DNA of 42,353 nt. It comes from an uncultured Hyphomicrobiales bacterium. GTDB taxonomy: Bacteria > Pseudomonadota > Alphaproteobacteria > Rhizobiales > Beijerinckiaceae. Positions 1 to 42,353 of the stretch are shown piece by piece (positions within the stretch are counted from its first letter, which is position 1; each line of letters starts with the position of its first letter). Position numbers and translations under genes: made by a program. The stretch is taken from NCBI GenBank assembly GCA_903885755.1, contig CAISJZ010000394.1:1-42353 (forward strand). The letters are read 5' to 3'. The notes beneath the pieces were generated by a model. It was not told the origin of the DNA. It made no database searches and saw only the letters and a list, made by a program, of their open reading frames with translations.

Positions 1-33
1 GCCGCCGCCAAGGCCCCCGCCGCCAAGAAGTAA
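1..33 (+). CDS. rplY: 3' end of a CDS with an Ala/Lys-rich tail, probably 50S ribosomal protein L25 (partial)
   Basis: Frame 1 reads AAAKAPAAKK-stop; rplY commonly sits immediately upstream of pth in alphaproteobacteria. Only 10 codons are visible, so identity rests on context. Confidence 0.55.
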   Translation, partial: AAAKAPAAKK

Positions 34-43
34 CGCAACCACT

Positions 44-66
44 CCCCGCGCCCTCGTGGCGCGGGG
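44..66 (+). terminator. Terminator-like hairpin after the partial rplY
   Basis: Perfect 9-bp stem CCCCGCGCC-ctcgt-GGCGCGGGG directly after the stop codon; weak T tract. Confidence 0.4.
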
Positions 67-99
67 ATCTTCGCCGCGAGATTCGCCCCGGACAGGCCC

Positions 100-705
100 A
101 TGCTGCTTCTCGTCGGCCTTGGCAATCCAGGCCGTGAATACGCCGGCAATCGCCACAACATCGGCTTCATGACCATCGAGGCGATCGCCCGCGAGCATCG
201 ATTCGCGCCCTTTCGCGCGCGCTTCAAGGGCCGTGTCGCCGAGGGCCAGATCGCCGGCGAGAAGGTCATCCTGCTGCAGCCCGAAACCTACATGAATGAC
301 AGCGGACGCTCGGTTCGGGAAGCCGCGCAATTCCACAAGATCGCGCGCTCCGACATCGTCGTCTTTCACGATGAACTCGACCTCGCGCCGGGCAAATTGC
401 GCGTCAAGGTGGGCGGCGGCGACGCCGGCCACAACGGGCTGCGCTCGATCACCGCGCACATGGGCAAGGACTACAAGCGGATACGGCTCGGCATCGGCCA
501 CCCTGGCGACAAAGCCATGGTGCATGCCTATGTGCTGAATGATTTCGGCAAGGCCGAGAAAGCCTGGGTCCAGTCCCTGTGCGAGACCATCGCCCGCAAC
601 GCCGCTCTGATCGTCGGCGGCGACGACACGGGCCTGCAGAACAAGACGCATCTGGCGATGACCGCCGCCGGCTTTGGCGACGTCAAGACGCTCGGCGGAG
701 CCTGA
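100..705 (+). CDS. pth: Peptidyl-tRNA hydrolase
   Basis: Translation MLLLVGLGNPGREYAGNRHNIGF...KPETYMN-like 'QPETYMNDSG', 'FHDELDL', 'GGGDAGHNGLRSI' typical of Pth. Confidence 0.97.
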   Translation: MLLLVGLGNPGREYAGNRHNIGFMTIEAIAREHRFAPFRARFKGRVAEGQIAGEKVILLQPETYMNDSGRSVREAAQFHKIARSDIVVFHDELDLAPGKLRVKVGGGDAGHNGLRSITAHMGKDYKRIRLGIGHPGDKAMVHAYVLNDFGKAEKAWVQSLCETIARNAALIVGGDDTGLQNKTHLAMTAAGFGDVKTLGGA

Positions 706-925
706 CACGGCGCGACAGGGAGTCGCGACGAGCGCCGCGCGCTGGACACGACTCGCCGTTCCCCATAATTTGCAATTATTCGCTTGAACCGGCGTTTGAC
801 CGCTCGCGGCGCGATGATCGCGACGCGCGCCTTGTCCAGAAACGTGAAAAGGCAAAGGCCGGCATGGCGCCAATCGCCGCAACGACCCATCCGGGCCCGG
901 CCCATTCCCGGAAAGTCCCGGCCAC

Positions 926-2947
926 ATGATGGTCGCGGCGCAAGTCCCCGCGCTGGCGCTTTTCGTCACGATCGCCGCCTACGCGCTGACCGCCCTCGTC
1001 ATCGCCATTTTCCATCGCCGCGCGCTGGCGGTCGCCTACCCCGTCTGCATCGCCGCCGCGGCGGTCGCGAGCGTCGCGGATCTGGTCGCGCTGGCGAGCG
1101 TGGCGGACGCCCATTTCACCCTGCCACTGGGCCTGCCGACCATTGGCCTGCGTCTGCGGCTCGACGCCCTCTCGGCCCTCTTCGGCCTCATCGTCAATGT
1201 CGGCGTGCTGGCGGCGTCGATCTACGGACTTGGTCTTGATCGCGATCATGATCTGTCGCCGAGAATCGAGCCGATCTTTCCGGCCTTCGCCGCCGCGATG
1301 AATCTGGTGCTTGTCGCTGACGACGCCTTCTCGTTTCTGTTTTTCTGGGAGCTGATGTCGCTGTCCTCATGGGCCCTCGTCGTGGCGCGCCACGACGATC
1401 CCGCCAGCCGCCACGCCGGCCATGTCTATCTCGTCATGGCGGCCATCGGCACGGCGGCGCTGCTCTTTGCCTTCGGCGGACTCGCTGGCCCGGCGGGCGA
1501 CTATTCCTTCGCGGGCATCCGCGCCGCCTCCCACACATCGATCGTTTCGGGCGTGGCGCTGACGCTCGTCCTGATCGGCGCGGGTTCGAAAGCAGGCCTC
1601 GCCCCGCTGCACGCCTGGCTGCCGCTCGCCCATCCCGCTGCGCCAAGCCACGTCTCCGCCCTGATGAGCGGCGTGATGACGAAAGTCGCGATCTACGCGG
1701 TTATCCGCGTCGTATTCGATCTGCTGGGCGCGCCGGAGTGGTGGTGGTCGCTGCCATTTCTCATCCTCGGCGCGATCACCGCGGTGCTCGGCCTGCTCTA
1801 TGCGCTGCTCGACAATGATCTGAAACGCGTACTCGCCTATTCCACGGTCGAGAACATCGGCATTATTTTTGTCGGCCTTGGTCTTGCCCTCGCCTTCCGA
1901 TCAACGGGCCTTGTCGCTTCCGCCGCGGTGGCGTTGGCCGCGGCGCTGCTGCACGCCCTCAATCATTCCTGGTTCAAGTCGCTGCTGTTCCTTGGCGCGG
2001 GCGCGGTGCTGCACGCCACTGGCCGGCGCGATTTCGATGGGCTCGGCGGGCTCATCCACAAGATGCCAAAAACCGCCGCATTCTGGCTCGTCGGCGCCAT
2101 GTCGATTTCGGCCCTGCCACCATTCAATGGATTCGTGTCGGAATGGCTGCTGTTTCAGGCGGTGCTGACCGGTCCAAGCTTCCCCGAGCCCGTGCTGCGT
2201 TTTCTCTCGCCCGCGGTCGGCGCGATGCTGGCGCTTGCCGCCGCCCTCGCCGCGGCGTGTTTCGTGCGCGCTTATGGAATTGTATTTCTGGGTCGCCCGC
2301 GCGATCCCGCCGCCGCGAACGCCCATGACGCGCCGCGCGCGCAACTCGTCGCCATGGCGATCCTCGCCGGCCTTTGCCTTTTCGGCGGATTGTTCGGCGC
2401 GCTGATCGTCCCGCTTCTGCAACCCATGCTGGTCGCCTTCGCGGGCGCGGCCATGCCGGCCGCCGGCGCGGGTCCGACACCCTTTTCGCTCGTCGCCTTC
2501 TCCGCCGAGCGCAGCACTTACGACGCGCCGACGATCGCGGCATTCCTGCTGACATCCGGCTTTCTCACGACCTGGCTGGTGCATCGCGTCTCCAGCCGCC
2601 GCACGCGACGCGCGCCGGCGTGGGACTGCGGCTTTCCCGAACCCTCGCCGCTGACACAATACACCGCGTCGAGTTTCAGCCAGCCGCTGCGGCGAGTTTA
2701 CGGCGGCTTCGCGTTCGGCGCGGTCGAGCGCGTCGACATGCCCGCGCCCGGGGACTCGCGCCCCGCCCGCCTGATCGTGACGCAACGCGACTACATCTGG
2801 GACGCGCTTTACGCCGCGCCGGCGCGCGCGGTTCTCGCGCTGTCGCTGCGCCTCAACATGTTGCAATTCCTCACCATCCGAAACTACCTCGTGCTGATGT
2901 TTTCGGCCCTGATCATTCTGCTCCTCATCGCCGCGGCGTGGTTCTGA
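926..2947 (+). CDS. hyfB: Hydrogenase-4 component B-like / antiporter-type membrane subunit (NuoL/M/N family)
   Basis: Multi-TM protein with 'FFWELMSLSSWALV', 'GSKAGLAPLHAWLPLAHPAAPSHVSALMSGVMTKVAIY', 'NHSWFKSLLFLGAGAVLHATG'; first gene of a hyf-like operon. Confidence 0.9.
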   Translation: MMVAAQVPALALFVTIAAYALTALVIAIFHRRALAVAYPVCIAAAAVASVADLVALASVADAHFTLPLGLPTIGLRLRLDALSALFGLIVNVGVLAASIYGLGLDRDHDLSPRIEPIFPAFAAAMNLVLVADDAFSFLFFWELMSLSSWALVVARHDDPASRHAGHVYLVMAAIGTAALLFAFGGLAGPAGDYSFAGIRAASHTSIVSGVALTLVLIGAGSKAGLAPLHAWLPLAHPAAPSHVSALMSGVMTKVAIYAVIRVVFDLLGAPEWWWSLPFLILGAITAVLGLLYALLDNDLKRVLAYSTVENIGIIFVGLGLALAFRSTGLVASAAVALAAALLHALNHSWFKSLLFLGAGAVLHATGRRDFDGLGGLIHKMPKTAAFWLVGAMSISALPPFNGFVSEWLLFQAVLTGPSFPEPVLRFLSPAVGAMLALAAALAAACFVRAYGIVFLGRPRDPAAANAHDAPRAQLVAMAILAGLCLFGGLFGALIVPLLQPMLVAFAGAAMPAAGAGPTPFSLVAFSAERSTYDAPTIAAFLLTSGFLTTWLVHRVSSRRTRRAPAWDCGFPEPSPLTQYTASSFSQPLRRVYGGFAFGAVERVDMPAPGDSRPARLIVTQRDYIWDALYAAPARAVLALSLRLNMLQFLTIRNYLVLMFSALIILLLIAAAWF

Positions 2948-3912
2948 TGGGCGAGACCGTCACACTCCTTGCCGGGCAGTTGATCCAGATGTTTCTGGTG
3001 CTGCTGCTGGCGCCCGGCGTGACGGGCCTCGTCCGCCAGACGAAGGCGCGCTTCATGCGTCGGCGCGGCGCGCCAATCATTCAACCCTATCGCGACCTCA
3101 TCAAGCTCGTGCGCAAGGAATCGGTGCTCGCCAACAACGCCTCGTGGCTGTTCCGCTCGGCTCCCTACGCGATACTGGCCTTCACATGGGTCGCCGCGGC
3201 CCTCGTGCCAACCTTCGCGGCGGGATTGATGTTCAACTGGGCCGCCGATGTCGTGGCGCTCGTGGCGCTGCTGGGCGCGGCGCGCGCGCTGCTGGCGCTC
3301 GCCGCCATGGATATCGGCACGAGTTTTGGCGGCATCGGCGCATCGCGCGAGATGATGATCGCGACGCTCGCCGAACCCGCGATGCTGCTCGTCGTACTGA
3401 CGATGGCGCTGACGGCGGGAACGACGCGTCTGCCGGAAATCGCCGGCTTTCTGATCGCCGCGCCCTTCGCCGTGCGCGCGTCGCTGGCGCTGGCGCTGTT
3501 CGCCTTCCTGATCGTGGCGCTGGCGGAAAACGCGCGCATTCCCGTCGACAATCCCGCCACGCATCTGGAACTCACCATGGTGCACGAGGCCATGGTGCTG
3601 GAATATTCCGGTCGTCATCTCGCGATGATCGAACTCGCGGCGCAATTGAAGCTCGTGCTGTATCTCTCGCTCATCATCTGTCTGTTCCTGCCGTTGGGAA
3701 AGGCCCCGGCGGAAGCCGGTCCGGCCGTCTGGGCGATGGGCGCGTTCACGCTCGTCCTCAAGCTCGCCGCGGGCGCGATACTGCTGGGCGCCTGGGAAGT
3801 CAGCATCGCGAAGATGCGCGTCTTTCGCGTTCCGGATTTTCTCGGCGGCGCTTTCGTGTTCGCCTTTCTGGCGATCCTGCTCGCCTTCCTGACCGGCGAG
3901 GTGTTCAATTGA
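2947..3912 (+). CDS. hyfC: HyfC/HycD-like membrane subunit (NuoH family)
   Basis: ATG overlaps the upstream TGA (ATGA); 'PIIQPYRDLIKLVRKES', 'IPVDNPATHLELTMVHEAMVLEYSGRHLAMIELAAQLKL' typical of HycD/HyfC. Confidence 0.92.
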   Translation: MGETVTLLAGQLIQMFLVLLLAPGVTGLVRQTKARFMRRRGAPIIQPYRDLIKLVRKESVLANNASWLFRSAPYAILAFTWVAAALVPTFAAGLMFNWAADVVALVALLGAARALLALAAMDIGTSFGGIGASREMMIATLAEPAMLLVVLTMALTAGTTRLPEIAGFLIAAPFAVRASLALALFAFLIVALAENARIPVDNPATHLELTMVHEAMVLEYSGRHLAMIELAAQLKLVLYLSLIICLFLPLGKAPAEAGPAVWAMGAFTLVLKLAAGAILLGAWEVSIAKMRVFRVPDFLGGAFVFAFLAILLAFLTGEVFN

Positions 3913-4568
3913 CGCACGCCTATGAAGTCTCGCATCTGCTCGCCGGCCTCATGCTGGTCGCGAGTTTTTCGCTGCTCTATCAGGATCGCATCGCCTCGGT
4001 GCTCAACACCTTCGCCGTCCAGGCCATTCTTCTGTCCATGGCCGTCGGCTGGGAGGCGTGGACCCAGCAACGGCCGCACCTGTTCATCACGGCGGCGCTG
4101 GCGCTTGGCCTCAAGGGCATTATCATCCCCGTCGCGTTGCACCGGATGATCGCGAAACTTGGCGTTCATCGCGACGTGGAGAAAGTCGTCGGCGTCGGCA
4201 CCACCCTGATGATTGGTCTCGCGCTGACCTCCCTGTCGCTGCTGCTCGTGCTCAAGGTCACCGCGGCGGCCGAATCCTTCACGCGCGAAGGACTCGCCCT
4301 GGCGCTGGCGATCATCCTGCTGGGCTTGCTGATGATGATCACGCGGCAGAACGCGGTGACGCAGATCGTCGGCTTCATGTCGCTTGAGAACGGCCTCATC
4401 CTCGCGGCGACCGGCGCGCGCGGCATGCCGCTCGTCGTCGAGGTCAGCGTGGCGTTTTCCGTTCTCATTGCGTTGTTCGTCTTCGCCGTCTTCGTGTTCC
4501 GCATTCGCGAACGGTTCGACAGCGTCGATATCGAGGCGCTTGATCGCGTCAGGGGCGATCGCGGATGA
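3909..4568 (+). CDS. hyfE: HyfE-like membrane subunit (NuoK-like)
   Basis: TTG start overlapping the upstream TGA (TTGA); small multi-TM protein in the hyfE position, 'MSLENGLILAATGARGMPLVVE'. Confidence 0.87.
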   Translation: MTHAYEVSHLLAGLMLVASFSLLYQDRIASVLNTFAVQAILLSMAVGWEAWTQQRPHLFITAALALGLKGIIIPVALHRMIAKLGVHRDVEKVVGVGTTLMIGLALTSLSLLLVLKVTAAAESFTREGLALALAIILLGLLMMITRQNAVTQIVGFMSLENGLILAATGARGMPLVVEVSVAFSVLIALFVFAVFVFRIRERFDSVDIEALDRVRGDRG

Positions 4569-6001
4569 TCACGCCCCTCGCGCTTGTCATCGTCATTCCC
4601 TTCGCCTCGGCCATTATCATGGCCCTGATCGCGGATTACCGGATTTCGGCGATCGGCAACATGCTCGCCATGTTCGCGACCCTTGACGCGGGGCTCATGT
4701 TGCCGTTCGGCCCGCGCGAGGTCGGCGATTATTTCATTCTCGACGAGGTGAACATCCTGTTTCTTATCCTGAATACCCTGGTGGGTTTCACCACGTCCGT
4801 GTTCAGCGCGAGCTACATCGGTCACGAGATTGAAACCGGCAAGCTGACGCCGCTGCTCGTGCGTTTCTATCACGCGATGTTTCTTGCGATGATGGGATCG
4901 ATGAATCTGGCGCTCGCGGCCAACAATATTGGCCTTTTGTGGGTTGGACTTGAGATGGCGACGCTGATTACCGTCGTCATGGTTGGGCTCTACCGCACGC
5001 CCGCCGCCATCGAGGCCGCGTGGAAATATTTCATTCTCGGCAGCGTCGGCATTTCGCTGGCGTTCTTTGGAACCATCCTTATTTATCTCGCCGGGCAGAA
5101 GGCCCTTGGCGAGGGTGTTCCCGCCATGACGTGGAGCCTGCTACTGGCCGCCGCGCCGCAACTTGACGCCTCGCTGGTCAATCTGGCGTTCGTCTTTCTG
5201 CTGATCGGCTATGGCACGAAGGTGGGCCTCGCGCCGCTCCATGCATGGCTGCCCGATGCCCACTCCGAAGGCCCCACGCCGATCTCCGCCGTGCTGTCGG
5301 GATTGCTGCTGAATGTCGCGCTCTACGCGCTGCTGCGCTTCAAGATGATTGTCGCGGCCCATCCCGGCGCCATGAACCCCGGCGCGATCCTGATCGTCAT
5401 GGGCCTGATCTCGCTGATCTTCGCCGCCTTCATGCTATACCAGCGACCCGACATCAAACGCCTCTTCGCCTATTCCTCGATCGAGCACATGGGGCTCATC
5501 ACCTTCGCCTTCGGCATGGGCGGCCCGCTCGCCAACTTCGCCGGCCTCTTGCACATGGCCATGCACAGCCTCACGAAATCAGCCATTTTCTTCACGGTCG
5601 GTCACATCGCGCAAGCCAAGAACAGTCAACGCATCTCGGACATACGCGGCCTGAGTGTTTCCCATCCGGCGCTGGCGCTGGGCCTCGCCGCCGGCGTCAT
5701 CGCGATTTCCGGCCTGCCTCCGTTCGGCGTGTTCATGAGCGAGTTTCTCATTCTCACCACGACCTTCGCGCGCCAGCCCTGGCTGGCGCTGTTCCCGGCC
5801 TTCGGCCTGCTCGTCGCTTTCGGCGCCTTGTTGCTGCGACTTCAGGACATGCTGTTTGGCGAACCGGCCGAACCCTCGCATCCCGTCAAAGCCTCATACG
5901 CGCCGCTTATCCTGCATCTCGCGCTCGTGCTCTGCGCCGGCCTCTATCTGCCGACCGCGCTGATCGCATGGTTCCAGCGCGCCGCGGAGCTGCTGCAATG
6001 A
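4565..6001 (+). CDS. hyfF: HyfF-like antiporter-type membrane subunit (NuoL/M/N family)
   Basis: Overlaps the upstream gene by 4 nt; 'GLLWVGLEMATLITV', 'GYGTKVGLAPLHAWLPDAHSEGPTPISAVLSG', 'AYSSIEHMGLI'. Confidence 0.92.
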   Translation: MITPLALVIVIPFASAIIMALIADYRISAIGNMLAMFATLDAGLMLPFGPREVGDYFILDEVNILFLILNTLVGFTTSVFSASYIGHEIETGKLTPLLVRFYHAMFLAMMGSMNLALAANNIGLLWVGLEMATLITVVMVGLYRTPAAIEAAWKYFILGSVGISLAFFGTILIYLAGQKALGEGVPAMTWSLLLAAAPQLDASLVNLAFVFLLIGYGTKVGLAPLHAWLPDAHSEGPTPISAVLSGLLLNVALYALLRFKMIVAAHPGAMNPGAILIVMGLISLIFAAFMLYQRPDIKRLFAYSSIEHMGLITFAFGMGGPLANFAGLLHMAMHSLTKSAIFFTVGHIAQAKNSQRISDIRGLSVSHPALALGLAAGVIAISGLPPFGVFMSEFLILTTTFARQPWLALFPAFGLLVAFGALLLRLQDMLFGEPAEPSHPVKASYAPLILHLALVLCAGLYLPTALIAWFQRAAELLQ

Positions 6002-7515
6002 GCGATCTCACACCGCTCGCCATCGCCGAACGCGCCGCCGGCCTGGGGGCCGGGACCGATGGCTTCATTCGCGCCGACGTGAACGAGGCCGACTGGACGC
6101 GCCTCGCGATGGGCTGCGTCGGAGGGCTGCACGATCTCGGCGCCATCTGGTTCGACGCCGGCGCCGCGCGAATGCTGCTCGTCGATCGCCTGGCCGGTCT
6201 GCGCGTGATCATTTCCTTGGCGACGACCAACGGCGCCTATCCCGCCGTGTCGCGCCACCACGCGCCCGCGCAACGGCTGGAACGCACGCTGCGCGATCTC
6301 GGCGCCGGCGATCCCCAGGGCATGCCGGATGCGCGCAACTGGATCGATCACGGCGCCTGGCCCATCGCGGCGCCGGGCCAGACACATGCGCGGCCAACAA
6401 CGGACTATAAATTCCTGCCGATCGAGGGCGACGGCTGGCATCAGATTCCCGTGGGGCCCGTGCACGCCGGCATTATCGAGCCCGGTCACTTCCGGTTCAC
6501 CGCCAATGGCGAACTCGTCGTGCGACTGGAAGAGCGCTTGGGCTACGTCCACAAGGGCGTTGAAGCGCTCTGCGACGGCGCGGGTCTGGACCAGGCGGCG
6601 CGCGTCGTGGCGCGCATCTCGGGCGATGCGACCGTTGCGTATTCATTCGCGTTCGCGCTCGCCGTTGAGGCTGCGCTCGACTGGACGCCGCCGCCCCGCG
6701 CGACTCTCCTGCGTGGCGTGATGGCCGAACTTGAACGCCTGTCCCATCACATCAATGATGTCGGGGCCATCTGCAACGACGCCAGCGTTGTCGTGCTGCA
6801 GGCGCATTGCGCGATCCTGCGCGAGGACATCCTGCAAACCGCGGCGCGTTGCTTCGGCCATCGCATGATGATGGATCGCATTATTCCCGGCGGCGTCGCG
6901 GTCGATCTGCCGTCCGGCGGCGCGGCGATGATCGAGGCGTTGCTGGCGCGCTGCGAGCCAGCCTTCGAGGAAATCGTGCGCGTCTACGACAATTCGCCGT
7001 CGTTGCAGGATCGCACGGTCGCCACCGGAGTTACTTCGCCCGATCTCGTCGCGCGATTCGCCGCCGGCGGCTACGTTGGCCGCGCATCCGGCCGCACCTT
7101 CGATGCCAGACGAAATTTTCCCCACGCGCCTTATGGCGGATTCGATCTCAAAATCGCTGGCCGAACGGAAGGCGACGTCAATGCGCGACTCTGGGTGCGC
7201 GTCGAGGAGGTCAGAGCCAGCATGGATCTCATTCGCTGGATGCTGAAGGAATTGAAGCCGGGCGATATCATGACTCCCGCGCCCATATTGGCCCACGAGG
7301 AAAAACATGGCGCGGCAATGGTCGAGAGCTTTCGCGGCGACGTGTTCATCGCCATCCGCGTTGATGCAAACAACCGTGTCGCGCGGCTGCACGCGCGCGA
7401 CCCGTCCTGCTTTCAATGGCCCCTTCTGGAAGCCGCCGTCGAGGGCAATATCGTCGCCGACTTCCCCCTGTGCAATAAATCCTTCAACTGCTCCTACTCC
7501 GGGCACGATCTGTAG
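5998..7515 (+). CDS. hyfG: HyfG/HycE-like large subunit (NuoC-like plus NuoD/large-subunit domains) lacking NiFe cysteine ligands
   Basis: ATG at 5998 overlaps the hyfF stop; N-terminal NuoC-like region, then 'GYVHKGVEAL', 'LERLSHHINDVG'. The L1 position reads RISGDATVAYS and the C-terminus SFNCSYSGHDL instead of CxxC motifs. Confidence 0.92.
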   Translation: MSDLTPLAIAERAAGLGAGTDGFIRADVNEADWTRLAMGCVGGLHDLGAIWFDAGAARMLLVDRLAGLRVIISLATTNGAYPAVSRHHAPAQRLERTLRDLGAGDPQGMPDARNWIDHGAWPIAAPGQTHARPTTDYKFLPIEGDGWHQIPVGPVHAGIIEPGHFRFTANGELVVRLEERLGYVHKGVEALCDGAGLDQAARVVARISGDATVAYSFAFALAVEAALDWTPPPRATLLRGVMAELERLSHHINDVGAICNDASVVVLQAHCAILREDILQTAARCFGHRMMMDRIIPGGVAVDLPSGGAAMIEALLARCEPAFEEIVRVYDNSPSLQDRTVATGVTSPDLVARFAAGGYVGRASGRTFDARRNFPHAPYGGFDLKIAGRTEGDVNARLWVRVEEVRASMDLIRWMLKELKPGDIMTPAPILAHEEKHGAAMVESFRGDVFIAIRVDANNRVARLHARDPSCFQWPLLEAAVEGNIVADFPLCNKSFNCSYSGHDL

Positions 7516-7521
7516 GCCGCC

Positions 7522-8037
7522 ATGCGCTCGCTGCTTCTGCGTTCACTGCTTCAGGGACTGGCGGTCATCGATCCGCCCGCGCCCGGCGGCGATGCGCTCG
7601 CTGAACTGACCAGGGCGCTTGGCGATCTGTCGCGCGGAAAACTTGGACGCTCGCTGGCGATCCGCGAGGTGGACGCGGGTTCGTGCAATGGCTGCGAACT
7701 CGAAATCCACGCGCTGAACAATCCGGTTTATGATGTCGAGCGCTTCGGTATTAGGTTCGTGGCCTCGCCCCGCCATGCCGACGTTTTGATGGTGACCGGG
7801 CCCGTTACGTGGAACATGAAGACGGCGCTGGAACGCACTTATGCCGCGACTCCCGCGCCCAAATGGGTCGTGGCGATCGGCGATTGCGGCGTCAATTGCG
7901 GCGTCTTCGCGGGCAGTCACGCAGTCGTCGGCCCGGTCGCCGCCGTCGTGCCCGTCGATCTGCATATTCCCGGCTGCCCGCCGCCGCCGATCGAGATTCT
8001 TAAAGGCCTGATCGGGCTTGTCGACGGGATGGCGTAA
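7522..8037 (+). CDS. hyfI: HyfI/HycG-like small subunit (NuoB family), proximal 4Fe-4S ligands present
   Basis: 'DAGSCNGCELEIHALNNPVYDVERFGI...GDCGVNCGVF...IPGCPPPPIEIL'. Confidence 0.92.
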   Translation: MRSLLLRSLLQGLAVIDPPAPGGDALAELTRALGDLSRGKLGRSLAIREVDAGSCNGCELEIHALNNPVYDVERFGIRFVASPRHADVLMVTGPVTWNMKTALERTYAATPAPKWVVAIGDCGVNCGVFAGSHAVVGPVAAVVPVDLHIPGCPPPPIEILKGLIGLVDGMA

Positions 8038-8043
8038 CAGCAA

Positions 8044-8907
8044 TTATTCGGTTTCCGCGTAACGCTTCTCGAATTCCCAGACATCGCGAAAGCCGATCAG
8101 TTCGTTGAATTCCGCGAAGGAATACATCGGCGCCTTGGCCGTCGAAGTACCGTTCTCGAGCAGATCGCCATAGGCCGTGGTGAGAGCCTGCGCGGTCGCC
8201 AGAAATCCAACGGCGGGAAAGATCGCGGCGGCAAAACCGAGCTCGGCAAGCCGCCCGACGGGCAGCATCGGCGTGCGCCCGCCATTGACCATGTTGGCGA
8301 TCAGCGGCTTGCCGATCCGCTTCCCGATGATCGCCATCTCCTCTTCGCTCTCTGGCGATTCGATGAAAACGATGTCGGCGCCGGCGGCGCCATAGGCCTC
8401 GCCTCGTCGCAAAGCCTCGTCGAGGCCAAGCGAGGTGCGCGCGTCGGTGCGCGCGATAATCAGAAAATCCCTGCTGGAGCGGCTGTCCGCGGCCACCTGA
8501 ATCTTGCGGACCATGTCGGCCAGGGAGATCACCCGCCGGTTCGGCGTGTGACCGCATTTCTTCGGGAATTCCTGATCCTCGATCTGGATCGCCGAGACGC
8601 CCGCCTTCTCGTAGCCGCGCACGGTATGGCGCACATTAAGCAGGCCGCCATAGCCCGTATCCGCGTCGGCGATGACGGGGGTCTTCGCCATGTCCGCGAT
8701 CCGCCCGATCCGCTCGATCATTTCCGTGTAGGTCGCCAGTCCCGCGTCCGGCAGGCCAAGCGAGGACGCGACCGTGCCATAGCCCGTCACGTAAAGCGCC
8801 TTGAAGCCCATGCGGTCGGCGATCAACGCCGAGATCAGATCATAGACGCCAGGCGCGGCGACGAATTCGCGCGCCTCGATAAGCTGGCGCAGTTTTGGAT
8901 CGGCCAT
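8044..8907 (-). CDS. Isocitrate lyase/PEP mutase superfamily protein (2-methylisocitrate lyase-like)
   Basis: 'PVIADADTGYGG', catalytic loop 'EFPKKCGH', 'IEDQEFPKKCGHTPNRRVI'; ATG at 8907 with upstream GAAAGAGGGAA RBS. Confidence 0.88.
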   Translation of the reverse strand: MADPKLRQLIEAREFVAAPGVYDLISALIADRMGFKALYVTGYGTVASSLGLPDAGLATYTEMIERIGRIADMAKTPVIADADTGYGGLLNVRHTVRGYEKAGVSAIQIEDQEFPKKCGHTPNRRVISLADMVRKIQVAADSRSSRDFLIIARTDARTSLGLDEALRRGEAYGAAGADIVFIESPESEEEMAIIGKRIGKPLIANMVNGGRTPMLPVGRLAELGFAAAIFPAVGFLATAQALTTAYGDLLENGTSTAKAPMYSFAEFNELIGFRDVWEFEKRYAETE

Positions 8908-9080
8908 GTGATTCCCTCTTTCGCGGCAACCGCCTTGTTGACCCATTTCCGCGAATTTCAGTCCCCGGGTCAATCGATTCCTCGGCCTTCGTCGTTCCCG
9001 GATCGCGAACCGCGATTGCGAGATGGCGAAAACGGGTGAAAGGTAGGCTCGTACACGGCGCGAAACGCGGAGAGAAGACC

Positions 9081-9974
9081 ATGTCGGGTCGAAATGAAAT
9101 GTCCGTCCAGAAAATCATCGATCTCGATCCCATGGAAATTCCGCTGACCACCTTCTTTCCGGCCGCGAGCCTGACCGCGCTTGAAGGCGAACGCGCGCTC
9201 TTCGATGGCGCGCATGTTGACTTCGCGACGGGGATGGCGCGCATCGCGATCCAGAGCCACGTCCTGAGGGTCGATGGCGCGATCGTTCTCATCGACACCT
9301 GCGTCGGCGAACACAAGGATCGTCCGCTCCGCCCGACGTGGAACAGGCGTTCGGGAACCGATTTCCTCAAGCAGCTCGACGCGGCTGGCCACCGGCCGGG
9401 CGACATTGATTTCGTCTTCTGCACACATCTCCATGCCGACCATGTCGGCTGGAATACGCGGCTGGACTCAGGCCATTGGGTCCCGACCTTTCCCAACGCG
9501 CGCTATCTCGCGGGCAAGAGCGAACTCGCCAACTGGCGCAAGGCGGCCGAGACCGAGCCGGAGGTCAACCACGGCTCCTACCGCGACAGCGTTCTGCCTG
9601 TTCTCGATGCCGGCCTTGTCGATGAAGTGTCCCCGGGCGAGGGGTTCGTCGAGGGGACGAAAATCATTCCTCTCCCCGGACATACGCTCGGGCAGATCGG
9701 GCTTGAGGTTCGGTCGGGGCAAGGCCCCGATCTGCTGTTCTGTGGCGACGCCATCCATTCGCCGGTTCAGGTTTCGCACCCTGAGTGGTCGAGCTTTCTC
9801 TGTGACGATCCCGCGCTGGCGGTCACGACCCGCAATGGCCTGATCGAGCGCGCCGCGCGAGGCGACACATTGCTCATGCCCGCCCATCTGCGCGCGGCGC
9901 CCGCCCTTGGAGTCCGGCGGCTTGGCGAACGTCATCAGCCCGTGTTTTGCGATTGCGAGGGCAAGCCGTTGTAA
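9081..9974 (+). CDS. MBL-fold metallo-hydrolase
   Basis: Zn motif 'THLHADHVGWN', 'PLPGHTLGQIG', 'FCGDAIHSPVQ'; ATG at 9081 preceded by GGAGAGA. Confidence 0.88.
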   Translation: MSGRNEMSVQKIIDLDPMEIPLTTFFPAASLTALEGERALFDGAHVDFATGMARIAIQSHVLRVDGAIVLIDTCVGEHKDRPLRPTWNRRSGTDFLKQLDAAGHRPGDIDFVFCTHLHADHVGWNTRLDSGHWVPTFPNARYLAGKSELANWRKAAETEPEVNHGSYRDSVLPVLDAGLVDEVSPGEGFVEGTKIIPLPGHTLGQIGLEVRSGQGPDLLFCGDAIHSPVQVSHPEWSSFLCDDPALAVTTRNGLIERAARGDTLLMPAHLRAAPALGVRRLGERHQPVFCDCEGKPL

Positions 9975-10060
9975 CGATTTCCGCAGGTTTTACCGGCGCG
10001 AAAATCCCTGTAAGCTCCCGGCAACAACCCGTGATCAGCGCGCGCCTTCGGGAGGACAGG

Positions 10061-11113
10061 ATGATCCATTTCGCCGCTCGCTTTTTCGCGTCGCTCGCAT
10101 GTCTGGCGGGGCTCATCGCGGGCGCGGGCGCGCAAACATCGAGCGCGCAGGACCCGGCGGCGTATTACAAGACACACACGGTGCGGTTCATCTCCGGCGG
10201 CGGCCCGGGCGGCGGCTACGACAATTACGCGCGACTGCTGGCGCCGCATCTGGCGACCGCGATGTCCGCAAACGTGGTGGTGGAAAACCAGCCTGCCGCG
10301 GGCGGCATTGTCGGCCTCAATCGAATCTACGCCAATGAGCCCGACGGCTTGCAGTTCATCATTCTCAACGGCGGCGCCGCGGTCCTGTCGCAACTCTTCG
10401 ATCTGCAAAGCGTGCAATACGATCTCGCGAAGGTGAATTTTCTGGCGACCGTCAGTTCCTCGCCCTGGGTCGTGCTGGTCAATCCGAAATCACCCTACAG
10501 GACCATGGCCGATCTTGTGAAGGCGGGAACGATGATCCGCTGGCCCGCGACTGGACCGATCGACGGCCTGTCTGACGGCGCCTCGATGCTGTGCGAGGCC
10601 TACAAGATGCCTTGCCGCGTCGTGCTCGGCTACAAATCGAGCAGCGAGGGGGCTCTCGCCATCGAGCGCGGCGAGATGGACGCGCTCTATGTCTCCGACA
10701 CCTCGGCGAACAATTACATCAAGAATGGCGAAGCGCGCCCCATCGCCGTCATTTCGCGCGAGCGGTCGCGCTTCCTGCCGGACATGCCGACGATTTTCGA
10801 ACAGGGCGGTCTGAGCGAAAATCAGGACTGGTGGCTGAAGGCGCGCGCCGATGTCGACGCGCTGGGGCGCATCATCATCGCCGGGCCCAATGTGCAGCCC
10901 GAGCGCATGGCCTATCTCCAGGCCAAGATGAAGCAGATCGTCACCGATCCCGCCATCAAGGCCGAGGGCGACAGGCTGGAGCGCTATCTCGATTTCCAGT
11001 CGCCGGACGCGACCCGCGATCGCGCCCTTGGCCTCATCAACGGCGTCACCGGCGACCGCAAGGCGCTGCTCAAGGACGTGGTGATGAAGAAGTTCCTGCC
11101 AGGCGCGAACTAG
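10061..11113 (+). CDS. Bug/TctC-family periplasmic substrate-binding protein
   Basis: Signal peptide then 'HTVRFISGGGPGGGYDNYARLLAPHLA...VVVENQPAAGGIVGLNRIYA'; ATG at 10061 preceded by GGGAGGACAGG. Confidence 0.87.
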   Translation: MIHFAARFFASLACLAGLIAGAGAQTSSAQDPAAYYKTHTVRFISGGGPGGGYDNYARLLAPHLATAMSANVVVENQPAAGGIVGLNRIYANEPDGLQFIILNGGAAVLSQLFDLQSVQYDLAKVNFLATVSSSPWVVLVNPKSPYRTMADLVKAGTMIRWPATGPIDGLSDGASMLCEAYKMPCRVVLGYKSSSEGALAIERGEMDALYVSDTSANNYIKNGEARPIAVISRERSRFLPDMPTIFEQGGLSENQDWWLKARADVDALGRIIIAGPNVQPERMAYLQAKMKQIVTDPAIKAEGDRLERYLDFQSPDATRDRALGLINGVTGDRKALLKDVVMKKFLPGAN

Positions 11114-11514
11114 ACCCTTTCGGCCACGCGGCGCTCAACCGCCAGTCCCTTGCCCGCCGGGCGGGTCATCAGGAAACGGCCGGAGACGCCGCCGCGTACC
11201 CGCCAGCGGCCTTCGATCTCCGTGCCGTCGACGCTCATCGCCCCGTCATAGTCGACGGAGTGGTCCCAGCCAGCCGAGCCGTCATAGGTCTTGGTGAATT
11301 GCACGCGCTGGCCATTGCGCAAACCATCGACCATGGCGCACAGGGTCGCGCGCTGGCGCCGACCGACAAGGGCTGTCTCATGGGTCGATCCGCCAAAACT
11401 CGTCCCGGTCTGGATGAGCGTAGCGGTGAACGGCGTCGGTTCGCCAATGCCGGGGTAGGAATAGAGCCCCTGCCAGACGCCGGTCAGGCTGGACGCGCCG
11501 CTCTGCGAAGCCAT
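11110..11514 (-). CDS. Conserved hypothetical protein
   Basis: MASQSGASSLTGVWQGLYSYPGIGEPTPFTATLIQTG...; ATG at 11514 with GGGAGA upstream; beta-rich short protein. Confidence 0.7.
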   Translation of the reverse strand: MASQSGASSLTGVWQGLYSYPGIGEPTPFTATLIQTGTSFGGSTHETALVGRRQRATLCAMVDGLRNGQRVQFTKTYDGSAGWDHSVDYDGAMSVDGTEIEGRWRVRGGVSGRFLMTRPAGKGLAVERRVAERV

Positions 11515-11692
11515 CAAAATCTCCCGCGGGACAATCGATTGGGGCCAACGGGCGATCACATGGCGCCAATTGTTGCTTTCCGCAAGTATCGGGATGGCGA
11601 GGGCTCGAAACATGCCGTCCGCCGCCTTGCGCCCGGCGGATCAAGTGGTTATACCCCCGCCCACTGGCAAGCCGTTCGCGGCGCGATTGGCC

Positions 11693-11767
11693 GGGCGATT
11701 AGCTCAGTGGTAGAGCGTTCCCTTGACATGGGAGAGGTCACAGGTTCGAAACCTGTATCGCCCACCA
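11693..11767 (+). tRNA. tRNA-Val(GAC), CCA encoded
   Basis: 7-bp acceptor GGGCGAT/ATCGCCC, D-arm AGCTCAGTGGTAGAGC, anticodon loop TTGACAT (GAC), T-arm CAGGTTCGAAACCTG, ACCA 3' end. Confidence 0.96.
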
Positions 11768-11934
11768 GATCCGCCAATAATCCCGTTCCTGGCCGCTCAT
11801 TTTCGCTTCGGTCGCTCGGCGAATGACACCCGCCTGCCTCGCGAAATCGCTGGCCCCCGCCCAGCAAAAATGCTTTCTGCGAGCGACGGCGCGCCCGAAA
11901 ATGGTTCCGGGCCGCGATGAGAGGCCTTCCCGCC

Positions 11935-12111
11935 ATGGCGATCAAGTTCCGGGACGTGGACAAAGCCACTTCTCCAAAACCGGCCAAGCCACGCGCACCC
12001 GAAGCGCCCGAGACACTTTTCACGCCCGACGCCAAGGCGGAGGAAGCCCCGGAAACGCCGGACGCGGCGAAAAAACGCGGTCGCCCAGGCAAAGCTAAAT
12101 TCAGGTCCTGA
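11935..12111 (+). CDS. Small hypothetical protein with basic GRPGK-type C-terminus
   Basis: MAIKFRDVDKATSPKPAKPRAPEAPETLFTPDAKAEEAPETPDAAKKRGRPGKAKFRS; in-frame ATG at 11935, little other support. Confidence 0.5.
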   Translation: MAIKFRDVDKATSPKPAKPRAPEAPETLFTPDAKAEEAPETPDAAKKRGRPGKAKFRS

Positions 12112-12126
12112 ACGCGGCTGAATCAG

Positions 12127-12963
12127 CTATTCGGCGTCAATGGTGTATCGGCCATCCCGCTTCCTGACGACCCCGTAGCCGGGAAAATCGAGATGCATGC
12201 CGGCGACACGCGTGCGGTCAGCGGCGACCCTGTCGAGAAGCCGAAGGCGCGAGGCCACGGCCTGCGCGGGATCGGTGTCGAAAACAAAGGCGATTTCCGG
12301 CCGCTCAAGTTGCATGAACGCCATGTGGATCGTGTCGCCCCAGATGATCAGACTGTCAGCGCCGCCCTCGATGGTCCAGGTGTTGTGGCCCGGCGTGTGA
12401 CCCGGCGACATCAGCGCGTGAACGCCTGGCAGGAATTCGCCGTCCCCGATCCGCGTCGTTCGTTTCTCATAGGGCGCGAGGGATTTCTTCGCGTTGATCA
12501 TGTTGCGAAGTTGCCGGTCGTGAGCGGCCTGCGAGAGATCGCGATCGTACCAGAACCTGATCTCGGTCTCCTGCACGACGATCTCGGCCCTGGGGAACCA
12601 GGGTTGACCGACCCCATCGACCAATCCGTTTGAATGGTCGGGGTGAATGTGCGTCAGCAGGATATGCGTGATGCTGTCGAGCCCGACGCCGGCGGCGCGC
12701 AGATTGTCCGGCAGCTTGCCAAGCGCCGACCCCATCGTATCGCCCGTGCCCGCGTCGACCAGCGCGCGAACGCCGCGACCCTCGACGAGGAACGCGTTGA
12801 CCGAGAGAAAAACGGGTTCATCCAGCGCCTTGCCGGAAATCTTTTGCGTCATCGCCTTGTCAACGCCAACGGTCACATCGATCGTGGTTTCGAAAAGCCC
12901 GTCGCTGAAGGCTGTCACCGTATAGTCGCCGATCACCAGGGATCGCGGGGCCGGCGCTGTCAT
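12127..12963 (-). CDS. MBL-fold metallo-hydrolase
   Basis: '[15 protein letters not shown]', '[11 protein letters not shown]', '[11 protein letters not shown]'; ATG at 12963. Confidence 0.88.
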
Positions 12964-13135
12964 TTCATCCTCCCTTTTGTCCTTTCCGACAGAAAAGCAC
13001 GTGGGAGGCGCCCACGCCAGCATCACGTGTCAATCCGCGAATGTTCGCCAAAGGACGGGAAAGGCGCTAGGCTCTCGTCCAGCAAGGGGAAACGCTCCGG
13101 AATTTCAAGGCGGCGCCGCGCCGCTGGAGCCTGTC

Positions 13136-14014
13136 GTGATTTCACTCCGGATCCACCACCGCACCACCTATCGCTACCATCAGCCGGTCTGGCTGGGCCC
13201 GCATCGTCTCATGCTGCGTCCACGCGAGAGCCGCGATTTGCGCCTGATATCGAGCGAGGTCACGGTTTCGCCGCCAGCCGTCGTCTCCTGGGCGCATGAC
13301 GTCTTCGGCAACGCCGTCGCGACCGCCGTCTTTCAGGGCATGGCCGACCATCTCGTAATCGACAGCTTCGCGGAACTGGAGCTCAACGCGGTGGCGTGGC
13401 CGCTGTTCGATATCGACCCCTCGGCCATGGTCTATCCCTTCCGCTACTCCAACGATGAATGGACCGATCTCGGCGCGCTCACCGCCCAGCAATATGTCGA
13501 TCCGGGCGGTCGTTTGCGCGACTGGGCCCGGGGCTTCGTGCGCGGCGTCTCGACCGACACCCTCGCCTTGCTCAAGGACCTGAACGCGGGTGTCGCGAGC
13601 TGGATTTCGTACCAGAGTCGCGACGACGAAGGCACGCAATCGCCGAACCAGACGCTCGACCGCGGCTGGGGGTCGTGCCGCGACTTCGCGGTGCTCTTCA
13701 TCGAGGCCGCGCGCAGTCTCGGCTTTGGCGCGCGGATCGTCTCTGGCTATCTCTACAATCCGGACATGGCCTATCTCGGCTCCAGCGGCGCGGGATCGAC
13801 CCACGCCTGGGCGGAGGTCTTCGTGCCCGGCGCGGGCTGGATCACCTTCGACCCCACCAATCGCGGCGTCGGCGGCTCCAATCTCATTCCCGTCGCGCTG
13901 ACGCGGGACATCCGCCAGACCATGCCCGTCTCCGGCAGCTTCGTCGGCATGACCGATGCATTTCAGGGAATGTCGGTCGAGGTGTCGGTCATGCCCACCA
14001 CCCTGACGGGCTGA
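13136..14014 (+). CDS. Transglutaminase-like family protein (N-terminal bacterial transglutaminase domain plus core)
   Basis: Cys-His-Asp triad context '[15 protein letters not shown]', '[15 protein letters not shown]', 'TFDPTN'; GTG start at 13136. Confidence 0.9.
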
Positions 14015-14186
14015 GAAAGCACGGCGCCGCATTTTCATGCGGATTCGGCGCGCGCATTGATCAGTTTGCGCTAATAACCGGCGGAAGCGCTTGATCGCCT
14101 GTCGTTTAAATTGACAGATGATCAGGCGCGGCGGCAAATCGAGGCAGGCGCATATTCCAGCGCGCAATCGGAAAGCAGCTCATATC

Positions 14187-17100
14187 GTGTCGATCCAGGT
14201 CGCTCTCCATCACGTCACCCACTACAAATACGACCGTCCGATTTCGCTCGGTCCCCAGACCATACGATTGCGTCCGGCGCCCCATTGCCGTACGCGCGTG
14301 CCTGGCTATTCCCTAAAAATTCTGCCGGCCGGCCATTTCATCAACTGGCAGCAGGATCCGCACGGCAACTGGCTGGCCCGGCTGGTGTTCCCGGAAAAGG
14401 CGACGGAATTCCGCATCGAGGTCGATCTCCTCGCGGAACTTGCCGTCTATAACCCCTTCGATTTCTTCGTCGAACCTTACGCCGAGGAATTTCCCTTCGC
14501 CTATACGCCGGAACTGGCGACCGAGCTTGCTCCCTATCTCGAGGTCGCGCCGGGCGGGCCGGCGATCGAGGCTTACGTCGGCGGCATCTCGACCGAAAAG
14601 ACCCGCATCATTCCATTTCTGGTCGGCCTGAACACGCGCCTGCAAAACGATATTCAATATGTCATCCGCATGGAGCCGGGCGTTCAGGACCCCGACGAAA
14701 CCCTGACGCAGCGCTCGGGTTCCTGCCGCGATTCGGCGTGGCTGCTGGTGCAGATCATGCGGCGGCTCGGGCTCGCGGCCCGCTTCGTATCGGGCTACCT
14801 CATCCAGTTGAAGGCCGACGTCGATCCCATTGAGGGACCAAGGGGCACGGACCACGACTTCACAGATCTTCACGCCTGGGCGGAAGTCTATATCCCCGGC
14901 GCCGGGTGGATCGGCCTTGACGCAACCTCGGGGCTCTTCTGTGGCGAGGGTCATCTTCCGCTTTGCTGCGCGCCGCACTATCGCTCCTGCGCGCCGGTCA
15001 CCGGCATTGTCGAACCCGCGAATGTTGAATTCGGTTTCGAGATGAAGGTCGAGCGCATTCGTCAGGCCCCGCGCGTCACCGCGCCCTTTTCCGATGAAGC
15101 GTGGACCCGCCTCGATCAACTCGGTCAGGCGGTCGACAAGGACCTCGAGGCGCAAGACGTGCGCCTCACCATGGGCGGCGAGCCGACGTTCATTTCGATC
15201 GATGATTTCGAAGCGGCTGAATGGAACACCGACGCCGTCGGGCCAACCAAGCGCGAATACGCCGACGCTCTCATTCGCAGGCTGACGGCGCGCTTCGCGC
15301 CCGGCGGCTTCCTGCACTACGGACAGGGCAAGTGGTATCCCGGCGAAAGCCTGCCGCGCTGGGCTTTCGCGCTTTACTGGCGCAAGGACGGCAAGCCGAT
15401 CTGGAAGAATCACGCCCTCGTCGCGGGCGTGTCGGGCGCCCACGAGGCGACGCCGGCGCTGGCGGGCGCCTTCGCCAACGACCTCTCCAGACGCCTTGGC
15501 CTGGGAGAGGAATTCGTTATTCCCGCTTACGAAGACCCCGTTCACTGGATCGCCAAGGAGGGTGCCCTTCCAATCAATGTCAATCCCGACGATCCAAAGA
15601 TCAACGACCCCGAGGAACGCGCCCGGATGATCCGGACCTTCGAGCGGGGGCTTACGACGCCGGCCGGCTATGTTCTGCCAATTCAGCGCTGGAACGCCGC
15701 GGCGACTTCGCGCTGGCGCTCCGAGCGCTGGCCGATGCGGCGGGGCCAACTGTTCCTCGCGCCCGGCGATTCGCCAGTTGGATTGCGATTGCCGCTGAGT
15801 TCCCTTCCCTGGGCGCCGCCCTCCGCATACGCGTACATCCATCCACAGGACTCGCTGGAAGACCGCGACGATCTTCCGGACTTCTCGCGCGCAAGGCCGA
15901 TGATGCGCGCCATCGCGACGCCTCAGGCGCCCGAGACGCCCGGACAGGAAGTCCATGAACAGACCGCGGATGACAAAGGCCTGGTGCGAACCGCCATGAC
16001 GATCGAGCCGCGCGATGGCGTGCTCTGCGTCTTCATGCCGCCGGTTTCCCGGCTCGAGGATTATCTCGATCTTCTCGCCGCCGTCGAGGAGACCGCGAAC
16101 GACGCCGGATTGCCCTTGCACATCGAGGGCTATCCGCCACCGGTCGATCCGCGCATCGACGTCGTCAAGGTGACGCCCGACCCCGGCGTCATAGAGGTTA
16201 ATATTCATCCAGCCGCCTCGTGGCGCGACGCCGTCGCCACCACCACCACACTCTACGAAGAGGCTTTCCAGGCGCGGCTGACCACCAGCAAATTCATGGT
16301 GGATGGCCGCCAAACGGGCTCGGGCGGCGGCAACCATGTGGTGCTCGGTGGCCAGACCCCCGCCGATTCGCCGTTCCTGCGCCGTCCGGACCTGCTCAAA
16401 AGTCTCGTTCTCTACTGGCAGCGGCATCCGTCGTTGTCCTACCTGTTCTCCGGTCTGTTCGTCGGGCCGACGAGCCAGTCGCCGCGCGTCGACGAAGGAC
16501 GCCACGACGGGCTCTACGAGCTGGAGATCGCGCTCGCCAGCGTGCCCGCACCCGGCGCCACGGGTTTTCCCCTCTGGCTGGTCGACAGGCTGTTCCGGAA
16601 TCTTCTCGTCGACATGTCCGGCAATACCCATCGCGCGGAAATCTGCATCGACAAGCTTTATTCGCCCGACGGCCCGACCGGACGTCTCGGGCTGGTCGAA
16701 TTCCGCGCCTTCGAAATGCCGCCGGACGCGCGCATGAGCCTCGCGCAGCAATTGCTGCTGCGGGCGCTGATCGCCTGGTTCTGGCGCGAGCCGCAGCAGG
16801 GCGGCTTCGTGCGCTGGGGAACCACGCTGCATGACAAATTCATGCTGCCGCATTTCGCCTGGGAGGATTTCATGGGCGTCCTCGCCGATCTGCGGCGCGG
16901 CGGCTATCATTTCGAGCCGGAATGGTTCGAGGCGCAGCGTGAATTCCGCTTCCCGCTGGCGGGAATGGTCGAACACGGCGGCGTGCGCCTCGAGGTCCGG
17001 CACGCGCTCGAACCCTGGCTGGTGCTCGGCGAGGAGGGCGCGTCGGGAGGAACCGTCCGTTTTGTCGATTCGTCGGTCGAACGGCTGGAAATAAAGGCGC

Positions 17101-17498
17101 GCGGCTTCGTGGTGGGCCGGCATGTCATTGCCTGCAATGGTCGTCGGGTCCCCATGACGAGCACCGGCGCCTCCGGGGAAGGGGTCGGCGGCGTCCGCTT
17201 CAAGGCCTGGCAGCCCCCCTCCGGGATGCATCCGACCATCCCGGTTCACGCGCCGCTGACCTTCGATATCATCGATTCCTGGAGCAATCGCTCGCTCGGC
17301 GGCTGTGTTTACCATGTGACGCATCCCGGAGGTCGCAATCACGATACATATCCGGTAAACTCCTTCGAAGCCGAAGCACGGCGGCTCGCGCGATTCCAGG
17401 ATCATGGCCATACCCCTGGGCGCGTGGTCCCGCCGCGCGAGGAAATCGCGGGAGAATTTCCGCTGACGCTGGATCTGCGGAGGACTCTTGCCTTTTAA
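14187..17498 (+). CDS. Transglutaminase-like protein fused to a DUF2126 C-terminal region
   Basis: N-terminal '[16 protein letters not shown]', core '[12 protein letters not shown]...[24 protein letters not shown]', long C-terminal region with '[15 protein letters not shown]', '[33 protein letters not shown]'; GTG start at 14187. Confidence 0.92.
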
Positions 17499-20007
17499 GC
17501 GCCAGATCGAACCCGACGACGCTGCTCGCGCGCGGCGCATCGGGACATGGATTTCTGGCTACCGGACCGTAACCGGCGTTCCCGATGAGTTGATCGGACC
17601 AGATGGTAACCCGCGACCTCACTGGCTGACGTTCCTGGAGACGCTCGCCGGTCTTGGCGACGACGATATCGAGCAACGCTTCGCCGCCGCCGGGCGCCGA
17701 ATCAATGACATGGGCGTCAGCTACCGCGTTCTTGGAGAGGCGCGGGAGCGCACATGGCGCCTCAGCCAACTGCCGCTGCTGTTGCCTGAAGCCGAATGGA
17801 GCGAGATCGCCGCCGGGATCGCCCAACGCGCCGAATTACTCGATCTCGTCCTGAAGGACGTCTATGGCGATGGACGGCTTGTCGCAGAAGGCGCGGTGCC
17901 AGCGGCCACGGTCGCGGGATCGCAGGACTTCATCCGGCCCATGCGAGGCGTGGCGCCGCCCGGCGGTCGCTGGCTGCGATTTTACGCGGCTGACATCGGG
18001 CGTGGACCCGACGGCAAATGGTGGGTGCTGGGCGATCGCGCCCAGGCGCCTTCCGGTTCCGGCTATGCCTTGCAGAACCGGCTAATTCTGTCGGGCACCT
18101 TTCCGACCCTCTATCAGGACATGAACGCGCAACGCCTCGCGCCATTCTTCCGCGACTTTCGCGCCGGTCTGGCGGGCTCGGCACAGCGCAGCGAGCCGCG
18201 CATCTGCCTTCTGACGCCAGGTCCTTACAGCGAGACCTACGCGGAACAGGTCAATCTGGCCCGCTATCTCGGGCTTCTGCTCGTTGAAGGCGAGGATCTC
18301 GTCACAAGCGAAGGTAAGCTCTACGTGCGCACGATAGCGGGCCTTAAACGCGCCGACGTCCTGTGGCGACGCGTGGACGCCGACTGGTGCGACCCGCTTG
18401 AACTGAACGCGGGCTCACGGTTGGGCGTGCCCGGACTGCTGGACGCCATCCGCCAGGGATCGGTCGCCGTGGCGAACATGCCCGGCTCGGGCCTCATCGA
18501 GTCGCGCGCTCTGATGAGCTTTCTGCCATCGCTCGCCAAGCGTTTGCTCGGCGAGGACCTGCGGCTTCCCAACGTCGCGACCTGGTGGTGCGGCCAGGAG
18601 CAGGAGCGCGAGGAAATCCTCGATTCCCTCGACGAGCGCGCGATCAGCGGCGCTTTCGTCGACCGGATGCCAGGCTTTCCCGATCGCGACGCGATGGTCG
18701 GCACGGAACTCGACCCTGATACGCGCGCGCGCCTTGTCGCCGCGATCCGCGACCGCGGAATGGATTTTGTCGGGCAGGAAGTCGTGCGGCTGTCGACGAC
18801 GCCGACATGGAACGATGGCGTTCTGTCGCCGCGCCCCTTCGCCTTGCGCGTCTTCGCCGCCGCCACCGCCGATGGCTGGAAAGTCATGCCCGGCGGATTC
18901 TGCCGGATTTCCGATCGCCTTGATGTCCGCGCGGTGTCCATGGACGCGGGCGCGCAATCCGCCGATGTCTGGGTGCTCGGCGAGCGGCTCGCGGAACCGA
19001 CAACCCTGTTGCCGCCGACCGATGGCGGGCACATTGTCCGGGTGCTGGGCAGCCTGCCAAGCCGGGCCGCCGACAACCTGTTCTGGATGAGCCGCTATCT
19101 CGAACGGGCCGAGGCCACGTTGCGAATCGTCCGCAGCCTCTGCAACCGGATGACCGACGCCCGCTCGGTCGGTCAGGGCGGCCACGAACCGATCGAGGAT
19201 CTCCGCCGTCTTCTCGTGGCGTGGGGCGCGGTCTCCGAGGAATCCCTCGAGGAACCGCCCGCAGAAACCGCGCGCGCCGCCGCGACCGATATTGAGGAAT
19301 ATGGCTCGGTCCTGTCCATCGCGCGTCAAACCAAGCACGCCGCCTCGATCATTCGCGAGCGACTGTCGCAGGATGTCTGGCAATTGCTTGGCCGGCTGGA
19401 AAATAGATTGGAACAGCTCGCGCGACATGCCGCGTCCGAACCCGAAATTCTGGAACATGCCGAACGCGCGCTGCATACACTCGCGGCGCTGTCCGGTCTC
19501 ATCAACGAAAACTTCAACCGCGTCGCTGGCTGGAGCTTTCTCGACATGGGAAAGCGCGTCGAGCGCGCCATCAATACGTGCCGGTTCGCCCGCCAGTTCG
19601 CGGACGCACAGGCCACGATGGAGTCTCTCGATACGCTCATGGAGCTGATCGATTCACAGATCACCTACCGCTCGCGATACCTCGCGGGCGCGGCGCTGGC
19701 TCCGCTGCTCGACATGGCGATTCTCGATCCCTTCAATCCACGTTCGGTTGGATTTCAGGTGGCTCGTATCGACGACCATCTCGCCGCCTTGCCCTCCCTG
19801 CTGGACGACGGCGTGATGGAGCCGCAGCGACGCCTCGTCGTGCGCCTGCGCGCCGAGCTTGAATCCGAGGACGCCCGCAAGCTCGACTCCACGCGTATTC
19901 TGTCGATCGAGCAGCGTTTGATGCAGCTCGCCGAAGCCATCGGCGATCGCTATTTCTCCCAGGGCGCCCGTATCGAGCGCGTCGACAAGGCGTCCGGTCT
20001 CGCGTGA
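17488..20007 (+). CDS. Circularly permuted ATP-grasp type 2 protein fused to alpha-E (DUF403) domain
   Basis: '[38 protein letters not shown]' and '[27 protein letters not shown]...'; TTG start with GGAGGA upstream, overlapping the previous gene by 11 nt. Confidence 0.9.
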
Positions 20008-20885
20008 TTTACGATATCCGACACATCACGACCTATCGCTATGCCGCGCCGGTCGCCTCGGCGCGCTGCTCAATTCGCCTGTGGCCGCGCCAGGATTCCG
20101 ACCAGACGGTAATCAGCGCCGGAATCGACGTAACGCCCGCGCCAGTGCAGCGGCGGGAAAGCGTCGACTTTTTTGGCAACCGCGTCATCGAGGCGCGAAT
20201 CGGTTCGCCCCACACGAAACTGCGTATCGAACTCGCCGCGCGAGTCGACGTGCGACGCGCGCAGACGCCAGCCCCGGGTCTGACGCCGGCCTGGGAGCTG
20301 GCCCGCGACGCCGCGATCGACATGCAATCGCTCGACACCATGGCTCCCGTCCATTTTGTTTTCCCCAGTCGCCGCGTTGCCCTGAGCGATTCGATTACGA
20401 CTTATGCCCGCGAAAGTTTTTCGGCCGGGCGGCCCGTGCTTGAGGGCGCGGCGGACATGATGCGCCGAATCCACGCGGAGTTTTCCTACGATCCCGAAGC
20501 AACCGAAGTCTCGACGCCGCTCGCGGAGGCGTTCCAGAGACGCGGCGGCGTTTGCCAGGATTTCGCGCATATCATGATCGCCGGGCTGCGCGGACTGGGT
20601 CTCCCCGCCGCCTATGTCAGCGGCTATCTCCGAACCATCCCGGCGCCGGGCAAGCCACGCCTTGAAGGCGCGGATGCCTCGCACGCCTGGGTCGCGGTCT
20701 GGTGCGGCCCCGTATTCGGCTGGCTGCAGCTTGATCCGACAAACGCGCTCATTGTCGGCAATGACCATATCGTTATCGCGATCGGGCGGGATTACGCCGA
20801 TATCTCACCGATCCATGGTGTCATTCTGGCCTCTGGCAAGCAAAGCCTCGATGTCAGCGTCGACGTGAAGGCCGTCGACGCCTGA
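20004..20885 (+). CDS. Transglutaminase-like family protein
   Basis: '[16 protein letters not shown]', 'GGVCQDFAHIMIAGLR', 'ASHAWVAVWCGPVFGWLQLDPTN'; GTG start overlaps the previous TGA (GTGA). Confidence 0.92.
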   Translation: MIYDIRHITTYRYAAPVASARCSIRLWPRQDSDQTVISAGIDVTPAPVQRRESVDFFGNRVIEARIGSPHTKLRIELAARVDVRRAQTPAPGLTPAWELARDAAIDMQSLDTMAPVHFVFPSRRVALSDSITTYARESFSAGRPVLEGAADMMRRIHAEFSYDPEATEVSTPLAEAFQRRGGVCQDFAHIMIAGLRGLGLPAAYVSGYLRTIPAPGKPRLEGADASHAWVAVWCGPVFGWLQLDPTNALIVGNDHIVIAIGRDYADISPIHGVILASGKQSLDVSVDVKAVDA

Positions 20886-20904
20886 TCAGCGAGTGACGCT
20901 GATC
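20884..20904. terminator. Candidate bidirectional terminator between convergent genes
   Basis: Perfect 8-bp inverted repeat GATCAGCG-agtga-CGCTGATC spanning both stop codons; no T tract. Confidence 0.4.
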
Positions 20905-21575
20905 GATTTCGTCGCGAACCAGATGACATGGCGGGCGCCGCCACGTTTGCCGTCGGCGTGAACGCGGATTTCATCGACATCAAATCCCGCGCGCTTCAGG
21001 CGCTTGGGAAAATGTGCGTCTGGTCCCGAGGACCAGACCGCCAGAATTCCGCCAGGCCGCAGCGCGGCGCGCGCCGCCCGCAATCCATTGGTGTCATAGA
21101 GGCCATCGTTGGAAGCGCGTGTCATCGCCTCCGGCCCATTATCGACATCGAGCAGAATCGCATCGAAACCGGATCGCTCGATCTGGATAAGAGCGCCGAC
21201 ATCGCTCGCGACAATGTTGGCGCGGGGATCGCCCAGGCTGTCGCCGAACAGTTCCGCCATGGGGCCTTTCGCCCAGGCGATCACGGCGGGCGACAGTTCC
21301 GCGACAACAACATATGCGTCAGAGCGCAAGACGCCGAGCGCGGCGCGGAAGGTAAAGCCCATGCCCAAGCCGCCGATCAACAGGCGCGGGCGCTCGCGCC
21401 CACCGAGACGCGCGCAGGCGATCGTCGCCAACGCTTCCTCCGAACCGCGAAGGCGGCTGTTCATGAGCTCGTTGACGCCAAGCCGGATCGAGAACTCCGC
21501 GCCGCGTCGCCACAGCTTCAAAATCTCCGCATCGCCGGGCACTTGCGCGCTATCGAGAAGAATCCAGGGAATCAT
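20886..21575 (-). CDS. Spermidine synthase-like / SAM-dependent methyltransferase-fold protein
   Basis: 'PRLLIGGLGMGFTFRAAL', 'VVAELSPAVIAWAKG', 'FDAILLDVDNGPEAMT', 'LRPGGILAVWSSGPD'; candidate ATG at 21575. Confidence 0.8.
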   Translation of the reverse strand: MIPWILLDSAQVPGDAEILKLWRRGAEFSIRLGVNELMNSRLRGSEEALATIACARLGGRERPRLLIGGLGMGFTFRAALGVLRSDAYVVVAELSPAVIAWAKGPMAELFGDSLGDPRANIVASDVGALIQIERSGFDAILLDVDNGPEAMTRASNDGLYDTNGLRAARAALRPGGILAVWSSGPDAHFPKRLKRAGFDVDEIRVHADGKRGGARHVIWFATKSISVTR

Positions 21576-21726
21576 GTGGGCTCTTGGGTAATCCCGCGCG
21601 GACGTGAGCCGCGGCCGATCGCCAGATCGCGCTTCACGGCCATCGTTGATCATACTACGGTTATGTGAAAGCTCTACCTATCGCTGATCAAGGGCGACCG
21701 ACAAACACGGGGCGGGAGGGATTGTC

Positions 21727-22824
21727 ATGAAGATCACGAGCGTCGACTCCTTTTTTATCGGGATCCCCTACGAGCACGGAGCGCCCAAGCCGGTGCTTCC
21801 GACCGCCGACGGGCGAACCACGCAGGACGCCGTTTATGTGCGCGTCGAAACCGACGCGGGCATTGTCGGTTGGGGCGAGGCCTTTGGATTCGGGGCCTGC
21901 CGCATGAGCCATCTCGCTATCCAGCGCGTTGTCGCGCCGCTGGCCGTCGGACGCGATCCCACGGATATCCCCACCCTGATGACCGATCTCTTCCGGCGCA
22001 CCCATGGCATGTCGCGCAATGGACCGGTGGCTTACGCGCTGTCGGGGCTTGATATCGCGCTGTGGGACATCGCGGGAAAGATCGCGGGGAAACCCGTTCA
22101 CGCCTTGCTCGGCGACACGAAAAAGCAGCGCATTCCCGCCTACGCCAGCCTGATCCGGCTCGACACGCCTGAATATGTGCGGCGCGTTTCCGCGACCGCG
22201 ATCTCGCGCGGCTTCCGGCACATCAAGCTGCACGAACGCGAGGTCGCGACGGTCGCCGCCGCGCGCGAGACTATCGGTCCCGATGTCGCGCTCATGCTCG
22301 ACACCAACTGCACCTGGGATTTCCGTCGAGCGCGGGAAATGTGCGACTTGCTGCGCCCCTACAATCTCACATGGCTGGAGGAACCAGTTTATCCGCCGGA
22401 CGATTTTGAATCGCTCGCGCGATTGCGTCGCGATAGTGGGACCCGCATCGCGGCTGGCGAAAATCTCGGCAATCTCATGGACGCCCGCCACGCCTTCGCC
22501 ACCGGCGCGCTTGATATCGCGCAACCCGACCTCGCCAAGATGGGCGGCATTACCGAAATCTGGAAACTGATCGGCGAGGCGCGCGCAGCGGGCGTCGAGG
22601 TCGAGCCACATTCGCCCCTGTTCGGTCCGGCGCTGATCGCGACGTTGCATGTCATCGCCGCCGTCCCCGAGGACATTCTCTGCGAATTCTATTTCGCCGA
22701 CCTTGAAGCAAACCCGCTCGGACCGATGGCGAGCCCGAAGGACGGGTTCTTCGCGATCCCCAACGGCCCCGGCCTTGGCTTGAGCGTCGACGAGTCCCTT
22801 CTCTCGAAATACCGCATCGATTAG
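21727..22824 (+). CDS. Mandelate racemase/muconate lactonizing enzyme family protein (enolase superfamily)
   Basis: Metal-ligand contexts 'MLDTNCTWDF', 'WLEEPVYPPD', 'RIAAGENLGN', plus 'VEPHSPLFGPALIATLH'. Confidence 0.92.
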   Translation: MKITSVDSFFIGIPYEHGAPKPVLPTADGRTTQDAVYVRVETDAGIVGWGEAFGFGACRMSHLAIQRVVAPLAVGRDPTDIPTLMTDLFRRTHGMSRNGPVAYALSGLDIALWDIAGKIAGKPVHALLGDTKKQRIPAYASLIRLDTPEYVRRVSATAISRGFRHIKLHEREVATVAAARETIGPDVALMLDTNCTWDFRRAREMCDLLRPYNLTWLEEPVYPPDDFESLARLRRDSGTRIAAGENLGNLMDARHAFATGALDIAQPDLAKMGGITEIWKLIGEARAAGVEVEPHSPLFGPALIATLHVIAAVPEDILCEFYFADLEANPLGPMASPKDGFFAIPNGPGLGLSVDESLLSKYRID

Positions 22825-22920
22825 GCCAGCATCGGGCGGATGGAATTTCCCTCGGGAAAGGTCTATGAGCACCGGGACGTAACGGCCGTCGCTCCAGCAT
22901 GGCCCAACAGGGGACATCCG

Positions 22921-23145
22921 ATGGCGAAGAAACCCGGCAGCAAGGCTGAATTTATTCTGTTCGACGTGACCTACGAGGACGGCAGCCAGCGTTCGAACCG
23001 GCGCGTACCGGCGCAGTTGCTCGGCGGTCTCGATGGCGACCTCGCGGCCAAGGCGGAAATCGAGGCGCAGGACCGCAAGATCGCGGAAATGTCGCAACTC
23101 GCGCCTTTGAGCATCAAGTCGCTGAAACGCGCCAAGACGAAGTAA
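22921..23145 (+). CDS. Small hypothetical protein (74 aa)
   Basis: MAKKPGSKAEFILFDVTYEDGSQRSNRRVPAQLLGGLDGDLAAKAEIEAQDRKIAEMSQLAPLSIKSLKRAKTK; ATG at 22921 with AGGGGA upstream. Confidence 0.6.
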   Translation: MAKKPGSKAEFILFDVTYEDGSQRSNRRVPAQLLGGLDGDLAAKAEIEAQDRKIAEMSQLAPLSIKSLKRAKTK

Positions 23146-23158
23146 CCTGTGATCCGGA

Positions 23159-24430
23159 TCACCATTTCGCCTTGGTTCGCGGCTCGAAGACCTCGCGCCA
23201 ATCGGTTCCGGCCTTCACGAAATCATCGTAGGCCCGCATGTTGTTGTGCGTCGCCGGATCAAGGCCGGGCGGCGTCCCGCCCTCCGCGGCGATGTCGATT
23301 GCCTTGAGCAGCATGCTGCGCATGGCGATGATCGCCCGGTCTGTCGCGCCAAGATGCTCCTTCGAGCGATCCACGATCCGGCCCATGCCTTCCTGCAGCG
23401 CGAAGTCCTGCGTGTTGATTCCCGTGATCCCGGTATAGACCTTCGCGCGCTGCAATTCGCGATCGATCAAATAGTCATTCGAGCGGTTCTTCTTCAGTTT
23501 GAAGGTGCCGGGAATCATCTCGCCGGGGCCGCGACCATAGAAGGTCTCAGTATGCTCGCGATGTTCGTCCGACAGCGCGACGCTTTCGTCATAGCCATGG
23601 TGCCAGTTGTAGACGTAGGTGGTTTCATCATCGATCGGGACCCAGACATGCCCGTCGAGCGCCGGCATCTTGCGCCGCGCGCCGCTGAATTCATGAATGC
23701 CGCCGCGCATCTGCTGAAATGGCATGACGTAATGATAAAGCCGGATATACACGTCGCCCTGGCCCATCTGCCGCGTCGAAACGTAGTTGTATCCATAAGC
23801 CGTCGGATTGACGTCGAGGCGCGGCGACCTGTCGAGCAGGCGCGGATCGGTCTTCGACGACATGTTGTTGTTATGGGCGTATGAGGAATGGGCAGTGTCG
23901 AGGCCGCCTTCCAGCGCCTGGAGATAATTGCATTCCTCGTAGGTCTTCGAGACGTGCAGATGGGTCGGCGGCACGCGCAGCCATTCGTAATCGGGCGGCG
24001 ACGGCTTCTTCTCCGATGGCCCCAAGTAGGCCCATACCACGCCTCCCTTCTCCACTGTCGGATAGGCCGTGATCTTGGTCTTTTCCTTCATGATGTCATT
24101 GCCGGGCTCGGTCGGCATGTCGGTGCAATCGCCATTGCGATCGAATTTCCAGCCGTGATAGGCGCAGCGAATGCCGCACTCCTCGTTCCGACCGAAGAAG
24201 AACGGCGCGCGCCGGTGCGGGCAATAGGCGTCGACCAGACCAACTTCGCCATTGCTGTCACGGAACGCCAGCAGATCCTCGCCAAGCAGGCGCACGCGAA
24301 CCTGCGGCCCATCCCTTTCCGGCACTTCCGACGAGAGCACGGCGGGCTGCCAGTACAGGCGAAACAGAATTCCGGCCGGCGTACCGGGTCCGACGCGAGT
24401 GATCCGTTCGTTCTGTGCTGGCGTCAGCAA
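23159..24430 (-). CDS. Rieske [2Fe-2S] aromatic ring-hydroxylating oxygenase, alpha subunit (phthalate 4,5-dioxygenase-like)
   Basis: Rieske motif 'CPHRRAPFFFGRNEECGIRCAYHGWKFD'; mononuclear iron region 'LDTAHSSYAH'. Confidence 0.92.
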   Translation of the reverse strand: MLTPAQNERITRVGPGTPAGILFRLYWQPAVLSSEVPERDGPQVRVRLLGEDLLAFRDSNGEVGLVDAYCPHRRAPFFFGRNEECGIRCAYHGWKFDRNGDCTDMPTEPGNDIMKEKTKITAYPTVEKGGVVWAYLGPSEKKPSPPDYEWLRVPPTHLHVSKTYEECNYLQALEGGLDTAHSSYAHNNNMSSKTDPRLLDRSPRLDVNPTAYGYNYVSTRQMGQGDVYIRLYHYVMPFQQMRGGIHEFSGARRKMPALDGHVWVPIDDETTYVYNWHHGYDESVALSDEHREHTETFYGRGPGEMIPGTFKLKKNRSNDYLIDRELQRAKVYTGITGINTQDFALQEGMGRIVDRSKEHLGATDRAIIAMRSMLLKAIDIAAEGGTPPGLDPATHNNMRAYDDFVKAGTDWREVFEPRTKAKW

Positions 24431-24602
24431 GGCGCGCTCCCTCGGCGGTTAGTGGCTGGATTGCGGGCGCATGACGCCCTAAACCCATTTGACGCCTTGT
24501 CACGCCAGCAGGTTCGGCTTGTCAATGGCCTTGCCGTCCGGTGTCTTTGCTTGGCGGGCAAACGGCTTTATCGTCCGGGCCAAGGCGTCTGGAGGAAATG
24601 AA

Positions 24603-25520
24603 ATGGCCGGGAAAATCCGAACCGTGACCGGGGATGTTGATCCGCCCGGCGGCGCGGTCATGATCCACGATCATATCCAGATCGACCTGTCGGAAACTAA
24701 GGGCCCCGAGACGGTTCTGGGCACGACGGACGAGGCCGATGTCATCGCTGACATCATCCACGCGCGCGAACGCCACGGTCTGACATTGATGACGGATGTT
24801 ACGGTTCCCGGTTCGGGTCGCGATGTCAGGGCGCTCAAGCGCATCGCGGAATCCACGGGCGTCGGGATCGTCGCTGCGACCGGCTTTTACTGGGAGCCAA
24901 TTCACCCCGCCGTGATCGAGGGAACCATCGACAGCCTGCGCCGCGCGATGGTCCGCGAGATCGAAGTCGGCGTGGATGACACGCGCGTTCGGTGCGGTGT
25001 CATCAAGATCGGTACGATCAAGGGGCAGCCACCCGAACCCGCCGCGCGCGTGTTTCAGGCCGCCGCGCTCGCCTCGCGTGACACTGGCGCCGCCATTATC
25101 ACGCACACCGCGACGCCCGATCAGGCGCAATGGCAGATCGACCAGCTTGAACGCGGCGGCGCCGACCTGTCGCGCGTCCTGATCAGCCACCTCCACAATT
25201 TCGGCGACATTGACGCCCTTCTGCCCCACGCGCGGCGTGGTGTCAGCTTTGGTTTCGACCAGATCGGTTTCGCGAAGGGGCCAACCTACGAAGACTACGC
25301 GGCTCTGGTCGTTAAGTCCGCGCGGGCGGGGCTCCTCTCGCGGACGCTTGTCGCCTCCGACGTCGCGCGTCGCGCCCGCCTCATGCGGCACGGAGGCACG
25401 AGTTACGCCACCATTTTTTCAGAATTTCAGCCGCTGCTGCGTGCCCACGGCCTAGACGACGCGCGGCTGCGAATGTTGTTCCACGACAACCCGGTCCGAC
25501 TACTGACCCTCGCCGCGTGA
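24603..25520 (+). CDS. Phosphotriesterase-related / amidohydrolase-superfamily protein
   Basis: 'GAVMIHDHIQIDL', 'RCGVIKIGT' (carbamylated-Lys context), 'IITHTATPD', 'VLISHLHN', 'LVASDVARRARL'; ATG at 24603 after GGAGGAA. Confidence 0.87.
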   Translation: MAGKIRTVTGDVDPPGGAVMIHDHIQIDLSETKGPETVLGTTDEADVIADIIHARERHGLTLMTDVTVPGSGRDVRALKRIAESTGVGIVAATGFYWEPIHPAVIEGTIDSLRRAMVREIEVGVDDTRVRCGVIKIGTIKGQPPEPAARVFQAAALASRDTGAAIITHTATPDQAQWQIDQLERGGADLSRVLISHLHNFGDIDALLPHARRGVSFGFDQIGFAKGPTYEDYAALVVKSARAGLLSRTLVASDVARRARLMRHGGTSYATIFSEFQPLLRAHGLDDARLRMLFHDNPVRLLTLAA

Positions 25521-25608
25521 CCCAAACCCCGCAATGGACGTATACCCGCAATTCATGAAATAAGACGCTCCACACTTGGCCATGGAGCCATGACTCTCGG
25601 GAGGATCG

Positions 25609-27207
25609 ATGCGCTTTTCTGGAATTTCCCTCTCCGCGTTTGCGCTTGCGATGGCCGTAACTTCTGGCGCTTTCGCCGCGACTGTTTCGGGATCGGTCAC
25701 CGGCCCCGATGGCAAGCCTTTCATGGGCGCCTTCGTGGTCGCGGAGAATATCAAAAACAAGATGACCGTGAGCGTGTTGTCCGACGAACAGGGCCACTAT
25801 CGCATCGACGCCCTGCCAGCGGCGAATTATCGCGTTCAAATCAGTCTGGCGGGGTTCAAGGCGGACCCGAAAAGCGACGTGGCGCTTGCCGTTGACCAGA
25901 ACGCGGCTTTCGATTTCGCGCTCCGCAAGGCGCCTGTCAGATGGTCGGACCTGAGCACGTGGCAGGGCCGTCAACTGCTGCCCAAGACGGCCGAGCACAA
26001 TCTCGACCACAAGGACCCGTTTTTCATCGGCTGTTTCCAGTCCTGTCATTCCTTCCAGCGGCGCATGCTGACGCAGGTGCGCGACGAAGATGGTTGGCGC
26101 GAGCGTGTTCAATACATGAGCGACACGATGATGGCGGGCGACGGTCGCCGCCTCGCCGACAAGGAAATCGAGGATTTCTCGGCCTATCTCACATTGTTGT
26201 TCGGTCCGGATTCGCCCAAGCCGGCCTCACCCGAGGACATGCCGCAATACAAATCGCTTGTGCGGACTTTCAGTCCGAAGGCGATGAATATCTCATACGT
26301 GGAATACGACTTCCCCGCGCCGGGCGGGATGGGGCCCTGGAGCGCCGTCGAGGACAAGAACGGCATGCTGTGGATTCCCTATTACGGCAAGGGCAACGCA
26401 GTCGTGCGCCTCAATCCCGACACGGCGGAAATGACAACCTTCAAGTTGCCGTTCGCCAAGACCGCCGGCATTCATTCCGTCATACCGGCGGCGGACGGAA
26501 CCATCTGGTTCGTCGAGACCGCCATGGGCAAAATTGCTCATCTTGATCCCGCCACCGGCGAAATCTCCGAGTTCCAGAACCCGCCATTGCCCGACGGCAA
26601 ACGCACCGGCGCGCATACCATTCGCGTCGACGAACGCGGGCTTGTCTGGGTGAGCGGCGGCCCCGCGATTTCCATGTTCGATCCCAAGACCAGCGAATTC
26701 CACCACTACGATCTCGGCGGCACCTACGGCAACGTGGTCGGCCAGAATGGCGATCAGTGGTTTACGTCGTTCCGCGACAACGGCCCCATTGGGCGTATCT
26801 CGAGAGACGGCGTACTCTCGAAATTCCAGCCACCAACGAATGGCAAGCCGCAGCGACTCGAAGTCGATACGGACGGCATCGTCTGGTTTACCGAGCGGCA
26901 GGGCAACAAGATCGGTCGATTCGATCCGAAGACGGAAGCCTTCAAGGAGTTTCCGCTGCCGGGACCGGAAGCCAGCCCCTACGCCATCGGCATCGATCGA
27001 GACCACATGATCTGGTATTCGTCGCACGAGCAGGACACGCTCGGACGGCTTGATCCGAAAACTGGCGATGTCACGGAATATCCCTACCCCCATTCGGAAA
27101 TCGCAATGCGCGAATTCTTCCGCGATTCGAAGGGCCGCATGTGGTACGCGAGTTCGACCAACAACAAGATCGGCTATTTTCAGTTGAACAATCCGGCGAC
27201 GAATTAG
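25609..27207 (+). CDS. Secreted carboxypeptidase-regulatory-like domain plus CX3CH cytochrome-like segment plus Vgb/SMP-30-type beta-propeller
   Basis: Signal peptide; 'SGSVTGPDGKPFMGAFVVAEN'; 'FIGCFQSCHSFQRRML'; repeated propeller blades such as 'DGTIWFVETAMGKIAHLDPATGEISEF' and 'DGIVWFTERQGNKIGRFDPKTEAFKEF'. Confidence 0.85.
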   Translation: MRFSGISLSAFALAMAVTSGAFAATVSGSVTGPDGKPFMGAFVVAENIKNKMTVSVLSDEQGHYRIDALPAANYRVQISLAGFKADPKSDVALAVDQNAAFDFALRKAPVRWSDLSTWQGRQLLPKTAEHNLDHKDPFFIGCFQSCHSFQRRMLTQVRDEDGWRERVQYMSDTMMAGDGRRLADKEIEDFSAYLTLLFGPDSPKPASPEDMPQYKSLVRTFSPKAMNISYVEYDFPAPGGMGPWSAVEDKNGMLWIPYYGKGNAVVRLNPDTAEMTTFKLPFAKTAGIHSVIPAADGTIWFVETAMGKIAHLDPATGEISEFQNPPLPDGKRTGAHTIRVDERGLVWVSGGPAISMFDPKTSEFHHYDLGGTYGNVVGQNGDQWFTSFRDNGPIGRISRDGVLSKFQPPTNGKPQRLEVDTDGIVWFTERQGNKIGRFDPKTEAFKEFPLPGPEASPYAIGIDRDHMIWYSSHEQDTLGRLDPKTGDVTEYPYPHSEIAMREFFRDSKGRMWYASSTNNKIGYFQLNNPATN

Positions 27208-27230
27208 CCAATCAAAGCGGTTTCCGTCGA

Positions 27231-28463
27231 TCAATCGCCGGGAACCACCAGATCGTTGTCGTAGGCCGCCGGCACGGGAACCTGATGACGCAACATGATT
27301 TCCCGACGCTCTTGCGCTGATTGCATCATGGCGAGGCAGACTTCCAGCGTCGCCATGCCCCACCGCCCGTCATGCCAAAGCGGCTTGCCCCCGACCACGG
27401 CGGCGTAAAGTTCCTCGAGTTCGGCGCGGCGCTGGACCACGCCGGTCTCGACGCCTCCGCCGATCGTGATGTCGCGCTTGCCTTCATCGCCATGGATGTA
27501 GAGCCCATGTCTTGATTGCCGCACGTCCGCGCGATCGAGGCTCGCAATTGCAAGACCCATGTCCTCCGGGACCCACGCTGGCGCCGAGATGCCTTCGAAA
27601 TAATCCTTCTCGCGGCTGCCGCCGATGCGGATCGCCTGCTTGTCCTCAGCCTCATTGCGCGTCCCGTCACGCATCGCCTTGCGGATGGCGACACGTTGAT
27701 CGGCTGTGTAGATCGCCTTGTCCTCGCCCCACGGCACAAGTTCGGCGCCGGAGAAATAGCCATAACCATTGTGAACTATCGTCGCCGGCACGCCGTTCTC
27801 GAATTCCATGAAGGCGGAATAATAGCCGGGGATCGGACGTTCCTTCATCCACCAGCCGACCTGCGCGCGCACGCTGCGCAGAAGCCCGCCGCCCAGAAGA
27901 CGCACGGTGTCGACCTGATGCGGCCCCTGCCGGAACGGGATACCGCCGCCTTGCGCAACGTCGAGTTCGTCGGCGGTCCGCGGCCGCAGCATCCAGTCGG
28001 AATAGGACCAAATATTCAGCGCGCGCAATTGCCCGTGCCGGCCTGACTCGATCAGCTTGCGCATGGCGCGGATGGGCATGGTGAAGGCGCGCGTGTGCCC
28101 CGCGAGCAGCTTGACGCCATGGCGCTCGGCGGCCTCGACCATGCGCGCCGCGTCTTCCAGCGTCGTCGCCATGGGCTTCTCGACAACGATATGCTTGCCA
28201 TGTTCAGCGGCGAGGACCGCGTGTTCCGCATGGAACCGGTTGGGACTGGAAATCCATACGGCTTCGACGTTCGCGTCCGCGCAGAGTTCCCTGGCGGAAA
28301 GATAGGTCCTGGCCTCGGGATAGCGCTCTTTAAATCTCTCAATCGTTTGTGGAACAATATCCGCGCCGGCGACGAGATCAATCCGGTCCATCGATTCCAT
28401 GGCGGGCAGGATTTCCGCGCCGCCAACGCCGATGCCGATCATCCCGATCTTGAGCTTGCGCAT
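27231..28463 (-). CDS. Gfo/Idh/MocA-family oxidoreductase
   Basis: 'KIGMIGIGVGGAEILPAM', 'VEAVWISSPNRFHAEHAVLAAEHGKHIVVEKPMATTLEDA'. Confidence 0.93.
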   Translation of the reverse strand: MRKLKIGMIGIGVGGAEILPAMESMDRIDLVAGADIVPQTIERFKERYPEARTYLSARELCADANVEAVWISSPNRFHAEHAVLAAEHGKHIVVEKPMATTLEDAARMVEAAERHGVKLLAGHTRAFTMPIRAMRKLIESGRHGQLRALNIWSYSDWMLRPRTADELDVAQGGGIPFRQGPHQVDTVRLLGGGLLRSVRAQVGWWMKERPIPGYYSAFMEFENGVPATIVHNGYGYFSGAELVPWGEDKAIYTADQRVAIRKAMRDGTRNEAEDKQAIRIGGSREKDYFEGISAPAWVPEDMGLAIASLDRADVRQSRHGLYIHGDEGKRDITIGGGVETGVVQRRAELEELYAAVVGGKPLWHDGRWGMATLEVCLAMMQSAQERREIMLRHQVPVPAAYDNDLVVPGD

Positions 28464-28480
28464 ATCAAATCGCCAAATGA

Positions 28481-29230
28481 TCAGGCATTGGTGAGTTCGC
28501 AGTAGTATCGCCAGTTCGCGGCCTCGCCACCGCCCGGCGGCCCGCCATTCGGCGATCGCGACTCAAGTCCCTTGATGGCGCGTATTTCCGCCTGATCCTC
28601 GTCGGAAATATCGCTGGGCTCGCCAAGCAGCGCGGCGCGGTAGTTCACATCGGCGAGTTGGTTCAACTGAATCATATAGAGTGCCGCCTGCTCGACGCTG
28701 GCCGCCGCGGTGGTTACGCCGTGGCCACGCATGAGACAGACCTTCTTGTTTTCCATGGCGCGGACCAGTTCCTCGCCGCGCGCCTTCGTATTGATGAGAA
28801 CGCTGCGCTCGTAGGTCGGGATGCCGTCAAGCGCGAGTCTCACGCTGGATGGATCGAATGCGCCGTACAGCGGCCTTAGCGGTTTGCAGCAGATGGTGAA
28901 CAGCATCGATGTCGGCGGATGAATATGGATCACGGAAAAAACATCGGGTCGCGCCTTGTAGATTTCCGAATGGATGAAAATCTCCTGCGGCACGGTTAGA
29001 CCATCGGCGCCGGGCCCGACGAGATTTCCCTCGAAATCCACTTCAATGACTTGTTCGGCGCCGGTGTAGCGCACGCCGAGTTCGCTGGGGCCCCGCGCGC
29101 GGATGAGCATCCGCGGTTCGCCCGGTATGCGCGCGCTGACATGCCCCAGCGCGGCGTGCGTCAGATCCAGCCGTCCCAGCACGCGGCAGGCGCGCGCGAC
29201 GCGTTCGGACAGCGCGGCAAGATCGGCCAT
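28481..29230 (-). CDS. Class II aldolase/adducin-family protein
   Basis: 'LTHAALGHVSARIPGEPRMLIRARG', 'IHSEIYKARPDVFSVIHIHPPTSM', 'CLMRGHGVTTAAASVEQAAL'. Confidence 0.92.
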   Translation of the reverse strand: MADLAALSERVARACRVLGRLDLTHAALGHVSARIPGEPRMLIRARGPSELGVRYTGAEQVIEVDFEGNLVGPGADGLTVPQEIFIHSEIYKARPDVFSVIHIHPPTSMLFTICCKPLRPLYGAFDPSSVRLALDGIPTYERSVLINTKARGEELVRAMENKKVCLMRGHGVTTAAASVEQAALYMIQLNQLADVNYRAALLGEPSDISDEDQAEIRAIKGLESRSPNGGPPGGGEAANWRYYCELTNA

Positions 29231-29263
29231 CGTTTCATCCCCGTCCAGGAAAATTCTGGCGGC

Positions 29264-30463
29264 CTATTCCGCCGCGTTCTTGCCGACTTCGTTCCAGCCA
29301 TGGTCCGGCGACGCCCGTGCGTTGGTCAGGTCGTAATCGACATGCGTTTCCAGTGGCAGGACGATGAATGGCGTATTGATCTTGGGGTCGCGCACGACGC
29401 CCATCGGCTCCTCGCCGCGCTCGATCCGCTCCAGTTGTTCCAGCAGCATTCGGCGATAAAGAACGATGCCACGATCGGAATGGCCAAGGTTTTCCAGACC
29501 ACGATCGGCGATCTCGCCTTGCGTGTACATGACCATCAGGTCCTGCCCGTTGAGATTGTCCTTGAGATACTGGCCGCGCGTGTCGCGCAGTGGATTCTCC
29601 CACACGCGGATATGTTTCGCCGGCTCTTGTCCGGCCTTTCGCGGCCTCGCGTTGTACCAGTAGATGATGGTGTTCGTGTCATCGACGGGAATGCGAATCT
29701 GCGCCTGCAGCCAGCCACCGGGATAGGTGATGACCGCCGTGCCCGGCCAGATCTGCGGATGGCCGATGGTCCATTCATCCGAATCCTCGGACTCGCCTTC
29801 CCAGAGACGCTTCTTGATGATGCCGTGTTCGAAGACCTCGTAGTCGACCTTTGCGTGATGACGGATCGGCACCAGCGGCTTGCCCTGCTTCTCATGGACG
29901 TAGTTCGTGTACATGAAATGCAGAAATTCGACGTGATAAGGGTCCATGTTGTTTTCGGCGATCTGCAGCCAGTTGCAGGGCATGATGGACACGCCGACAT
30001 CGCGATCGAATTGCTCTCCAACGAGAAATTCAAAGCGGGGCAGCAGCGGCGCGGGTAACTCGCCAAGATAGGCCCAGATGAGCCCGCCCAGTTCCTGCAC
30101 GGGATAGGAGGGAACGTGGATGCGTTCCTTGAGTTTGCTGTCGGCGGGTTCGGCGGGCGTATCGACGCATTGACCGGACAGATCGAATTTCCAGCCGTGA
30201 TAGGCGCAGCGGATGCCATCCTTCTCGACCATGCCACAGGCAAGAGACGCGCTGCGATGCGGACAGCGCTCGCGCACCAGACCAAGCGTTCCCGACTTGG
30301 TGCGATAAAGAACAAGATCCTCGCCCAGCAACCGCACGCGCACGGGCTCGTCCTTGAGATTCACGTCGGGCGTGACCGGATGCCAGAAATAGCGCATATA
30401 TTTGCCCATGGGCGTGCCCTGGCCAACGCGCGTCAACACGGCGTAACGATCATGAGCGGTCAC
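29264..30463 (-). CDS. Rieske [2Fe-2S] aromatic ring-hydroxylating oxygenase, alpha subunit
   Basis: 'CPHRSASLACGMVEKDGIRCAYHGWKFD', 'NNMDPYHVEFLH'; GTG start at 30463 with AGGGAGAAG upstream. Confidence 0.92.
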   Translation of the reverse strand: MTAHDRYAVLTRVGQGTPMGKYMRYFWHPVTPDVNLKDEPVRVRLLGEDLVLYRTKSGTLGLVRERCPHRSASLACGMVEKDGIRCAYHGWKFDLSGQCVDTPAEPADSKLKERIHVPSYPVQELGGLIWAYLGELPAPLLPRFEFLVGEQFDRDVGVSIMPCNWLQIAENNMDPYHVEFLHFMYTNYVHEKQGKPLVPIRHHAKVDYEVFEHGIIKKRLWEGESEDSDEWTIGHPQIWPGTAVITYPGGWLQAQIRIPVDDTNTIIYWYNARPRKAGQEPAKHIRVWENPLRDTRGQYLKDNLNGQDLMVMYTQGEIADRGLENLGHSDRGIVLYRRMLLEQLERIERGEEPMGVVRDPKINTPFIVLPLETHVDYDLTNARASPDHGWNEVGKNAAE

Positions 30464-30668
30464 GGCGCTTCTCCCTGTCCGGGCCCTCGGGCCCTGGTTT
30501 TGTTGGACGCATTCGCGCCCGGTTAGCCAAACAATAGAACCCGCGCCGGGCGGCGACAAGTGGCGCGGCGGGGGGTATTCACGCCGCCCGCGCGCGCGGC
30601 TATGCTTCATCCCTTAATCAGGCTGCCCGCTGTCGCCGGGCGCCGCGAGGGACTATCAGGGAGAGACC

Positions 30669-31781
30669 ATGCGCCTCGGCTATTTCACCATGCCCATGCA
30701 TCCGATGGAGCGGGACTGGGCGCAAACCCTGCAGGAAGACCGCCAGGCGATCATCCTCGCCGACAAGCTCGGATTTCATGACGCCTTCGTCGGCGAACAT
30801 CTGGCCGACAGGATGGAGGGCGTCACCAACAGCATGATGTTCCTGGCGACGCTCATTTCCGAGACGAAGAACATCAAACTGGCGACGGGCACCTCGAACC
30901 TGTCGCAGATGCATCCGGTTCTCATCGCCTCGAACGCCGCCATGATGGACCACCTGACCCATGGACGTTTCATTTTCGGCATCAGCGCCGGGGCTCTCAA
31001 GACTGACGCCGAGGCGCTGCAGAACCTCGAAAAAGACCGCCAGAAGATGTTCGAGGATTGTATTGATGTGATCCTCGAAATCTGGAGCCGCGAGGCGCCT
31101 TACGATATCGATCTTCCCGGCAATCAGTACAAGGTTTCAACGGGGGCGACGGGCGATCTCGAACTTGGCGTCGGCTATCTCGCCAAGCCCTACCAGAAGC
31201 CTCGCCCGGAAATCGTCGGCACCGTCGTCGCGCCCTTCTCCAAGGGCGTCATCGCCATGGGCAAGCGCGACTTCCATCCGCTGTCCGCTAACTTTCTTCT
31301 GCGCAAATGGGTCAAGACCCATTGGCCCAATTACGTCGAGGGTAAGAAGCAGGTTGGCGAGACGGCCGACGTCGCGGACTGGCGCATTGCCCGCACGGTC
31401 TTCGTGGCCGACGATGAGAAAGTCGCGCAACGCTATGGCGCCGACGACGCGAAAAGCCCCTATCGCGCCTACTATGACCAGATGATCAAGAAGATGTTCC
31501 GCGCCAATCGCGTCGCCATCTTCAAGGAAAGCCGCGACGATCCGGATTCCTCCGTCACGCTCGACAAGACCCTTGACGATCTCGTCATTCGCGGCACGGT
31601 CAACAGCGTGGTCGACCAGATTCTCGCGCTGCGAGAGGAAGTCGGCGATTTCGGCGAACTCGTTTACGCCGGCATGGACTGGGTCGACCCCGGCCTGACG
31701 AAACGCTCGATGGAGCTGATGGCGGCCGAGGTCATGCCACGCGTGCGCGCCGCCATCCGGGCCCCCGCGATGGCGGGTTGA
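30669..31781 (+). CDS. LLM-class (luciferase-like) flavin-dependent oxidoreductase
   Basis: 'MRLGYFTMPMHPMERDWAQTLQEDRQAIILADKLGFHDAFVGEHLAD'; ATG preceded by AGGGAGAG. Confidence 0.92.
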   Translation: MRLGYFTMPMHPMERDWAQTLQEDRQAIILADKLGFHDAFVGEHLADRMEGVTNSMMFLATLISETKNIKLATGTSNLSQMHPVLIASNAAMMDHLTHGRFIFGISAGALKTDAEALQNLEKDRQKMFEDCIDVILEIWSREAPYDIDLPGNQYKVSTGATGDLELGVGYLAKPYQKPRPEIVGTVVAPFSKGVIAMGKRDFHPLSANFLLRKWVKTHWPNYVEGKKQVGETADVADWRIARTVFVADDEKVAQRYGADDAKSPYRAYYDQMIKKMFRANRVAIFKESRDDPDSSVTLDKTLDDLVIRGTVNSVVDQILALREEVGDFGELVYAGMDWVDPGLTKRSMELMAAEVMPRVRAAIRAPAMAG

Positions 31782-31797
31782 ACGGCGGGCCGCGCGC

Positions 31798-32772
31798 TTA
31801 CAGCGTTTCCGGATCGAAGAATGTTCGCTCGATCGGCAATCTCGCGGGAATGAGATTCTGCTTGAAGGCGGTGTCTTCAAGCGCGCTGATTGTCGGCAGG
31901 TTGGCCTTCATGCCGTAGGGCAGGGGATCGCCGCCGACGATCCTCGCGAGCGCGCGGTATTTTCTGTCGGCCACCGTGTCCGCCGCGCCTGAATGCAATT
32001 GCGCCAGCCACTCGGTCTTGGCTTGCGTGAAGGCGTCGAACAGCGCGCGCGCCACGCGCGGATGCTCGGCGAGGATGGAGTCCTTCACGACGATCGTGCC
32101 ATGCATGGGATAGATTCCCGTTCGCCTGTACCATGCGGCCTCAAGCTCTTCCGCGTTGGGAAACAGTTCGGGATAATCCGCCTTGACCTGCCGCCAGCCT
32201 CCGGCCGGATCGCCAGCGCGGCCAATGCCGGCGTTGCCATCGAACGCGGCGGCAAGCTCGCCGTCGGCCATCATGTCGACCAGCGACCGGCCAGCCGGCG
32301 CATGGACGACATTTGGCGGCAGTCGCATGTGCGTGATGTGCTCCTCGTCATCGACGACCCAGGTCACTTTGGAGGAATCGACGCCGTAATCGTCGATGAG
32401 GATGCCGCGCGTCCAGACGCCCGTCGTGACGGAATAGGCGCGTACGCCGACCTTCTTGCCCTCAAGATCTCTCGGCGTGCGAATGTTGGCGTCGGGGCGA
32501 ACGAGCAGCCCGCCATGATGGAAACGCCGCATCACGAAAATCGGCAGGGCGACGAAGGGCGCGCCGAGCGCGCGCGCGATGATGTAGGTCGTGGGCGCCA
32601 GTTCGCAGACGTCGAACTCGACCTGTCGCACCATCAGCCGGAACGCGGCGATCTGAGGGACAACCCTGACGAATTCCGCCTCCACGCCCTCGATCGGGAT
32701 ACGCCCGTCGAGCACGGCCGCCGTATGGGGATAATCCGCCACGGCGATCGTCAAATGAACCTTTTGCGCCAA
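31798..32772 (-). CDS. 4,5-dihydroxyphthalate decarboxylase (Pht5)-like / substrate-binding-fold protein
   Basis: 'KVHLTIAVADYPHTAAVLDGRIPIEGVEAEFVRV...FDVCELAPTTYIIARALGAPFVALPIFVMRRFHHGGLLVRPDANIRTPRDLEGKKVGVRAYS'; no obvious signal peptide. Confidence 0.82.
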   Translation of the reverse strand: MAQKVHLTIAVADYPHTAAVLDGRIPIEGVEAEFVRVVPQIAAFRLMVRQVEFDVCELAPTTYIIARALGAPFVALPIFVMRRFHHGGLLVRPDANIRTPRDLEGKKVGVRAYSVTTGVWTRGILIDDYGVDSSKVTWVVDDEEHITHMRLPPNVVHAPAGRSLVDMMADGELAAAFDGNAGIGRAGDPAGGWRQVKADYPELFPNAEELEAAWYRRTGIYPMHGTIVVKDSILAEHPRVARALFDAFTQAKTEWLAQLHSGAADTVADRKYRALARIVGGDPLPYGMKANLPTISALEDTAFKQNLIPARLPIERTFFDPETL

Positions 32773-32808
32773 GATCTGTCCCTGTTATCCATGCCGGCGC
32801 CGCGGGTC

Positions 32809-34194
32809 CTATTCCGCGGCCTGTCTTGAAGGCGCGGGCGTCGGACCAACATCGAACAACACGCGCGACGGCGCGAACCGTTCCGCTTTCAGTATCAGAA
32901 ACACCGCCGTGCAGAAGACGCAAATCATCGGAATTGCCGCGAAATAGAAAAGGTAAGCGGCTGGAAGCGCGGTCGAGAGAATCGCTCCGCCGATGAGCGG
33001 TCCGAGGATCGATCCGATGCGCCCGATCCCCAGCATCCAGCCCGCGCCTGTCACGCGCGCATAGGTCGGATACATCGTCGCGGACGACATATTGAGGCAA
33101 CTTTGGCAACCGACGGTGAAGAAGCCGGTGATGAACGTAATCATCATCAAAAGCGGTGGATGCGGACCGGCAAGCCCAAGCGAAATCACGGCGGCGCCCG
33201 CGCAGGCCGCGAAGATCGCGAGTACGCGAAAGGGAATGACCCTGTCCATCAGAAATCCGACCGAGATACCCGCGAAACCTGCCCCGACCTGAAACAGGCT
33301 CGCGATGAATACGCCCTGTTCCGTTGGCAAGCCCTGCTGCTTCGTCAGGATCGGAATCCAGTTGGTTAGGAGATAGAGATTTAGCAGCACGAAAAATGCC
33401 GCGATCCAGAAGGGCAACGTTATGACCGTCCGGCCCTCCGTGAAGAGTTGGCGAACTGGAAGCCCGCGCGGGCTCCGGTCCGGCGCCGTGAACCGTGTCC
33501 CCGGCATCAAGGCGAGCGTTGGAGCGAGTTTACCTACAATGCCGCGCATTTCCGAGTCACGATCACCTCTGCTGGCGAGAAAACGCAGCGACTCCGGCAG
33601 GAAGGCGATCAGCGCCAGCGCCATGACGAGCGCCGCGCCGCCACCAGCGACAAACACCGAGCGCCAGCCGAAATGTGGCATCAAGGCCAGCGTGATCCAG
33701 CCGGAAAGCGCGCTGCCGCCGATGAACCCGAGCGAACTGACGCCCATGATCGCGTAGCGTTTGCGATGGGGCATGTATTCGGCGACCATGGCGAGACTGT
33801 TCGGCATGGCCCCGCCGAACCCCAGTCCCGCGAGAAATCGCAATACGATGATCTGCGTAACGTCGGTCGCCCAGGCGATGGCCAGGCTGAAGGCGCCGAA
33901 CAGCAGCACCGCGCCGATCATGACCGCGCGACGACCCACCCGGTCCGAAATCGGACCCACCAGCAGCGCGCCGCAGGTCATCCCGAGCAGGCCAGCCGAA
34001 AAAATCGGCCCCATCTGCCCAAGCGTCAGATGGAGTTCCTCCCGGATGCCCGGGCCGGTATAGCCAATCGCCTGGAGATCGATCCCATCGCACATCTGGA
34101 GCAGGATGCAGAGCCCGACAACGCGCGCCTGAAATCGGGAAAAGCGCCCCTCATCGATGACTCGACGGATGTCAACGATTTCCTCGCCGCTCAT
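32809..34194 (-). CDS. MFS transporter (aromatic acid:H+ symporter-like)
   Basis: Twelve-TM-like protein; '[60 protein letters not shown]'. Confidence 0.9.
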
Positions 34195-34315
34195 GGCCGC
34201 CTCCCCGATTTTGATCGATGGTAGCCGCGGCGCCCGCGTCTGTCATCCCCGGGGCCCGCGCGGGGTCTCGACAGAGCGGCCATTCTGCTCTATAGGCCCG
34301 GCCTCAACTCAAAAC

Positions 34316-34331
34316 AGCGTTGCTAAACGCT
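34316..34331 (+). promoter_or_regulatory. Candidate rplS leader hairpin
   Basis: AGCGTT-GCTA-AACGCT, perfect 6-bp stem 36 nt upstream of the rplS ATG, followed by CCCC-AA-GGGG at 34335-34344. Confidence 0.3.
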
Positions 34332-34366
34332 CGCCCCCAAGGGGTGAAACAGCAAGGAATGCACTT

Positions 34367-34819
34367 ATGGTTGATATCATCAAGGAGATCGACGCCGAAC
34401 AGATGGCGGCGTTGAACCCGACGATCCCGGTTTTCGCCCCCGGCGACACGGTCATCGTCAACGTCAAGGTCAAGGAAGGCGATCGTTCGCGCGTCCAGGC
34501 CTATGAAGGTGTCTGCATCGCCCGCAATGGCGGCGGCATCAACGAGAACTTCACTGTTCGCAAGATTTCCTACGGCGAAGGCGTCGAGCGTGTATTCCCG
34601 CTTTTTTCGCCCAACATCGACTCGATCAAGGTTGTTCGTCGCGGCAAGGTGCGGCGCGCCAAGCTCTATTACCTGCGTGACCGTCGCGGCAAGTCGGCCC
34701 GTATCGCGGAAAAGATGGACACCGCCGCCGAGCGCGCCGTGAAGGCCGAAAAGAAGGCGGAGACCAAGGCCGCCACGAAAAAGGCGGACGCCGCCAAGAA
34801 GGCCGCCAAAAAGGCTTGA
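34367..34819 (+). CDS. rplS: 50S ribosomal protein L19 with Lys/Ala-rich C-terminal tail
   Basis: '[57 protein letters not shown]...[23 protein letters not shown]'. Confidence 0.97.
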
Positions 34820-34835
34820 GCCAACAGGAATTCAA

Positions 34836-34864
34836 ACGCGGCCCGACGGGCCGCGTTTTTGTTT
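34836..34864 (+). terminator. Rho-independent terminator after rplS
   Basis: ACGCGGCCC-gac-GGGCCGCGT followed by TTTTGTTT. Confidence 0.85.
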
Positions 34865-34874
34865 GGGGGCGCCG

Positions 34875-35192
34875 ATGACCACGGGCTTCTCCATTGTCCT
34901 GACCACCGCCGCGTCTGAAGCCGCGGCCGGGGCCATCGCGAACCGGCTGTTTGCGGACCGGCTGGCGGCCTGCGTACAGACCCTCCCCGTTCGCAGCGAT
35001 TACGTCTGGAAGGGCGAAATCGCCCACGACGCCGAGCAGCTTTTGCTGATCAAGGCGAAGACCTCCGACTGGCCCGCCATCGAGGCCGCCATCCGCGACG
35101 TTCATGATTACGAGACTCCGGAAATCGTCCGCCTCGACATGGCCGACGCGTCTCGCGCCTATCTCGACTGGATCGCCGCGTCGACGCGCTGA
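34875..35192 (+). CDS. cutA: Divalent-cation tolerance protein CutA
   Basis: 'FSIVLTTAASEAAAGAIANRLFADRLAACVQTLP...YVWKGEIAHDAEQLLLIKAK...YETPEIVRLDMADASRAYLDWIAAS'. Confidence 0.93.
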   Translation: MTTGFSIVLTTAASEAAAGAIANRLFADRLAACVQTLPVRSDYVWKGEIAHDAEQLLLIKAKTSDWPAIEAAIRDVHDYETPEIVRLDMADASRAYLDWIAASTR

Positions 35193-35199
35193 ATGCGCT

Positions 35200-35213
35200 T
35201 CGATCCAGATCAA
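35200..35213. promoter_or_regulatory. Candidate FNR/FixK/FnrL-type binding site
   Basis: TCGAT-CCAG-ATCAA, 9 of 10 consensus half-site bases of TTGAT-N4-ATCAA, in the cutA/35301 intergenic gap. Confidence 0.5.
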
Positions 35214-35300
35214 TGTATTCCCGCGCCCGTTCGGCCATGATGTTCCCAACGAAATGGCTTGCAGCGTCGGTCAGCGGCGCATCGCGGAGAAGAGGTTTTC

Positions 35301-35699
35301 ATGACCGAGCACAATCACGCCGTTATCTGGATCGATCATCGCGAGGCGCGGGTCTTTCATTTCAACGCGGAAGACGTCGAGAAGCTGGTGCTTCATCCCG
35401 AGAACAAGCATACGCATCTGCACCACAAGGCCAATTCGATCGGCAGCGGCCATGCGGCGGAGGATCACAAATATCTCGCCGCGGTCACGGACGCGATCGG
35501 CGCGGCCCACGAGGTGCTGATCACCGGGCCGGGAAGCGCCAAGACCGAATTGATGAAGCACATGTCCAAACACGCGCCCAGGCGCCTCGATTCCATTCTT
35601 GGCGTGGAAACCGTGGACCATCCGACAGATGGCGAGCTTGTCGCCCACGCGCGCAAGTACTTCATGGCCGAAGATCTGAAAACGCCACAGAAATCCTGA
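35301..35699 (+). CDS. Small eRF1-domain-like protein ('translational machinery protein' type annotation)
   Basis: 'HNHAVIWIDHREARVFHFNAEDVEKLVLHPENKHTHLHHKANSIGSGHAAEDHKYLAAVTDAIGAAHEVLITGPGSAKTELMKHMSKHAPRRLDSILGVETVDHPTDGELVAHARKYF'; ATG at 35301. Confidence 0.65.
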   Translation: MTEHNHAVIWIDHREARVFHFNAEDVEKLVLHPENKHTHLHHKANSIGSGHAAEDHKYLAAVTDAIGAAHEVLITGPGSAKTELMKHMSKHAPRRLDSILGVETVDHPTDGELVAHARKYFMAEDLKTPQKS

Positions 35700-35708
35700 G
35701 GCGGAATC

Positions 35709-36050
35709 ATGCGAACGCGTGACATCGTGATGCGATTCGGGATAGCGGGCGCCTTTCTGTTGCTGTCGGAAATGGGGGTGGCGAGCGCCCAGACCACGGC
35801 TTCCGGCGATGGCGGGAAACTGGCCCGGACCTTCTGCAACGCCTGTCATCAGGTCGAACCGAACGCGGATGCGCCCAGCCCCAATCCCGAGGCGCCGCCC
35901 TTCGCGCGCATCGCAACGACGCCGGGCATGACCGATCTGGCGATTCGGGTGTTTCTGCGCTCGCCGCATTCCACCATGCCGAATTTCCTGCTCAGCGAGC
36001 CGGAAATCGATGGGGTGATCGCCTACATCAGGACGATGGGCGGGACCTGA
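35709..36050 (+). CDS. Small c-type cytochrome (single heme)
   Basis: Signal peptide, 'ARTFCNACHQVEP' (CXXCH), 'HSTMPNFLLSEPEIDGVIAYIRTM' (Met ligand region). Confidence 0.9.
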   Translation: MRTRDIVMRFGIAGAFLLLSEMGVASAQTTASGDGGKLARTFCNACHQVEPNADAPSPNPEAPPFARIATTPGMTDLAIRVFLRSPHSTMPNFLLSEPEIDGVIAYIRTMGGT

Positions 36051-36056
36051 TCGCAG

Positions 36057-36467
36057 CTACGCGCCGAGCGGCGCGTTCAGCATCCAGCGGTGCCCGAAGG
36101 GATCGCGCAGGACGGCGAAACGCGTCCCCCAGAACGAATTGGTCGGCTGGGCCTCGCCCTTCGCGCCAAGGCCGGTGGCGCGGGCGAAGACCTCATCGAC
36201 CTCGTTTGCCGCGGCGAATTCAAGACTGACCGACATGGTCACCGGTTCGCCGGGAATCGGCGTCCGGATGGCGCCGAATTCAGGAAAAGCGTCGGAAAGC
36301 ATCACCGCCCCGCCATTGATCTCAAGTTCGCAGTGCAGGACGCGAACGCCATCGAGCGCCGGCATCAGCGCCTTCTGCCGCGCGCCGAACGCCGCGACGT
36401 AGAACGCGATGGCCGCGGCGGCGGGCGAGGCCGTGAGATAGGGGGCGACTTTCGGCCGTTCGCTCAC
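36057..36467 (-). CDS. VOC/PhnB-like (glyoxalase-superfamily) protein
   Basis: 'VAPYLTASPAAAAIAFYVAAFGARQK', 'LEINGGAVMLSDAFPEF', 'RFAVLRDPFGHRWML'; GTG start at 36467. Confidence 0.87.
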   Translation of the reverse strand: MSERPKVAPYLTASPAAAAIAFYVAAFGARQKALMPALDGVRVLHCELEINGGAVMLSDAFPEFGAIRTPIPGEPVTMSVSLEFAAANEVDEVFARATGLGAKGEAQPTNSFWGTRFAVLRDPFGHRWMLNAPLGA

Positions 36468-36627
36468 TTGAATCAAACCTCCGGACTGGTTTCGCCTTTG
36501 AAAAGACGCCGAAATTTCGTCCGTGGCAATCACTGAATCGCTGGCGGCTTTCTTCTTTCGTCCGATCCCTGTAAAGACGAGCGCGAAATCCAATCCAGTT
36601 CCGCCGCACAGGCGATGGAGCCCCAAA

Positions 36628-38040
36628 ATGGCGTCGACAAAAGCCCGCACACTCTACGACAAGATCTGGGACGACCATGTGGTCGAGGCCGATGCCGACG
36701 GCACGACCCTGCTCTACATCGACCGCCACCTCGTGCATGAGGTCACGAGCCCGCAGGCCTTCGAGGGCCTGCGCCTGAGCGGCCGCAAGGTGCGCGCGCC
36801 CAGCAAGACCCTGCTCGTTGTCGACCATAACATTCCGACCACCGATCGCTCCCAGCCGATCGACGATCCGGAAAGCAAGGCGCAGATCGAATATCTCGCC
36901 GAGAATGCGAAAATCTTCGGCCTCGAATATTATGATGGGCTCGATGTCCGGCAGGGCATCTGCCACATCATCGGGCCGGAGCAGGGCTTTACCCTGCCCG
37001 GCGTCACCATGGTCTGCGGCGACAGCCACACGGCGACGCACGGCGCGTTTGGCGCTCTGGCCCATGGCATCGGCACGTCGGAGGTCGAGCACGTCCTCGC
37101 CACGCAGACGCTGATCCAGAAGAAATCGAAGAACATGCGCGTCACGGTCAACGGCAAGGCGCCGCCGCATGTCACGGCCAAGGACATTATCCTCGCCATC
37201 ATCGGCAAAATCGGCACGGCCGGCGGCACCGGCTGCGTCATCGAATATTGCGGACAGGCCATTACCGACCTCTCCATGGAGGGCCGCATGACCGTCTGCA
37301 ACATGTCGATCGAGGCGGGGGCGCGCGCCGGCCTGATCGCCCCCGACGAAAAAACCTTCGAATACCTCAAGGGTCGCCCCAAGGCGCCCAAGGGCGCGCA
37401 ATGGGAGCAGGCGGTGGCGTTCTGGAAGACGCTGCATTCGGACGCGGGCGCGCATTTCGACATCGACATCGAGCTCGACGCCGCCAACCTGCCGCCACTC
37501 GTGACTTGGGGCACCAGCCCCGAGAATGTGGTGTCGATCGACGGCGTCGTGCCGCGCGTCGAGGACGGGACCACCGAGGGCCGGCGGAATTCGATCCAGC
37601 GCGCGCTCGACTACATGGGCCTGAAGGGCGGCGAAAAAATCTCGGAGTTGCCGATCCAGCGCGTGTTCATCGGCTCCTGCACCAATGGCCGCATCGAGGA
37701 TATGCGCGCCGCGGCCGCCGTCGCGAGGGGAGGCAAGGTCCACGCGGGCGTCAGCGCCATGGTCGTGCCGGGCTCGGGCCTTGTGAAGGCGCAGGCGGAA
37801 GCCGAGGGCCTCGACAAGATCTTCATCGAGGCGGGCTTTGAGTGGCGCGAGCCCGGCTGCTCGATGTGTCTGGCGATGAACCCCGACCGGCTCGCGCCGG
37901 GCGAGCGTTGCGCCTCCACCTCGAACCGCAACTTCGAGGGCCGTCAGGGCTTCAAGGGCCGCACCCACCTCGTGTCGCCCGCCATGGCCGCCGCCGCAGC
38001 CATCGCCGGCCACTTCGTGGACATCAGGACGTTTTCCTGA
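36628..38040 (+). CDS. leuC: 3-isopropylmalate dehydratase large subunit
   Basis: '[13 protein letters not shown]', '[23 protein letters not shown]', '[32 protein letters not shown]', '[17 protein letters not shown]', '[11 protein letters not shown]'. Confidence 0.98.
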
Positions 38041-38070
38041 TCCGACGCGGAAGGCATCCAAAGTTGCAAT

Positions 38071-38100
38071 GGCCCGGCGCGCCCCGCCGGGCCTTTTTTT
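38071..38100 (+). terminator. Rho-independent terminator after leuC
   Basis: GGCCCGGC-gcgcccc-GCCGGGCC followed by TTTTTTT. Confidence 0.88.
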
Positions 38101-38165
38101 GACGTTTCGGGGCGCGCCATGAAATTAGGCCATCATGCCGGCGCCAATCCGTGCTTGTATGAAGG

Positions 38166-38588
38166 ATGACACATTCAAATCCCCGCGCGCTTTTCCCGTT
38201 GAAGTCCCCATCCCTTGCCGACATCGAGGCCATGGCGGACGCCGCCTACGCGGCGCTGCCCGAGGCGTTCCAGCGTCTGTGCGAGGGCCTCGTGATCCAG
38301 GTAGAGGATTTTCCCGACGAGGAGACGCTCGACGAGATGGATTGCGAGACCGAATTCGACCTGCTTGGTCTGTTTCGCGGACGCGGCATGCCACATCGCG
38401 GCGCGGTCCCCGAAACCGGCGAGTTTCCCAACATGGTCTGGCTTTACCGCCGCCCGATCCTCGATTTCTGGGCGGAAAACGACGAAACCCTCGGCGCCAT
38501 CGTCAACCATGTGCTGATCCACGAAATTGGCCACCACTTCGGCTTGTCGGACGCCGACATGGAGGATCTCGAACAGGGCGTGAAATAG
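38166..38588 (+). CDS. Minimal metallopeptidase-like (zincin, MMP-like) protein
   Basis: Zincin motif in 'HVLIHEIGHHFGLSDADME'; small acidic protein. Confidence 0.87.
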   Translation: MTHSNPRALFPLKSPSLADIEAMADAAYAALPEAFQRLCEGLVIQVEDFPDEETLDEMDCETEFDLLGLFRGRGMPHRGAVPETGEFPNMVWLYRRPILDFWAENDETLGAIVNHVLIHEIGHHFGLSDADMEDLEQGVK

Positions 38589-38596
38589 CCGATACC

Positions 38597-38607
38597 AGCG
38601 AGTCGCT
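38597..38607. promoter_or_regulatory. Palindrome copy C (AGCGA-G-TCGCT), candidate MarR-type site
   Basis: Perfect 11-bp odd palindrome overlapping the marR-like stop codon. Confidence 0.35.
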
Positions 38608-39166
38608 ATGATGCTTCGTGTAAAGCGCAGGGGAACGTGACCTCCTCGGCGTCGAGCGCCGCGTCGAAACGACCGCAATGACCGCCTCCCTCGGCCGCCG
38701 AGGCGAAATATCGGCATCCGGCGCAGGGGAAAAATCCCGCGCCGGCGCCGCCCGCCAGATCATCGGTGATATGCGCGAGGGCCTGTCCCAGCGCGATGGC
38801 GTGCAGTGGCTGCAGGCGCCCGATCGCCGAAACGACGCTCTTCATCGGATCTGCCTCCAGCCTTGCGACGCCTTCCCGTGTCAGATCGAGTCGCACGGCG
38901 CGGCGGTCGCGCGGGTCGGGCGCGCGCGCCACCAGCCCCTTGCGCTCCAGCGCGATCACCGTTTGCGACGCTGTTCCCCGCGTCGTGGCGAGCCACAGCG
39001 CCACGCCGCTGGGCGAGCGCGAAAAACGGTTGACGCTCGCCAGACACCGCAGCGCATCCCATTGCGCGGGGTTCAGACCCGCCTCGTTTTCGCGTTCACG
39101 CAGGAGACGACCAATGCGTTCAAGGGCGCGGCTGGCCCGAATGGCCGTGGAAGGAGGCGAGGACAT
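38606..39166 (-). CDS. MarR-family transcriptional regulator with Cys-rich C-terminal tail
   Basis: 'LNPAQWDALRCLASVNRFSRSPSGVALWLATTRGTASQTVIALERKGLVARAPDPRDRRAVRLDLTREGVARL'; tail 'FFPCAGCRYFASAAEGGGHCGRFDAALDAEEVTFPCALHEAS'. Confidence 0.87.
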   Translation of the reverse strand: MSSPPSTAIRASRALERIGRLLRERENEAGLNPAQWDALRCLASVNRFSRSPSGVALWLATTRGTASQTVIALERKGLVARAPDPRDRRAVRLDLTREGVARLEADPMKSVVSAIGRLQPLHAIALGQALAHITDDLAGGAGAGFFPCAGCRYFASAAEGGGHCGRFDAALDAEEVTFPCALHEAS

Positions 39167-39175
39167 AAGCAATGC

Positions 39176-39188
39176 TAGCGACTCGTTA
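39176..39188. promoter_or_regulatory. Palindrome copy A (TAGCGA-C-TCGTTA), candidate MarR operator
   Basis: Near-perfect palindrome 10 bp upstream of the marR-like ATG, overlapping the 12-bp palindrome CGTTAATTAACG (39184-39195). Confidence 0.5.
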
Positions 39189-39258
39189 ATTAACGGTTTG
39201 ATAATTTCATGCGCTGAATTGGTATAAAATGGGCGAGACACGCCTTTCGGAAGAGATA

Positions 39259-39271
39259 TTAGCGAGTCGCG
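39259..39271. promoter_or_regulatory. Palindrome copy B (TTAGCGA-G-TCGCG), candidate MarR operator
   Basis: Shares GCGACTCGYTAAT (on the reverse strand) with copy A; in the marR-leuD intergenic region. Confidence 0.45.
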
Positions 39272-39378
39272 TTCTTTTTCGGCGATCGATCGAAGGTCAG
39301 AAGCGACTTCCCTCGCCGCCGTCGCCTTGCTAGAAGCCTCCCATAACGGCTTTCCCGCCTCGAAGGACACGACCGGCC

Positions 39379-39984
39379 ATGGACAAATTCACGACACTCG
39401 AAGGCGTCGCGGCGCCGATGAAAATCCGCAACATCGACACGGACATGATCGTGCCGAAGCAGTACCTCAAGACCATCAAGCGCACGGGTCTGGGCAAGGG
39501 CCTGTTCTCGGAGATGCGCTACAAGGAGGATGGCTCGGAGAACCCCGATTTCATTCTCAACAAGCCGGCTTATCGCAACGCCAAGATCATCGTCGCCGAG
39601 GATAATTTCGGCTGCGGCTCGTCGCGCGAGCACGCGCCGTGGGCGCTGCTGGACTACGGCATCCGCTGCGTCATCTCGACCAGCTTCGCCGACATCTTCT
39701 TCAACAACTGCTTCCAGAACGGCGTGCTGCCGATCAAGGTCTCGCGCGAAGACCTCGACAAGCTGATGGACGACGCCGAGCGCGGCTCGAACGCCACCCT
39801 GTCGATCGACCTGGAAAAGCAGGAAATCCGTGGCCCGGACGGCGGCGTCGTGAAATTCGACATCGACCCCTTCCGCAAGCATTGCATGCTCAACGGCCTC
39901 GACGACATCGGCCTGACCATGACGAAGGCCAAGGCGCTCGATGGCTACGAAAGTCAGCGGAAGGCCGAACGCCCCTGGATGTAA
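39379..39984 (+). CDS. leuD: 3-isopropylmalate dehydratase small subunit
   Basis: '[41 protein letters not shown]', '[48 protein letters not shown]'. Confidence 0.98.
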
Positions 39985-40001
39985 GCGCCTCGCGCGCGAA
40001 C

Positions 40002-40886
40002 TCAGAGTTCGAGAGCGCCTAGATCGACAACGTCGCGCCCGGTGGGCGTGACGCCCCGCGCCCGCGCCTCGATCCGCCAGCCCCGAGCCGTCCTGTCGAC
40101 GCGATAAAGATGATAGCCGGCCAGGTGCCTCGCGGTGCCTGGCACGGCCGAGGCGGAGCGCACGCCGACCACGGGCGCGGGACCGGACGGTCCCGGCAGA
40201 TGCGCGACATGACCGCGATGATTGTGGCCATGCGCGATCAGTTCCGCGCCGTGCCGCGCGATGACCTCTTCAAACGCGCGCGCGTCGCGCAGACCCCGCC
40301 CCGGCGTGGCCCCGCCCCGCCAAGGTGGATGGTGGATCATCACCACGCGCGCGAGACCGCGCGCCCGGCAGTCGTCGAGAATGAGACCGAGACGCCGGAG
40401 TTGCGACGCGCCCACGCGACCCGACGCGAGAAACGGCGCCGTCGGCACGCCGGAACTGACGCCGATGAACGCCACCCCCGCGCGTTCCCGCACGTAGGGA
40501 AACGCATGCGCCTCGCCATGGTCGCCCGCCATCCACGGTGCGAAGGTGGACCCAAGCAAGGGCAACGCGCTGGCGACATAGGCGTCGTGGTTGCCCGGCA
40601 CGAAACTGACGGAGTCCGGATTGCCCAGCGTCGCCATCCACGCGGCGGCGGGCGCGAATTCGCCGGGCAAGGCGATATTGAGGGCGTCGCCCGTCATCAT
40701 CACATGATCCGGACGCTGGGCGCGCAAGTCATCGACCACGCGCGCGAGCATATCCATGTCGTGGATGGTCCGGCGACCGCGCCAGTTGAGAAAGCCGGTC
40801 AGGCGCTTGCCGATCAGTTCGCGCGCCCGGGGCCTCGGCAGCGGACCGAGATGGGGATCGGAGAGATGGGCGATCAGCAGGCTCAC
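40002..40886 (-). CDS. Calcineurin-like metallophosphoesterase
   Basis: 'LIAHLSDPHLG', 'HVMMTGDALN', 'FVPGNHDAY', 'VVMIHHPPWRGG', 'LIAHGHNHRGH'. Confidence 0.94.
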   Translation of the reverse strand: MSLLIAHLSDPHLGPLPRPRARELIGKRLTGFLNWRGRRTIHDMDMLARVVDDLRAQRPDHVMMTGDALNIALPGEFAPAAAWMATLGNPDSVSFVPGNHDAYVASALPLLGSTFAPWMAGDHGEAHAFPYVRERAGVAFIGVSSGVPTAPFLASGRVGASQLRRLGLILDDCRARGLARVVMIHHPPWRGGATPGRGLRDARAFEEVIARHGAELIAHGHNHRGHVAHLPGPSGPAPVVGVRSASAVPGTARHLAGYHLYRVDRTARGWRIEARARGVTPTGRDVVDLGALEL

Positions 40887-40970
40887 GGGCGCTCTGTCGC
40901 CGCTCCGGCGCCACAGGTCAAGAAAATAGGAGGGGACGGGCCACGCCCATCCCCTCCGGTCGTGTCGAAA

Positions 40971-41468
40971 TCAGGCGACCAGCGGGCGCAAGGGCGAGCC
41001 GGGCTTGAACATCGAGAAATTCTCGGCGACCGCGTCGAGGCCCCAGACATGGCCGGCGCGCTTGACGAACAGGAAGATCAGCACCGTCGAATAGACGATA
41101 TGATAGTCGACGATGAAGTTATTGGTGTTCTCGATGTAGGGCCATTCCATGTGAGCGGTCCAATACATCAGCAACAGGGCCACGCCGCAGAGCGAACTGA
41201 CGCGCACCATGAAGCCGACGAGCAACGACAGACCAATCAGCAGATGGCCGTAACTGACCAGAAACGTCAGCACCGGATCGATCGATGGCGCGGTGAACAC
41301 GGCGTAGACGTCGTGAAACGTCTTTGTTTGCTTGAGGAAGGCGGCCGCGCTGAATTTCGGATTGAAGACCTGATGCGACGCTGCGTAGAGGAAGGTCCAC
41401 GCCATCAACATGCGGAAGATGAAGGCGAACGAACGGTCCGAGGCGCTCGTGGGAACGGTGTCTGACAT
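40971..41468 (-). CDS. DoxX-family membrane protein
   Basis: Four-TM-like protein 'FIFRMLMAWTFLYAASHQVFNPKFSAAAFLKQTKTFHDVYAVF...YGHLLIGLSLLVGFMVRVSSLCGVALLLMYWTAHMEWP'; ATG at 41468. Confidence 0.82.
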   Translation of the reverse strand: MSDTVPTSASDRSFAFIFRMLMAWTFLYAASHQVFNPKFSAAAFLKQTKTFHDVYAVFTAPSIDPVLTFLVSYGHLLIGLSLLVGFMVRVSSLCGVALLLMYWTAHMEWPYIENTNNFIVDYHIVYSTVLIFLFVKRAGHVWGLDAVAENFSMFKPGSPLRPLVA

Positions 41469-41682
41469 GGGGTCGATGCTCCTGAATGAGACTGCGACCA
41501 AAGTAGCGCCCACCCGAACCATCGCCTTGATTCCGCGCAAACATATTGTCGTCATGTCCACGGTCGGCGGCTTTCGGGGCGATCAATCGATCACTGGCGT
41601 CGGCCGCCGAGCCGGGCTAGCTTGGTTTCGGCATGAACATTGCTGACCAATATCCGTTCATTCGACCGACGAGGACTCCATC

Positions 41683-42353
41683 ATGAAGCCCGCTTTCGCC
41701 TCACTGTTTGCCCTGATGCTCGGCGCGGCCGCCATCGCCAACGCGAGTTCCGCGCGCGCCGAGGCGCTCGATGACATTCTCGCCGCCAAGGTCATCAAGA
41801 TCGCCGTGCCAACCGATTATCCGCCTTTCGGCGCCATCGGCTCGGACATGCAGCCGCAAGGCCTCGACATCGACATGGCCAAGCTGATCGGCAAGGAATT
41901 GGGCGTCAAAACCGAACTCGTCGCGGTTTCCAGCGCCAACCGCATTCCCTATCTCCAGTCGAAGAAGGTCGATCTGGTCATTTCCACCCTCGGCAAGAAC
42001 CCGGACCGTGAAAAGGTCATCGACTTCTCCGCCGCCTACGCGCCGTTCTTCATGGGCGTGTTCGGCGCCAGGGACGTGGCGGTGACCAAGCCCGACGAAC
42101 TCATGGGCAAAACCGTCGGTGCGACGCGCGGCGCGCTGGAGGAGCAGGAGTTGTCGAAGCTCGCGCCCGCCTCGACCACCATCAAGCGCTACGAGGACAA
42201 CAACGCGACCGTCGCCGCCTACGTTTCGGGACAGGTCGATATCTTCGCCTCGGGCAACGCGGTCGCCGCCGTCATCGCCGACCGCAGCGCCGCTCGCGCG
42301 CCGACGCTTAAATTCGTCATCAAGGACAGCCCCTGCTTCATCGGCCTCAACAA
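41683..42353 (+). CDS. Amino-acid-type ABC transporter substrate-binding protein (family 3), 3' truncated by window end
   Basis: Signal peptide then 'LDDILAAKVIKIAVPTDYPPFGAIGSDMQPQGLDIDMAKLIGKELGVKTELVAVSSANRIPYLQSKKVDLVISTLGKNPDREKVIDFS'; ORF open at window end, so absent from the ORF track. Confidence 0.92.
   Translation, partial: MKPAFASLFALMLGAAAIANASSARAEALDDILAAKVIKIAVPTDYPPFGAIGSDMQPQGLDIDMAKLIGKELGVKTELVAVSSANRIPYLQSKKVDLVISTLGKNPDREKVIDFSAAYAPFFMGVFGARDVAVTKPDELMGKTVGATRGALEEQELSKLAPASTTIKRYEDNNATVAAYVSGQVDIFASGNAVAAVIADRSAARAPTLKFVIKDSPCFIGLN

Follow-up and report, generated by a model that had tools for sequence, protein, structure and literature searches.

Reports of six-gene hyfBCEFGI clusters date back to 2010 or earlier (PMC2864759, PMC5596200, PMC7735108). 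Complexes of the Ehr type devoid of CxxC motifs are likewise an acknowledged group, of unknown function (PMC6349859, PMC10284858). In Cupriavidus metallidurans CH34 (Rmet_4666-4671) and C. necator H16 (H16_A2196-A2201), a role of this cluster in lithotrophic growth was deemed very unlikely (PMC2864759), and the catalytic subunit of the Acidithiobacillus ferrooxidans cluster (DN052_15040-15065) was classified as a non-hydrogenase by HydDB (PMC7735108). In Geobacter sulfurreducens, the Ehr complex (GSU0739-0745), whose role was never investigated, increases in abundance on formate (PMC7894505). Nitrospira harbors hyfBCEFGI-type clusters (PMC5596200) and an Ehr large subunit lacking CxxC motifs (PMC10284858), and FDH-Ehr complexes were proposed for lineages sibling to Cyanobacteria (PMC6349859). 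The Ehr-type complex is therefore not new, and its hydrogenase function has been doubted or denied in C. metallidurans and At. ferrooxidans; in the open-access literature, we found no paper reporting a tested function for it. The present work adds a clade-wide signature, the loss of both known types of active site with retention of the cluster and channels, and a set of culturable carriers.

The window, i.e., the whole stretch of 42,353 nucleotides analyzed here, from an uncultured Hyphomicrobiales bacterium, carries a hyfBCEFGI operon at 926-8037, in which six frames overlap or nearly touch, with pth (peptidyl-tRNA hydrolase) upstream and an isocitrate-lyase/PEP-mutase-type gene on the other side. 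Its features are as follows:

926-2947, plus strand: antiporter-like membrane subunit of 673 aa, HyfB-like (NuoL-type), matching PF00361 and, above cut-off, NCBIfam hydrogenase 4 subunit B
2947-3912, plus strand: HyfC-like (NuoH-type) membrane subunit (PF00146, NADHdh), its ATG overlapping the hyfB stop
3909-4568, plus strand: HyfE-like (NuoK-type) membrane subunit (PF00420, weak; NCBIfam hydrogenase 4 membrane subunit, below cut-off with an E-value of 3e-23), with a probable TTG start overlapping the hyfC stop
4565-6001, plus strand: antiporter-like membrane subunit of 478 aa, HyfF-like (NuoM/N-type), matching NCBIfam hydrogenase 4 subunit F above cut-off
5998-7515, plus strand: EhrL, a large subunit of 505 aa that resembles HyfG/HycE/NuoCD but is devoid of [NiFe] ligands (intact frame, homology, alignment, predicted fold)
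6613-6633, plus strand: L1 region of EhrL, RISGDAT instead of R-x-C-G-x-C (sequence reading and alignment)
7474-7515, plus strand: L2 region of EhrL, NKSFNCSYSGHDL-stop instead of ...S-L-D-P-C-Y-S-C-T-D-R, its end corresponding to the HycE processing point
7522-8037, plus strand: EhrS, a small subunit of 171 aa resembling HyfI/HycG/NuoB (above cut-off for PF01058 and the NuoB subfamily)
7684-7977, plus strand: N2-type [4Fe-4S] ligands of EhrS, Cys55/Cys58 (CNGC, 7684-7695), Cys122 (GDC, 7885-7887) and Cys152 (PGCPP, 7975-7977)

These six genes run without a gap, and the operon contains no gene for HyfA, HyfH/NuoI, HycH or HycI and none for the NADH module (NuoE/F/G). Its GC content (62-66%) is like that of the remainder of the contig, and the same six-gene set recurs in most relatives, as well as in R. 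johnstonii, Methylovirgula and B. pyrrocinia. Judged from its genes and ligand residues, the complex is of the Ehr type, with a large subunit deprived of the [NiFe] Cys, an N2-type small subunit, antiporter-like and NuoH-like subunits and no NADH module. On the same grounds, it is neither a group 4 [NiFe] hydrogenase, which would have two CxxC motifs and the Hyp maturation machinery, nor a complex I, which would have the quinone Tyr/His of NuoD, with NuoE/F/G and NuoI in the operon.

The alignment of EhrL with its E. coli counterparts located the replaced ligands. Where HycE and HyfG read RVCGICG and DPCYSCTDR-M..., EhrL reads RISGDAT and NCSYSGHDL-stop (C-terminus S-F-N-C-S-Y-S-G-H-D-L-stop at 7480-7515), the columns C-G-x-C becoming S-G-D-A and D-P-C-x-x-C becoming N-C-S-Y-S-G, so that the four ligand Cys positions hold Ser208 (TCG, 6619-6621), Ala211 (GCG, 6628-6630), Ser499 and Gly502. 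An earlier note on this DNA, made from the sequence alone, had read both CxxC pairs as lost at these places and had proposed inspecting the ligand columns against HycE, HyfG and NuoD. The intact frame and the alignment agree with that reading, no Cys pair being present at the [NiFe] positions of EhrL and no CxxC pair in any of 73 aligned EhrL sequences. The stray Cys that it had pointed out in L2 is indeed there, as Cys498, which falls on the Pro of DPC in an unconserved column (C/G/L/A across the Ehr family). A point absent from that note is that the stop codon of EhrL coincides with the processed C-terminus of HycE, i.e., the protease cut point, and EhrL would thus need no processing. This end point is compatible with a non-hydrogenase rather than proof of one, because some other group 4 large subunits, such as AzAOR, end there as well.

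Replacement of these ligands is a property of the whole family and goes far beyond what chance could produce. A homologue search, restricted to one genome per species, yielded 73 loci including an archaeal outlier (L075), and the Ehr alignment comprised 73 sequences (72 loci and the window protein), the relatives originating from alpha-, beta-, gamma- and zetaproteobacteria. With single exceptions only, L1 reads R-x-S-G-D-(S/T/A)-(T/S), while L2 reads NKS-x-N-x-SYSG-x-DL followed by a stop in nearly all complete rows; a lone Cys occurs in the ligand columns of a few rows at most (RICGDST in L070, SGDC in L068), and no Cys is invariant anywhere in EhrL. Near-invariant residues of the family were Ser208, Asp210, Asp254, Asn260, Asp293, Asp468, Glu478, Asn493, Lys494, Asn497 and Gly502. 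The gene had been described in the earlier note as not decayed, in line with this replacement motif common to the 73 sequences and with a dN/dS of about 0.1-0.3 among close relatives, which indicates purifying selection. In a maximum-likelihood tree, where membership was tested using C. metallidurans and other plasmid-borne copies as references, the Ehr rows without exception formed one clade (support 100/99) apart from HycE/HyfG and NuoD; those of C. metallidurans, R. johnstonii and Methylovirgula belong to it.

The companion subunits have kept their own key residues. All four N2-type Cys of EhrS are kept in every relative with an aligned small subunit, and in the membrane subunits the Glu/Lys/His residues that line up with the proton channels are at least 95% conserved across the family: E142, K222, K300, H347, K351 and E406 of the HyfB-like subunit are at least 96% conserved, E130, K219, K298 and E393 of the HyfF-like subunit are conserved, E159 and E177 of the HyfE-like subunit are invariant, and the acidic chain of the HyfC-like subunit (E143, D201, E208, E214, E219) is conserved. 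At the position of NuoH E218, a Glu in HyfC/NuoH, this last subunit has an Ehr-specific invariant His206.

With [NiFe] and quinone ligands absent (see below for the latter), cluster ligands and channel residues present and purifying selection at work, the window probably encodes a non-hydrogenase, redox-driven, ion-translocating Ehr complex, a reading to which we give a probability of about 0.62. That such a complex would be unable to act as a [NiFe] hydrogenase, as the earlier note had proposed, agrees with the clade-wide ligand loss, with the lack of HypD and of any true [NiFe] large subunit in the host assembly and with that of HyfA, HyfH, HycH and HycI in the operon; its two further proposals, redox activity and ion pumping, find indirect support in the invariant N2-cluster ligands and in the invariant channel residues, respectively. 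In the mechanism that we infer, from redox activity and carrier to substrate and ion pumping, four membrane subunits of the complex I/Hyf type would be associated with a NuoB-like subunit bearing one [4Fe-4S] cluster and with a NuoCD/HycE-like subunit whose nickel-iron site is permanently rebuilt. The exposed N2-type cluster would most likely exchange electrons directly with a low-potential carrier in solution, ferredoxin or flavodoxin, since neither a NuoI/HyfH-type subunit nor an NADH module is encoded. The cluster would then reduce or oxidize a small substrate in the rebuilt pocket, and a conformational or electrostatic change would move ions through the HyfC-E-F-B channels. Against such a redox pump, no conserved gene for a redox partner adjoins the operon, and the N2 cluster could be structural instead. 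As to the pocket, SGD(S/T)T / NKSxNxSYSGxDL might represent a third solution of an ancient fold, neither Ni-Fe nor quinone, in which the substrate site next to the N2 cluster would be free of metal or bind differently. Through it, many aerobic proteobacteria would drive ion pumping by a redox reaction not yet discovered, a conjecture that has the odds somewhat against it.

From a structural point of view, EhrL found its best sequence match of known structure in 7z0s_E (E 4e-47), the HycE subunit of formate hydrogenlyase from E. coli, with NuoD/Nqo4 and MbhL ranking next. Its AlphaFold model (mean pLDDT 86) likewise matched full-length 7z0s_E best (TM-score 0.89 by query length, E 1.6e-29), and reached a TM of 0.8 with the NuoCD fold. 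Pfam made no call on the NuoC-like N-terminus, yet the alignment of the predicted fold with full-length HycE favors the fused domain proposed in the earlier note. Loop 154-163 and the last five residues were modelled at low confidence, and we therefore claim no pocket geometry. In complex I, the quinone head is bound by Tyr87 of Nqo4 (RIEY in NuoCD), and His38 in a loop of Nqo4 is the second established quinone residue. In EhrL, Gly209 replaces this Tyr and Ile160 the His of the beta1-beta2 loop, both being invariant in a 37-sequence alignment, and the cavity thus bears neither the [NiFe] nor the quinone signature. The loss of the quinone residues had not been mentioned in the earlier note. 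These two replacements, together with the His at the NuoH E218 position and a separate NuoD in the host genome, weigh against a ferredoxin:quinone (or quinol:ferredoxin) oxidoreductase resembling a minimal complex I, in which quinone would enter the former [NiFe]/Q cavity via non-usual residues. We consider this alternative unlikely, even though the NuoCD fold of EhrL, a largely conserved membrane arm, the NuoH-like subunit with most of its acidic residues conserved and the aerobic, quinone-containing lineages that carry Ehr would all suit it.

A gradient- or redox-assisted handling of inorganic carbon (CO2 hydration/bicarbonate), as in DAB or CO2-uptake NDH-1 complexes, was considered with regard to one Methylococcaceae MAG (L059:2002-20499), where the Ehr operon adjoins, as read by eye, two SulP-type transporters and a beta-carbonic anhydrase, with further HyfB/HyfF-like genes resembling a DAB set beside it. 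The rebuilt pocket is moreover polar (Ser, Asp, Lys, Asn). However, this arrangement concerns 1 of 73 loci, the association with RuBisCO among alphaproteobacterial genomes was weak and not significant (5/27 with Ehr vs 26/310 others, p 0.09), no RuBisCO was found in the host genome, and the kept N2 ligands would be left unexplained, making this role very improbable. A degenerate, functionless former hydrogenase would account for the loss of all four metal ligands, but such a pseudogene is rejected as contradicted by the selection data, the near-invariant new motif in 73 sequences and the intact companion subunits. A true hydrogenase with unusual metal ligands, for which homology and the overall HycE-like fold speak and nothing else, is rejected too, considering the ligand loss across the clade, the absence of any invariant Cys in the large subunit and the failure to find HypD in the host genome.

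Regarding that genome, neither HypD nor a genuine [NiFe] large subunit turned up in the 4.39-Mb assembly (completeness 92.5%, contamination 5.8%), where EhrL was the sole PF00374 match, below cut-off. The complex was present in 5 of the 37 genomes listed under the host's genus and in 27 of 337 sampled alphaproteobacterial genomes (about 8%), and Rhizobium and Azospirillum often carry it on plasmids; this distribution suggests that the operon is often lost or transferred. HypD was absent from 19 of these 27 genomes. It was nevertheless enriched among them (8/27, p 1e-4), as was nifH (5/27, p 8e-4), which we ascribe to a shared lifestyle because most carriers, including the host, have neither. 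Genes for 2-oxoacid:ferredoxin oxidoreductases were found in 22/27 Ehr genomes vs 127/310 others (p 6e-5, raw with respect to genome size), which weakly hints at ferredoxin; since hypD and nifH were enriched too, genome size and lifestyle act as confounders here, and we name ferredoxin as the carrier of the Ehr complex only tentatively.

Clustering of neighboring genes revealed no redox partner common to lineages. The only widespread neighbor, in alpha-, beta- and gammaproteobacteria, was a small XRE-type helix-turn-helix protein (about 80-100 aa), encoded directly 5' of hyfB (L003, L004, L020, L021, L026, L029, L030, L037, L039, L047, L049, L051, L063, L067, L094, L095) or on the opposite strand (L038, L040, L048), and absent near the operon in the window. 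Downstream of one operon (L062), pyruvate:ferredoxin oxidoreductase and GltD-like genes were read by eye, which is suggestive only. On plasmid pHY1 of Methylovirgula sp. HY1 (L095:1-6207), a second F-type ATP synthase operon, N-ATPase-like in its order, lies directly upstream of the Ehr operon, again no more than a suggestive case, and in a zetaproteobacterium MAG (L068:2589-6703), a tandem pair of HyfB-like genes precedes the remaining operon. In the Thiotrichaceae/Thiomargarita group the operon is split, EhrL lacking an adjacent EhrS in L060 and any other Ehr gene on the contig stretch in L065 (20 kb) and L069 (6.6 kb).

Two further plasmid loci deserve mention. Mycobacterium branderi pJCM12687 (L097:7881-10196) carries a six-gene Ehr-like set with a large subunit lacking CxxC (ERVEGIAS; FGLCYAGVAM-stop) and a small subunit that has lost all N2-cluster Cys (SNGSDE, VGTDAI, PGAPAS) and has a fused N-terminal ferredoxin-like domain; going by these motifs, this complex may make no use of an N2 cluster at all. 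On an Azospirillum oryzae plasmid (L101:1-7371), genes for an aldehyde ferredoxin oxidoreductase and for a MoaD/ThiS protein adjoin that of a large subunit of group 4 type, in which all four Cys are present (VCGIC, DPCISCTDR-stop); this may be an aldehyde-driven hydrogenase. Elsewhere in the window, 12977-20885 holds a cluster of transglutaminase, DUF2126 amidoligase and circularly permuted ATP-grasp plus Alpha-E genes, opposite to which a 1075-aa open frame (14313-17540) is probably a GC-rich shadow.

Ehr complexes thus stand as an unexplained relative of complex I, and the present clade is found in about 8% of the sampled alphaproteobacterial genomes as well as on plasmids of rhizobia and Azospirillum. 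In databases, its EhrL goes under the names 'HypE', 'NADH-quinone oxidoreductase subunit C' or 'nickel-dependent hydrogenase', and the signature motif allows such misannotated 'hydrogenases' to be dropped from surveys of H2 metabolism. This clear motif and the existence of cultured carriers (Rhizobium johnstonii 3841, Cupriavidus) make the substrate question testable.

Among known systems close to the window complex is that of C. metallidurans CH34, whose EhrL, encoded on a megaplasmid/second replicon and about 42% identical, bears the motifs RVSGDST and NKSFNLSYAGHDL-stop and belongs to the same clade and six-gene set. The C. necator H16 cluster has the same six genes (a likeness of gene set only), as does that of At. 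ferrooxidans (gene set and description). The Nitrospira Ehr, likened by description, shares the gene set but adjoins CO dehydrogenase in one genome, unlike the window. The Geobacter Ehr is similar in gene content, being Ech-hydrogenase-related with NuoL-like, HyfE-like, large and small subunits, but differs by its seven locus tags, including at least EhrA-1 among NuoL-like subunits. E. coli hydrogenases-3 and -4 (HycE, HyfG) share the fold, the fused N-terminal domain and homologous subunits, whereas their four Cys, HycF/HyfH and HycB/HyfA Fe-S subunits, HycI processing and Hyp maturation have no equivalent in the window. Complex I, finally, shares with Ehr the NuoB/CD/H/K/L/M homologues, the N2 cluster and the channel residues, whereas its NADH module, NuoI-like subunit and quinone Tyr/His are its own.
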